A stretch of 64,000 bases of DNA from Pseudomonadota bacterium (GTDB lineage Bacteria > Pseudomonadota > Gammaproteobacteria > Burkholderiales > Casimicrobiaceae). The stretch lies in the NCBI GenBank assembly GCA_009786025.1, contig WQUA01000002.1:5529-69528 (forward strand), given 5' to 3'. Below, piece after piece: positions 1-64,000 of the stretch. Made by a program: the position numbers and the translations under genes. The notes under the pieces are model-generated. The model was not told where the DNA came from and did no database searches. It saw only the letters and a program-made list of their open reading frames with translations. Positions within the stretch are counted from its first letter, which is position 1. Every line of letters starts with the position of its first letter.

Positions 1-888
1 TTTGCCTGACTGTCTGTTTGCCGCATTTCATTGAGCGAGGTGTCTTCCGCCGATTCGTCGATGGGTTCGCCGCTCAGGATGGAATACATACGCTGGATGG
101 TGCTGATGCATACCTGCGCGTGAGAATCAATGTTGCTGGAAGCCAGGCGCTGCACGTTGTAAAGCTCGGTGAACTTGCGCGCGTCATCCGGCGGCGTGTA
201 GGCCATGAATTCCTGATGCGCCTGTTTGCCGAGGTTGCGCGTATCGACCAGGAACAGAATGCGGCAGGCACCGCCGAATTTGAGCAGGCGATAGACGGAA
301 GTGATGGCGGTAAACGTTTTGCCCGAACCGGTCGCCATGTGCACGAGGGCGCGTGGCTTGTCGAGCGCCAGCGATTTTTCCAGCCCGGTGACGGCGCTGA
401 TCTGGCAGGCGCGCAGGTTTTGCACGGGCAGCGGCGGCATGTCGTGAGCCAGCCGATGCCGCAGGGTGGACGGGCAGGCCAGCCATTCGGCCAGTTGCCT
501 AGGCTTGAAGAAGTGAAAGATTTCGCGTGAGCGCGGATGTGGGTCGGCGCCGTCGGTGAAGCGAATGATTTCGCCCGTGGCCTCGAACAAAAAGCGCAGC
601 GGGGCATTGTTCTTGCGCCACTTCAGAGCTGAATAGGCGTAACGCTCCGTCTGGGCTTCGGCGACGATGAGGTTGGCGCCGGCGCTGTCTTTCTTGGCTT
701 CGATCACCCCGCAAGGCGTGCGATCCACGAACAGCACATAGTCGGCTGGCCCCGTGTCCGTGGAATACTCGCGCACAACCACGCCCTGCCCGGCGGACAG
801 GTTGAGTTGGCTCTTGTCCTGGACGACCCAGCCAGCCTGTTCGAGCTTCTGGTCGATTCTCAGGCGCGCTTTCTCTTCTGGCGTCACG
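1..888 (-). CDS. hsdR: Type I restriction endonuclease R subunit (HsdR-like), N-terminal part, runs off left edge
   Basis: Own minus-strand translation from GTG at 888: VTPEEKARLRIDQKLEQAGWVVQDKSQLNLSAGQGVVVREYSTDTGPADYVLFVDRTPCGVIEAKK...LVHMATGSGKTFTAITSVYRLLKFGGACRILFLVDTRNLGKQAHQEF; Walker A ATGSGKT and nuclease-type EAKK. Absent from the ORF track because it has no stop inside the window. Confidence 0.88.
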
Positions 889-952
889 TAGGGGCTTTTT
901 CGACGATCGCTAAAGCAAGCATTATAGCCATTCCCATAAGTTTTCTCCTTGG

Positions 953-2374
953 CTACGCTTCACTTGTCCAAGCCAGCTTGAATCCCGCCAGCGCCTCGAT
1001 CCGCGCCGTGTGGAGCGCCGCCGGAATCGTGGCTGGATCGTCGGCGTGGTTGCGGGCGATGGCGGCTGCGTCAACGCTTTGCAGAGCGTCGGCAGCGCCT
1101 TCGAGGAAACAGGCGGCGGATAGCCCGTCCCCACCCCAACCTTCCCCTTGAAGGGGGGGGAGCGTTCTTTTCTTCGCGGCTTCGCGGCTTCGCGTGAGGT
1201 GATGTTTTTCTGACCCTTGATCTCTGATCTCTGATTTCTGTTTCATCCAATCTTTGGCGCCCACATCCACGATCATCGCATCGATCAACCAGCGCAGCCG
1301 ATGAGGGCGACGCAACACATCCGCCGCCATCAGCAGCATCAGCAGGGTTTCTTCGTTCAATTCGGGCGCGCGCAAGGCTTCGCCGTGCCAGTGCGCCACC
1401 AGTTGCGCCGCGTCGCCGCAATCCACCGGCACTTTCAGCCGCGCCGACAATGCTTGCGCCAGCGGCACGCTGCGCGTTTCGTGCCCGCGATGGCTCGGCC
1501 ATTGTTGCGGCGGCGTTGCACCTTTTCCCAGATCGTGGCACAGCAGCGCATAGCGCACCGGCAACACATCGTTGCGTTGCGCGGCGAAGTCGAGCACTTG
1601 TTCGATGTGAATGCCGACGTCGATCTCAGGATGGTGTTCGGGCTTTTGCGGCACGCCGTACAGCGCCGCAACTTCCGGCATCACTTTTTCCAGCGCGCCG
1701 CAAGCGCGCAGCACTTGCAGAAAGCGCGATGGTTTTTGCGTCATCAGCGCGCGCGCCGTTTCCTGCCACAACCGCTCCGCCGCCAGCGTTGACAGTTCGT
1801 CGCTATCGGCAATGCGCTGCATCAGCGCCAGTGTTTCGTCGGCGACGGTGAAATCGAAGCGCGCCGCAAACCGCGCCACCCGCAACACCCGCAACGGGTC
1901 TTCGACGAACGCCGACGACACATGCCGCAATACGCCGCGCCGCAAATCGCTTTCACCACCGTAAGGGTCGATCAGCGCGCCGTCCGCCGTTCGCGCCATC
2001 GCGTTGATGGTCAGATCGCGGCGGCAAAGGTCTTCTTCGAGTGTCACCGACGGATCGGTGTAAAACGTGAAGCCGTGATAGCCGCGCCCGGATTTTTTCT
2101 CGGCGCGCGCCAGCGCGTATTCTTCCTTCGTTTGCGGATGCAGAAACACCGGGAAATCGCGCCCGACCGGTCGAAAACCTGCGGCCAACATCGCTTCCGG
2201 CGTTGCGCCGACCACCACATAATCGTGATCGGCGACGGTCTCTCCCAGCAGCGCATCACGCACCGCGCCGCCGACTTCATAAACGCGAGCGCTTTCCGGC
2301 AATGAAACACCCCTGCCCGCCCCCTGAAGAAGGGGGCTGCCGTTTTTCTGCCTCTTGGGAGGGATATGTGGCAT
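953..2374 (-). CDS. cca: CCA tRNA nucleotidyltransferase (multifunctional CCA protein) with repeat-derived N-terminal and internal segments
   Basis: EVGGAVRDALLGETVADHDYVVVGATPEAM, DLTINAMA, HD-domain CHDLGKG; foreign-looking segment [39 protein letters not shown] near the C-terminus. Confidence 0.93.
   Translation of the reverse strand: MPHIPPKRQKNGSPLLQGAGRGVSLPESARVYEVGGAVRDALLGETVADHDYVVVGATPEAMLAAGFRPVGRDFPVFLHPQTKEEYALARAEKKSGRGYHGFTFYTDPSVTLEEDLCRRDLTINAMARTADGALIDPYGGESDLRRGVLRHVSSAFVEDPLRVLRVARFAARFDFTVADETLALMQRIADSDELSTLAAERLWQETARALMTQKPSRFLQVLRACGALEKVMPEVAALYGVPQKPEHHPEIDVGIHIEQVLDFAAQRNDVLPVRYALLCHDLGKGATPPQQWPSHRGHETRSVPLAQALSARLKVPVDCGDAAQLVAHWHGEALRAPELNEETLLMLLMAADVLRRPHRLRWLIDAMIVDVGAKDWMKQKSEIRDQGSEKHHLTRSREAAKKRTLPPLQGEGWGGDGLSAACFLEGAADALQSVDAAAIARNHADDPATIPAALHTARIEALAGFKLAWTSEA
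1125..1243. repeat. Modular repeat cluster inside cca
   Basis: CCCCACCCCAACCTTCCCCTTGAAGGGGGGGG + TTCGCGGCTTCGCGGCTTCGCGTGAG + TGATCTCTGATCTCTGATTTCTG; same modules recur elsewhere in the window. Confidence 0.85.
2311..2342. repeat. Palindromic repeat at 5' end of cca ORF
   Basis: CCCCTGCCCGCCCCCTGAAGAAGGGGGCTG; encodes N-terminal NGSPLLQGAGRG. Confidence 0.6.
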
Positions 2375-2540
2375 GAAGGCGAACTAAGCTAAAAAATCAT
2401 TTTAACCGCAAAGAACACATAGAGTACAAAAGGGTTTCGATTTCTCCCTTACGTGCTTCTCTCCACGCTTTTGAAGGAGCAATCTGGCAACACTGGCGGG
2501 CGGCGCGGGCGGCTGTTGCAGGCAACGATGAAATAAAATT

Positions 2541-3167
2541 TTATACTGGCCACTTTCTCTGACCGATTGCAATAAAGTCGTAAGTACCTAAACCTTCATA
2601 TTTGATTTGTTCAAGCGGAACAAATTCAACACCCCGGATTCCGGCATCTACAAAACGCGTTTTGCCCATTTCCGAGCAAATGAGGCTTGCCGCACTCGAA
2701 GGAATATCTTTCACATCAAAAAGATCAAAATCAAAACCCGGTTTTATCTCTATTGAATGATCTCTTTTGTCAACAGTCAAACATTCCGGCTCAAAAAATT
2801 TTCTGGGAATTGCCGCAAATAGATCGCCGGGTATTTCTTTACCGGACCCGTCAACACAATCCAACTTCAGGATTTGTTTGAAATTATGTTTTATTCCCGA
2901 AATCGCCGTCAGAAATTTTTTACTGATAACGTAAAAATAGGGCGACCCCTGCCTTACGTCAGAAATATATTTCTCCTTGACGACAAGAATCAGTTGACCC
3001 TGAATGTCTCCTATTTGATATTTCCATCGCTTTGGCCCCGCATACCATTCGTACCGACCATGCTTTTCAAGCGCGTCAGGAGAAAACTCAGGAACCATGA
3101 TGGCAAAAAAGTCAGCATTGTCTTTTCTATTTTCAGATTGCATCAGGGTATAAAAATTTTTCTTCAT
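2541..3167 (-). CDS. Hypothetical protein, possible DUF1629/Imm43-like immunity protein
   Basis: 208 aa ORF in a locally AT-rich stretch; EWYAGPKRWKYQIGDIQGQLILVVKEKYISDVRQGSPYFYVISKKFLTAI pattern resembles DUF1629-type immunity proteins. Confidence 0.5.
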   Translation of the reverse strand: MKKNFYTLMQSENRKDNADFFAIMVPEFSPDALEKHGRYEWYAGPKRWKYQIGDIQGQLILVVKEKYISDVRQGSPYFYVISKKFLTAISGIKHNFKQILKLDCVDGSGKEIPGDLFAAIPRKFFEPECLTVDKRDHSIEIKPGFDFDLFDVKDIPSSAASLICSEMGKTRFVDAGIRGVEFVPLEQIKYEGLGTYDFIAIGQRKWPV

Positions 3168-3236
3168 GAATACCTCAATTCAATCTCGCTGACGACGCTT
3201 TCGGCAGCAAAAGGGCGAAGAGTATTTTCTTTGCGG

Positions 3237-4136
3237 TTAACTCCGCAACCAGCGCGGCGCAACGTCTTCCAGTGCCGTCGGCGTAACTCCCAATTCGATC
3301 AACGTGTTCGTTTTGCCATCGGGGCAAACGCTGTCTTTCTGCATTGAGCGCAATTGATCGCGGGTCATCAAGTGTCCCGGCAAGTGTTCGAGTAGCCAGG
3401 CCTGTAACAGCGCCAACGCTGTCGGCGTCGAGAGGATCGGGCGCGGCGATCCTGTCGTTTTCCCCAACCAGCGCAACAATTCATTGAGCCGGTAAACGCG
3501 TGGCCCGCCGAGCGGAAAGGTTTTGCCCGTTGTCGAAAAAAGAGGCAACGCGCGACAAAACGCTGCGGCGACATCGCCGACATACACCGGCTGAAAGCGC
3601 GTCCTTGCCGACGGCACCATCAGCAGCGGCGCTTGCGACAGTACGCGCGCGAATGTATTGAGGAACGTATCGTCGGGACCGAAAACAACGCTCGGCTGAA
3701 AAATCGTCCAGTGCAGTTTCGATTCGCGCACCGCCGCTTCGCCGTCGCCCTTGCTACGCAGGTAATCGCTCGGCCCGGACGAATCGGCGTTCAGCGCGCT
3801 CATGTGCAGCAGCCGCGCCACGTTCGCATCGGCACACGCCGTCACAACTTTCTGCGGCAACAGCGCATGAGCACGCGCAAATGTTTGCTTTCGTGTTTCA
3901 CGGATGATGCCGACCAGGTTGATCACCGCCGCACTTCCCGCGAACGCTGCCGTCAGTTGGGAAACGTCGTACACATCGACTTCTCGCACATCAAGGCCGG
4001 GCAGCACCCACAGCGGCCTTGTAACTTCGCGCGAACGCGTCAACAAGCGCACGGCGTATCCGGCGCGCACCAGATGCGCTGTCAATGCCCGGCCGATGTA
4101 ACCGCTGCCGCCCAACACGGTGACAATCGGCCTCAC
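3237..4136 (-). CDS. Complex I NDUFA9-like / NAD-dependent epimerase (extended SDR)
   Basis: VTVLGGSGYIGRALTAHLVRAGYAVRLLTRS Rossmann motif; HMSALNADSSGPSDYLRSKGDGEAAVRES. Confidence 0.85.
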   Translation of the reverse strand: MRPIVTVLGGSGYIGRALTAHLVRAGYAVRLLTRSREVTRPLWVLPGLDVREVDVYDVSQLTAAFAGSAAVINLVGIIRETRKQTFARAHALLPQKVVTACADANVARLLHMSALNADSSGPSDYLRSKGDGEAAVRESKLHWTIFQPSVVFGPDDTFLNTFARVLSQAPLLMVPSARTRFQPVYVGDVAAAFCRALPLFSTTGKTFPLGGPRVYRLNELLRWLGKTTGSPRPILSTPTALALLQAWLLEHLPGHLMTRDQLRSMQKDSVCPDGKTNTLIELGVTPTALEDVAPRWLRS

Positions 4137-6229
4137 GGCGCGCTCCCTTCGGTCGTCGCCTGATCCGCCGAAAGTTTATCAACCTCCGCCGTTTCGGCAT
4201 CGACAGGGCCGCGCGGAGCGGAAATCGCCTGCGTCGGCGGTGAAAATATCCACGCCAGCGCTTCCCGCAACGAAAATGTCTCCTGCCGCTGCTGGGCGTA
4301 CATTTTGGCGTTGGTCAGCACTTTCTTGACGTAATCGCGCGTTTCATCGAACGGGATGGATTCGACCCAGACATCGCCTTCCATCGCTGCGCCGCCTCTG
4401 GCTGCCGCTCTGGCGCGCCAGGCGCGCGCCCGGCCCGGCCCGGCGTTGTATGCCGCTGCCGCCAACGCCAATGATCCGTCCAACCCGTCGAGACAATGTT
4501 TAAGGTAGAACGCGCCGAAGTCGGCGTTGACGGCGGGATCGTTGAGATACTCAATGCGGTAGTCAGCCATGCCCCGCTGTTTCGCCACCCAGCGCGCCGT
4601 GCGCGGCATCAACTGCATCAGGCCAACCGCGCCGGCGCTCGACACGATGTCGGGCACAAAGCGCGACTCCTGTCGCGCCACCGCATAAAGCCAGCCCGCA
4701 TTGACGCCGTGCGCCGTGCCGGCGTTCTGAAACGCATCGGCGAACGGGCGCGGATAACGCAACGTCGGCTCAGCCGTTGTTGTCATCCGTTCGGCAGCAG
4801 CGATGGAACGATCGAACAGTCCCTGTTGCGCCATCGTCAGCGCTGCTGTACGCAATTCCGTATCGTTGAGCGTGCGCGCCAGCGCCCGCCACTCTTCCAA
4901 CATTTCGGCGCGTAAATCGAGCGCTTGCAGTTTGATGATCCGCTGCACCGCGTCGCGCTTCAAAAAATCGCGCCCCGCTTCCGGCCAGGCTGGCGCGGCA
5001 GACACCGTCCACGGCGGTATGGCGGCCGGCGGCGTCAGCCGTTCATATGCCAGCAGACCATAATACGTCGGCTGTCCGGCCAGTTGCTGGTATAGGGCCT
5101 GCGCTTGTTGTGTCGCCGCTTCGTCTTTCCGCTGTTCCAGACAACGGGCGCGCCAGTAACGCCAGATTTCGTTGTCGCGATTTGCGGCAGGCAGCGCGTC
5201 GATCGCCGCCAGCGCTGCTTCGTAATCGCCGGCCCACAGCGCCGCCCGTATCCGCCAGGGCTGTTGCGCTTCGCTGAGCGACGCCTTGCCGGCTTCACTG
5301 AAGAAACGGTGCGCGTCGGGGTGCAAGCTGCGCGCCGCCTGATACGCCAGCCGCACATTGCCATATTCCCGGTCAGCCTGCGGCCATTGATCGCGTATCG
5401 CCACCCAGGCGCGGCGCGTTTGTTCAATATCCTGACGCGCCGCATGTTCCAGCGCGTAGTACAACAACTCGCGCGCGCCTTTTTGTTTCGGCGATGGCTT
5501 GCTGTTCAGATATTTCAACGGCGCCCGCTCGGCCTGCGCGAAAGCTCTCTCATCGGCGCGCTGTGCCGCCGGCAACCGTTGCCACAACGCCCGCGCCAGC
5601 GATACGTTCGCCGCCTGCACCGCCAGCACATAACGCGCCCGCAGATCATCATCAGTCAACACTTGTTTCGCCCGCATCGCTTCGAACACCGGCTTACAGG
5701 AATCTGGCAGGCTCTTGCCGGTCAGCCATAACGCTTTCCCCGCTTCCAGCGCGCTGTCGCCGTCGCGCTGATAACGGTATTGAATGCCATAGCAAACAAG
5801 CTCGGTATCCTCTTCCGCCGGCGGATAATCCACCGCAAAGGACGGCCAGTCTTGCGCTTTCCCCAGCGCTTTCAGCCAAGCGCGTTGCAACAACGGCGCC
5901 AATGGCGTATCGGCGGCCTGCCTGAGAAAATTATGGACCGGTTCATCAAGCTGCCGCAGCGGCATTTTTTCGAGGGCGACGCGCAGCCACCAGTAATCGA
6001 CATACGGCGCCAGAATATGACCGGCCGGATTCAGCCGGTCGAACGCCGCCAGATTGCGCGCTTCATAAGCGGCTTTGCCGCCGATGATCGCAGCGTCGCC
6101 GGTCAGCGCCGGTTTATCGGCTGGCGCCGCTGTTGCCATTGCTGCCGCCAGACACCACACTGACAACGCCCATCCTGCTCTCGTCAGCCATCGTGCGCTT
6201 CTTTGCGAAAAAAATCTTTGCCGTTGCAT
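4133..6229 (-). CDS. slt: Soluble lytic murein transglycosylase
   Basis: Signal peptide; AVARQESRFVPDIVSSAGAVGLMQLMPRTARWVAKQ and AAAYNAGPGRARAW SLT motifs. Confidence 0.93.
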   Translation of the reverse strand: MQRQRFFSQRSARWLTRAGWALSVWCLAAAMATAAPADKPALTGDAAIIGGKAAYEARNLAAFDRLNPAGHILAPYVDYWWLRVALEKMPLRQLDEPVHNFLRQAADTPLAPLLQRAWLKALGKAQDWPSFAVDYPPAEEDTELVCYGIQYRYQRDGDSALEAGKALWLTGKSLPDSCKPVFEAMRAKQVLTDDDLRARYVLAVQAANVSLARALWQRLPAAQRADERAFAQAERAPLKYLNSKPSPKQKGARELLYYALEHAARQDIEQTRRAWVAIRDQWPQADREYGNVRLAYQAARSLHPDAHRFFSEAGKASLSEAQQPWRIRAALWAGDYEAALAAIDALPAANRDNEIWRYWRARCLEQRKDEAATQQAQALYQQLAGQPTYYGLLAYERLTPPAAIPPWTVSAAPAWPEAGRDFLKRDAVQRIIKLQALDLRAEMLEEWRALARTLNDTELRTAALTMAQQGLFDRSIAAAERMTTTAEPTLRYPRPFADAFQNAGTAHGVNAGWLYAVARQESRFVPDIVSSAGAVGLMQLMPRTARWVAKQRGMADYRIEYLNDPAVNADFGAFYLKHCLDGLDGSLALAAAAYNAGPGRARAWRARAAARGGAAMEGDVWVESIPFDETRDYVKKVLTNAKMYAQQRQETFSLREALAWIFSPPTQAISAPRGPVDAETAEVDKLSADQATTEGSAP

Positions 6230-6367
6230 TATTTCTACCTCATTGTCCCGGCTTTAATAACATGCCATTGCCTGAAATGCAAACTCCGATGCTGAAACCC
6301 GTCTGCGTACAGTTCTGCGCCACAACAGGTAAAATATGTTCTCGCTCAGAAAACGTACCGATTCGTA

Positions 6368-7669
6368 ATGCCCATGCCGTCCTCTTCCGTCTCGCCCGCC
6401 AAAAAACGCGCCACCCGCCGCATTGACGACAACTTCGTCGAACTGCCCGGCGTCGAAGACGAGCCGGATCACCCCGTCGAGCCGCTACTCCCCGGCAGTT
6501 GGCTGGCCGTCCTCGGCGGAGGTCAGTTGGGGATGATGTTTTGCCAGGCCGCGCAACGGTTGGGTTACCGCGTCGCGGCGATCGACCCCGACCCCGACGC
6601 GCCGATCGGCGTCGTTGCCGACATGTTGTGGACGTCGTCGTACCAAGACACGGACGTGTTGCAGGCATTAAGCGAACTGGCGCAGGCGACAACGGTTGAA
6701 TTCGAGAACGTGCCTTATGCCGCGCTGGCGCATCTGGCAATGCGAATGCCGGTGCGCCCCGCCGCCGACAGCATTGCCATCGCCCAGAGCCGCATCCAGG
6801 AAAAAATGTTTTTCGCCCGCCACGCTTTGCCAGTCGCCCCGTTTATGGTGCTGCGCGACAGCAGCGATCTTTCATTGCCGATATCGCAAGACCTGTTTCC
6901 GGGGCGCCTGAAAACCGCGCGCCTCGGTTATGACGGCAAAGGACAATGCGCAGTCGCTGCTCCCGATCAAGTCGCTCCTGCTTTCCGGCAACTCGGCAAC
7001 GTTTCCTGCGTGCTCGAACAGCAATTACAACTGGCGCGCGAGATCTCGGTGTTGATCGCCCGCGACGTGCATGGCGATATCGCATTATGGCCGATAGCTG
7101 AAAACATTCACCGCAACGGTATTCTCGACGTGACCATCGCGCCAGCGCGCGTCAGCGAAGCCATCGCGCAGAGCGCCCGCGAACATGCGCGCAGTGTTGT
7201 CGAAAACATGGGTTATCGCGGCGTGCTGTGCGTCGAATTTTTTATCGATACGCAAGATAATCTTTATCTGAACGAAATGGCGCCGCGCCCGCACAATTCC
7301 GGCCACCACACGATTGAATCGTGCATTACTTCGCAATTCGAACAGCAGGTGCGAATCACCGCTGCGCTACCGCTCGGCGATACCTCTCAGAAAATGCCGG
7401 CGGTGATGCTCAACCTGCTCGGCGATTTGTGGTTCCCCGACGACGCTTCTGACAACAGCACGCCGCGCGAACCGGACTGGAACGCGTTGCTTGCCGACAG
7501 CGGCGCATGTCAGACACACCTGCATCTGTACGGCAAAAAAGAAGCGCGCCGTGGCCGCAAAATGGGGCACATCACCTGCTGCGCCGCAACACTGGACGAC
7601 GCGTTGCAAACCGCGCGCCGCCTGCGAAAAGCGTTGCGTTTGCCGGAGCTGGACAGTCTGCGCTCATAG
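6368..7669 (+). CDS. purK: 5-(carboxyamino)imidazole ribonucleotide synthase
   Basis: LAVLGGGQLGMMFCQAAQRLGY, ARLGYDGKGQ, EMAPRPHNSGHHTIE (ATP-grasp). Confidence 0.94.
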   Translation: MPMPSSSVSPAKKRATRRIDDNFVELPGVEDEPDHPVEPLLPGSWLAVLGGGQLGMMFCQAAQRLGYRVAAIDPDPDAPIGVVADMLWTSSYQDTDVLQALSELAQATTVEFENVPYAALAHLAMRMPVRPAADSIAIAQSRIQEKMFFARHALPVAPFMVLRDSSDLSLPISQDLFPGRLKTARLGYDGKGQCAVAAPDQVAPAFRQLGNVSCVLEQQLQLAREISVLIARDVHGDIALWPIAENIHRNGILDVTIAPARVSEAIAQSAREHARSVVENMGYRGVLCVEFFIDTQDNLYLNEMAPRPHNSGHHTIESCITSQFEQQVRITAALPLGDTSQKMPAVMLNLLGDLWFPDDASDNSTPREPDWNALLADSGACQTHLHLYGKKEARRGRKMGHITCCAATLDDALQTARRLRKALRLPELDSLRS

Positions 7670-7701
7670 TCGCCGTCGGCGAAAGCGAAAAAGGAGCAAC
7701 C

Positions 7702-8241
7702 ATGAAAAAAGCCTTGGTCGTTATCGACATGCAAAACGATTTCATCGACGGCGCGCTGGGCTCGCCGCAAGCGCAAGCGATCGTGCCCAACGTGGTCGAG
7801 AAAATAAAGGCGCACCAGAAAAGCGGCAGCGCCATTCTCTTCACACGAGACACGCACCATCCGAATTATCTGCAAACCCAGGAAGGTCAAAACCTTCCCG
7901 TTCCGCACTGCCTCGAAGGTACACCGGGCTGGCAGATCGCCGAAGCCCTCGCCTCGGCGGCCCATCTTTCTTCATGCTTGATCTTCAACAAAGGCTGCTT
8001 TGGCAGCGTGGAACTGGCGCAATATCTCAGCCGCGAAGGTTACGACGAAATCGAACTGGTCGGCCTCGTTTCCTCTATTTGCGTCATCTCGAATGCGCTG
8101 CTGATCAAAGCGCACGCGCCGGAAACAAAGATCACTGTCGATGCCACCTGCACTGCCGGCGTTGCGGACGAAGATTACAAAGCGAGTCTGTGCGTGATGA
8201 AGATGTGCCACATTCATCTCCTCAATGAGGAGAGGCCATGA
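7702..8241 (+). CDS. Cysteine hydrolase, isochorismatase/nicotinamidase family
   Basis: MKKALVVIDMQNDFIDGALGS, FTRDTHHPNY, GLVSSICVISNAL; RBS AAGGAG upstream of ATG 7702. Confidence 0.88.
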   Translation: MKKALVVIDMQNDFIDGALGSPQAQAIVPNVVEKIKAHQKSGSAILFTRDTHHPNYLQTQEGQNLPVPHCLEGTPGWQIAEALASAAHLSSCLIFNKGCFGSVELAQYLSREGYDEIELVGLVSSICVISNALLIKAHAPETKITVDATCTAGVADEDYKASLCVMKMCHIHLLNEERP

Positions 8242-8723
8242 CAGGCCGCGGCGGCGACAGCCCTCTGCCGAAACATCCCGCCGTTTACTTCGCAAAACAC
8301 TGGCCGGAGTTGCAAAAACGCCGTCAATCGCCTGCACTGACAACATCGACATTGCTCGTTGTTTGCTTGTGTGCCGAATGGTGCGCCGTGTGCCGCGATT
8401 TCAAGCCGGAGTACCACGCGTTGGCGCAACAACACCCGGAAATTTTATTCGTTTACCTCGACATCGAAGATGACGAAGCATTCATCGGCGCGCTCGAACT
8501 CGACGATTTCCCAGCCCTCGCCGTTTTTCGCAGCGATGCGCTCATTCACTTCGGCGTCGTCAAGGCGAAGCGCGACAACATTGTTCGGTTATTGCGAAAA
8601 CTCACCACCTCACCGTCGCAGCCACTAACACCGCCGCCGCCGTTGTTACCGTTGTGCAATGCTGTTGTCGGAGATTGCCTCGCACAGGATGACGCGCTTC
8701 GCTTATCCGGGCTTGCCCGATAA
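8238..8723 (+). CDS. Thioredoxin-family protein, C-terminus running into a REP-like palindrome
   Basis: LLVVCLCAEWCAVCRDFKPEY (WCxxC), DDFPALAVFR cis-Pro; stop TAA lies in the palindrome GCTTATCCGGGCTTGCCCGATAAGC. Confidence 0.78.
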   Translation: MTGRGGDSPLPKHPAVYFAKHWPELQKRRQSPALTTSTLLVVCLCAEWCAVCRDFKPEYHALAQQHPEILFVYLDIEDDEAFIGALELDDFPALAVFRSDALIHFGVVKAKRDNIVRLLRKLTTSPSQPLTPPPPLLPLCNAVVGDCLAQDDALRLSGLAR

Positions 8724-8725
8724 GC
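8676..8725. repeat. REP-like palindrome GGATGACGCGCTTCGCTTATCCGGGCTTGCCCGATAAGC
   Basis: Related copies at about 17702-17732 (CCCGGAAGCGCTTCGCTTATTCGGGCTTGC) and about 60371-60404 (TCCCGGATGGCGCTTCGCTTCTCCGGGCTTGC). Confidence 0.75.
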
Positions 8726-8881
8726 ATCGCCCCGCCGCTTTTTTCGCCAGCGTGAGCGCCTTTTTGAAAAAACGCCCGATCCTCCATTCGCCGCTTCTCT
8801 CCTCTTTCGCCGATGGAGCGAAAGCCCGGCTATCGGCAGGGGGCAACCGAAAGCACTCGGCAGGAAGCAATAACCGTTCGT

Positions 8882-9172
8882 TCACGACCACGCTCCTTTT
8901 CTCTCTTCGGCCATTTCTGCGATGGTGGCCGCTCGCAGCATTTTCTGCGCTCGCTCGCTCAGCAATTTGCCGCCGATCGCCGCCCATCTCTCTGCGGTCA
9001 ACGCTGCTTTCGCAGCGGCCAGCGTTTTCTCGTGTTCTTCTTCCGGCCGTAACATCACCAGAAAAACATCGTCGGTATCGGCGCCGTATTGGTTCATGTC
9101 TTTTCCGTTTGTCGTGACAGCCAACAAATGGATGGACGGATTCGTTGCAGAAACTTCTCTCAGCATTTTCAA
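8882..9172 (-). CDS. Small hypothetical protein
   Basis: 96 aa ORF MKMLREVSATNPSIHLLAVTTNGKDMNQYGADTDDVFLVMLRPEEEHEKTL; 3 nt from the next minus-strand ORF. Confidence 0.45.
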   Translation of the reverse strand: MKMLREVSATNPSIHLLAVTTNGKDMNQYGADTDDVFLVMLRPEEEHEKTLAAAKAALTAERWAAIGGKLLSERAQKMLRAATIAEMAEERKGAWS

Positions 9173-9175
9173 TTC

Positions 9176-9376
9176 CTACGCGCTGCCGACGAGGAACAGA
9201 ATCGCTGCCATTAGCAACAGGCTGGCGACAACGCCGGTTATCGTCGCTGCGCCGACAAAGCGCAACAGATCGCGCACACCGCTTCGGCTCATCGCCGGAA
9301 AATGTTCGGGGGATGAAGCGCGTGCAGTGGCGTTGACATGGGATAAAAGGTTGACGGCAGAGGAAACGGCGGACAT
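9176..9376 (-). CDS. Small membrane protein, hypothetical
   Basis: 66 aa with one C-terminal TM segment VGAATITGVVASLLLMAAILFLVG; GGAGAA upstream of the ATG. Confidence 0.45.
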   Translation of the reverse strand: MSAVSSAVNLLSHVNATARASSPEHFPAMSRSGVRDLLRFVGAATITGVVASLLLMAAILFLVGSA

Positions 9377-9642
9377 GTTTTTCTCCTTGCGGTAAGCGGT
9401 TGTTCAATGCCGCCATTACACCTGCCGACCGTGACGATTTTGGATGCGGTTGCTGCCAAAACACCGATCAATTGTGGCAAAGTGATGGCAATCTCCAAAA
9501 ATCATGCCCGCCGCCCGTTGCTTCGGCTATAGTGCCGTTAGCGCGGTTTTGGTTTAACCCCCTCTCTCTCCTTGCGGGAGAGGATGAAGGTGTCTTGAAC
9601 CTAAAACGCGCCAGTGTAACCCTTGCTTTTTGGAGAACTCCC

Positions 9643-10341
9643 ATGAGCCGCCACATCGCCCTGATTGAAGACGAACCGGCATTGCGCGACAACTGCGCTG
9701 AAGCGTTGCGTCGGCAAGGCTATAAAGTGTCCACCTACACCAACCGCACCGAAGCGCTAGCCGCTTTTGCCGCTCGCTTGCCCGATCTGGCGCTGATCGA
9801 CATCGGCCTCGGTGATGAAGTCGATGGTGGTTTTACGTTGTGCCGCGAACTGCGGGCGCGTTCGGAGCGCTTGCCGATTATTTTTCTTTCGGCGCGCGAC
9901 AGCGATTTCGACGTTGTTGCCGGGTTGCGCATGGGCGCCGACGATTACGTCACCAAGGACGTCAGCCTGCCGCATTTAACTGCGCGCATCGCCACGCTGT
10001 TTCGACGCAGTGATCTGGCCACGTCGCCGCCGGAAGCTGACGACGTGCTGGTGCGCGGCGCGTTGCGTCTCGACTTGCCGCGGTTGTCGGCGTATTGGCA
10101 GGATACGCCAGTGCCGCTCACGGTCACCGAATTCTGGATGGTGCATACACTGGCGCGTCACCCCGGCCACGTCAAAGATCGCGAAAGCCTGATGAAAGAC
10201 GCCCGCATCTACGTCGATGAGGCGACGATCACATCGCACATCAAACGCATCCGCCGCAAATTCGCCACGATTGATCCGTCCTTCGATCACATCGTCACCG
10301 TTTACGGTATGGGTTACCGTTGGAATCCGCAGGAAACATGA
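9643..10341 (+). CDS. pdsR: Response regulator of the proteobacterial dedicated sortase system type (PdsR-like)
   Basis: MSRHIALIEDEPALRDNCAEALRRQGY...DLALIDIGLGDEVDGG...ADDYVTKDVSLPHLTARIATLFRR...EATITSHIKRIRRKF...VYGMGYRW; RBS before ATG 9643. Confidence 0.75.
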   Translation: MSRHIALIEDEPALRDNCAEALRRQGYKVSTYTNRTEALAAFAARLPDLALIDIGLGDEVDGGFTLCRELRARSERLPIIFLSARDSDFDVVAGLRMGADDYVTKDVSLPHLTARIATLFRRSDLATSPPEADDVLVRGALRLDLPRLSAYWQDTPVPLTVTEFWMVHTLARHPGHVKDRESLMKDARIYVDEATITSHIKRIRRKFATIDPSFDHIVTVYGMGYRWNPQET

Positions 10342-12143
10342 ACGCCTCCACTCCTTCCTCTCGCCGGGGTTGGCGCTTCGGCATCCGGCTGCAACTGCTG
10401 TTGGCGCTGACTGTGCTGCTGATCCTGCCCTGGTTCGGTTACGAATACCTGCGCGAAGTTGACCTCTTTCTCAAGAGCGGTCAGGAACGGGCGCTGCGCG
10501 TCACTGCCAAAGCGGTGGCGACGGCTTTATACGAACGCCCTGATGTTCTTCGCACCGATAATTTCCTCTCTTTGCCGCAAGCGCAGCGCGAAGCCGATAC
10601 CGCCGACTTCTCGGAAGCGCCGCCGGGAGCACCGGATTCGCCACCGCGGCTGCCGACGCAACCACTGGTCGTTACTCCGCTGTCGCTGCCGCATCCATCA
10701 ACATCGCTTTCGGGCAATCTGCAGCAACAACTCGAAAACGCCTTGACGCCGCTGGTGCCTGCCAACGTGCGCTTGTGGGTAGTTGACCGCGATCTGCACG
10801 TATTGGCGCGACTCGGCTCGCTGCACCGGATGATCGACGAGCGACCGCCGCAGCCGTTCGCGTGGAGCGACCCCTGGCCCTGGCTGCGCGCGCATTTGAT
10901 CGAGCCGATTTACGCGAGTTTGATCGACCTGCCGACCGAAGATTTCGTGGATGAACCGGAAGCGCAAACGCTGGCGTCGGCGCGCGAAGTCGAAAGCGCG
11001 CTCTCCGGCATTCCGATGCTTGGCCAGCGCCCGACCACCGACCGCGCCGCCACCGTCACCGTTGCCACCACGCCGATCTGGACCGGCGATCGCGTTGCTG
11101 GCGCCGTCATCGTCGAAGAAACCACCAACGGCATTCTTGCCGCCCGCAACCAGGCGTTTGAACGATTGTTTTCACTGCTGCTTGCCGCCGTGCTGCTGAT
11201 CGCCGTCGTATTGATCGTTTATGCCTCGCGTTTATCGACGCGCATCCGCCGGCTGCGCAATGAAATCGAGCACGCCGTTGATGCGCGTGGCCGCGTGCGC
11301 ACCATCGCCGCCAGCGCCAAAGCTGGAGATGAAATCGGCGACCTGTCGCGCAGCTTTTCGGATGTGCTCGGGCGCCTCGAAGAAGCCGCTATTTACCGCG
11401 AACAAATCGCCAGTCGTTTGTCGCACGAATTGCGCACGCCGATCGCCGTCGTTCGCAGCTCGCTCGAAAATCTGCACGAGCCGTTGTCCGAAGACGAGCG
11501 CTGCACTTACCTCGAACGCGCGCAAGGTGGGTTGACGCGGCTGTCGCACATCCTGGCGCGGATGACCGAGGCCTCGCGTCTCGACCAAAGCATCATCGAC
11601 GCCGAACGCGCTGAGGTCGATCTTTGCGCGTTGCTTAAAAGCAGCGTTGAGGGTTACGCGCTGGCTTATCCTGACCGCCGCTTTTCGCTGCGCGTTCCCG
11701 ATGCGCCGTGTCGTCGTTTTGTTGCGCCTGATCTGATCGTGCAAATGCTGGACAAACTGATCGCCAACGCGCACGAATTCGCCACCCTCGATACCCCCAT
11801 TGACATCAGCCTGCAATCGACCGGCAAAAGTATGGTGTTGCGCGTCATCAACGAAGGGCCGCTGCCGCCCGAAGGCGACAACGCCGCGCTGTTTGAGCCG
11901 ATGGTTTCCGTTCGTCAAGGCAAACGCAGCGACACGCCGCACCTCGGACTGGGGCTTTACATCGTGCGGCTGATCGCCGAATTTCACGGTGGCACAGCGC
12001 GCCTGTCGCCACGCGACGATGCGCTAGGCGCGGTGGCAACGATCACGCTGGATCATGCACCGAGTCAGGCTTCGGAATTAAACCCCTCCCTTCACGGGGA
12101 AAGCCGGGATGAGGACGGGTTTACGGGTGGCCAGAAAAAATAA
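10338..12143 (+). CDS. pdsS: Sensor histidine kinase of the dedicated sortase system type (PdsS-like)
   Basis: RFGIRLQLLLALTVLLILPWFGYEYLREVDLFLKSGQERALRVTAKAVATALYERP; HAMP; SHELRTPIAVVRSSLENL; C-terminal HATPase GLGLYIVRLIAEFHGG; ATGA overlap with pdsR. Confidence 0.78.
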   Translation: MNASTPSSRRGWRFGIRLQLLLALTVLLILPWFGYEYLREVDLFLKSGQERALRVTAKAVATALYERPDVLRTDNFLSLPQAQREADTADFSEAPPGAPDSPPRLPTQPLVVTPLSLPHPSTSLSGNLQQQLENALTPLVPANVRLWVVDRDLHVLARLGSLHRMIDERPPQPFAWSDPWPWLRAHLIEPIYASLIDLPTEDFVDEPEAQTLASAREVESALSGIPMLGQRPTTDRAATVTVATTPIWTGDRVAGAVIVEETTNGILAARNQAFERLFSLLLAAVLLIAVVLIVYASRLSTRIRRLRNEIEHAVDARGRVRTIAASAKAGDEIGDLSRSFSDVLGRLEEAAIYREQIASRLSHELRTPIAVVRSSLENLHEPLSEDERCTYLERAQGGLTRLSHILARMTEASRLDQSIIDAERAEVDLCALLKSSVEGYALAYPDRRFSLRVPDAPCRRFVAPDLIVQMLDKLIANAHEFATLDTPIDISLQSTGKSMVLRVINEGPLPPEGDNAALFEPMVSVRQGKRSDTPHLGLGLYIVRLIAEFHGGTARLSPRDDALGAVATITLDHAPSQASELNPSLHGESRDEDGFTGGQKK

Positions 12144-12315
12144 CCGCAAAAAATACATGGGATACAAAGAAAGCGCGGTTATTCTGTTCGTACAGGGACG
12201 GGTTTCAAACCCACCCTTTTTATTCTTGCGCGACAATGTGAATAACGCGGCGCTATCCTCTTCTGTGTCCAGCGTCTTGCGGCTCGACACGGGATGACGC
12301 GCTTCGCCTTTCCTT

Positions 12316-13875
12316 TTAATGCGCTGCCGTCGCTTCTTCGCCGCCCTTGCTGTGCGCCTGGACGCGCCTGGAGAGCCACACCAACGCAATGAGGGCCACG
12401 ACCAGCAACGCTGAAACATAAAAAATCTCTTGTGTGGAAATCATATAGGCTTGTTGCGTAACCAGGTTATTGATGAACGCCAGCGCCTGATCATGGCTCA
12501 TGCCCATCTGCTGCAAATGGTCGATAGTTTGCACCGCTTGCGGGTTCCCCAGTTGCACGGCCTCCACCAGTTGCGCGTGATGCATGTCGGCGCGGTGCTC
12601 CCACATGGTGGTGCTGACCGAAGTGCCGACGGCGCCCGCGGTGATACGGATAGAGTTCATCAAACTGGAAGCCGACGCAATGCGCCAGGGCGGCAAGCCC
12701 GACAAGATGATGGTCAGCAACGGAATAAAGAAAGTCGCCGTGGCGATGCCCTGGATAACCGTCGGCAACATCAACCCGGCCAAGTTGATGTCGGTGTTGA
12801 AATGCGAGCGCATCCAGAACACCAGGCCGAAAATCGCGAACGAAAAGCTGGCGTAAATACGTGGATCGACGCGGTTGATGGTGAGGCCTACCATGGGCGC
12901 GATGATGATGGCCAGGATGCCCACCGGCGCCATGATCATGCCCGCCTGTGTTGCGGTGTAGCCCATGTATTGTTGCACCCACAGCGGCAGAATCACCACA
13001 TTGCCAAAGAACAGGCCGTAGCCGACCGAGATCGCCAGCGTGCCAGCCCAGAAATTGCGGCTTTTGAACAGCGTCACATCAACCACCGGGTGTTCCTCGG
13101 TGAACTCCCACACCATGAAAAACAAGAACCCGACCACCGCCACCGCCGCCAACGTCACGATCAGGGATGAAGAAAACCAGTCGAGCTCCTTGCCCTTGTC
13201 GAGCATGATTTGCAATGCACCGACCCACACCACCAACAGCGCCAGGCCGATCACGTCGATGGGCACGCGCCGGGTTGCCGATTCGCGTTTGTGATAAATG
13301 CTCCAGACGCCAACGACCGCGAGCAAGCCCACCGGCACGTTGATGAAAAAGATCCACGACCAGGTGACGTTGTCGGTGATCCAGCCGCCCAAGAGCGGCC
13401 CGGTTACAGGCGCCACCAGTGTGATGATGGAAAAGATGGCCAGCGCCAATCCGGATTTGGCGCGCGGATAACTGGCCAGCAGCAGGGTTTGCGACAACGG
13501 GATCATCGGTCCCGCTACGAACCCCTGCAATATCCGAAAGGCGATCAACATCGTTATGTTAGGCGCCATGCCACACAGCCAGGAACTGATCGAAAACAGC
13601 AGCATGCTGGCGATGAACAGCCGCACCTGCCCGATACGCTGGGTGAGCCAACCGGTCAGCGGCACGGCAATGGCGTTGGCCACCGCGAAGCTGGTGATAA
13701 CCCAGGTACCCTGGTTCGGGCTGACGCCCAGGTCGCCCGCGATAGAGGGCAGCGACACATTGGCGATCGACGTGTCGAGCACGGTCATGAAGGTCGCCGC
13801 TCCCAGGGACAGGGTACCCAGCACGCGCGTGCCGCCCGTCAGCGGCGGGTATTCTTTGTGCCCGTCTGCGCTCAT
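12316..13875 (-). CDS. emrB: DHA2-family MFS drug efflux permease (EmrB-like)
   Basis: MTVLDTSIANVSLPSIAGDLGVSPNQGTWVITSFAVANAIAVPLTGWLTQRIG; 14-TM hydrophobicity. Confidence 0.92.
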   Translation of the reverse strand: MSADGHKEYPPLTGGTRVLGTLSLGAATFMTVLDTSIANVSLPSIAGDLGVSPNQGTWVITSFAVANAIAVPLTGWLTQRIGQVRLFIASMLLFSISSWLCGMAPNITMLIAFRILQGFVAGPMIPLSQTLLLASYPRAKSGLALAIFSIITLVAPVTGPLLGGWITDNVTWSWIFFINVPVGLLAVVGVWSIYHKRESATRRVPIDVIGLALLVVWVGALQIMLDKGKELDWFSSSLIVTLAAVAVVGFLFFMVWEFTEEHPVVDVTLFKSRNFWAGTLAISVGYGLFFGNVVILPLWVQQYMGYTATQAGMIMAPVGILAIIIAPMVGLTINRVDPRIYASFSFAIFGLVFWMRSHFNTDINLAGLMLPTVIQGIATATFFIPLLTIILSGLPPWRIASASSLMNSIRITAGAVGTSVSTTMWEHRADMHHAQLVEAVQLGNPQAVQTIDHLQQMGMSHDQALAFINNLVTQQAYMISTQEIFYVSALLVVALIALVWLSRRVQAHSKGGEEATAAH

Positions 13876-13884
13876 GGCCCCGCC

Positions 13885-15183
13885 TTACTTGCCCGCGCGC
13901 CCCAAGTTCTGGTCAATGATTTTGCGTACCAGCGCGTCGGCGCCCCGGTCGGCCTCGGCATAAACTTCGGTAGCGGCAATCGGCTCGACGGGCGGCGCGC
14001 CGACCAGTTCGGGGCCGCTGCGGTCTCTCACCTCTACTTCAGCCTCCATTGACAACCCTACGCGCAGCGGATGCGCCTTGAGTTGTTCCGGGTTGAGGCG
14101 AATGCGCACCGGCACTCGCTGCACCACCTTGATCCAGTTGCCGGTGGCGTTCTGCGCGGGTAGCAGCGCCGACGCTGCGCCGGTGGCGATGCCCAGGCCG
14201 ATCACTTTCCCGTCGTACACCACTTTGCTGCCATACACATCGGCGGTGAGTTTGACCGACTGGCCGATACGGATATTGCGCAACTGGTTTTCCTTGAAAT
14301 TGGCGTCCACCCAAACCTGATCGAGCGGCACCACCGACATCAGCGGCGCCCCCGGCGCTACGCGCTGCCCCAGTTGCACGGTACGCTTGCTCACATAGCC
14401 CGAAACCGGCGCCGGCAGTGTCGTGCGATGCGCATCAAGCCACGCCTGCTTGAGTTTGGCGGCGGCGGCTTTGACGTTGGGGTGATCTTCGACCGACGTG
14501 CCGTCGGTCAACGCCTGATTGCTGGCGAGCTGCTCGCGCGCGGCGCTGACGGCGGCTTGTGCTGCAACCAGCGAACTGCGCGCAGCGGTCAACTGGTCAC
14601 GCGCATGCGCCAGCTCTTCGCCGGAGACGCCGCCGCTGTCGGCCAGCTTCTGGCGGCGCGCCAAATCCTGCTCGGCTGTTGCCAGTTGCGTCTGCGCTTT
14701 ATCCACATCCGCCTCACGCAGTCTGACTTGCGCGGCCAGCGCCGCGTTGTCGGCGTAAAGCGTGCGCACCTGTCGCACCGTTTGCCCCAACGCCGCTTCG
14801 GCTTGCGCCTGCGCTACGTGGGTGTCAGCAGGATCGAATGCGATCAGCGTTTGCCCGGCCTGCACGCGATCGGTTTCGTCGGCATAGAGAGCTGTTACCG
14901 TACCGCTCACTTGCGGCGTAATCTGAACGATGTTGCCCTGCACATAAGCGTTGTCAGTGCTCTCGTAGCGACTGAGCACCAGCCATTCGTAGCCGCCCCA
15001 AACCAGGCCGGCAATCACGACCGCGACGGCCGCTATCAGGAGGCCGCGCTTGCGTTGTGGGCTTATCCGACGGTGTACGGCGACTTTCTCCAGCGCCGCG
15101 CCGCTGTTGTTGTGGGACACAGCCGGTGCGCCGGCGTTATGATTCGGACTGTTGCCGACTTGGGGTTGTTGCGGTTGATTCAC
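13885..15183 (-). CDS. emrA: HlyD/EmrA-family efflux periplasmic adaptor
   Basis: YESTDNAYVQGNIVQITPQVSGTVTALYADETDRVQAGQTLIAFDPADT; VDANFKENQLRNIRIGQ. Confidence 0.93.
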   Translation of the reverse strand: MNQPQQPQVGNSPNHNAGAPAVSHNNSGAALEKVAVHRRISPQRKRGLLIAAVAVVIAGLVWGGYEWLVLSRYESTDNAYVQGNIVQITPQVSGTVTALYADETDRVQAGQTLIAFDPADTHVAQAQAEAALGQTVRQVRTLYADNAALAAQVRLREADVDKAQTQLATAEQDLARRQKLADSGGVSGEELAHARDQLTAARSSLVAAQAAVSAAREQLASNQALTDGTSVEDHPNVKAAAAKLKQAWLDAHRTTLPAPVSGYVSKRTVQLGQRVAPGAPLMSVVPLDQVWVDANFKENQLRNIRIGQSVKLTADVYGSKVVYDGKVIGLGIATGAASALLPAQNATGNWIKVVQRVPVRIRLNPEQLKAHPLRVGLSMEAEVEVRDRSGPELVGAPPVEPIAATEVYAEADRGADALVRKIIDQNLGRAGK

Positions 15184-15209
15184 GATGTTGAGTAGGATTG
15201 AAGTTGCGT

Positions 15210-16745
15210 TCAGTTTCGGGCGGCGGTTTTTTCACGGTTGTCGTGGTCGCCCACGGTCGGCGCCGGTGAAGGCCGCCAGCCCCCACCCAGCGCTTGCGCC
15301 AAACTCGCCTGCGCCATCAACGCCTGCGCTTGCAAGTCCACCATCTGGCGGCGCTCCGCGAGCACCGTGCTCTCGGCAAAAAGTACGTTCAGATAAGCGC
15401 CCAGCCCAACGCGGTAGCGGTCTTGTGCGATGGCGTAAGCGCCTTCGGCGGCGGTCAGCGCCTGCTCCTGTTGCTCGCGCTGCTCGCCCAGACTTTTGAC
15501 CGCCTGCGCCTGATCGGCGGTATCGCGCATGGCGTCGATCACCGTCGCGTTGTAATCTTCGATGGCGGCGTCCACATCGGCGGTCTGACCGCGCAGGTTG
15601 GCGCGCAATCGACCCCCTTCGAAAATCGGCAGACGAACCGCCGGACCGACGTTCCATTCCAGGCTGCCTCCCTTAAGCCAGTTGCTTAAGCCCAGCGATT
15701 GCAGGCCGATTACACCCGCCAGATTGATATTGGGGTAGAACTGCGCTTTGGCGACCTGCACATTGCCTTCAGCGGCTTCCACTCGCCAGCGTGCGGCCAC
15801 GATGTCGGCGCGGCGACCGAGCCAGTCGGCCGATAGTTCGGTGGGCAGCGCCAGCGTTTTAAACCCCGCCAGATGCGGCGCAACAACATCGTCCGGTAAC
15901 CGCGGCTGTCCAAGCAGCGCCGCCAGCGCGTTGCGTGTCGTATCGGCTTGCTGCGCCAGCGCGGTCATTTGCACGCGCGAATCGGCGCGGCCAGCTTCGT
16001 TCTGCCGCACTTCCATTTGCGTATCGAGGCCGGCTTGCAGACGATCATGCACCAGTTGCAGAATCTGTTGGCGCTGTGCCAGCATGCGCTCGGCCACCAC
16101 GCGCTGATCCTCGATACGCGCCCACTGAATGTAAGCGCGCACGACGTTGGCCGCCAGCAACACGCGCGCAGCATCCCGCTCAGCTTCGGTGGCGCGCGCC
16201 TGCCCGATGGCCGCAGCAATAGCGCCCGAATGCTTGCCAAAGAAATCCAGCTCCCAACCACCGTTGAGCTGGAGCGTGCCCATGTTGAACTGACTGCCGC
16301 CATAGGGCGGCGGATAGATATAGTTTTTCTGAAACTGCATGCGCTGCGCGTTCAGTTCACCATTGAACTGCGGCCAGTCGTCGGCGCGGACGATACCGAC
16401 CGCGCTCTGCGCCTTGATCACACGCGCCGCCGCCGCATGCAGGCTGGGGTTATCCGAGAGCGCTTGCTCGACCAAACGATCGAGTTGCGGGTCACCAAAC
16501 GCCTTCCACCAGTCAGCGGCGGGAAACAAATCCGGCGCGCTTTGCGCATTGGCGTCGCTCGCCTGCGTGGTCGGCAGACCGAGCGCATCGGCGTCGCGCA
16601 GCCTGGCGCTGGTTGTGATGCCTTGCATGTCGGCGCACGCCGTCAGCAACGCAGCACAAACCGCCGCCAGCGCAACGCCGGCCCGGCACACAAGCCGTCG
16701 CTTGTCCGCGGCCAAAGCTCCGGGAAATCGTTTCATGATGAACAA
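15210..16745 (-). CDS. RND/MFS efflux outer membrane lipoprotein, NodT family
   Basis: Lipobox LLTACADM; DWWKAFGDPQLDRLVEQALSDNPSLHAAAARV; LPTELSADWLGRRADIVAARWRVEAAEGNVQVAKAQFYPNI. Confidence 0.93.
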   Translation of the reverse strand: MFIMKRFPGALAADKRRLVCRAGVALAAVCAALLTACADMQGITTSARLRDADALGLPTTQASDANAQSAPDLFPAADWWKAFGDPQLDRLVEQALSDNPSLHAAAARVIKAQSAVGIVRADDWPQFNGELNAQRMQFQKNYIYPPPYGGSQFNMGTLQLNGGWELDFFGKHSGAIAAAIGQARATEAERDAARVLLAANVVRAYIQWARIEDQRVVAERMLAQRQQILQLVHDRLQAGLDTQMEVRQNEAGRADSRVQMTALAQQADTTRNALAALLGQPRLPDDVVAPHLAGFKTLALPTELSADWLGRRADIVAARWRVEAAEGNVQVAKAQFYPNINLAGVIGLQSLGLSNWLKGGSLEWNVGPAVRLPIFEGGRLRANLRGQTADVDAAIEDYNATVIDAMRDTADQAQAVKSLGEQREQQEQALTAAEGAYAIAQDRYRVGLGAYLNVLFAESTVLAERRQMVDLQAQALMAQASLAQALGGGWRPSPAPTVGDHDNREKTAARN

Positions 16746-17374
16746 CGCTCGCTTTTGAGGCTCAACCGCTCGGCATCGTCAGCCAGGCGCGTGAGCAAAT
16801 CCTGCAATTGTCGCCATTCCTCGCGGCTAAAACCGGCCAGCGCGCGATTGTAAACCTGGCTGAGCACAAGCGGCACGCGCGCGGCGGCGGCTTGGCCCTC
16901 AGGCGTCAATTCAATCTGCACCACGCGCCGGTCGGCGGCGCAGGGCACACGCCGGCACAATCCCTTTTTCTCGATACGATCGAGCAAGCGCGTCATCGCA
17001 CCGGTATCGGTACGGCAGAGACGCGCCAGCCCCGCCACCGTATTGGCCTGCCCCTGATAGACCTTGTGCAGCAGCACCCATTGCGGCGCGGTAGGGCCGC
17101 CCAGATCGGTTGCTTCGTTGACCAGTTGCGCTAACGCCAACTCGGCGCGCCGCAACATCGGCAACAGCCCCCGTTGATCGTCCATGCGATCCGGCCGGTA
17201 ATACGCTGGCGCTCGCGTCGCCGTACGACCGGGCGGTGACGTACGGTGACCCGGCGGTGGGTTGGACAAAGGATCAGGTGATGCGCTGGGCAATGATTGG
17301 GCGGTCTTGATCATGAATGGAAACGGGGCGGATGAATCACAAACCATTGAGTACAAACAAACGGACGCAAGCAA
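16733..17374 (-). CDS. MarR-family transcriptional regulator (start uncertain; MIKTAQ at about 17314 possible)
   Basis: VAGLARLCRTDTGAMTRLLDRIEKKGLCRRVPCAADRRVVQIELTPEGQAA winged-helix signature; first gene of the emrAB/outer-membrane operon. Confidence 0.9.
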   Translation of the reverse strand: MLASVCLYSMVCDSSAPFPFMIKTAQSLPSASPDPLSNPPPGHRTSPPGRTATRAPAYYRPDRMDDQRGLLPMLRRAELALAQLVNEATDLGGPTAPQWVLLHKVYQGQANTVAGLARLCRTDTGAMTRLLDRIEKKGLCRRVPCAADRRVVQIELTPEGQAAAARVPLVLSQVYNRALAGFSREEWRQLQDLLTRLADDAERLSLKSERCSS

Positions 17375-17436
17375 CCGTCCGCAAGCAACAAAGCATTTAG
17401 AGTATTTCCGAGACTGGATAAGATACCCGATTTTAT

Positions 17437-17463
17437 TTGCCTATGCAAATATTGCATGGGCAA
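17437..17463. promoter_or_regulatory. Candidate MarR operator, 27 bp palindrome overlapping a putative sigma70 -35
   Basis: TTGCCTATGCAA-ATA-TTGCATGGGCAA; on the minus strand TTGCAT-17 nt-TATCTT precedes the marR ORF. Confidence 0.55.
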
Positions 17464-17501
17464 TGATCTTGCCGGGAAGCCTCAAACGGCTTGTGGAAGA
17501 A

Positions 17502-17735
17502 AAAGGTCACCCGCAAAGAACGCGAAGAATTCTCACGTGGGGGCACAGGTTTTAGGCCCTCCCTTTCAAGTGGGAGAAGGAATGGGGGCGCGCAAAGCTT
17601 TCCATCAAGAGGCACTATTTCCCCCACCCCGCGTCCCTCCCCCGTAAATAGAGGGAGACTTCTTCTTGGCCTTCTTTGCGTTTAAATCATGTTTTGGGTT
17701 TCCCGGAAGCGCTTCGCTTATTCGGGCTTGCTGCG
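17502..17735. repeat. Intergenic repeat cluster
   Basis: CACCCGCAAAGAACGCGAAGAATTCTCACG, CCCTCCCTTTCAAGTGGGAGAAGG, REP-like CCCGGAAGCGCTTCGCTTATTCGGGCTTGC. Confidence 0.75.
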
Positions 17736-17781
17736 TGCGAAGGTGAAAAATCCTTCCTGCGCCTCGCGATACAATGCCGAC

Positions 17782-18417
17782 ATGAATCTTTCGGCAATTC
17801 TGCTCCATGGTCTGGGTCGCACGCCGTTATCGATGGCGCGGTTGGCGTGGCAATTGCGCGCGGCGAGTATTGATGCGCGTTGTTTCGGTTACTCGGCTAT
17901 TTTCGAGCGTTTCGCGCCGTGTCGCGCACGGCTACAAGCACGAATTGAAGCGTTGGCGTCGCCGTATGTACTGATCGGTCACTCGCTGGGGACGGTGTTG
18001 ATTCGTAGCGTGTTGCCCGAATTGGCCACTCCGCCGCTGGCTTATTTTTTCCTGACGCCGCCGACCGTTGCTTGTCAATTGGCGAAGCGGTTTGCTCCAT
18101 TCCGGCCTTATCGGTGGCTGACCGGCGAGATGGGACAATTGCTGGCTGATACGGCGTTCATGGCAGCGCTGCCAATACCGTCAATGCCGGTAACCGTTTA
18201 TGTCGGCACGCGCGGTTGGCGCGGCCGTTTTTCGCCGTTCGCCGATGAGCCCAACGACGGCATTCTAAGTGTGACGGAAACCGTATTCCCGGAAACATTG
18301 CCGAACATCCGGCGCGTCGAAATTCATAGCGCCCACACCTTCATCATGAATCATAAAGATGCCGTTCGCGATATGATTGCCGGGATCAAGGAAGCGGGAA
18401 ACCGGAATGTGGCTTAG
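17782..18417 (+). CDS. Alpha/beta hydrolase (lipase-like)
   Basis: MNLSAILLHGLGRTPLSMARLAWQL; nucleophile elbow LIGHSLGTVL. Confidence 0.78.
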   Translation: MNLSAILLHGLGRTPLSMARLAWQLRAASIDARCFGYSAIFERFAPCRARLQARIEALASPYVLIGHSLGTVLIRSVLPELATPPLAYFFLTPPTVACQLAKRFAPFRPYRWLTGEMGQLLADTAFMAALPIPSMPVTVYVGTRGWRGRFSPFADEPNDGILSVTETVFPETLPNIRRVEIHSAHTFIMNHKDAVRDMIAGIKEAGNRNVA

Positions 18418-20755
18418 CTCGTTGCTCGTCGTTATCGGGGTTGCATGCGCGGTGGTATGCGTTGTCGCGCTGCTGCGATTGCGCGCTGTTTTGATAACGC
18501 CGTTTCCTCCTCTGATTGTGCGCCGGTTGCCAGATGACTTTCCGCCACCGACAGCTACTGCCGATCTCTACGAAAAAGCTGTCGCCGAGCTGGCGGCCCT
18601 CGGCTTTTCGTCACCACAGTGGGTGGTGATCGCGCCCGAAAAAGAAACGCCAGGCGCTTTTGCAGTAATCGCCGCCGTGTTTTGCCACGTGGAGAAAAAT
18701 GCGCTGGCGTTGCTGCAACCACCTCTCGATCTCACGACGCCAAACGATTTGGCCTCCCATTTCATCACCCGTCTGGCCGACGACCGGAAACTCACCAGTC
18801 AAGTAGGCAACGTCTATGCGGAGGCTGTTGCCGACGACAAACACCCGGCACAAACGATTTTCGGAGCAACGCTCGCCGAACAATGGGCGCAGCATCAACA
18901 GTGGGTCGAAGGCTTCAACACTCCGGTAGCCGCCGGTTTCGGCGCGCTGGAAACTTTGTCGGAAGAATTGCAGGAAATGCGCGGCGTCGATGTTCGTCTG
19001 GTCAACGCCGGAAAATTATGGCGCGATGCACAAGGCGTCGCCCGCCCGACGTTGGCCTTCGCGTTACGTATTCTGCGACTTTATCGAGCACACCCAAAGG
19101 CGAAGGCGAACAAGATCACCGTGCCGCTCGCCCGACAAGTGATGTTTGCAACGTTCAACGAACACTGGCAGAAACGATCGTTACCGATACGCTGGTATTG
19201 GGCGCTGCTGACAACGTGGCTTGTTTTGTTTGCCGTCTTGGGAGTAGCGCTTCTGGGGCTGGGATTAACGTCCATACTCGTTATGCTCGGCGTTTTCATC
19301 CTGCACTTGGGCAGCCATTATCTGGCGGCGCGCGTATTGGGTTGCCAACACCAGCAAACCTCCATGATCCCTTTTTTGGGTTGCGACGCTGCCGACATCG
19401 AGCGAAAGCCGGGCGCAGCGCGACGCGCCTGGATGGCGATGATGGGGCCGCTGCCGGGGATTGCGCTGGGTTGGACACTGCTGGGTTTTGTCGATTTTAA
19501 TGGGCTTGGCGCCGGAACATCATCAACAGTGGTACTGACGGCAGCGATTTATTTGTTGGTCTTGAATTACTTTGCGTTGCTGCCGGCGCGGCCGCTGGAC
19601 GGAGCCCCTATTGTGCAAGCAATCTTACCGCCGCGCTGGCTCATTGCGCGAACGGCCTTCATTATGATCGTTTGTATCGCCGGGATAGTGACAGCGATTC
19701 ATTTTGCTCTTTATCCGCTGATCGTTTTTGCCCTGGCCTTGTTTTTATGGATTCCTTCGCTCCTCGCCAATGATCAAATCGTGCGCTTGCTGGCGGCCAA
19801 CCCCTCTTTCCCCAATGCTGCTCCCGATCAACAGCGGCGGCTGGCGCTCGAAGCGTTGCAACAACGCTACGGCGAAACCACGAACGCGTGGCGGCGTTTG
19901 CGACAGGCGCAAGCCGCCATCACTACATTGGCGCAAGCGCGGATAAGCCGAAAACACAAGATCGCACTGGCGACGGTGTATCTCAGCTTGTTGTGTCTGC
20001 CGCTGATTTTCTGGGGAGTAGCGACCATGGAAGCAGCCTCTGAGCGCGTCTTTTCGCTTTCGCAGATAAACCCGGAAAAACTAAAACAAACGCAACAGCG
20101 CGTCTTTCTGTCGCTAGAGGGAATGAAAGCCCCTCAACTGCTGGCGCGAATACCGGCCCCCGATCCGCCCAAACCCAGCGGCGGATGGTTCGCGCGGCTC
20201 AGAAAGCCGGTACCGCCGCCGTTGCCCGATCCTGCTGATCCGGAGCAAATCGTCGCCGCGCAAAAGCGGCTGAAAATCACTTTCCCTGATGACTATCGAG
20301 AGTTGTTGTCGTTGCACGATGGTTATCCGCCGCTACAGTTGTTGCCGGTCGCGCAAGTCCGGCGCCTATCTTTATCCGAAATAAACTTTTTCTTCGATGA
20401 AGGTCGTTTACAGGAATCGCGGTCGTTTTTTTCCTTCGCCTTTCCCCCATCCTCATTTAAGGAAGCCGATATGGCGGCGGCGCCGGGGCAACGCTCCTGG
20501 CACAACGAAGAGCTTCAGCGTTGCGTGGCCATCGGCGGCGGGACAAATGCTTCCGACCCTTCAGATCAAAAAGATACCGTGCCTGCTGAAACACCTCCGA
20601 CGCTGCTCTGGTGCTCCGACCCGGCCTTTGAACAAGCGCGCATCGTTTCGCTGGAGGAATCGCTGTGGGCGCCGGATTTCACTACGTATTTGCGCTATAA
20701 AGCCACCCAAAGAATCGCCGCGCGCGAGCTTGCCAACAGAAGCGAAGCTCCATGA
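18407..20755 (+). CDS. M50 site-2-protease-like membrane protein fused to a C-terminal SMI1/KNR4 domain; catalytic Glu apparently absent
   Basis: LHLGSHYLAARVLGCQHQQTSMIPFLGCDAADIERKPGAARRAWMAMMGPLPGIALGW...NYFALLPARPLDGAPIVQAIL; C-terminal QIVAAQKRLKITFPDDYRELLSLHDGYPPL. Confidence 0.7.
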   Translation: MWLSSLLVVIGVACAVVCVVALLRLRAVLITPFPPLIVRRLPDDFPPPTATADLYEKAVAELAALGFSSPQWVVIAPEKETPGAFAVIAAVFCHVEKNALALLQPPLDLTTPNDLASHFITRLADDRKLTSQVGNVYAEAVADDKHPAQTIFGATLAEQWAQHQQWVEGFNTPVAAGFGALETLSEELQEMRGVDVRLVNAGKLWRDAQGVARPTLAFALRILRLYRAHPKAKANKITVPLARQVMFATFNEHWQKRSLPIRWYWALLTTWLVLFAVLGVALLGLGLTSILVMLGVFILHLGSHYLAARVLGCQHQQTSMIPFLGCDAADIERKPGAARRAWMAMMGPLPGIALGWTLLGFVDFNGLGAGTSSTVVLTAAIYLLVLNYFALLPARPLDGAPIVQAILPPRWLIARTAFIMIVCIAGIVTAIHFALYPLIVFALALFLWIPSLLANDQIVRLLAANPSFPNAAPDQQRRLALEALQQRYGETTNAWRRLRQAQAAITTLAQARISRKHKIALATVYLSLLCLPLIFWGVATMEAASERVFSLSQINPEKLKQTQQRVFLSLEGMKAPQLLARIPAPDPPKPSGGWFARLRKPVPPPLPDPADPEQIVAAQKRLKITFPDDYRELLSLHDGYPPLQLLPVAQVRRLSLSEINFFFDEGRLQESRSFFSFAFPPSSFKEADMAAAPGQRSWHNEELQRCVAIGGGTNASDPSDQKDTVPAETPPTLLWCSDPAFEQARIVSLEESLWAPDFTTYLRYKATQRIAARELANRSEAP

Positions 20756-20928
20756 ATTTGCGGTTTGCGGCGATAACGCAAGTGTTGCAGTCATAAGCAA
20801 CGGCAATCCGACGCTCGAATAAGCCGGTCCGAATTTGATCGCGTTTACCAAAAAAACAATGCATCACGGTCTCTTTGTTGCGCGGTACAATACCTTATCA
20901 CCACATTGTTCTCGTAAAGGAAACCGCG

Positions 20929-21567
20929 ATGAAACTATGGAGCAACAGCTTTGCGGATTCGAACCTGATCCCCGGCGAATTTGCATTCGCCGTCATTGAT
21001 GCGACCACGCATGTCGCCTTGTCCGGTAACCGCAACCCGCATCTGTCCTGGAGCGAAGTGCCCGCCGAAATGCAATCGTTCGTATTGATCTGTCACGACA
21101 AAGACGCGCCGAGCCAGGGTGATGATGTCAACAAAGAAGGTCGCGAAGTGCCCGCGTCACTGCCGCGCGTCGATTTTTTCCATTGGGTGCTGATCGACAT
21201 TCCGGTCACGCAACGCGGCATTGAAGCCGGCAGTCACAGTCGTAGCGTTACCCCGCGCGGCAAGCCGGGGCCGATGGTGCCGATGGTGTCGGGCAGCATG
21301 CAGCACGGCCTTAATGATTACACCAGTTGGTTCGCCGGCGATCCCGCCATGCATGGCAATTACTACGGTTACGACGGGCCGTGTCCACCGTGGAACGACA
21401 GCATCGTCCACCACTATATTTTCACGCTGTACGCGCTCGATGTTCCTCGTCTTCACGTGAACGGCAAATTGACGGGGCCGGCAGTACGCGCGGCCATGCA
21501 GTCGCACATTCTGACACAGGCGTCGCTGACCGGCCTCTACGCGCTGAACCCGAGACTGGCGAAATAA
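20929..21567 (+). CDS. YbhB/YbcL (PEBP/Raf-kinase-inhibitor-like) family protein
   Basis: GNRNPHLSWSEVPAEMQSFVLICHDKDAPS; FFHWVLIDIP; YDGPCPPWNDSIVHHYIFTLYALD. Confidence 0.88.
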   Translation: MKLWSNSFADSNLIPGEFAFAVIDATTHVALSGNRNPHLSWSEVPAEMQSFVLICHDKDAPSQGDDVNKEGREVPASLPRVDFFHWVLIDIPVTQRGIEAGSHSRSVTPRGKPGPMVPMVSGSMQHGLNDYTSWFAGDPAMHGNYYGYDGPCPPWNDSIVHHYIFTLYALDVPRLHVNGKLTGPAVRAAMQSHILTQASLTGLYALNPRLAK

Positions 21568-21591
21568 CGACAACGGGTATATTGAGGCGTT

Positions 21592-21837
21592 ATGAAAAAA
21601 GCTCTCTTCGTACTGGCTGCCGCCGTCGTACTGACCGGTTGTGGCGTTGAAACTGCCACCACGGCGGCAACTGTCGCAAAAATGAAGGCCGAAGAGGCCG
21701 AGCGCGCTCAACAGCAACTGGAAGCGGCAAAAAAAGAAATCGAGGCGGTCCAGCAGGCAGCGCAACAGCGGATTGAGGACGCCGACCGCGACGCTCAAGC
21801 TGCGCCTGCCAGCGACCTACGGTCTCGTGGAGAATGA
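21592..21837 (+). CDS. Small lipoprotein with charged coiled-coil
   Basis: MKKALFVLAAAVVLTGCG lipobox followed by an EAERAQQQLEAAKKEIEAVQQAAQQ heptad-like region. Confidence 0.65.
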   Translation: MKKALFVLAAAVVLTGCGVETATTAATVAKMKAEEAERAQQQLEAAKKEIEAVQQAAQQRIEDADRDAQAAPASDLRSRGE

Positions 21838-21970
21838 CGGGGTTCTGACCTCCGCTCTCCAACGGCTGATACCTGAGCTCTGATTCCTGCTTCCCCTTGA
21901 AGGGGATGGCTCCGGCGGGTTACCATTTGAGATTCCGCCGTTTTGGCGCGTTGTATTTCAGGAGCCTAAT

Positions 21971-23383
21971 ATGCCTACCGTCGCCGCCGTTCTTTCGATG
22001 ATTCGGGAACACGAAGTGCGCTTTGTCGATTTCCGGCTCACCGATACGCTGGGGAAAGAGCACCATATGACAGTGCCGTCCCGGTTGGTCGATGAGAATC
22101 TCTTTGAGCAGGGGCATCCGTTTGACGGCTCGTCGTTCAGCGGCTGGAAAGGCATTCAGGCATCCGACATGCTGCTGATGCCCGACCCCAATACGGCCGT
22201 ACTCGATCCGTTCATGGAAGAGCCAACGTTGTGTCTCGCTTGCGATGTGGTCGATCCGGCCGATGGCAAAGGTTATTCGCGCGACCCGCGCTCGCTCGCC
22301 CGACGCGCCGAGGCGTACCTCAAATCGACCGGCATCGCCGATACTGCTTATTTCGGGCCGGAGCCGGAATTTTTCGTTTTCGATGCCGTTGAATGGGGCA
22401 TCGACATGTCGGGTTGCCACTGCAAGATTTTCTCGGATGAAGCGCCCTGGATGTCATCGGAAAAAATGGAGGGCGGCAATCCCGGTCACCGCCCGCGCGT
22501 CAAGGGCGGCTATCTGCCGGTGCCGCCGGTGGACAGTTTGCACGACTTGCGTTCAGAGATGTGTTTGACGCTCGAAAAAATGGGGGTACCCGTCGAGATT
22601 CATCACCACGAAGTCGGTTGCGCCGGGCAGTGCGAAATCGGCACCCGTTTTTCGACGCTAGTGCAACGCGCCGACTGGCTGCAAATCATGAAGTACGTCA
22701 TCCATAATGTCGCGCACCGCTACGGCAAGACCGTGACCTTCATGCCCAAGCCGATTGTCGGTGACAACGGCTCCGGGATGCACGTGCATCAATCGTTGTG
22801 GAAGGACGGCAAAAACCTGTTCTCCGGCGATGGTTACGCGGGCTTGTCGGAAACGGCGCTGTACTACATCGGCGGCATCATCAAGCACGCGCGCGCGCTG
22901 AACGCGATCACCAACCCCGGCATCAACTCGTACCGCCGGCTGGTGCCGGGCTTTGAGGCGCCGGTGAAACTTGCCTATTCGGCGCGCAACCGCTCGGCGT
23001 CAATTCGCATCCCTCATGTCACTAACCCGAAAGGACGCCGGATCGAAGCGCGTTTCCCCGACCCAACCGCCAACCCCTATCTGGCTTTTGCGGCGCTGAT
23101 GATGGCGGGTCTCGACGGCATCCAGAATAAAACCCACCCGGGCGATCCCGCCGACAAAAATCTTTACGATCTGCCGGCGGAAGAAAATGCCCGGATCCCG
23201 ACCGTCTGTTCCAGCCTTGAACAAGCGCTTGACCACCTTCGTCGCGATCATGAATTCCTGACACGCGGCGGTGTCTTCTCGAACGATCTGCTCGATGGCT
23301 TCATCGCGCTGAAAGAAGAGGAAGTAACGCGGATGCAGATGGCAGTGCATCCGATTGAGTACGATTTGTATTACAGCCTGTAA
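21971..23383 (+). CDS. glnA: Type I glutamine synthetase
   Basis: [49 protein letters not shown] adenylylation-type GlnA. Confidence 0.97.
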
Positions 23384-23386
23384 CGG

Positions 23387-23911
23387 ATGAAAGAAATTTC
23401 CGCGCGCCCCCCGAAAACAGCGCCCCGCCTTTTCGCCCGAAGCGCAGTGCGTCGTTTCGGCGTTCTTGCAGGTAGCGTGTTGGCGCTGTCCGCCGGCCAT
23501 GCGGCGGCCTGGATATGTGTTTACGAAAACAGCGGCGGACAAACCTTGTACACCAACGTCTCGCCGGGGGCCGGCTGGAAAATGCTCCAGTGTTTCGCCT
23601 CCGTCGAGCCGTCGCCGGAAAAAAAACCTGGCACATCATCCTCCGCGCGTAGTGCGCTGCCGAAAGTGTCTGCCGAAAAACAGAAAGAGCGCGACTCGAT
23701 GCGTCGCAAAGTTCTTGAAGACGAGTTGGCGACAGAAAGCAAATTGCTCAACGAGGCGCGCACCGCCTATGCCAACGGCGCGCCGGCGGCGTTGCCGGAA
23801 GAGTTCCTCAACCCACAGAAATACGCCGCCCGAATTGCACAGTTGCGTGAAACCGTTGGCCTGCACGAGCGCAACGTCGAGGCTCTGAAAAAAGAGATCG
23901 GCAAGATGTAG
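23387..23911 (+). CDS. Exported DUF4124-like protein with C-terminal coiled coil
   Basis: Signal sequence AGSVLALSAGHAAA; WICVYENSGGQTLYTNVSPG; begins 4 nt after glnA. Confidence 0.6.
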   Translation: MKEISARPPKTAPRLFARSAVRRFGVLAGSVLALSAGHAAAWICVYENSGGQTLYTNVSPGAGWKMLQCFASVEPSPEKKPGTSSSARSALPKVSAEKQKERDSMRRKVLEDELATESKLLNEARTAYANGAPAALPEEFLNPQKYAARIAQLRETVGLHERNVEALKKEIGKM

Positions 23912-23977
23912 TTCGGGGGACAGAGCAGATGCCTGGTCGTACCGGATAAGCAAAGCACCCTCTGGGCTCGCTGACTC

Positions 23978-25723
23978 CTAACCGCGATTCAGTTTCTCGA
24001 TCAGCGCTTTCGCTTTGTCCGACTCTTCGGCGCGCACAATGCGTGTCACCGCTTTCTGCAAAGCGCTGACATCGGCGTTCAGCACCCGCTCCTTGACAGC
24101 CAGTAGCCCCGCCGCCGGCATTGAGAATTGTCGCAGCCCCAACCCCAGAAGCAACCAGGTCATCTCCGGGTCGTCGGCCATTTCGCCACATAGGGAGATC
24201 GGCACTTTGGCTTGCCCAGCGCGCTTCAGGATATGCGCCAGCAGGCGCAGCATCGCCGGGTGTGTCGGGTTATAAAGGTGCGATACGGCTTCGTCGGTAC
24301 GATCGACCGCTAGCAGATATTGGGTCAGATCGTTGGTGCCGATAGATAAAAAATCGAGTTGCTTCAAAAATGGGCCTAACGCCAGCGCTGCCGACGGTAC
24401 TTCAATCATCGCGCCGATTTCCAGTTTGCGATCAAAAGCGACGCCCTCTTCGTTGAGCCGCCGTTTGGCTTCTTCAACCGCCGCCAGCAGCGGGCGGATT
24501 TCGTCGCTGCCGCTCAGCATCGGCGCCAGCAGTTTAATTTTACCGTAAGCCGAGGCGCGCAGAATAGCGCGCAACTGGGTTATGAACAGCGGCTGTTCGG
24601 CAAAGCACAAACGGATAGCGCGCAAACCCATCGCCGGGTTCGGCGCGACCCGCGCCAGACTGTCGATTCCGCCTCTCATTTTATCGGCGCCGAGGTCGAG
24701 CGTGCGCAACGTCACCGGCCGCCCCTCCATGCCTTCAACGACGTGGCGGTAGGCCTCAAATTGCGTTTCTTCGTCGGGTAAGGCATCGTGATTGAGGTAG
24801 AGAAATTCGCTGCGGAACAACCCGATTCCTTGCGCGCCGAATTCGCGCGCTTTGTCGAGATCGTCGGGGACTTCGATGTTTGCCAGCAAACTTACTTCGA
24901 CGCCGTCGCGCGTCAGCGGGCGTCGCCACTTCAGCGCCTTTAATGATTCGCGGTGTGCTTCTTGCGCTTGTTGCAGCTTCCGGTATTCGGAGAGGATCGC
25001 GTGATCGGGGTTGGCAAGCACCACGCCGTGCGCGCCATCGACGATCACCAGTTCGCCGTCTCGCAGCAACTGACGAGCGTGACGTGTGCCGACCAGCGCC
25101 GGTATGCCGAGACCGCGCGCGGCAATCGACGTGTGCGAGGTGGCGCCGCCAAGGTCAGTAACGAACGCGGCGAGATGGCGGTGTTTGAATTGCAGCAGAT
25201 CTGCCGGCGACAAATCATGCGCAACCAGAATGATGTGCGTTTCGCTATCGGCTATCGGTAAAGTACCGGGGCGACCCATCAACTGTTTCAGGATACGCTC
25301 GACAATTTGCATCACATCAAACTTGCGTTCGCGTAGATAGGGGTCTTCAAATTGCTCAAACTGCGCCACCCAGGCGTCCATTTGCTGTACCAGCGCCCAT
25401 TCGGCGTTGCAGCCGTGTTCGACAATATAGGCCTTGACGTTTCCAACCAGGATTTCATCGTTGAGCAACGCTTCGTGCACATCAATGAACGCCTCGATTT
25501 CTCCGAAGAGGTCGTCCGACGCCATTTCTGCGCGCAGCGCTTTCAACTCGCGGCGCACTTCCTGAATCGCGCGTTCTAATCGGCGCTGTTCCGCCGCGGT
25601 CTGATCCGGCGCAACTGCATAATGGGAAACTTCGATCGTCGCATGGGAGACGAGCTGTACGCGCCCGATGGCGATGCCTTGGGAAACGCCGATGCCGTGT
25701 AAGGAAAAGCAGGAGGAAATCAT
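23978..25723 (-). CDS. ptsI: Phosphoenolpyruvate-protein phosphotransferase (EI)
   Basis: GGATSHTSIAARGLGIPALVG; LFRSEFLYL; SLCGEMADDPEMTWLLLGLGLRQFSM. Confidence 0.96.
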   Translation of the reverse strand: MISSCFSLHGIGVSQGIAIGRVQLVSHATIEVSHYAVAPDQTAAEQRRLERAIQEVRRELKALRAEMASDDLFGEIEAFIDVHEALLNDEILVGNVKAYIVEHGCNAEWALVQQMDAWVAQFEQFEDPYLRERKFDVMQIVERILKQLMGRPGTLPIADSETHIILVAHDLSPADLLQFKHRHLAAFVTDLGGATSHTSIAARGLGIPALVGTRHARQLLRDGELVIVDGAHGVVLANPDHAILSEYRKLQQAQEAHRESLKALKWRRPLTRDGVEVSLLANIEVPDDLDKAREFGAQGIGLFRSEFLYLNHDALPDEETQFEAYRHVVEGMEGRPVTLRTLDLGADKMRGGIDSLARVAPNPAMGLRAIRLCFAEQPLFITQLRAILRASAYGKIKLLAPMLSGSDEIRPLLAAVEEAKRRLNEEGVAFDRKLEIGAMIEVPSAALALGPFLKQLDFLSIGTNDLTQYLLAVDRTDEAVSHLYNPTHPAMLRLLAHILKRAGQAKVPISLCGEMADDPEMTWLLLGLGLRQFSMPAAGLLAVKERVLNADVSALQKAVTRIVRAEESDKAKALIEKLNRG

Positions 25724-25733
25724 ATCGTCAGGG

Positions 25734-26003
25734 TTATTCCCCCTCGCCGAAATAGTCGTTAATCAACGCTTCCAGCGCTTCCAGCGCTTCACTTTCTTTT
25801 TCGCCGTCGGTTTCCAGCATGACTTTGGCGCCTTGACCTGCCGCCAGCATCATCACGCCCATAATGCTCTTAGCGTTGACGCGTCTATTGTTGCGCTCCA
25901 TGAAGATGTCGCAAGGAAAGCGCGAGGCCAGCTGCGTCAGTTTGGCCGAAGCGCGGGCATGCAGACCCAGTTTGTTCAGAATCACGACTTCACGACGCAG
26001 CAT
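25734..26003 (-). CDS. ptsH: HPr phosphocarrier protein
   Basis: LNKLGLHARASAKLTQLASRF; NAKSIMGVMMLAAGQGA. Confidence 0.94.
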   Translation of the reverse strand: MLRREVVILNKLGLHARASAKLTQLASRFPCDIFMERNNRRVNAKSIMGVMMLAAGQGAKVMLETDGEKESEALEALEALINDYFGEGE

Positions 26004-26442
26004 CGCAGACATCGCCTTCCTTGTTGTTGTCCTCCACGCACATGACCCCTTGATGGCCGCCGGACAGCGCTTTTTGCGCCGCCATCTCCAAACCGTCACT
26101 GCGGTAGGTCAGCGCCCGCACCAGCATAGGCACGCTGGCGCCGCATACCAACGCTACCCGCTGCGGCTCGACCAGCCGCTGCGCCACACGGTAAGGCGTT
26201 GCGCCGCAGATGTCGACAAAAATCAGCACACCGGCGCCCTGATCGAGCGCTTTCACCTGCGCTTTCACCTGCGCGAAAAGAGTTTCGGTATTGTCCGTCA
26301 ACTGCGCCGACTGCGCCGCACAATGCGGCGGACGCCCACCCATAACGTGCGTCAATACCTCCAGAAACGCTTCGGCCAGAGGCGTATGCATTAACAACAG
26401 GACGCCGACTTCCGCCGACTTTTTTTCTTCTAACGGTTTCAT
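25990..26442 (-). CDS. PTS EIIA-Man family protein
   Basis: VGVLLLMHTPLAEAFLEVLTHVMGG; GVLIFVDICGATPYRVAQRL. Confidence 0.87.
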   Translation of the reverse strand: MKPLEEKKSAEVGVLLLMHTPLAEAFLEVLTHVMGGRPPHCAAQSAQLTDNTETLFAQVKAQVKALDQGAGVLIFVDICGATPYRVAQRLVEPQRVALVCGASVPMLVRALTYRSDGLEMAAQKALSGGHQGVMCVEDNNKEGDVCDAAS

Positions 26443-26563
26443 GCGGCTATGGTAACTCAGGTTATGGGAGACCGGGGGCATGAAGCCGTAAAAAACATTC
26501 CCGCATAAAGCCAGTTTTCGGGAACGACCTATCGGCAGGCTCCCACCCGCCGGTATTTTCGTG

Positions 26564-27529
26564 TTATTTCCGTTGCTTCGCAACGATTTCTTCGAGCCGG
26601 TCCGCCAGCAGCCCCGCCACATCAAAGCCGGTCTGCTCGGCGATTTCGACAAAGCAGGTCGGGCTGGTCACATTTACTTCCGTTAGAAAACCGCCGATGA
26701 TGTCGAGGCCAACGATCAACAAGCCCTGTTCCCACAGTGTCAGCGCCAGCGCTCCGGCGATCTCGGCTTCCCTCCCGGTCAACGGCATCGCCCGGCCGCT
26801 GCCGCCCGCCGCCAGATTGCCGCGGGTTTCGCCCGCCGCCGGAATCCGCGCCAACGCAAACGGCACCACCTTGCCGCCAATGATCAGCACCCGTTTGTCA
26901 CCGTCGCTGATTGCCGGGATAAACTTCTGCGCCATCACCGAACGAGCGCCAAAGCCGTTCAACGCTTCAACGATCACGTTACGGTTGAGATCGTCAGCAC
27001 GCACCCGGAACACTAACGTGCCGCCCATGCCATCGAGCGGCTTCAAAATCGTATCGCGGTGTTCATCAATGAACGCCTGCAATGCGGCGGGCTGCCGCGC
27101 TACCAGCGTCGGTGTGATATGGCGCGGAAATTGCAGAATCGCCACTTTCTCATTGAAATCCCGGAGACGTTGCGGCTTGTTGAACACGGCCACACCAGCG
27201 CGTTCGGCAGCCTCCAGCGCGTAGGTGGCGTAAACATATTCCATGTCAAACGGCGGGTCTTTGCGCATCATCACTGCGTCGAACGCCGTCAAAGGCATTT
27301 TCGTCGGCGCTTCTTCGCGGCGCCAATGCGTGTTGTCGTCAGACACGGCGATCTTTCGCGCCGTTGCCCTTGCTTCGCTTCCTGCCTCGTTGCCGACGAA
27401 GAGCAACTCGCCGATTTCACAGGCGTACAAGCTGTGCCCGCGCTTCGCCAGCGCCCGCATCATCGCAACGCTGGAGTCTTTATACGCTTTGAGTTTGGCC
27501 AGCGGATCGAGAATGAAAAGAAGGTTCAT
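26564..27529 (-). CDS. gshB: Glutathione synthase
   Basis: MNLLFILDPLAKLKAYKDSSVAMMRALAKRGH; MMRKDPPFDMEYVYATYALE; KPLDGMGG. Confidence 0.96.
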   Translation of the reverse strand: MNLLFILDPLAKLKAYKDSSVAMMRALAKRGHSLYACEIGELLFVGNEAGSEARATARKIAVSDDNTHWRREEAPTKMPLTAFDAVMMRKDPPFDMEYVYATYALEAAERAGVAVFNKPQRLRDFNEKVAILQFPRHITPTLVARQPAALQAFIDEHRDTILKPLDGMGGTLVFRVRADDLNRNVIVEALNGFGARSVMAQKFIPAISDGDKRVLIIGGKVVPFALARIPAAGETRGNLAAGGSGRAMPLTGREAEIAGALALTLWEQGLLIVGLDIIGGFLTEVNVTSPTCFVEIAEQTGFDVAGLLADRLEEIVAKQRK

Positions 27530-27557
27530 GCGTGTACCTTTTGGGAGATTACACAAG

Positions 27558-27792
27558 GCATTTTAACCGCAAAGAACACAAAGAGCACAAAGAATAACTC
27601 TCACGCGAAGGCTTGAAGAGGAAAAGCCCCTTTTGAAAGGGTGACCGCCGAAACGGGCGAGGTTTGTAATGTTACAAGCGGTAGCGCCTGTCCCCGCCAC
27701 ATGAATTCTGCGACTCCACTTCGCTCCGCGCAGAATGATGAGCCTTTCTTCGCGCCTTCGCGTGAGAAGGTTTTTCTGACCTCTGATCACTC
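27558..27792. repeat. Intergenic repeat cluster between gshB and glmS
   Basis: TTTTAACCGCAAAGAACACAAAGAGCACAAAG, CTCACGCGAAGG, CCCCTTTTGAAAGGGTGACCGCCGAAACGGGCGAGGTTTG, CTGACCTCTGATCA. Confidence 0.75.
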
Positions 27793-29631
27793 GACTGTCA
27801 CGCTCTTCGCCAGATTGCGCGGTCTATCGACATCGGTGCCGCGAATTACAGCGGAGTGGTACGCCAGCAGTTGCAGCGGCGCGACGTGAATGATCGGCGA
27901 CAGCAAGCTCGCGTGCTCCGGTACGCGTAGCACATGAATACCGTCACCGGCGGCAAGATGGCTGTCGAGATCGGCAACCACGTACAACTCGGCGCCGCGC
28001 GCTCGTACTTCCTGCAGATTGGATTTGAGTTTTTCAAGCAGCGCATTGTTCGGCGCAATCGCCACCACCGGCATGTCAGCATCGACCAGCGCCAGCGGTC
28101 CGTGTTTCAACTCGCCTGCCGGATAGGCTTCGGCGTGAATGTAGGAAATTTCCTTGAGCTTCAGCGCGCCTTCCTGCGCAATCGGGAAATGCAGGCCACG
28201 ACCGAGAAACAGCGCGTGCGCTTTGTGCGTGAACGCTTCGGCCCAAGCAATGATTTGCGGCTCCAACCCCAGCGCCGCCTGCATCGCCGACGGCAAGTGT
28301 CGCAACGCCCGCAACCAGAACGCTTCTTCTTCGGCAGACAACCGATTTCGCTCTTTCGCCAGCGTCAACGCCAGAAGAAAGAGCGCCACCAGTTGCGTCG
28401 TGAATGCTTTGGTTGAGGCCACGCCGATTTCAACACCGGCGCGCGTCAAATAGCTCAATCCGGTCTGCCGCACCATCGCACTGGTCGCCACATTACAGAT
28501 CGACAAGGTGTGAACGTGTCCCAGCGCCTTCGCGTGGTTCAGCGCTGCCAAAGTGTCGGCGGTTTCCCCCGACTGCGACACCACGATGACCAGCGCGTTC
28601 GGATTCGGCACGCTGTCGCGGTAGCGGTATTCGCTGGCAATCTCAACCTGACAAGGCAACTGCGCCAACGACTCGAGCCATTGCTTCGCCACTTGCCCGG
28701 CGTAATGGCTGGTGCCGCAAGCCAGAATCAAAACGCTGTCGATCTTCGGAAAAATCGCCGCCGCGTGCTCGCCGAACAGCGCCGGTGTTGCTGCCTCTAC
28801 GCCTTCGAGCGTATCGGCGATCGCGCGCGGTTGCTCAAAAATTTCTTTCTGCATGAAATGCCGATACGGGCCAAGCTCGGCTTGTGCTGCGCTTGCTTCG
28901 AGTTGTATGAACGGTCTTTCGACGATGTTCTCGTTGCGGTCATAGCAAACGATCGCTTCGCGCGACAGATCGACAACATCGCCGTCTTCAAGGTAGGCAA
29001 TACGGCGCGTCACCGGCAGCAGCGCCGCCGCGTCCGACGCCAGATAAGAGCCCTCTTCGTCACAACCGACTACCAGCGGACTGCCGAAGCGCGCGCCGAT
29101 CAGCCTCCCCGGTTCGCGCGCCGATACAACAGCAATAGCGTAAGCGCCTGTCAGCTGTCGCACCGTTGCCTGCACTGCGCAGCGTAGATCGCCATGCGCC
29201 CCGCTTTTTGCATCAGCGTGCCAATGTTTGTGAACAAGGTGCGCGATTACCTCGGTGTCGGTTTGCGTGATGAATTCGTAGCCTTCCGCTTTGAGCGCCT
29301 CGCGCAGCGTTTCGTGGTTTTCGATAATTCCGTTGTGTACCAGTGCGATTTCGTTATGTGAGGTATGCGGATGCGCGTTGGTCTCGGTCGGTTTGCCGTG
29401 TGTTGCCCAACGGGTATGCGAGATGCCGGTCGCCGCATGAATTTTTTTAGCGTTGGCCTGCGCGGCAAGATCGGCCACCCGCGCCGTACTTACCAGCCGC
29501 TCAAGGATTCCTGTCGAATGCACGACCGCCAGGCCGGTCGAATCATAACCGCGGTATTCAAGACGGGCAATGCCTTCCAGAAGCACCGGAACGATGTTAC
29601 GCGCAGCCGCCGCGCCGACGATTCCACACAT
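27787..29631 (-). CDS. glmS: Glutamine-fructose-6-phosphate aminotransferase (isomerizing)
   Basis: [48 protein letters not shown]-terminal [12 protein letters not shown]. Confidence 0.97.
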
Positions 29632-29634
29632 AAA

Positions 29635-31017
29635 TCAATCCTTTTTCTTGGCAGGCCTCGGCCAGTTTTTTTTGACGATGGGCCGCGTTCGGGTGAACGT
29701 CAGCGCTTGCGCCTCGGCATCTTCGGACAAGGTGCTGCCGGCTCCGATGGTCGCGCCTTGCCCGACGATGATCGGCGCCACCAGTGCAGTATTCGAGCCG
29801 ATAAAAGCATCGTCTCCTATCGTCGTTTTATATTTGCTGACACCATCGTAGTTGCAAGTAATCGTTCCGGCGCCGATGTTGACATTGGCGCCGATCTCGG
29901 CGTCGCCCAGATAACTCAGATGGTTCGCCTTGCTGCCCGCCCCCAGCGTGCTTGCTTTGATCTCGACGAAATTACCGACGTGCGTGTGTTCGGCGAGTTT
30001 CGCGCCGGGGCGTAACCGCGCGTAAGGGCCGATCACCGCTTGCTTGCCGACTTCGGCGCCGTCGAGATGCGAGAACGGCGCCACCCTGACGCCCTCGGCC
30101 AGCGCGACATTGCGCAGCACGCAATACGCGCCGATCTCGACATCGTCGCCCAGCGTGACCTCGCCTTCAAAAACACAGCCGACATCAATGCGAACATCGC
30201 GGCCGCAATACAGATTTCCACGCAGATCGAAACGCGCTGGATCAGCGAACGTGACACCCTGCCGCATCAGCGCTTCCGCCTGTCGCCGTTGCACGATGCG
30301 CTCGACTTCAGCAAGCTGAACGCGATCGTTGATGCCGCGCGTGTCGCGCTCATCGTCAGCCTGTACGGTTTCGATCGGCACGCCTTCGCGCACCGCCATC
30401 GCCAGAATGTCGGTCAGGTAATATTCCTGTTGCGCGTTGTCACAAGTCAATTGCCCGACCCAGCGTTTAAGCAACGCGGTCGGTGCGGCCAACACGCCGA
30501 CGTTGATCTCGTCGATACCCTTTTGCGCTTCGCTGGCATCGCGCTCTTCGACAATTGACTGCACATGGCCATTCGCGTCGCGCACAATGCGCCCCAGCCC
30601 TTGCGGCGATGGCGTTTTCACGGTCAACCAGGCCAGCGCCCCGCGTGCGGCGACATCACAAAGCTGGCGAACGCTGGACGCGGCGATCAGCGGGCAATCG
30701 CCGTTCATCACCAGCGTCAAATCAGCATCAGGCAACGCCGCCAGCGCGACCCGCACCGCGTCGCCGGTGCCGCGCGGCGGTTGTTGCTCGACGAAAACAA
30801 GACCCGCTTCTTTAGAAAACGTTTCCTGCACCACCGCACCGCCGTGCCCGACGACTACTGCCGTCGTTTGCGGCACAATGCTGCGCGCCGTCGCCAGCAC
30901 ATGCGACAACAAAGGCCGCCCTGCCAGATGATGCAGTACTTTCGGCAACCGCGACATCATTCGCTTGCCCTGGCCGGCGGCCATGATGATCACTTGAATG
31001 GAAGAAAAAGATTTCAC
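29635..31017 (-). CDS. glmU: Bifunctional UDP-GlcNAc pyrophosphorylase / GlcN-1-P acetyltransferase
   Basis: VIIMAAGQGKRMMSRLPKVLHHLAGRPLLSHVL; left-handed beta-helix hexapeptides; NHLSYLGDAEIGANVNIGAGTITCNYDG. Confidence 0.97.
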   Translation of the reverse strand: MKSFSSIQVIIMAAGQGKRMMSRLPKVLHHLAGRPLLSHVLATARSIVPQTTAVVVGHGGAVVQETFSKEAGLVFVEQQPPRGTGDAVRVALAALPDADLTLVMNGDCPLIAASSVRQLCDVAARGALAWLTVKTPSPQGLGRIVRDANGHVQSIVEERDASEAQKGIDEINVGVLAAPTALLKRWVGQLTCDNAQQEYYLTDILAMAVREGVPIETVQADDERDTRGINDRVQLAEVERIVQRRQAEALMRQGVTFADPARFDLRGNLYCGRDVRIDVGCVFEGEVTLGDDVEIGAYCVLRNVALAEGVRVAPFSHLDGAEVGKQAVIGPYARLRPGAKLAEHTHVGNFVEIKASTLGAGSKANHLSYLGDAEIGANVNIGAGTITCNYDGVSKYKTTIGDDAFIGSNTALVAPIIVGQGATIGAGSTLSEDAEAQALTFTRTRPIVKKNWPRPAKKKD

Positions 31018-31225
31018 GGTGTCAGGTATCAGAAATCAGAGCCAGGCGCAGCGCTGGCTGCCCGTAAAAATAACGCTCTGATGATAAAACATTTTGCTTC
31101 CGGCGGGGATGATGAATTCGGGCAAAACCTGATTTCGGGTGGAAACTTGGCGGGAAGGTTTTCACGCTCCCCGCAATTCCTGCAGCTTGGGTTTCCTGAA
31201 TCCTCGCTTGCATGAGAACGGCGGC

Positions 31226-31897
31226 TCAAGAATCCGTTTTCTGATTTCTGAATTCTGATTCCTGCTTTGCCGCCCGCTCCTTGAAGTAGGTGACGGCAAT
31301 CGGAATGATGGAGACAAGAACGATGCCAATCACGAAAAACGACAAATTGTTTTTAATGAACGGGATATTGCCGAAGAAATAGCCGAGATAGACCAGCGAG
31401 CAAATCCATAGTGTTCCGCCGGTAATGTTGTACGTCAGAAAACGTGGGTACGGCATCGTCACCACGCCCGCCAGAAACGGTGCAAATGTGCGCACGATCG
31501 GCACAAAACGGGCGATGATGATGGTCATGTTGCCGTATTTTTCGTAGAACTTCTGGGTGCGTATCAGATAGGCGCGCTTGTACCAGCGCGAATCCTGCCA
31601 GGCATAAACGCGCTGCCCGATCTTTCGGCCGATCGCATAATTGACCGAATCGCCGAGAATCGCCGCCGTTACCAGCAAAATAACCAGAATATGCACGTCA
31701 AGCTCGGTGCTCGCCGCCAGCGTTCCGGCGATGAACAACAATGAATCGCCGGGCAGAAACGGAAAAATCACCAAGCCTGTCTCGACAAAGATCACGAGAA
31801 AGAGCAGCGCATATACCCATGTGCCGTACTGTGCAACGAAGTTCGCCAGCGTCTGATCGAGCGCAAGGAGAGAAAACAGCAGCGTGGTGATCATCAA
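31226..31897 (-). CDS. DedA-family membrane protein; last residues repeat-derived
   Basis: VIFVETGLVIFPFLPGDSLLFIAGTLAA; tail AAKQESEFRNQKTDS encoded by a CTGATTTCTGAATTCTGATTCCTG repeat. Confidence 0.9.
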   Translation of the reverse strand: MMITTLLFSLLALDQTLANFVAQYGTWVYALLFLVIFVETGLVIFPFLPGDSLLFIAGTLAASTELDVHILVILLVTAAILGDSVNYAIGRKIGQRVYAWQDSRWYKRAYLIRTQKFYEKYGNMTIIIARFVPIVRTFAPFLAGVVTMPYPRFLTYNITGGTLWICSLVYLGYFFGNIPFIKNNLSFFVIGIVLVSIIPIAVTYFKERAAKQESEFRNQKTDS

Positions 31898-31925
31898 AGA
31901 CTCGGCGTTTACGTTGTTATCCCGA

Positions 31926-31993
31926 ACTGGCTTCCCTCTCCCCGCCCCTCTTCGGGAGAGGGGAGAGGGCCATCTGATTTCTGATGCCTGATC
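31926..31993. repeat. Intergenic repeat between dedA and secF
   Basis: CCCTCTCCCCGCCCCTCTTCGGGAGAGGGGAGAGGG + CTGATTTCTGATGCCTGATC. Confidence 0.75.
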
Positions 31994-32936
31994 ACGGCAT
32001 GATTTTTTCGGCTTCCAGTCCAGTTTTCTTGCGTTCGGGCTTCACCAGATTTTCACGCGAAACGCCGAGCCACATCACCAGCGACGCCATCACCAATGCC
32101 GCCGAATACATGCCGAACAAAATACCGATGGTCAGCGCCATTGCAAAATAATGCAGCGCCTCGCCGCCGAAAATCAGCATCGAGAGCACCATTAACTGTG
32201 TTGACAAGTGCGTGATGACCGTCCGCGAGATGGTGCTGGTGATCGCGCTGTCGATCACGTGCGGCACACTGGCGTTTCGCATCTTGCGGAAATTTTCACG
32301 AATCCGGTCGGCGATAACCACCGATTCGTTAACGGAGTAACCGAGCACAGCCAACACCGCCGCTAACACCGGCAGCGAAAATTCCCACTGGAAAAACGCG
32401 AAAAAGCCGAGGATGATCACAATATCGTGCAAGTTGGCGACGATCGCCGAAATAGCGAAACGCCACTCAAAGCGCAGCGACAGATAAATGATGACGCCGA
32501 TCACCACGAACAGCAGCGCCAGCGCACCGTTTTGATACAGCTCTTTGCCGACTTGCGGGCCGACGAAATCGACGCGCTTTTGCACCACTTCGCTGTTGTC
32601 CGCCCGTAGCGCCGACATCACCCGTTCTGACAGCTGCGCGCTGGAAATGCCTTCCTTCAGCGGCATCCGGATCAACGCTGTATCCGACGAGCCGAAGCTT
32701 TGCACAGTAAACTCACCGAGGTTCAACGTGTCAATCGTGGCGCGAATATGTTCCAGGTCGGCGACTTGCTTATAGCTGATTTCCATCACGGTGCCGCCGC
32801 GGAAATCGACGCCGAAATTCAAGCCCTTGTGCCACAGGAAAAAAATCGCCAGAAGAAACGTCACCAGTGAGATGATGTTGAACTTCAGCGCATGGCGCAT
32901 GAACGGGATGTCGCGTGTAAACCGGAAAAATTCCAT
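31992..32936 (-). CDS. secF: Protein translocase subunit SecF
   Basis: LNFGVDFRGGTVMEISYK; YSVNESVVIADRIRENFRKMR. Confidence 0.97.
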   Translation of the reverse strand: MEFFRFTRDIPFMRHALKFNIISLVTFLLAIFFLWHKGLNFGVDFRGGTVMEISYKQVADLEHIRATIDTLNLGEFTVQSFGSSDTALIRMPLKEGISSAQLSERVMSALRADNSEVVQKRVDFVGPQVGKELYQNGALALLFVVIGVIIYLSLRFEWRFAISAIVANLHDIVIILGFFAFFQWEFSLPVLAAVLAVLGYSVNESVVIADRIRENFRKMRNASVPHVIDSAITSTISRTVITHLSTQLMVLSMLIFGGEALHYFAMALTIGILFGMYSAALVMASLVMWLGVSRENLVKPERKKTGLEAEKIMP

Positions 32937-32974
32937 GATCCGTTATTCCTGAAAAGTAACTTGTGGCCAGCTCT

Positions 32975-34879
32975 TTATTTCGCGCCTTTTTCAGCCTTGG
33001 CGTGACGAGCGCCGTCAGGCGCCGCAAAATTGGCCAGGGCTTCGACCGACGGCTTCCATACTTGTCCGATCGAAATTTTATCGAGTCTCTTTTTGTGTCC
33101 GTAAATCACCGACACCAGGCCGCGCGATACGAACACCGCCGAGAACATCGAAGTCAAGATGCCCAGACAGTGCACCACTGCAAACCCGCGCACCGGCCCG
33201 CTGCCGAACATGAACAGCGAAATGCCGGCAATCAGGTTCGTGACGTTCGAGTCGAGAATCGTGCTCCAGGCGCGGTCATAGCCTGACGCGATCGCCGTGT
33301 GCGGCGACGCGCCCCAGCGCAATTCTTCGCGAATACGTTCATTGATCAGCACGTTGGCGTCGATCGAGATACCGAGCGTCAGTGCAATAGCGGCAATACC
33401 CGGCAGCGTTAACGTCGCCTGTAGCGCTGACAATAACGCCACCAGCAGCACCAAGTTCACGGTCAGCGCCGTTGCCGACACCAGTCCCATCACCATGTAG
33501 TATGCGCAAATAAACAACGCCAGCACGATGAAACCGCCCAGCACCGAGTGAAAGCCTTTTAGAATGTTGGCTTCTCCAAGCGACGCGCCGACCGATCGTT
33601 CCTCGACAATCTCCATCGGAGCCGCCAGTGCGCCAGCGCGCATCAGCAACGCAATATCGTTCGCCTCCCGCGTCGTCATCGCGCCGGAAATCTGCACCCG
33701 TCCGCCACCGATTTCCTCGCGGATCGTCGGCGCGGTGATCACTTCCGACTGATTGCGCTCGACCAGCAGGATCGCCATCCCTTTGCCGACGTTTTCGCGT
33801 GTCACATCCCTGAAAATCCGCGCACCAACATCATCGAGATTGACGTTGACCGAGGGCTGATTGGATTCCGTATAGCCTGGCTGCGCGTCACGGATACGGT
33901 CGCCAGTCAGCACCACCTGCCGCTTGACGAGAACCGGCTGTCCATTGCGATCCGTGTACAAGTCGCTGCCGAACGGCACTTGCCCGCGCAACGCCGATTC
34001 CCGCGCGCCCGGCGTTTCATCAACCATCCGGATTTCCAGCGTGGCCGTGCGCCCAATAATCGACTTGGCGCGCGCCGTATCGTCAACGCCGGGCAACTGT
34101 ACAACGATGCGATCAGCGCCGGCCTGTTGAACGATCGGCTCAGCAACGCCCAATTCATTGACGCGATTGCGCAGCGTCGCCATATTTTGAACGACCGCGT
34201 TGTCCTGAATCCGTTTTTGCTCCGTTGCCGTTAACGACGCCACCAGCTGCAAATCGTCGTCACCGCCACGCGGCGCCAATTGCAATTCGGGGTTGCTGCG
34301 ATTGATCTGATTGCGGGCGTCTTCACGCGCTTGCGCGTCGCGAAACCGCATAACAACCGTGTGATCTTCGCGCAAAACGCCGCGATTCTGAATCTTTTTG
34401 TCGCGCAGCAACGTCCGCAAGTCCGTTGAGTAACGGTCCGCCGCCTTGTCGAGCGCGCCCTTCATATCGACTTGCAGCAGAAAATGTACCCCGCCGCGAA
34501 GATCCAGACCCAGATACATCGGTTTGGCGTTGATTTTTTCCATCCAGGCCGGCGTCGAAGGCAACTGGTTCAGCGCAACGATGTAATCGTTGCCGAGCTT
34601 CTCTTGCAGCACATCGCGCGCCTGCATCTGGGTGTCTCGGCTCGACATCTTGAGTCTGACACCGACCGGATCGACGAAACCGTCGCCGTATGCGATGTTT
34701 GCATTCTTGAGCGTATTCTGCACCCGCGTCAGCAGCGCGCTATCGACCTTGACGGTAGCTTTGATGGACGACACCTGTATCGCCGGCACTTCCGGAAAGA
34801 AGTTGGGAGCGGTGTACAACGCGCCCAGCAACACAGCGACAATGATGATAAGGTATTTCCAGAGAGGATAACGGTTCAT
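32975..34879 (-). CDS. secD: Protein translocase subunit SecD
   Basis: MNRYPLWKYLIIIVAVLLGALYTAPNFFPEVPAIQVSS; MYLGLDLRGGVHFLLQVDM; SIDANVLINERIREELRWG. Confidence 0.97.
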   Translation of the reverse strand: MNRYPLWKYLIIIVAVLLGALYTAPNFFPEVPAIQVSSIKATVKVDSALLTRVQNTLKNANIAYGDGFVDPVGVRLKMSSRDTQMQARDVLQEKLGNDYIVALNQLPSTPAWMEKINAKPMYLGLDLRGGVHFLLQVDMKGALDKAADRYSTDLRTLLRDKKIQNRGVLREDHTVVMRFRDAQAREDARNQINRSNPELQLAPRGGDDDLQLVASLTATEQKRIQDNAVVQNMATLRNRVNELGVAEPIVQQAGADRIVVQLPGVDDTARAKSIIGRTATLEIRMVDETPGARESALRGQVPFGSDLYTDRNGQPVLVKRQVVLTGDRIRDAQPGYTESNQPSVNVNLDDVGARIFRDVTRENVGKGMAILLVERNQSEVITAPTIREEIGGGRVQISGAMTTREANDIALLMRAGALAAPMEIVEERSVGASLGEANILKGFHSVLGGFIVLALFICAYYMVMGLVSATALTVNLVLLVALLSALQATLTLPGIAAIALTLGISIDANVLINERIREELRWGASPHTAIASGYDRAWSTILDSNVTNLIAGISLFMFGSGPVRGFAVVHCLGILTSMFSAVFVSRGLVSVIYGHKKRLDKISIGQVWKPSVEALANFAAPDGARHAKAEKGAK

Positions 34880-35002
34880 GATCGGAGAACGTTCTTTCGG
34901 GCGCGTCCCGCCGGACAGTCGGACAAACAGGATAGGCCGATAAAATCAAACGCGCCGAATCGCATCAAACCGGGCTTTTCGGCGGCGCTCACAAAACAAC
35001 AG

Positions 35003-35332
35003 TTAAAAATCCTTGATCGTGCCCTTGGGCAACAGTTGCGTCACCGCCGCGCGCTGCACCAATACTTCCGTGTCCTTGGCGATCTCCAGCGTCATCGTCG
35101 ATTCGTCAAGATTGGCGATCCGGCCGATCATGCCGCCGGCGGTTGCCACTTCCTCACCTTTTTGCAGCGCCAAAATCATGGCGCGGTGCTCTTTCGCCTT
35201 TTTCTGTTGCGGACGGATCAGCAGAAACCAAAAAGCAACGAACATCAACACCATCAGGCCGATGGACGTCATCTGCGAGGTGCCCTGTTGAGCGCCTTCG
35301 GCGGCCTGGGCAAATGCGGAACTGATAAACAC
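35003..35332 (-). CDS. yajC: Preprotein translocase subunit YajC (GTG start at 35332 likely; ATG at 35344 also open)
   Basis: (V)FISSAFAQAAEGAQQGTSQMTSIGLMVLMFVAFWFLLIRPQQKKAKEHRAMILALQKGEEVATAGGMIGRI. Confidence 0.95.
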   Translation of the reverse strand: MFISSAFAQAAEGAQQGTSQMTSIGLMVLMFVAFWFLLIRPQQKKAKEHRAMILALQKGEEVATAGGMIGRIANLDESTMTLEIAKDTEVLVQRAAVTQLLPKGTIKDF

Positions 35333-35608
35333 AAGAACCTCCATTAAATAAAAGAAATGAAAACCAAACAGCCGGGGCGTGATGGCTTCTCAACTTATGC
35401 TGACGGCAACTCCGTCGCCTCCCGCCGCGCCGACCCGGATCAAGCCGAACCGCGCGGAAAACAGGGTAGTTTACCAGAATGTATGGAAAGCCTTGCCGAT
35501 TTGGCCGCTACACGGCGGCATCCGAGCGAACCGGATGGAGAGCCGCGTCCCCGATGGCATATCCGGAGCGGAGGCTCGGCGCCCATTGGAACAGGGTCGG
35601 CAGCGCTT

Positions 35609-36262
35609 CTATCTGACGAATGTGTTTTTCACGCGACGCGAATACAGCATGTAGGGGATCCATATCATGGCGGCACACAATGAACGATATACTTCGGGCA
35701 GGGTCTCGGCGCTGCTTTCGGCGTCGGCGACAGGAAGAAATTTGCAGGCCAGGAAATCGGCGGTGACGATAATAATATTCAGCGCCATGTACCCGATAAA
35801 AACTTTTGGAAAGTACCGCGATTTCGTGAAGAAAAGGTAAAGCGAGCACCCGGCCAGCGCGATGATAACGAAATTACTGGCGACCTCGGAAAGGATCAGG
35901 GGCGCCCAAGCGGCGTGATAATGTTCAGCCCCCGGCGTCGTGAGCGCCTCCCACGACCCGTTGGTAAAAATGGGGAGAAAATCGACGGCCAAATAGTACA
36001 GCAAGCGCAAAATCGTGCCGATCAGCCCGAGGCAGACGAGAATCAGCCAGCCGCCAAGCCCCTTCAGTTCTTCGGCGGCGGCTGTCTCACCTTCGCCTTG
36101 CTGTAAGGTGGCGTGCGGCTCCTTCGCCCGTTTTCGCTGTCGGCGGATCAGATAAACCCAAAAGATGGCGAGGACCAAAGCCAGCGCCGCCAGCGGCGCC
36201 CACGACCCGTTTCCTTGCTGAACGTCAGCAGCAGCTTGCGCAAAAGCAAAGTTTATAAACAC
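35609..36262 (-). CDS. Chimeric protein: YajC-like N-terminus fused to a DUF2569 membrane domain
   Basis: (V)FINFAFAQAAADVQQGNGSWAPLAALALVLAIFWVYLIRRQRKRAKEPHATLQQGEGE (YajC-like) then LGGWLILVCLGLIGTILRLLYY...WAPLILSEVASNFVIIALAGCSLYLFFTKSRYFPKVFIGYM...IWIPYMLYSRRVKNTFVR (DUF2569-like). Confidence 0.8.
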   Translation of the reverse strand: MFINFAFAQAAADVQQGNGSWAPLAALALVLAIFWVYLIRRQRKRAKEPHATLQQGEGETAAAEELKGLGGWLILVCLGLIGTILRLLYYLAVDFLPIFTNGSWEALTTPGAEHYHAAWAPLILSEVASNFVIIALAGCSLYLFFTKSRYFPKVFIGYMALNIIIVTADFLACKFLPVADAESSAETLPEVYRSLCAAMIWIPYMLYSRRVKNTFVR

Positions 36263-36467
36263 AAACCCCTCCTTTTGATCTGTCGAAAAACCTGTTGCGG
36301 CAATAGTGCTACGCCTCGGGTTGGAGTGGAATATACACCAACAGCGTAGTTTATCGAATGCATCGGAAAGCGCGTAGGGCGAGATTTATCTCGCCATTTC
36401 GGACCGCCCGGTGGGCACGGTTGTTCCGTTATCGCCTGTCTAGGCGTCGGGACTCGCCTGCTCCGAC

Positions 36468-36810
36468 CTATATATCCGCCAGGTCGCCAGACATAGACAG
36501 GGCAATAAGCCTCTGCAACTCCCTTTTCAGGGAAACAGCCATGCCGGCATTATCCAATCCATACTTGGCGACCGTGCCGCTCAATTCTTTCTTGCCCAAA
36601 AACATCAGAACCCCCGCTATATACAACACAGATTTGGCAGCAGCCATCCCCTCGTAAGGCCGCATCGCAACGCCGGTCAAAAAATTTTCAACAATCACAT
36701 CTTTGATTGTGTTTTCATATTTTGAGAAATGATCATACAGCTTGTTTAATTGGGTCTTCCAAAAAAAACTGCTCAGCTTCTTTGGCAGATAATTTTATTG
36801 AATTCAACAT
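36468..36810 (-). pseudogene. Frameshifted small ORF (unknown function) with an A8/T8 tract
   Basis: Frame A: MLNSIKLSAKEAEQFF-(LEDPIKQAV*); shifting one base in the 8-nt tract at 36761-36768 gives ...FFWKTQLNKLYDHFSKYENTIKDVIVENFLTGVAMRPYEGMAAAKSVLYIAGVLMFLGKKELSGTVAKYGLDNAGMAVSLKRELQRLIALSMSGDLADI. Confidence 0.5.
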
Positions 36811-36873
36811 TTCAAAAGGGACTGACGTAGATTAGGAAGGCAACTATTACAAGAATTTTTGCGCAAAACAATT

Positions 36874-37662
36874 TCAGTTATCGCCCGTTCGAGCGTCGGG
36901 ATTCGCAAGCCCACCCTGACCTGCGCAAACTTCGGGCTTCCTTTTCAGGGCATCCAGAACCCTTCTTTTAACCTCTTTATCATTGGTCGTGACATAGCGG
37001 GGGTATTTTTTTGCAACTTCTTCATTGACGATAACCCCCTGCTTTTGAACCCCCTCAAGTTTATATTCATTCTTATAGTCTTTCCAGGAGAAGAATATAT
37101 CGTTGAATTTTTCATCCGGCTTATATTCAGGGTCTTTTGAGATCACCTCCCAGTCTCCCCCTGTTTGATCATCCAATAAAATAAAGTCATTGATCAGAAT
37201 GGGCGCAATCAACCATTCATTATCTTTTGAGCAATCAAATATAGGGTGTTTTGACACACAGTCGAATATTTCGGCAATGGTTCCGCTCCTCAGTTTAAAG
37301 ACGAGCCGCCCAAAGCCGTATAACTCCTGATCGATTTTAAACGAAAAGATGTCTCCAACCTCCGGCTTTATTCGTTTTTTCCGCTTCCCGGTTTTAATCA
37401 TCACTTTTTCAACGCGAAGCTCTTCAAAATGATTTATGACCTCACTGTTGGCGTTTACAGAAAAGCCCAGCGTCAACAGGTGCTGCAACTCATCAAGCGT
37501 TGGTTTCCTGTGCAAATCTTTTTCATACGCAATTGAGATTGATTGTAAAAACCGTCGCACCTCATCCAAAACAAAATCGCCAACTTCTGCATCAGAATCA
37601 TTGTTAATTTTCCACCAGCCCATATCAGAACCCATCTCAAAATCGTTTAAGCAGCATAGCAC
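36874..37662 (-). CDS. Imm26-like immunity protein with additional N-terminal domain (start possibly about 37623-37635)
   Basis: KPEVGDIFSFKIDQELYGFGRLVFKLRSGTIAEIFDCVSKHPI Imm26-type pattern; N-term MGWWKINNDSDAEVGDFVLDEVRRFLQSISIAYEKDLHRKPTLDELQHLLTLGF; low GC. Confidence 0.6.
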   Translation of the reverse strand: MLCCLNDFEMGSDMGWWKINNDSDAEVGDFVLDEVRRFLQSISIAYEKDLHRKPTLDELQHLLTLGFSVNANSEVINHFEELRVEKVMIKTGKRKKRIKPEVGDIFSFKIDQELYGFGRLVFKLRSGTIAEIFDCVSKHPIFDCSKDNEWLIAPILINDFILLDDQTGGDWEVISKDPEYKPDEKFNDIFFSWKDYKNEYKLEGVQKQGVIVNEEVAKKYPRYVTTNDKEVKRRVLDALKRKPEVCAGQGGLANPDARTGDN

Positions 37663-37893
37663 GAGGTTCTCAAGCCCCCCGACCTATGCGAACTATACAC
37701 CCACGATGCGGTCTGTCGAATGAGATGAAGAGCTCGCTGAGGGTTATCCCGTCACTTCGGATGATTGCATGGTACGGCGGCGGGAAGCAGACGGCTTCCC
37801 CTACATTGTGTTTGATACGGAGGAGGATTTCTTCTTCGCGGCTCCGCGTAAAAGGAATCAGATCAGACGACAGGCTGCCACCTCTTGCGGCAT

Positions 37894-40241
<2,348 letters not shown>

Positions 40242-40401
40242 GGCGGGGTCTGTAAGATGGGCCTGTATTTTACAGGATGGCCTTCGTGGGCCAGACCGAA
40301 GGCCGCGATCCGCCTCTTTTGATGCGAAGCGCCCCGTAGGGCGAGAGTTATCCCGTCACCTCGCGTCTCTCGGCAGGGTAAACCCTGCCCTGCCTTCTTG
40401 T

Positions 40402-41202
40402 TTACTCTTCGTCCTTTTGTTCATCAATCCCTACCGCAATTGACGAATAGCCGCAATCGACATTGGTGATTTCGCCGGTTACCGCGCTCGACAAATCGGA
40501 AAAGTAGAACGCGGCTACATTGCCGACTTCTTCGATCGTGACGTTGCGACGCAACGGCGCGACGTGTTCGACGTGCTTGAAGATTTTGTTGAACTGACCG
40601 ATGCCGGAAGCAGCGAGCGATTTGATCGGGCCAGCGGCGATGGCGTTGACGCGCAATCCTTCGGGGCCAAGGCACGACGCCATGTAACGCACGTTTGCTT
40701 CGAGGCTTGCCTTGGCCACGCCCATCAGGTTGTAATTGGGAATCGACTTGGTGGCGCCAAGATAGGAGAGGGTCAGCAACGAACCGTTGCGCCCCTGCAT
40801 CAGCGGGCGCGCGCCTTTCGCCATCGCCGCGAAGCTGTAGCTGGAAATGTCGTGGGCGACGCGGAAAGCGTCACGCGATATGCCGTTTAAAAAATCACCG
40901 GCCAGTGCTTCGCGCGGCGCGAAGGCGACCGAATGCAGCAAACCGTCGAGCGCTCCCCATTCTTTTCCGACCTTGTCGAAAAGCGCCGCGATCTGTTCGT
41001 CGGACGAAACATCGCACGGCGACAGAAAGCTTGGTTGAAACTCGGCGGCGACTCTGGTGACGCGCGCACGCAGATCCTCATTCAAATAAGTGAACGCCAG
41101 TTGCGCGCCTTCGCGACGGCACGCCTGCGCGACACCGTATGCAATCGAGCGGTTGGAGATCATGCCGGTAATCAGGATTTTTTTATCTTTCAACAGTCCC
41201 AT
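40402..41202 (-). CDS. fabI: Enoyl-[acyl-carrier-protein] reductase (NADH) FabI
   Basis: GLLKDKKILITGMISNRSIAYGVAQACRREGAQLAFTY; SYLGATKSIPNYNLMGVAKASLEANVRY. Confidence 0.96.
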   Translation of the reverse strand: MGLLKDKKILITGMISNRSIAYGVAQACRREGAQLAFTYLNEDLRARVTRVAAEFQPSFLSPCDVSSDEQIAALFDKVGKEWGALDGLLHSVAFAPREALAGDFLNGISRDAFRVAHDISSYSFAAMAKGARPLMQGRNGSLLTLSYLGATKSIPNYNLMGVAKASLEANVRYMASCLGPEGLRVNAIAAGPIKSLAASGIGQFNKIFKHVEHVAPLRRNVTIEEVGNVAAFYFSDLSSAVTGEITNVDCGYSSIAVGIDEQKDEE

Positions 41203-41257
41203 AACAGTTCCTTATCTCTTGAAAAAACAATGGCGCGCCCTGCTTGCATCGCCACGC

Positions 41258-41833
41258 TCAAAACAAAGCTTGTATCGTATCAAAAACGCCGCAGGCGGCC
41301 ACTTCATTAGGAACGCCCGGCTTCAATTCCTGTACGGCATCGCCGGCAAAAACAAGCACGCTACGCTTGCGAAATACTTCCTCGCTGTGCTGTCCCGGGT
41401 TCGGCAAACGCACAGCGGCGTCGAGGCTGCCGTTCGTTCCGGCATAAAAAGGCGGAATCCATTTGTCCGGGCGGGTTCCCTCCGGCGTGTCGGGCGGCAA
41501 CCATAATTTGCCCGCCGAAAACGCATTCGGCGACGAGCAATTGCCGTTGTCGAAAAAAGCCACCCGGTACGACGCCCCCGGCGGCAAGCCGAATATCGAA
41601 ACCGATAGCAACCAACGGTCATCCTTCTGGTAAATCGTGATTTTGCCCTGGGCGCTGGAGCCTCCCTTGGAAAACAGCGGCGCCGCCAAGCCGCGCAGCT
41701 TGCTCTCTCCCGCCTTTTCGACGGGGGTGTCTCGCATGTCGGTCGGTTTATTGCTACACGCCGTCAGCATCAATACCGCCAACGCTATGATGAGCCCCCT
41801 TGCTACCTTTCGCCGCTTCTCGCCTTCTGCCAC
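41258..41833 (-). CDS. Lipoprotein with a divergent Cu/Zn superoxide dismutase-like domain
   Basis: Lipobox VLMLTACSN; LPPGASYRVAFFDNGNCSSPNAFSAGKLWLPPDTPEG; C-terminal NEVAACGVF resembling SodC RxACGVI. Confidence 0.5.
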   Translation of the reverse strand: MAEGEKRRKVARGLIIALAVLMLTACSNKPTDMRDTPVEKAGESKLRGLAAPLFSKGGSSAQGKITIYQKDDRWLLSVSIFGLPPGASYRVAFFDNGNCSSPNAFSAGKLWLPPDTPEGTRPDKWIPPFYAGTNGSLDAAVRLPNPGQHSEEVFRKRSVLVFAGDAVQELKPGVPNEVAACGVFDTIQALF

Positions 41834-41881
41834 GTTTCTTTCCCCTTGGTCTTCTCACCGCGTATGATATACCGAATAGCG

Positions 41882-42355
41882 TCACTCCCGATGGTACGGG
41901 TGCCCCGCACTCAAGCTTATAGCGCGGTACAGTTGCTCCGCCACCACGATACGCGCCAGTCCGTGCGGCAAGGTCAGCGGCGACAGCGACCACTGGGCGT
42001 CGGCGCTCGCTTTCAACGCCGCATCCAACCCGTCGGCGCTGCCAAGGATGAACGCTACATCGCGCGCCACATCGCGCCATTGCACGAGCTTTTGCGCCAG
42101 TTGCCGAGTGTCCCATCGTTGCCCGCGCTCATCGAGCGCGACTTTCAGGAATGCCCCGGTAGCACAGACCTCTTCAACGCGCGCGGCCTCCGCCGCCAGC
42201 ATTTGCGCGACGGTTTTGCCGCGATCGCGCGCCTCCGGTTTCAGTTCAACGACTTCGGCGCGACAGTCGCGCGGCAAGCGCCGCAGATAATCGTCAACAC
42301 CAGCCACCATCCAGCCGGGCAAGCGCTGGCCGAATGCGATGATTTTCAGCCGCAT
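41882..42355 (-). CDS. rlmH: 23S rRNA (pseudouridine1915-N3)-methyltransferase RlmH
   Basis: MRLKIIAFGQRLPGWMVAGVDDYLRRLPRDCRAEVVELKPE; FILGSADGLD; LTLPHGLARIVVAEQLYRAISLSAGHPYHRE. Confidence 0.96.
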   Translation of the reverse strand: MRLKIIAFGQRLPGWMVAGVDDYLRRLPRDCRAEVVELKPEARDRGKTVAQMLAAEAARVEEVCATGAFLKVALDERGQRWDTRQLAQKLVQWRDVARDVAFILGSADGLDAALKASADAQWSLSPLTLPHGLARIVVAEQLYRAISLSAGHPYHRE

Positions 42356-42364
42356 TGCCGGGGT

Positions 42365-42886
42365 TCACTCCGCCACTATTTTTCCGGCGGTCTTCCGGGT
42401 TGTTTTCTTTACGGCGGCTTTCTTTACCGTCAACTTTTTTGTGATGGCCTTTTCGGCGGCTTTTTTCACAGCGGTTTTCTTTGCGACCGGCTTTTTCGCC
42501 GCTACTTTTGTCGCTGTTTTTGCCGCCGCTTTCTTGAGCGGCATTCGCAACGGCACCGGCGGCGACCACAGTTCTTCGAGGTTGTAGTACGCGCGGATCG
42601 CCGGTTGCATCACGTGGACGACAATATCGCCAGCATCGACCAGCACCCATTCGCCGCCTTCTTCACCTTCGACGCCAACAATCGTCGCTCCCGCTTCTTT
42701 CAACTTGTCACGCACATGTTGCGCCAGCGCCTTGGTCTGACGAACGGACGCCGCACTGGCAATCACCAGCGTGTCGTAAAGCGTCGTGAGTTTGCGCACA
42801 TCGAGCGCAACAATGTCCTGCGCCTTGATGTCTTCAAGGGCTGCGACGGCGACTTTTTCCAGCGTTTGTTTCGATTTACCTGCCAT
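42365..42886 (-). CDS. rsfS: Ribosomal silencing factor RsfS with Lys/Ala-rich C-terminal tail
   Basis: AALEDIKAQDIVALDVRKLTTLYDTLVIASAASVRQTKALAQHV; EWVLVDAGDIVVHVMQPAIRAYYNLEELW; tail KKAAAKTATKVAAKKPVAKKTAVKKAAEKAITKKLTVKKAAVKKTTRKTAGK. Confidence 0.93.
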   Translation of the reverse strand: MAGKSKQTLEKVAVAALEDIKAQDIVALDVRKLTTLYDTLVIASAASVRQTKALAQHVRDKLKEAGATIVGVEGEEGGEWVLVDAGDIVVHVMQPAIRAYYNLEELWSPPVPLRMPLKKAAAKTATKVAAKKPVAKKTAVKKAAEKAITKKLTVKKAAVKKTTRKTAGKIVAE

Positions 42887-43649
42887 GAACCATTTCCTGA
42901 TAAAGAGCGTGGCGGGCAATATAGGCCAAAACCGGCGCCGGAAGCAAATCGGCAACGTCTCCCGCCTGCCCTGTTGTCAATGCCCCCGCCGCCAATGCCT
43001 CCCGGATTCGGGTGCTTGACGCCGGTTGCGGCGGCAAGGACAAATGATACACCAGGCCGGATGGGCGGGAAGTAAGCGCCTGCTTATTTTCGGTCACCCG
43101 GGGTGCAACAGCCGCTTGCAGGATTTTCGGTAAGGCGCTGAATGTCGCTCCCACCGCGCCCCCTTTTGAAAAGGTCGGGCCGTTTGCCCCCCTCTCTCCC
43201 AACCTCTCTCCCGCAAGCGGGAGAGGGGAGCCGGCACGGTTAATCACCACGAAATGCGCCACGTCGAACAATTCCTGCCAACGGTGCCAACCAGGCAATT
43301 GCGCAAACGCGTCCTCGCCGATGATCCACAGCAACGGAGTATTGGGCAATTCGGCGCGCAAACTTTGCAGCGTCCACAAGGTGTAATTCTGCTGGGGGCT
43401 ATCGAATTCGCGGGTGTCCACCACCAGCTCAGGATACGGCGCCGTCGCCAGCCGCAGCATCGCCAGCCGGTGATGGGCCCCAGCCGCTGGCGCTGCCCGG
43501 TGCACCGGCTCACGCGCCGGAATCAAACGCACCTGATCCAGCCCGAAGTGAGCGCCGACGCCGCGCGCGATGGCCAAATGCCCGCGATGAACCGGATCAA
43601 AAGTCCCTCCCAAAAGTCCCACTGCGCGAAGGGGCAATAACGAATTCAT
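42876..43649 (-). CDS. nadD: Nicotinate-nucleotide adenylyltransferase with internal repeat-derived segment
   Basis: AVGLLGGTFDPVHRGHLAIARG; WIIGEDAFAQLPGWHRWQELFDVAHFVVINR; SSTRIREALAAG; inserted GSPLPLAGERLGERGANGPTFSKGGAVGAT. Confidence 0.94.
   Translation of the reverse strand: MNSLLPLRAVGLLGGTFDPVHRGHLAIARGVGAHFGLDQVRLIPAREPVHRAAPAAGAHHRLAMLRLATAPYPELVVDTREFDSPQQNYTLWTLQSLRAELPNTPLLWIIGEDAFAQLPGWHRWQELFDVAHFVVINRAGSPLPLAGERLGERGANGPTFSKGGAVGATFSALPKILQAAVAPRVTENKQALTSRPSGLVYHLSLPPQPASSTRIREALAAGALTTGQAGDVADLLPAPVLAYIARHALYQEMVHGR
43155..43231. repeat. Palindromic repeat modules inside nadD
   Basis: CCGCGCCCCCTTTTGAAAAGGTCGGGCC and CCCCTCTCTCCCAACCTCTCTCCCGCAAGCGGGAGAGGGGAG. Confidence 0.85.
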
Positions 43650-43783
43650 GCGTTTGCACTTACGTAATAAAAATTTGCTATCAATCGTTTCAAAAAAAAT
43701 CATCACCTTTTACGGCATTGTAATCGTAAAACGCTTTGCCTTTCGCTATGATGCATTTGTTCCTTTTTCTTTTTGGAGTTCTT

Positions 43784-44101
43784 ATGAAAAAAATTGCCAT
43801 GTTCCTTCCCGTTGCCGCTTTTCTCGTTGCCGGTGTCGCTTACGCCGAAAGCGGTGAAGAACTGGTAGCGAAACACAAATGCACCGCTTGCCACAAGGTT
43901 GACAAGAAAACCATCGGCCCGGCCTTCCAGGATATTGCCGCAAAACACGCAGGCGACGCCGCCGCTCCGGCGCAAATGGCCGAACATATCAAGAAAGGCA
44001 GCCGGGGCGTTTGGGGTCCGGCGCCGATGCCGCCGCAGTCAAGCGTATCTGACGAAGACATCAAAGCGATGGTTAATTATGTGTTGTCGCTGAAGAAGTA
44101 A
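43784..44101 (+). CDS. Periplasmic monohaem cytochrome c (c551/c552-like)
   Basis: MKKIAMFLPVAAFLVAGVAYA signal; CTACHK haem motif; GPAFQDIAAKH; PMPPQ axial Met. Confidence 0.92.
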   Translation: MKKIAMFLPVAAFLVAGVAYAESGEELVAKHKCTACHKVDKKTIGPAFQDIAAKHAGDAAAPAQMAEHIKKGSRGVWGPAPMPPQSSVSDEDIKAMVNYVLSLKK

Positions 44102-44120
44102 CTTCAACCAGACCAAGACG

Positions 44121-44154
44121 ACAAACGGGCGGCAACTTGCCGCTCGTTTGTTTT
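44121..44154 (+). terminator. Rho-independent terminator after the cytochrome c gene
   Basis: ACAAACGGGCGGCAA-c-TTGCCGCTCGTTTGT followed by TTT; near-perfect inverted repeat. Confidence 0.75.
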
Positions 44155-44237
44155 ATGCTTTTCTTCGCGCCTTCGCGCAAGGATTCTTTTTTGCGTTCTT
44201 TGCGTTCTCTGCTGTCAGTTTGCCCTCTGACCTCCGC

Positions 44238-44930
44238 TCACGGCACCACCGACATCTGCATCCTCTTCTCAATCCGTTGCGCGTGCGCTTCGAGACGCGG
44301 TGGGAAAATTTTCTGATAGCGCCGCGGATTGGGCAACATCACCGCCAACCGCGCCGCTTGCTGTGCATCCAGTTGCGCGGCGTTGACTCCGTAATAATGT
44401 CGCGCTGCCGCTTCGGCGCCGAAAATACCATCACCCCATTCGGCGACGTTCAAATACACTTCCAGAATGCGTTCCTTGCTCCACACCGTTTCGATCATCA
44501 CCGTGATGATCGCTTCTTCGGCCTTTCGCGTGTAGCTGCGCCTGGATGACAGAAACAGGTTTTTGGCGAGTTGCTGGCTGATGGTCGAACCACCGGCGAC
44601 GGTCTTGCCTCGTTTCAGATTTTTCTCCAACGCTTTTGTCATGCCGTTCCAATCGAAGCCGCCGTGGTCGAGAAAGCGATCGTCCTCAGCAGCAACGACG
44701 GCGCGCTTCAACTGTTTTGAAATACGCTCATAGGGCACCCACGTCTGTTGCAAAGTCGCTTTCGGGTCTTTTTCTCGCATGGCCGCCAGCCGCTCCGCCA
44801 TGACCGCCGTTTCGTGCGGATTGGCATAATTCCACCAGACCACTTGCGCGAAAAGCCAGCAAAAATAGAGAAACCCGGCCAGCAGCAGCCACAAAAAGCC
44901 CCATTTAAGCCATCGTTTGATTCGTTTCAT
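44238..44930 (-). CDS. mtgA: Monofunctional biosynthetic peptidoglycan transglycosylase
   Basis: AAEDDRFLDHGGFDWNGMTKALEKNLKRGKTVAGGSTISQQLAKNLFLSSRRSYTRKAEEAIITVMIE. Confidence 0.96.
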   Translation of the reverse strand: MKRIKRWLKWGFLWLLLAGFLYFCWLFAQVVWWNYANPHETAVMAERLAAMREKDPKATLQQTWVPYERISKQLKRAVVAAEDDRFLDHGGFDWNGMTKALEKNLKRGKTVAGGSTISQQLAKNLFLSSRRSYTRKAEEAIITVMIETVWSKERILEVYLNVAEWGDGIFGAEAAARHYYGVNAAQLDAQQAARLAVMLPNPRRYQKIFPPRLEAHAQRIEKRMQMSVVP

Positions 44931-45064
44931 GCTTCCCTGATTGCGCTGCCGAAAATGCCTGTGTGCATTATAAGATGGGATATTTTGACAGCGTGCCATG
45001 ATGCCTTTAAGCTGTGATTTTCACGCCTTTCGCGTGTTGTGACTTCGCCAACAAAAGGAATACC

Positions 45065-46234
45065 GTGCTCAAAAAAACTGCCTTGAATCCTCTGCATCGG
45101 GACGCTTCGGCGCGAATGGTGGATTTCGGCGGCTGGGACATGCCGATCCATTACGGCTCGCAAATCGAGGAACATCACGCGGTGCGCCGAGATGTCGGGA
45201 TGTTCGACGTTTCGCACATGGTGGTGCTCGACATGAAAGGCGATGGGGTGCGCGCTTTTCTGCGTTACGCGCTCGCCAACGATGTCGAAAAACTGCAAAC
45301 GTCGGGGCGGGCGCTTTATTCGTGCCTGTTGCGCGACGATAGTCATGTGCTCGACGACTTGATCGTTTACTTCATCGACGAATCGTTTTTCAGAGTCGTC
45401 GTCAACGCCGGCACTGCCGATAAGGATGCCGCCTGGTTTGAATCGCTGCGTGCCAAACATGCGCCCGCCGTCACGATCCAACGCCGCTACGATCTCGGTA
45501 TTCTCGCCGTTCAGGGACCAAACGCCCGTGAGCGCGTCTGGCAGGTGTTGCCGGAAGCGAAGCCGGCAACCGCCGAATTGAAACCCTTTTCGGCGGTGAC
45601 GATGAAAAGCCCTCCCCTTCAAGGGGAGGGTGGGGATGGGGTTTCTTCTCCTCCAACCCCTCTCCCACAAGGGGAGAGGGGCACCGAACTCTTCATCGCT
45701 CGTACCGGCTACACCGGTGAGGATGGTTTCGAGATCATCGCGCCGCACGATGCGATCATCGCGCTCTGGCGGCAACTGACCGCCGTCGGCGTGCGCCCGT
45801 GCGGCCTCGGCGCCCGCGATACTTTGCGCCTTGAAGCCGGAATGAATCTCTACGGACAGGATATGGATGAAACCGTGTCGCCGCTCGAATCCGGCTTGGC
45901 CTGGACGGTCGATTTCAAGGACGCCGCGCGCGATTTTGTCGGCAAGGCCGCGTTGTTGGCGCAACCTCCGGCGCGTCAACTCATCGGTTTGCTGCTGCTC
46001 GACAGCGGCGGCGTGTTGCGCGCGCACCAGATCGTCCACACCGATCATGGCGATGGCGAAATCACCAGCGGCACCTTCAGCCCAACGCTGGGACGTGCGA
46101 TCGCGCTGGCGCGGATACCAAACACCGTGCAGGAGGGCGATACCGTCGCCGTCGCCGTGCGCGACAAGCGGTTGAAAGCGCGCGTCGTCAAGCCGCCGTT
46201 CGCCAAGCAGGGTAAAGTATTGATTTCCATTTAA
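45065..46234 (+). CDS. gcvT: Glycine cleavage system aminomethyltransferase (T protein) with internal repeat-derived segment
   Basis: GTG start [54 protein letters not shown]; inserted [27 protein letters not shown]. Confidence 0.95.
45608..45682. repeat. Palindromic repeat modules inside gcvT
   Basis: GCCCTCCCCTTCAAGGGGAGGGTGGGGATGGGG and CCAACCCCTCTCCCACAAGGGGAGAGGGG. Confidence 0.85.
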
Positions 46235-46263
46235 TCGCTCTTTTCAGCAAAGGATTGTTCATC

Positions 46264-46644
46264 ATGAGCCAAATTCCCGCCCACCTCAAATACACCGCCA
46301 GCCACGAGTGGATTCGCCGCGAAACTGACGGCACTTTGACCATCGGCATCACCGACCATGCGCAGGAAGCGCTCGGCGATCTCGTGTTCGTCGAACTGCC
46401 TGAAGTCGGTCGCGCGCTGGCCGCCGGTGAGGCCTGCACCGTTGTCGAATCGGTGAAGGCGGCCTCCGATGTTTACGCACCGGTGGCCGGCACGGTCGTT
46501 GCGCAGAACGACGTGGTGAAAAATGCGCCGGAACTCATCAATCAGAACGCTTACGACGCCTGGCTGTTCAAACTCCAGCCCGCCGACGGCAACGCGCTCA
46601 ATGCGTTGCTCGACGCTGACGCTTACGCGAAGGAAATCGGCTAA
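46264..46644 (+). CDS. gcvH: Glycine cleavage system H protein
   Basis: [52 protein letters not shown] lipoylation site. Confidence 0.97.
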
Positions 46645-46703
46645 GCCGCGCATTTTTATCGCTCCACTTGGTTTGTTTATGGCCATTCCTCAACTGACTT
46701 ACC

Positions 46704-46756
46704 TGCCCTCTTTTCAAAGGGGCGCCCGTCGAAGACGGACAGGGGTTTGCCTCAGT
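46704..46756. repeat. Two-stem repeat between gcvH and gcvP
   Basis: TGCCCTCTTTTCAAAGGGGCGCCCGTCGAAGACGGACAGGGGTTTGCC; same layout at about 49711-49760, 27626-27668 and (inverted) 60405-60448. Confidence 0.7.
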
Positions 46757-46811
46757 TATTTATGGGAATAGCTAAACATTTTCTCTAAAACGCTCTACAC
46801 AGGCTCCTCTC

Positions 46812-49661
46812 ATGTCTCATACCGCCTTTGCCCACCGTCACATCGGTACCACCGCTACCGAACAAGCCGAGATGCTCGACGCCATCGGCGTCTCTTCGCG
46901 CGCGGCGCTGATGAATGTCGCCGTCCCCAAAACCATCCGCAGCAAAGCGCCGCCGGCTGTTCCTGCTGCGCTCAGCGAAGAAGCCGCATTGGCGCAATTG
47001 CGTGCGATCGCCGATAAAAACGTTTTGATGAAGTCTTTCATCGGTCAGGGTTACTACGGCACGCACATGCCCTCCGTGTTGTTGCGTAACATTCTCGAAA
47101 ACCCGGCCTGGTACACCGCTTATACGCCGTACCAACCGGAAATTTCGCAAGGGCGGCTGGAGGCTTTGCTGACTTTTCAGACAATGGTGTGCGACCTGAC
47201 CGGAATGGACATCGCCAACGCGTCGATGCTTGATGAAGCGACTGCCGCCGCCGAAGCGATGACGCTGGCGCTGCGTTCAGTTGACAGCGCGGGGTCATCA
47301 AAATCGATGACCTTCTTTGTCGCTGACGATGTGTTCCGGCAAACACGCGATGTGATTCTGACCCGCGCTGCGCCGCTGGGCATTCGCGTCGTCGTTGGCC
47401 CGGCGTCGGCAGCGGCAAACACCGACGCTTTTGCAGCGCTGGTGCAAATTCCGGCCGCTGATGGCGGCTTGCACGATTACAAAGCGCTGGCCGACGCGGT
47501 GCACGCGCGCGACGGCAAGCTGATCGTCGCCGCTGATTTGCTGGCGTTGACGCTCATCGAAGCGCCAGGCGTTTGGGGCGCCGACATTGTGGTCGGCAGC
47601 GCCCAACGCTTTGGCGTGCCGATGGGTTACGGCGGCCCGCACGCCGGTTTTCTGGCGACGCGCGATGCGTTGAAGCGCTCGATGCCGGGACGGCTGGTCG
47701 GTATTTCCGTCGATGCGCAAGGCGCGCCTGCTTATCGCCTGGCGTTGCAAACGCGCGAGCAACACATTCGCCGCGAAAAAGCGACATCGAACATCTGTAC
47801 CGCACAAGTGTTGCTGGCAGTGCTGGCCGGGATGTACGCTGTTTATCACGGCCCGCATGGGTTACGCGCAATCGCTACGCGCATTCACCATTTCACCGGC
47901 GCGTTGAAAGCGGCGCTGATCAAACTCGACGCCGCTATCGTCAATACTTCTTTCTTCGACACGCTGACCATCACACCCGGTGGCGGCGAACTGGCCGACC
48001 TGCACGCCAGCGTCCGCAAGCATGGAATGAATTTTCGCGAGATCGATTCCAGCGCACTGGGCGTTTCGCTCGATGAAACGACCACCGCCGCCGATCTCGA
48101 AACCATTCTTGAAGCGTTCTCCTTTGCACTGTCAAAAGAAAAACTGGCTTCCGCCAAGGCAGCGTTGCACGCTACGCTCGGCAGTCACGTCGAAGCGATT
48201 CCTCTGGCACTGCAACGAAAGACGCCGTATTTGCAGCATCCCGTTTTCAACCGCTATCACACCGAAACCGAAATGTTGCGTTATTTGCGCCGCCTTGCCG
48301 ACAAGGATTTGGCGCTTGACCGCACGATGATTCCGCTCGGCTCGTGCACGATGAAACTGAACGCGACCAGCGAAATGTTGCCGATCACCTGGCCGCAATT
48401 CGCCGAACTGCATCCGTTCGCACCCAAAGAGCAAGCGCAAGGTTATCGCACTTTGATCGACGATTTGGCGCAACGCTTGTGCGCGATCACCGGCTACGAT
48501 GCGTTCTCGTTGCAACCGAACTCCGGTGCGCAGGGTGAATATGCCGGGCTGATTGCGATCCGCGCCTACCACGCTTCGCGCGGCGACGCGCAACGCAGCA
48601 TCTGTCTGATTCCAACCTCAGCGCACGGCACCAATCCGGCGTCGGCGCATATGGCGGGAATGCAAGTCGTCGCTGTCCGTTGCGACAGCGACGGCAACAT
48701 CGACCTTGTTGATCTCGAAGCACGCGCCGCTGAACATGCTGACACTTTGGCGGCGGCAATGATCACCTATCCGTCCACGCACGGCGTTTTTGAAACGACC
48801 ATCCGCAAAGCCTGCGAGATCGTTCACCGTTATGGCGGCCAGGTGTATATCGACGGCGCCAACCTGAACGCGTTGGTTGGCTTGGCCGCACCCGGCGACT
48901 TCGGCGCCGATGTCTCACATCTGAACCTGCACAAAACTTTTGCAATTCCGCACGGCGGCGGCGGCCCTGGCGTTGGCCCGGTCGGCGTCAAAAAACATCT
49001 CGCCCCGTTTTTGCCGGGGCATCGTATGCTCGGCAATGCCGCACACGTTGTTTCCGCCGCGCCGTTCGGCAGTGCGTCGGTGCTACCGATTTCGTGGATG
49101 TATCTGGCGATGATGGGGCCAGACGGCTTGACCGCCGCCAGTGAGGCGGCGATTCTCTCCGCCAATTACATTGCGCGTAAGCTAAAAGAGCACTATCCGA
49201 TACTTTATACCGGCGCCGATGGTTACGTTGCGCACGAATGTATTCTCGACCTTCGCCCGCTCAAAGCGAGTGCCGACATTGAAGCTGAGGATGTCGCCAA
49301 GCGCTTGATGGATTACGGCTTCCACGCGCCGACGATGAGTTTTCCGGTGCCGGGAACACTGATGATCGAGCCGACCGAGAGCGAATCGAAAGCCGAGCTT
49401 GATCGTTTCATCGCAGCGATGATTTCTATTCGCGACGAAATCCGTTCGATAGAAAACGGCGTGATGGACAAACACGACAACCCGCTGAAAAATGCGCCGC
49501 ACACAGCCGCGATGGTCTGCGCCGACCAATGGCCACACAAGTACTCGCGTCAACAGGCAGCGTACCCGTTGGCGTCGCTGAAAGCGAACAAATACTGGCC
49601 GCCGGTCGCGCGTATCGACAACGTTTACGGCGACCGTAATCTGATGTGTTCGTGCCAGTAG
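46812..49661 (+). CDS. gcvP: Glycine dehydrogenase (decarboxylating), single-chain P protein
   Basis: [53 protein letters not shown] site. Confidence 0.97.
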
Positions 49662-49664
49662 CGC

Positions 49665-50005
49665 AGGAATCAGAAAAACCTCATTTCACGCGAAGACGCG
49701 AAGGGGAAAGCCCCTCCCCTTTTTTGAACGGGGCGTCGGTGAAGCCGACGGGGGTTTGTACCCTCTCCCACTTACTTCGCTACGTTCGCAACGTTTCTCC
49801 TCTTTGCGCCTTTACGTGAAATGGCTTTTATAAGTGAGCAACCCTTTCCCCACCCCGGCCCGCTCCTTGAAAGAAAGGGTGCTTTCATTTTTTCGCGGCT
49901 TCGCGTGAGACCGACCCTCTATGGTTCGCTACGCTCGCTACGACCTATGCGCTGCTTTTTGCTTTTTGCTTTCTGATTTCTGATCTCTGACTTCTGCCCT
50001 CTGAT
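49665..50005. repeat. Dense intergenic repeat cluster between gcvP and trmB
   Basis: TTTCACGCGAAGACGCGAAGG, CCCCTCCCCTTTTTTGAACGGGGCGTCGGTGAAGCCGACGGGGGTTTGT, CTGATTTCTGATCTCTGACTTCTGCCCTCTGATGCCTGAC. Confidence 0.8.
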
Positions 50006-50723
50006 GCCTGACCACCACCGCCCCATTCGCAGCTACGTCCTCCGTCAGGGACGAATCACACCGGCGCAACAACGCGCGATCGAAACGCTCGGCCCGCAGT
50101 TCTGCCTGCCTTTCTGCAATACCTTGCTGGACTTTGCTGCCGTGTTTGACCGCCATGCACCGACCGTCCTCGAAATCGGCTTCGGCATGGGTGAAACGAC
50201 CGCTCGTATTGCCGCCGCACACCCCGAACACAACTTCATCGCGCTTGAAGTTCACAGTCCCGGCGTCGGCAGTCTTTTGCAAAAAATAGAAAGTGCGCAC
50301 TTGACGAATCTGCGCATCATTCAGCACGACGCTGTCGAAGTGGTCGAGCACATGATCGCGCCGGCGTCGCTTGTCGGCGTCCACATTTTTTTCCCCGACC
50401 CCTGGCCGAAGAAAAGACACCATAAACGCCGGTTACTGCAAGCGCCGTTGGTTCACGAATTAGCGCTACGTTTGTTCGACGGCGGCTATTTTCACTTCGC
50501 TACTGACTGGGCCGAATACGCCGAAGACGTCTTGGCGACGCTGTCCGCCGAACCTCTGCTCAAAAACAGCGTTGTCGGTTTTGCGCCCCGCCCCGAAACA
50601 CGACCGCAAACGAAATTTGAGGCGCGCGGCCTGCGTTTAGGGCACGAAGTTTTCGATTTGCTTTTCGTTCGGGTATCGCCCGATCAAGCACCAGAGATCA
50701 GGGATACGGGATCCGGAATTTAA
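50004..50723 (+). CDS. trmB: tRNA (guanine-N7-)-methyltransferase; repeat-derived C-terminus
   Basis: [54 protein letters not shown]; tail [15 protein letters not shown]. Confidence 0.95.
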
Positions 50724-50865
50724 CCGTAGAGAGCGCAAAAACCCCTTCACAAGACACGAAAAGAGACAACCCATAAAAGGAAACGAGCAAGATACGACAA
50801 CGTCTTGCGCGGGCTGATTTGTTTTGCTATATTCGTAAGGGATAGATTTTTTCCTTCGCGCAACA

Positions 50866-51474
50866 ATGCTCTCCGCTTCCGCTTTGGCTTTTCGGGATTT
50901 TTTTGCGGCACGCGATGCGACGATGCTGGCTTCTGCCTATTCGGCGCTTCTGGAAGGCGGCGCTATTGCCGCCGCCGATCTTGGCGAAACGCCTGACTGG
51001 CTTCAGGAAGAATTTGCATTCAACCGCCTTTTTGTCGGCCCAATGGCTCCGACAGCACCGCCGTATGCTTCCGTATGGCTGTCGCCGGAACCGCTTCTGA
51101 TGACAGCCGAAACCTTAAAAATCCGCGCGCTTTATGCTTCGCTGGGGCTGGAAACCCCCGTCGATGGTACGCCGGACGATTTTTTGCCGTTTGAACTGGA
51201 AAGCTACGCTATCCTGTGTTCTCTAAAAGAAACAATCCGACAGCCGGAAGCGGTTGCCGCTGTCGATGAAGCATTATCGTGGCTGGTCACAGAACATTGG
51301 CGCGGCTGGTTGCCGCCTTTTCTCGCGGCGGCGCTTGCTGACAAGGCTTTGCCGCCCGTGCTGCGCGCCGTCTTGACCGGATTCGATGAATGGGTCAGTC
51401 AAACCCTGGCGAACCCGTTTCCCGTCTCTCACGACCTCAAAGGAGTCTCTCATGTCTGTGAAATCTCCGCCTGA
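50866..51474 (+). CDS. TorD-family molybdoenzyme chaperone
   Basis: LQEEFAFNRLFVGPMAPTAPPYASVWL; directly precedes and overlaps a molybdopterin oxidoreductase gene. Confidence 0.82.
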   Translation: MLSASALAFRDFFAARDATMLASAYSALLEGGAIAAADLGETPDWLQEEFAFNRLFVGPMAPTAPPYASVWLSPEPLLMTAETLKIRALYASLGLETPVDGTPDDFLPFELESYAILCSLKETIRQPEAVAAVDEALSWLVTEHWRGWLPPFLAAALADKALPPVLRAVLTGFDEWVSQTLANPFPVSHDLKGVSHVCEISA

Positions 51475-53776
51475 CCCCCACTCGCCCATCATCGCCCCTC
51501 CAGAGGTATGCTGCCCATCGCGGCGGCAACTTTTGCAGGCGGTGCTTGCTGGCGGCGTCTGTGTCGCTTTACCCGTCGGCAGCCTTCTGCGTCCGCTGAC
51601 GGCGCAGGCCGCCGCTCCATCCGGCGCCTCCTTCAAAATTGGCGGTTACCAAGTCTTCCGAAACGCCTGCCCACGCAACTGCTATGATACTTGCAGCCTG
51701 AAAACGTATGTCAAGGACGGCGTGATCCGGTTTGTCGAAGGCGCGCCGGAATCGACTTTCACGCACGGCGGTTTGTGCGTCAAGGGTTATACCTATCCGC
51801 GCCAGGTTTACGAACCGGCCCGGATCAAATATCCGATGCTTCAGGAAAAACGCGGCAGCGGTAACTGGAAACGGATCAGTTGGGATGAGGCCGCTGACCG
51901 CATCGCCAGGAAAATTCTCGAAATCAAGGAAAAGGACGGCTCCTTGCTGGGTTTGGCGTTGACCAAATACTCCGGTAATTTTGGCATCACCCATTATGGC
52001 ATCGAAGGATTCATGTCCTCGCTGGGCTATACCTCGCGGCTCATCGGCACACCGTGCTGGCCGGCAGGTATCGACGCGCAAAATTACGACTTCGGCGATA
52101 TGGTGTGCAACGATCCGGAAGACCTGCCGAAAGCGAAGTACATTATCGTCTGGGGCGCCAACCCAGCATGGTGCTCGGTGCACTCGATGAAATACCTGTA
52201 CGAAGCGCAAAAAAACGGCGCGCGCCTTCTGGTGATCGACCCGGTGTTGACCCAAACCGCCGCCAAGGCCGATGAGTTCTGGCAGGTACGTACAGGCGAA
52301 GATGGCGCGCTGGCGCTGGGCATGGCGCGCCACCTTCTTGATCGTAACCTGGTGAACCAGGATTTTGTTCGCAATCACGCGATCGGTTTCGAGGCGTTTG
52401 CTGACTATTTGCGCAAGAATGTGACCGTCGAATGGGCGGCGCAACGCAGCGGTATTCCAGCCGCTGATATTCGCCGCGTTGCTGAGGCATTCGCGAAAGC
52501 CAAACCGGCAACGATCTGGATCGGCTACGGAATGCAGCGGCACACCAACGGCGGCGCCAACGTGCGCGCCGTTGACGCGCTGCTGGCAATGACCGGCAAC
52601 ATTGGCGTGCCCGGCGGCGGCGCTCGCTACGCACATCTGATGACCTGGGGCTTCAACTACCATGCGATGACCCAGAAGCCCCCTGCCGGCTCCAAAGGAT
52701 TCCACGGCAAAAGCGGCCCGAAGGGCGAATTCGATTTCGCCGGCGCCGCTGTCGCCGAATACACCGACCGTACCATGAACATCAACAAGACCGCGCAGGA
52801 AATTCTGGATGCCTCGGATCCGCCGGTTCGAATGCTGTGGTCAGCCTGCAAAAACCCGGTTGCGCAGGATTTTGATCACGCCAAAATGCTCAGGGCGCTC
52901 GAAAAACTCGAAATGGTCGTCTCGGTGGATTTGTTCTTTAACGAGACCGTCAAGTATTCGGACATCGTGCTGCCGACCATAACCCCGTTTGAAGAGTGGA
53001 CCGTTAACGCTTCATACTGGCACTACTGGGTCGGCCTCAACGAGCAGGCGATTCGGCCAATGCATGAGTGTAAGTCTGATAACGAAATCCATGCGCTGAT
53101 CTCGAAGCGGCTGAACGAACTCAGCCCCGGTTCGTGTACCTTTCCGCAAACCGTTGACAGCAAGGAATGGATGGAGAAAGAATTCAATCAGGGCATTTAC
53201 GACCTGCTCGGCATCAAGCACTGGAGCGATTTGCAGAAAGGCCCGGCCAAAGCCAAGCTCAAAAACAGCGCCGCTTGGGCAGACCGAAAATTCAAAACGC
53301 CTTCCGGAAAATACGAGTTTCAGTCCGAGTTGTGCGCGAAAAACGGGCATGCCGCCCTGCCAGTCTATAAGGAAGGACGAAAGGCGACAGCACCCTACCG
53401 TCTGCTCACTCCGCATACCAAATACGCCATCCATTCACAGTTTCTCAATATCGACTGGATGCAGCATCTTTCTTCCGAACCTTTCGTCTATCTCCATCCC
53501 AAACTGGCCAAAACCAAGGCTATTGAAGAAATGGATTCGGTTCGCTTGACCAATGCTCTCGGCGCTTTGACGCTCAGAGCCAAGATAACGACTGATGTGC
53601 CGGAAGACGGAGTGCTGGTTTATGAAGCCTGGTATCCGGCGCTGGATTTCAATGTGCAAAATCTGGTTGATGACGAATCAGCCGATATGGGCGCATTCAA
53701 AACCGGCGCGCCGGGCGTCGCCATTCACGATCAATTCGTCGATATCGCCAAAGTTTCTTCGGGGAGCCGCTCATGA
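51452..53776 (+). CDS. Tat-exported molybdopterin-dependent oxidoreductase, DMSO reductase family
   Basis: SRRQLLQAVLAGG Tat-like signal; FRNACPRNCYDTCSLKTYVKDGVIRFVEG...GGLCVKG 4Fe-4S site; GTPCWPAG; TIWIGYGMQRHTNGGANVRAVDALLAMTGNIGVPGGG. Confidence 0.92.
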   Translation: MSVKSPPDPHSPIIAPPEVCCPSRRQLLQAVLAGGVCVALPVGSLLRPLTAQAAAPSGASFKIGGYQVFRNACPRNCYDTCSLKTYVKDGVIRFVEGAPESTFTHGGLCVKGYTYPRQVYEPARIKYPMLQEKRGSGNWKRISWDEAADRIARKILEIKEKDGSLLGLALTKYSGNFGITHYGIEGFMSSLGYTSRLIGTPCWPAGIDAQNYDFGDMVCNDPEDLPKAKYIIVWGANPAWCSVHSMKYLYEAQKNGARLLVIDPVLTQTAAKADEFWQVRTGEDGALALGMARHLLDRNLVNQDFVRNHAIGFEAFADYLRKNVTVEWAAQRSGIPAADIRRVAEAFAKAKPATIWIGYGMQRHTNGGANVRAVDALLAMTGNIGVPGGGARYAHLMTWGFNYHAMTQKPPAGSKGFHGKSGPKGEFDFAGAAVAEYTDRTMNINKTAQEILDASDPPVRMLWSACKNPVAQDFDHAKMLRALEKLEMVVSVDLFFNETVKYSDIVLPTITPFEEWTVNASYWHYWVGLNEQAIRPMHECKSDNEIHALISKRLNELSPGSCTFPQTVDSKEWMEKEFNQGIYDLLGIKHWSDLQKGPAKAKLKNSAAWADRKFKTPSGKYEFQSELCAKNGHAALPVYKEGRKATAPYRLLTPHTKYAIHSQFLNIDWMQHLSSEPFVYLHPKLAKTKAIEEMDSVRLTNALGALTLRAKITTDVPEDGVLVYEAWYPALDFNVQNLVDDESADMGAFKTGAPGVAIHDQFVDIAKVSSGSRS

Positions 53777-54357
53777 GCAAACGTCTCGCTTTCTTGGTTG
53801 ACTCAACCCGCTGCATTGGTTGCGAAACCTGTGCTATGGCCTGTAAAAATTACTACCAGCCGCCGCAAGATATTTTCTGGCGCAAAGTGTCGCCGCTTGC
53901 TGCGGAGTTTTACCCTCATCAAGAGCGCGCGTTTTATTCGCTTGCTTGCAACCACTGTAAGAATCCCGCCTGTGCCCAAGTGTGCCCGGTAAAAGCATAT
54001 TCCATCCGAGCCGATGGCATCGTCGTCCATCACCAGGAAAAATGTATCGGCTGCAAAAAGTGTATTACCGCCTGCCCTTATGGCGCGCCGCAATTCAACA
54101 CGGAGAAAAACAAGGCTGAAAAATGCAGCCTATGCTACGAACGGCTGGACGCGGAGCTTTCCCCCATCTGCGTACAATCCTGTCCGGTGGACGCGCTGCG
54201 CCTGATCGACTTGAACACCTTGCACGACAAAAATGTTGTCCAGTTCCCGGTTGGCTATCCGAAAGCGCCGCAGCTCGATCCGGGAACACGCTTCATTTCG
54301 CCACGAAAACCGGCGGTGGTTGCTCCATCATTGCCCGCCACAAGAGCCGAAGCGTGA
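53773..54357 (+). CDS. DmsB-like 4x[4Fe-4S] electron transfer subunit
   Basis: CIGCETCAMACKNY, CNHCKNPACAQVCP, CIGCKKCITACPYG, CSLCYERL...CVQSCP; ATGA-type overlap with catalytic subunit. Confidence 0.93.
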   Translation: MSKRLAFLVDSTRCIGCETCAMACKNYYQPPQDIFWRKVSPLAAEFYPHQERAFYSLACNHCKNPACAQVCPVKAYSIRADGIVVHHQEKCIGCKKCITACPYGAPQFNTEKNKAEKCSLCYERLDAELSPICVQSCPVDALRLIDLNTLHDKNVVQFPVGYPKAPQLDPGTRFISPRKPAVVAPSLPATRAEA

Positions 54358-54543
54358 TTTCACTGAGCTCTTTTTTAACCACGAAAAGCACGAAAGATCC
54401 GAACGCGCCGCCCCCGTGAGCGGGGGCGCCTGGGTGGGATTACCCAGGAACCAGAAAATCTTTATCTCCAGCGTCGCCACCAGCAGATGACAGCGGAGAT
54501 TTACCCCCTTGAAGGATCGTTCCGCGCTTTTTTGCAGAGCTCC

Positions 54544-54810
54544 TCACGTTTTCATCCGCACAATCGCCTCGTATTCTTTCACAACGCTCCCTGGTTTGAC
54601 CAGCACTTCGACCACAACGCCAGCGTAAGGCGACGGAATGTCAAGCGACACTTTGTCTGTTTCAACCACGATCAGAGTATCGTCGTGCGCCACGGTATCG
54701 CCGACCGCAACGTTAACGCTACTGACCAGCAATTCGCCGGTCGCACAATTGCCGCAGGTTTCCCAACAGGCGGGAGCTTTGGGAATACAGATTTCTTTCA
54801 ACACAGACAT
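54544..54810 (-). CDS. Stand-alone lipoyl/biotinyl domain protein with Cys-rich insertion
   Basis: MSVLKEICIPKAPACWETCGNCATGELLVSSVNVAVGDTVAHDDTLIVVETDKVSLDIPSPYAGVVVEVLVKPGSVVKEYEAIVRMKT; ETDKVSLDI lipoyl-Lys hairpin. Confidence 0.8.
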   Translation of the reverse strand: MSVLKEICIPKAPACWETCGNCATGELLVSSVNVAVGDTVAHDDTLIVVETDKVSLDIPSPYAGVVVEVLVKPGSVVKEYEAIVRMKT

Positions 54811-55175
54811 TTCAAAACTTTCTTTTCTGCCACTATACCTGATCCTTCTTCTCCCTTGCCCCGCGCGGAATGACGAAGGGTTGACTCCTGATCCTTGGTT
54901 GCCGATGCCTGGCCATTACGTCGCCATGCCGATTGACTCTTTTTTCAACGGGGTTTTTTCTTTGCGCTATTTGCTTTATGATAGTTCTCCGAGGTTGGCA
55001 TATCCTTGACTGCCGTTGCCTCGACTCCCCACAAGGGATGCCCTCTGTCACGCGACCCTGCGTCATTCGGCGGGAACCGGGTTTATCATCTTGGACCTTG
55101 GCCCGACCCGTTTTGTCTGGAACTTTTGTTGCGTTCGCGCGTCGCGGCCGCTTGGCTTACTTAAGGAAAGAAACT

Positions 55176-56771
55176 ATGTCGCACGATACAGGCTTGATTT
55201 TGGCTGCGCCCATTCGGAGCGTGGCCGAGAAAGAAGTTTTAACCGAAGACGCTTTGGCGTTTTTGAGTGAGTTGGTTAAGCGTTTCGCGCCGACGCGCGA
55301 CGCGCTGCTGGCGGAACGGCGTGTCTGGCAGGCGAAGATCGACGCTGGCGCGCTGCCGGACTTTCTGCCGGAAACTGCGTCCATCCGCAACGGTGACTGG
55401 AAAATCCGTGGCGTTCCCGACGATTTGATGGATCGCCGCGTCGAGATCACCGGCCCAGTGGATCGCAAGATGGTGATCAATGCGCTGAACGCCAATGTCA
55501 AGGTCTTTATGGCCGACTTCGAGGACTCGCTGGCGCCCGCCTGGGACAAGGTGATGGAGGGTCAGATGAATCTGCGTGACGCCGTCAACGGCACCATCAC
55601 TTACACCGATCCGCAGAGCGGAAAGCATTACTCGCTGAAAGAGAAACCAGCCGTGCTGATGTGCCGGGTGCGCGGTTTACATCTGCCGGAAAAACATGTG
55701 TTGTGGCAGGGCGCGCCGATCCCGGGTGGGTTGTTCGATTTCGCGCTGTACTTTCATCACAACCACCGCCGACTTCTCGACAAGGGCAGCGGGCCGTATT
55801 TTTATCTGCCGAAGACGCAGACGTACAAGGAAGCGGCCTGGTGGAATGACATTTTCTGTTTCACCGAAGACCGCTACGGTTTACCACGCGGTTCGATCAA
55901 GGCCACGGCGCTGATCGAAACGCTGTCCGCCGTGTTCCAGATGGACGAAATTCTCTATCACCTGCGCGATCATCTTGTCGGACTGAACTGCGGTCGCTGG
56001 GATTATATTTTCAGCTACATCAAAACGCTGAAAAATCATCCCGACCGCGTGCTGCCCGACCGACAGGTCGTCACGATGGAAAAGCCGTTCCTCAGCGCTT
56101 ATTCAAAACTGTTGATCAAAACCTGTCACCGTCGCGGCGCTTTTGCGATGGGCGGAATGGCGGCGTACATTCCGAGCAAGGATGCCGAACGTAACGCCTG
56201 GGTCAATGACAAAGTGCGCGCCGACAAAGAGCGGGAGGCCGGCAACGGCCATGACGGTACCTGGATCGCGCACCCCGGCTTGGCTGATGTCGTCATGCCG
56301 GTGTTCGACCGCGTCTTTGGCGCGCGCCGCAACCAGTTGGATGTGTTGCGCGAAAACGATCCACCAACCACCGCTGCCGAACTGTTGGAACCCTGCCCCG
56401 GCAATCGCACCGATGCTGGAATGCGCGCCAACATCCGGGTCGCGTTACAATATCTCGAAGCATGGATTTCCGGCACTGGCTGTGTGCCGATTTACGGCCT
56501 GATGGAAGATGCCGCCACCGCCGAGATTTCGCGCACCTCGATCTGGCAGTGGATTCGCCATCGCAAAACGCTCGATAACGGTGAGCAGGTAACGCCGGCG
56601 TTATTCGAAAAGATGTTGGCGGAAGAAACGGCGGTAGTTCGCCGGGAACTGGGAGACGATCGTTTCTGTGCTGGCCGCTTCACCGATGCTGCTGCTTTGC
56701 TGCATCGTATCACCACGCAGGACGAATTGGTCGATTTCCTGACGTTACCCGGTTATGAACTTTTGGCTTGA
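55176..56771 (+). CDS. aceB: Malate synthase A
   Basis: VFMADFEDSLAPAWDKVMEGQMNLRDAVNGTITY; RGLHLPEKHVLWQGAPIPGGLFDFALYFHHN; GGMAAYIPSK. Confidence 0.97.
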   Translation: MSHDTGLILAAPIRSVAEKEVLTEDALAFLSELVKRFAPTRDALLAERRVWQAKIDAGALPDFLPETASIRNGDWKIRGVPDDLMDRRVEITGPVDRKMVINALNANVKVFMADFEDSLAPAWDKVMEGQMNLRDAVNGTITYTDPQSGKHYSLKEKPAVLMCRVRGLHLPEKHVLWQGAPIPGGLFDFALYFHHNHRRLLDKGSGPYFYLPKTQTYKEAAWWNDIFCFTEDRYGLPRGSIKATALIETLSAVFQMDEILYHLRDHLVGLNCGRWDYIFSYIKTLKNHPDRVLPDRQVVTMEKPFLSAYSKLLIKTCHRRGAFAMGGMAAYIPSKDAERNAWVNDKVRADKEREAGNGHDGTWIAHPGLADVVMPVFDRVFGARRNQLDVLRENDPPTTAAELLEPCPGNRTDAGMRANIRVALQYLEAWISGTGCVPIYGLMEDAATAEISRTSIWQWIRHRKTLDNGEQVTPALFEKMLAEETAVVRRELGDDRFCAGRFTDAAALLHRITTQDELVDFLTLPGYELLA

Positions 56772-56809
56772 TTTTTTAATTTTGCTTTTTTAACAATAGG
56801 AGCTTCAAA

Positions 56810-58117
56810 ATGTCGTTGTCCCGTAATGAACAAATCAAGGAACTGGAAAAAAGCTGGCAACAGCCGCGCTGGAAAGGCATCACCCGCCCCTACAGCGCCG
56901 CCGACGTTGTCGCGCTGCGTGGTTCAGTCGTCCCTGAATGCACCTTGGCGCGCCGGGCCGCCGATAAACTGTGGGGGCTGATCAACGGCAGCGCCAAAAA
57001 GGGCTACGTCAACTGCCTCGGCGCACTGACCGGCGGGCAGGCATTGCAACAAGCCAAAGCCGGCGTTGAAGCCATTTATCTCTCCGGTTGGCAAGTCGCC
57101 GCCGACGCCAACCTCGCCAGCTCGATGTACCCGGATCAATCGCTGTATCCGGCCAACTCAGTGCCAGCAGTCGTCCAGCGCATCAACAACTCCTTCCGTC
57201 GTGCCGACCAGATTCAATGGGCGAACGGCATCGGCCCCGGCGATAAAGGCTATATCGACTACTTCCTGCCGATCGTTGCCGACGCTGAAGCCGGTTTCGG
57301 CGGGGTGCTGAACGCGTTTGAACTGATGAAGGGAATGATTGAAGCGGGCGCCGGCGGCGTTCACTTTGAAGATCAACTTGCCTCGGTCAAGAAGTGCGGA
57401 CACATGGGCGGTAAAGTGCTGGTGCCAACGCAGGAAGCCGTGCAGAAACTGGTTGCCGCGCGGCTGGCCGCTGACGTGATGGGTGTGCCAACGCTGGTGA
57501 TCGCGCGCACCGACGCCGATGCCGCCGATCTGCTGACCTCGGATTGCGATGCCAACGACAAGCCGTTTATCACTGGCGAGCGTACCCCGGAAGGTTTCTA
57601 CCGTACCCGCGCTGGTGTTGAGCAGGCCATCAGCCGCGGCTTGGCCTATGCCGCTTACGCCGACATGATCTGGTGCGAAACCTCAACGCCCGACCTGAAG
57701 GCCGCGAAGCATTTCGCCGACGCGATCCACGCCAAGTTTCCCGGCAAACTGCTGGCGTACAACTGCTCGCCGTCGTTCAACTGGAAGAAGAATCTGGACG
57801 ATGCCACCATCGCCAAGTTCCAGGACGAATTGTCGAAGATGGGTTACAAGTATCAATTCATCACCCTCGCCGGCATCCACAGCATGTGGTACAACATGTT
57901 CGATTTGGCTCATGCCTACGCGCAAGGGAACGGCATGAAACACTACGTCGAAAAAGTGCAGCAACCGGAATTTGCTTCCGCTGGTCGGGGTTACACCTTC
58001 GTTGCGCACCAGCAGGAAGTCGGCACCGGTTATTTCGATAAAGTCACCACCGTGATTCAGGGTGGCGCCTCGTCGGTGACCGCACTGACCGGCTCGACCG
58101 AAGAAGCGCAATTCTAA
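56810..58117 (+). CDS. aceA: Isocitrate lyase
   Basis: [56 protein letters not shown] (KKCGH active site). Confidence 0.98.
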
Positions 58118-58127
58118 TCTGCCTTTT

Positions 58128-58276
58128 CTTCCCCCCTCTCTCACCCTCCCCTTCAAGGGGAGGATGGGATAGGGATGGGTTTCCCCGCAAAGCCTTTTCC
58201 TCTCCCGTCAGAAGGAATAAGCCGCATAACTTACGCGTTTTTTCTCTGCTCCTTTTACGTTCTTTGCGGTTAAAAT
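58128..58276. repeat. Intergenic repeat between aceA and aceK
   Basis: CCCCCCTCTCTCACCCTCCCCTTCAAGGGGAGGATGGGATAGGGATGGG and CTTTTACGTTCTTTGCGGTTAAAAT. Confidence 0.75.
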
Positions 58277-58315
58277 AAAAGTTTGCTTCCTAACAACCGC
58301 TCTCTGATCGCAAAC

Positions 58316-60094
58316 ATGGAATCTGCCGCCGTCCTGTCTTCCGGCGCCACCGCCTTGTCTTCCGGCGGCGCTGCGGCCGCCGACATGGAGACGCTGGTTG
58401 CGCACACCATTCTGCAAGGTTTCGACGCTCAATACGGCCGTTTTCTCGAAATCACCGCCGGCGCTCAACGCCGCTTCGAAAACGCCGACTGGCCATCCGT
58501 CCAGATCGCGATGCGACAACGGATTCATTTGTACGACCACCATGTCGGCCTGTCGGCTGAATTGATCCGACGGATGGCCGGCGACAGATGTCACGATGCC
58601 GTCTTTCTGGCGCGTGTCAAGGAACATTACACCACCTTGCTGCCGAATTACCCGCGCTTCGAAATCGCCGAGAGTTATTTCAATTCGGTTTATTGCCGTC
58701 TGTTTGAGCATCGCGATCTGGCGCAAGACAAGATGTTCGTGTTCAGCTCGCAGCCTGAGTACCGTCGCCGCGATTTGCCGCGACCGATTTCCATCAACTT
58801 CCCGCTGGCAGCGGGCGTTGAAGAGCGCATCCGGGTCATTTTGCGCAACTCGCCGTTGCGCCTGCCCTGGGAGAATCTGCCGCGCGACATCGCCGATATT
58901 GCCGACGTTCTCAACCGCCGCTTTGGCCAGGACGCGCTGAAAAGCGGCGTCCTTGAAATTTATAATGAGGTGTTCTACCGCAATAAGTCCGCCTGGATCG
59001 TCGGCAAACTGCGTCTCTCTGACGGCATCATGTACCCTTTCTTGCTGCCGATCAGCCGCAGCGATTCCGGCGAACTGTATGTCGATGCCTGTCTCACCGA
59101 ATTTAGCGACGCCAGTATCGTCTTCAGCTTCAATCGCGCTTACTTCATGGTCTATGCGCCATTGCCCGCCGCCACCGTCGAATGGCTGCGCGAACTTCTG
59201 CCACATAAAACCACCGCCGAGTTGTACACGGCAATTGGTTGCCAGAAGCACGCCAAGACGGAGTATTATCGTGAATACCTGCGCCATCTGGAACAGACGA
59301 CGGACAAGTTCACCATCGCCCCAGGTACGCGCGGCATGGTGATGCTGGTGTTCACGTTACCATCGTACGATGCCGTGTTCAAGGTGATCAAAGACCGCTT
59401 CGCGCCGCAAAAAAACGTTGATGCCGACCGTGTGCGCGCCTGTTATCAGCTTGTCAAGGAACACGATCGCGTCGGTCGTATGGCCGACACCCAGGAGTAC
59501 GAAAACTTTGCGCTCGAAAAAAATCGCGTCGACGACGAGTTGATGGCTGAACTGCAACGCGAAATTCCGGAAAAACTTGACGATCTGGGTGATCGCATTT
59601 TAATCCGCCATCTTTATCTCGAGCAGCGGATGATCCCACTCAACCTTTACCTCGATCAGGTCGATGAAACTGCACGCGCTGAAATCATTGACGATTACGG
59701 CGTCGCTATCCGCCAACTGGCGAGCGCCAATATTTTCCCGGGCGACATGTTGCTTAAAAATTTCGGTGTTACCAAAAACAACCGGGTCGTATTTTACGAC
59801 TACGACGAAATTCGCTACATGACCGAGATGAACTTTCGTGCGATTCCGCCACCGCGTTACCCCGAAGATGAGCTCGCCGGCGAGCCGTGGTACAGCGTCG
59901 CCGAAAATGATGTGTTTCCCGAAGAATTTCGCCAGTTTCTTTTCAACGACGACACATTACGGAAAGCGTTCGAAAAACACCACGAAGACATCTTTCACCC
60001 CGAATACTGGAAGCGTTTGCAGCAACGCATCCGTGAAGGCGTAATCGAGGATTTCTTTGCCTACCGGCGAACGCAGCGGTTTCGACAGAGATAA
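58316..60094 (+). CDS. aceK: Isocitrate dehydrogenase kinase/phosphatase
   Basis: [74 protein letters not shown]. Confidence 0.97.
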
Positions 60095-60097
60095 ACC

Positions 60098-60542
60098 CGT
60101 TTTTTAACCACGAAAAACACGAACTGCAGGGCGGGTTTCAAACCCGCCCTTTCCCCTTTTGTTTCACGCGAAGACGCGAAGAACGCGAACCCCCCCTTCA
60201 AAAGGGATGGCACGGGAGGAGATAGGGTCGTCAGGGATCAGAGGACAGATATCAAAAATGCGTCATTGCGAGGGACGAAGTGACGAAGCATTCCAGAAAA
60301 TGTGTGCTTCGGAAAACACTGGATTGCTTCGCTCGCAATAACGAGTTCTTCGCGCCTTCGCGTGAAGTCATTCCCGGATGGCGCTTCGCTTCTCCGGGCT
60401 TGCTTCAAACCCCCGTCGCCTTCGGCGGCACCCCTTTGGAAAGGGGCTTTTTTCTTCGCGAGCAATAAAAAGGGCTGGTTTGAAACCCGCCCCTGCATTT
60501 CTATGTCTCCGCGTGAGAATTTCTTTGCGGGTTAATAACCGA
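60098..60542. repeat. Densest repeat cluster of the window, between aceK and atpC
   Basis: TTAACCACGAAAAACACGAA, GCAGGGCGGGTTTCAAACCCGCCCT, CACGCGAAGACGCGAAGAACGCGAA, CCCCCTTCAAAAGGG, REP-like GGATGGCGCTTCGCTTCTCCGGGC, CCCCCGTCGCCTTCGGCGGCACCCCTTTGGAAAGGGG, GGGCTGGTTTGAAACCCGCCCC. Confidence 0.85.
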
Positions 60543-60574
60543 GACCGTGCTTCGCTTGTCCAGACGGCCTCTGA

Positions 60575-61006
60575 TTACCGTACTTCGGCGCGATTTTTGT
60601 ACTTGCGCAGAACTTCCATTTGCGCCATCACTGCCGCCAGTTCGGCTTCAGCGCGAGCGAGGTCTTCTTTCGACGATTGGTTCGCCATCGCTTCTTCAGC
60701 TTTCTTTTTCGCTTCCATTGCCGCTTTTTCGTCGAGGTCTTTGGCGCGGATCGCGGTATCGGCGAGTACCGTCACCAAGCTCGGCTGTACTTCCAGAAAT
60801 CCGCCTTGCACAAAGATCACTTCTTCCTGCTCTTTGCCGGGCAGCTTGAGCCGTACGGCGCCGGGTTTGATCTGTGTGAGAAGCGGCGTGTGACGTGGAT
60901 AAATGCCGAGTTCGCCGCAGATTCCCGGTAAGGCGACGAATTCAGCCTGGCCAGAGAAAATCAATTCTTCGGCGCTGACAACATCGACACGCAAAGTGAG
61001 GCTCAT
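60575..61006 (-). CDS. atpC: ATP synthase epsilon subunit
   Basis: [49 protein letters not shown]. Confidence 0.97.
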
Positions 61007-61015
61007 AACACTTCC

Positions 61016-63338
<2,323 letters not shown>

Positions 63339-63374
63339 TGTGTTCGCCTTCGTCCGTCCGTCTCAATGCCGCGT

Positions 63375-64000
63375 TTAGTACGTGCCGGTTTTCTTGAAAT
63401 CTTCCAGCGCTGTCGTCAACGCTTTTTCGTCGTCGCCGCTCAACTCTTTCTTGTCCTCGATACGGTTCATCAGTTCGCCGTACTTGCTCTTCATAAACTG
63501 CCGCATCGCGCTTTCAAAAATCAGCGCCCGTTCGACCGGCACATCGTCGAGGTATCCTTTTTCGACGGCAAACAGCGTCAGCGCCATTTCAAAAACCTGC
63601 AACGGCTCGTACTGCGGCTGCTTCATCAGTTCGGTCACCATGCGCCCGCGATCCAATTGCTTGCGGGTCGCGTCGTCGAGGTCGGACGCGAATTGCGCAA
63701 ACGCCGCCAACTCGCGGTACTGCGCCAGTGCCAGACGCACGCCGCCGCCGAGTTTCTTGATGACTTTGGTTTGCGCTGCGCCGCCGACCCGCGACACTGA
63801 AATACCGGCGTTAATCGCCGGACGAATACCAGCATTGAACAGGTCGGTTTCCAAAAAGATTTGGCCATCAGTAATCGAGATCACGTTGGTCGGCACGAAC
63901 GCGGTCACGTCGCCGGCCTGTGTTTCAATGATCGGCAGCGCCGTCAATGAGCCGGTCTTGCCTTTGACCGCGCCTTTGGTGAATTGCTCCACGTAATCGG
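63375..64000 (-). CDS. atpA: ATP synthase alpha subunit, C-terminal part (continues off right edge)
   Basis: [86 protein letters not shown]. Confidence 0.98.

Follow-up and report, generated by a model that had tools for sequence, protein, structure and literature searches.

How does a DUF2569 membrane domain come to begin like the translocase subunit YajC? This question is raised by an open reading frame of the window, i.e., the whole stretch of 64,000 nucleotides analysed here from a Casimicrobiaceae genome, which is located on the strand of yajC-secD-secF and immediately ahead of these genes, with yajC following 264 bp downstream (Table 1). The first-pass annotation had proposed a duplicated yajC 5' end fused to a DUF2569 domain, a proposal supported by sequence and codon pattern as well as by the structure model and comparative genomics. 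The reading preferred here, to which a probability of about 0.7 is assigned, is that duplication of the yajC 5' end and acquisition of a DUF2569 domain gave rise to a YajC-anchored five-helix inner-membrane protein.

Table 1. Features of the fusion locus, in positions of the window
Feature	Position	Strand	Remarks
YajC-DUF2569 fusion gene	35609..36262	-	217 aa, GTG start
YajC-derived part, residues 1-57	36092..36262	-	N-tail without K/R, helix 22-46, basic RRQRKRAKE
Linker, residues 58-66	36065..36091	-	Low confidence in structure model
DUF2569 domain, residues 67-216	35615..36064	-	PF10754 108.7 bits; four long helices, pLDDT mostly >90
Shine-Dalgarno-like AGGAGGGG	36266..36273	-	Before fusion GTG; GGAGG common to yajC
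yajC, likely donor	35003..35344	-	PF02699 95.6 bits; GTG start 35332 or in-frame ATG 35344
secD	32975..34879	-	Gene order by yajC and homology to congener locus; not profile-named
secF	31992..32936	-	Gene order and homology to congener locus; not profile-named
Imm26-like gene	36874..37662	-	PF15428 E 1e-8; G+C 0.428; between tgt and fusion

Composition of the fusion gene

The GTG of the fusion is the earliest usable start past the preceding stop, and from there on a YajC-type N-terminal helix is followed by a basic segment of the RPQxKxxKE type. Pairwise BLASTP identified 27 of 60 leader residues to be identical to the adjacent YajC (45%, 49.7 bits, E 4e-13), whereby the helix is the least conserved segment (6 of 23 residues, codons 18-40). 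The best local score of 123 was compared with 5000 segment-wise shuffles, which preserved the composition of tail, helix and basic segment each separately (mean 30.5, sd 7.2, maximum 68), and was found to lie ~13 sd above. Homology through the ribosome binding site and the GTG into the protein, as described earlier, is hence evident from the sequence, while its extent had to be corrected, as it spans ~57 codons and ends near residue 57, with a linker (residues 58-66) preceding the second domain. On the DNA level, the likeness starts at the common GGAGG and takes in the GTG, whereas no similarity was seen 5' of the GGAGG, meaning that the yajC promoter was either not copied or that the likeness has decayed. 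Promoter-like sites were not found above chance expectation. An in-frame ATG is located 12 bases 5' of the yajC GTG, and the fusion is devoid of such an ATG.

The four-helix domain reported to follow the leader was confirmed as DUF2569 by Pfam, with residues 67-216 matching at E 4.5e-31 (108.7 bits versus a cut-off of 26.5) and with positions 2-143 of the 143 positions of the PF10754 profile being covered, which documents a full-length domain. Residues invariant in an alignment with close DUF2569 relatives are kept. The YajC match of the fusion (residues 25-53, E 4.9e-4) reaches 20.4 bits and is thus below the cut-off of 28.2, because 29 of 78 profile positions remain: positions 4-32 of PF02699 are covered, whereas positions 33-78, i.e., the YajC cytoplasmic domain, are unmatched. 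Being below the whole-domain cut-off and devoid of the cytoplasmic domain, the fusion is not classed as a YajC.

Compared with YajC (PF02699), a SecDF-associated translocase subunit, the fusion possesses the same ribosome binding site, start, N-tail, helix and LIRxQxKxAKE segment, but the cytoplasmic domain is replaced by DUF2569. Compared with the small four-helix membrane proteins of the DUF2569 family (PF10754), the domain is complete with its conserved residues, but a YajC-derived leader takes the place of the usual short hydrophilic N-tail. The fusion is therefore a new domain combination of known families and not a new kind of system.

Integrity and maintenance of the reading frame

The fusion is known from one draft assembly with a contamination estimate of 8.5%, in which the region is present twice, on contigs C2 and C6, which are 100% identical across the 12 kb compared. 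These are redundant contigs and give no independent support for the fusion; they may account for part of the contamination estimate. Such features of the draft would fit an assembly chimera, an explanation to which we give next to no credence, since a leader only 45% identical to the genome's own yajC cannot result from a misjoin of that gene, since the single open frame carries coding-type changes, and since the 106-kb contig carries the expected tgt and secDF neighbours.

Coding constraint on the leader was revealed by a codon-position test comparing fusion and yajC over 41 codons of leader and basic motif. Of 82 sites at codon positions 1 and 2, 19 are different, versus 25 of 41 at position 3 (Fisher p 6e-5), and codons 1-17 show no difference at position 1, whereas agreement at position 3 is 29%. 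As the differences pile up at third codon positions, the leader is taken to be a maintained protein, and judged by this pattern the two copies look to be held by selection on the protein. Third-position G+C is 0.69 for the DUF2569 part, 0.71-0.72 for secD and yajC and 0.47 for the Imm26-like gene. The idea that the fusion is a useless rearrangement heading for decay, to which its presence in a single genome and the fast evolution of the leader would be suited, appears very improbable, given the intact frame of 217 codons, the retention of residues invariant in close DUF2569 relatives, the third-position excess and the host-like composition.

Two further observations concern the tgt-fusion interval. 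For the Imm26-like gene, no toxin partner was noticed in the stretch read, and a 76-aa ORF (36468-36800, minus strand), whose frame is open upstream and has no usual start codon, is without Pfam match and may be a gene fragment.

Origin of leader and domain

PF10754 was found in one of 64 genomes of the family, namely the window's own, and is absent from the 63 others; in the partly overlapping samples of order, class and phylum it was found in 11 of 398, 6 of 369 and 30 of 399 genomes, respectively. E. coli, serving as control genome, has a DUF2569 member. The congeners possess yajC-secD-secF, preceded by tgt if the contig extends far enough, and have no DUF2569; their tgt-yajC interval is ~0.2 to 2.1 kb where readable. 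The closest DUF2569 domains are 41-45% identical and come from other families or another phylum, from which we infer that the domain was acquired horizontally.

A native DUF2569 leader as source of the N-terminus was rejected on the proteins sampled. Within a set of 35 DUF2569 proteins including that of the window, a Pfam scan gave no YajC match for the 34 others, and the N-termini sampled differ, being mostly short hydrophilic tails, with a few possessing unrelated helices or other domains. Together with the 63 family genomes without DUF2569, this argues that the leader is not native to the domain. Searching for other YajC-DUF2569 fusions likewise yielded none, which within the sample restricts the fusion to its own genome. 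Among secondary YajC matches in 299 genomes of the order, the two matching the N-terminal part were inspected and both were unrelated proteins (G134 and G199, chance matches, one a histidine kinase by eye). A DUF2569 gene near queA in genome G048 does not represent the same locus, as it adjoins genes looking like ruvB and ybgC. A Neomarinimicrobiota DUF2569 protein (L006:2422-3228) has a different type of long extension at its N-terminus (MSDEDLYLNVTDEV...).

The source of the leader was approached by comparing it with YajC proteins of differing relatedness. Those of the genus (n=9) gave scores of 101-124, highest or tied-highest, compared with 72-101 for YajC proteins from other genera and families. 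In a tree of 66 columns the leader resides on a branch of ~2 changes per site, and none of its placements was rejected (p-AU 0.51 with the genus, 0.46 with the own yajC, 0.12 with the rest of the family). YajC proteins of the genus are thus most alike to the leader, while the 66-column tree gives no placement. Local duplication followed by rapid change would be the simplest reading of these data, for which the phylogeny is no proof. Alternatively, the complete fusion may have been built in another lineage and transferred, landing by yajC via chance or via homology of the leader. The rest of the family being without DUF2569, the long leader branch and the low-G+C Imm26-like gene within the same interval are in line with such a transfer, which is nevertheless considered unlikely, as the leader is most like YajC proteins of the genus and as no donor fusion was found in roughly 1300 genomes or in plasmids and phages; the sole DUF2569 relative on plasmids is 27% identical, and phages gave none.

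A possible parallel to the YajC leader is found in the same phylum but another class, where DUF2569 proteins of five sampled g503 genomes and one g500 genome (L093-L096, L098, L099) open with M(G)xFSIWHWxIVLLL or a closely similar sequence. Like the fusion, these proteins carry DUF2569 behind a single N-terminal helix resembling a translocase subunit, in this case TatA of g503 and g500 (read in four genomes; L101-L105), to which the FSIWHW leaders are very similar. In six genomes that were searched for it, the FSIWHW DNA pattern occurs 1-3 times per genome, located at tatA, the DUF2569 gene or both of these, and in G1056 also at a third gene (L123), which is DUF805-like by eye and was not profile-named. 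In G874, where both positions were seen, the DUF2569 gene is ~113 kb away from tatA. The similarity covers ~14 residues (score 65 versus a shuffle maximum of 56) and Pfam identified no TatA match in these DUF2569 proteins, so that convergence is possible. A general principle, by which YajC and TatA, each with one N-out helix, would repeatedly donate anchors to four-helix proteins of the DUF2569 type, with DUF2569 serving as export accessory, is regarded as quite improbable.

Topology, possible docking and meaning

The structure model (mean pLDDT 81.7, alignment of 13 sequences) places the YajC helix 22-46 separate from the long DUF2569 helices, which span residues 73-100, 119-145, 151-174 and 182-207. 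A fold search of the PDB gave no significant match (best E 1.1). The N-tail has no lysine or arginine, the linker has 7, loops 1-2, 2-3 and 3-4 have 0, 3 and 1, and the C-tail has 4, a distribution which fits an N-outside, C-inside protein with five predicted membrane crossings. Given this charge pattern and topology, the YajC piece can be start, insertion signal and stop-transfer anchor.

The suggested course of events assumes that a partial duplication copied the yajC ribosome binding site and start codon together with the N-tail, the one transmembrane helix and the basic segment on the cytoplasmic side, and that the copy was joined, presumably in this order of events, to a DUF2569 domain that another lineage had supplied. 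This would yield an inner-membrane protein of five helices whose N-terminus faces outward. Its YajC part would provide the start of translation, the signal for insertion and the stop-transfer anchor, and would leave the four DUF2569 helices oriented as their charges predict.

Beyond anchoring, the YajC part may tentatively be viewed as a putative docking module, which would bring DUF2569 into the SecDF-YajC-YidC holotranslocon, or next to it, as an added subunit; the fusion would then compete with YajC or sit next to it. This idea supplements that of the anchor, and both can hold. Helix and basic segment are precisely the part retained, coding constraint holds on the basic motif, and the gene directly precedes yajC-secD-secF in the same orientation. 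Moreover, the 37-residue YajC chain of 2rdd, a crystal structure of the AcrB-YajC complex, aligns to the genome's own YajC over the stretch kept in the fusion; AcrB, like SecD, belongs to the RND family. Against docking stands the strong divergence of the helix region, and the location may merely mark where the duplication arose; the tie of the anchor to SecDF-YajC is putative. In E. coli, YajC associates with SecDF (PMC5095914, PMC5963308), which is in favour of docking; the role of YajC is unknown, and export in E. coli is not detectably impaired by yajC mutations alone (review PMC5963308).

A literature search found no functional study of DUF2569, and the mention encountered concerned E. 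coli integration sites; the fusion offers a handle on this family. It represents a clear case of a new membrane protein that arose when a housekeeping gene had its beginning copied in place. Should the anchor dock to SecDF, the fusion would be a natural tool for addressing the role of YajC and the contacts of its helix, and if translocase subunits have repeatedly been donors, such anchors would bring DUF2569 and similar domains to the export machinery.
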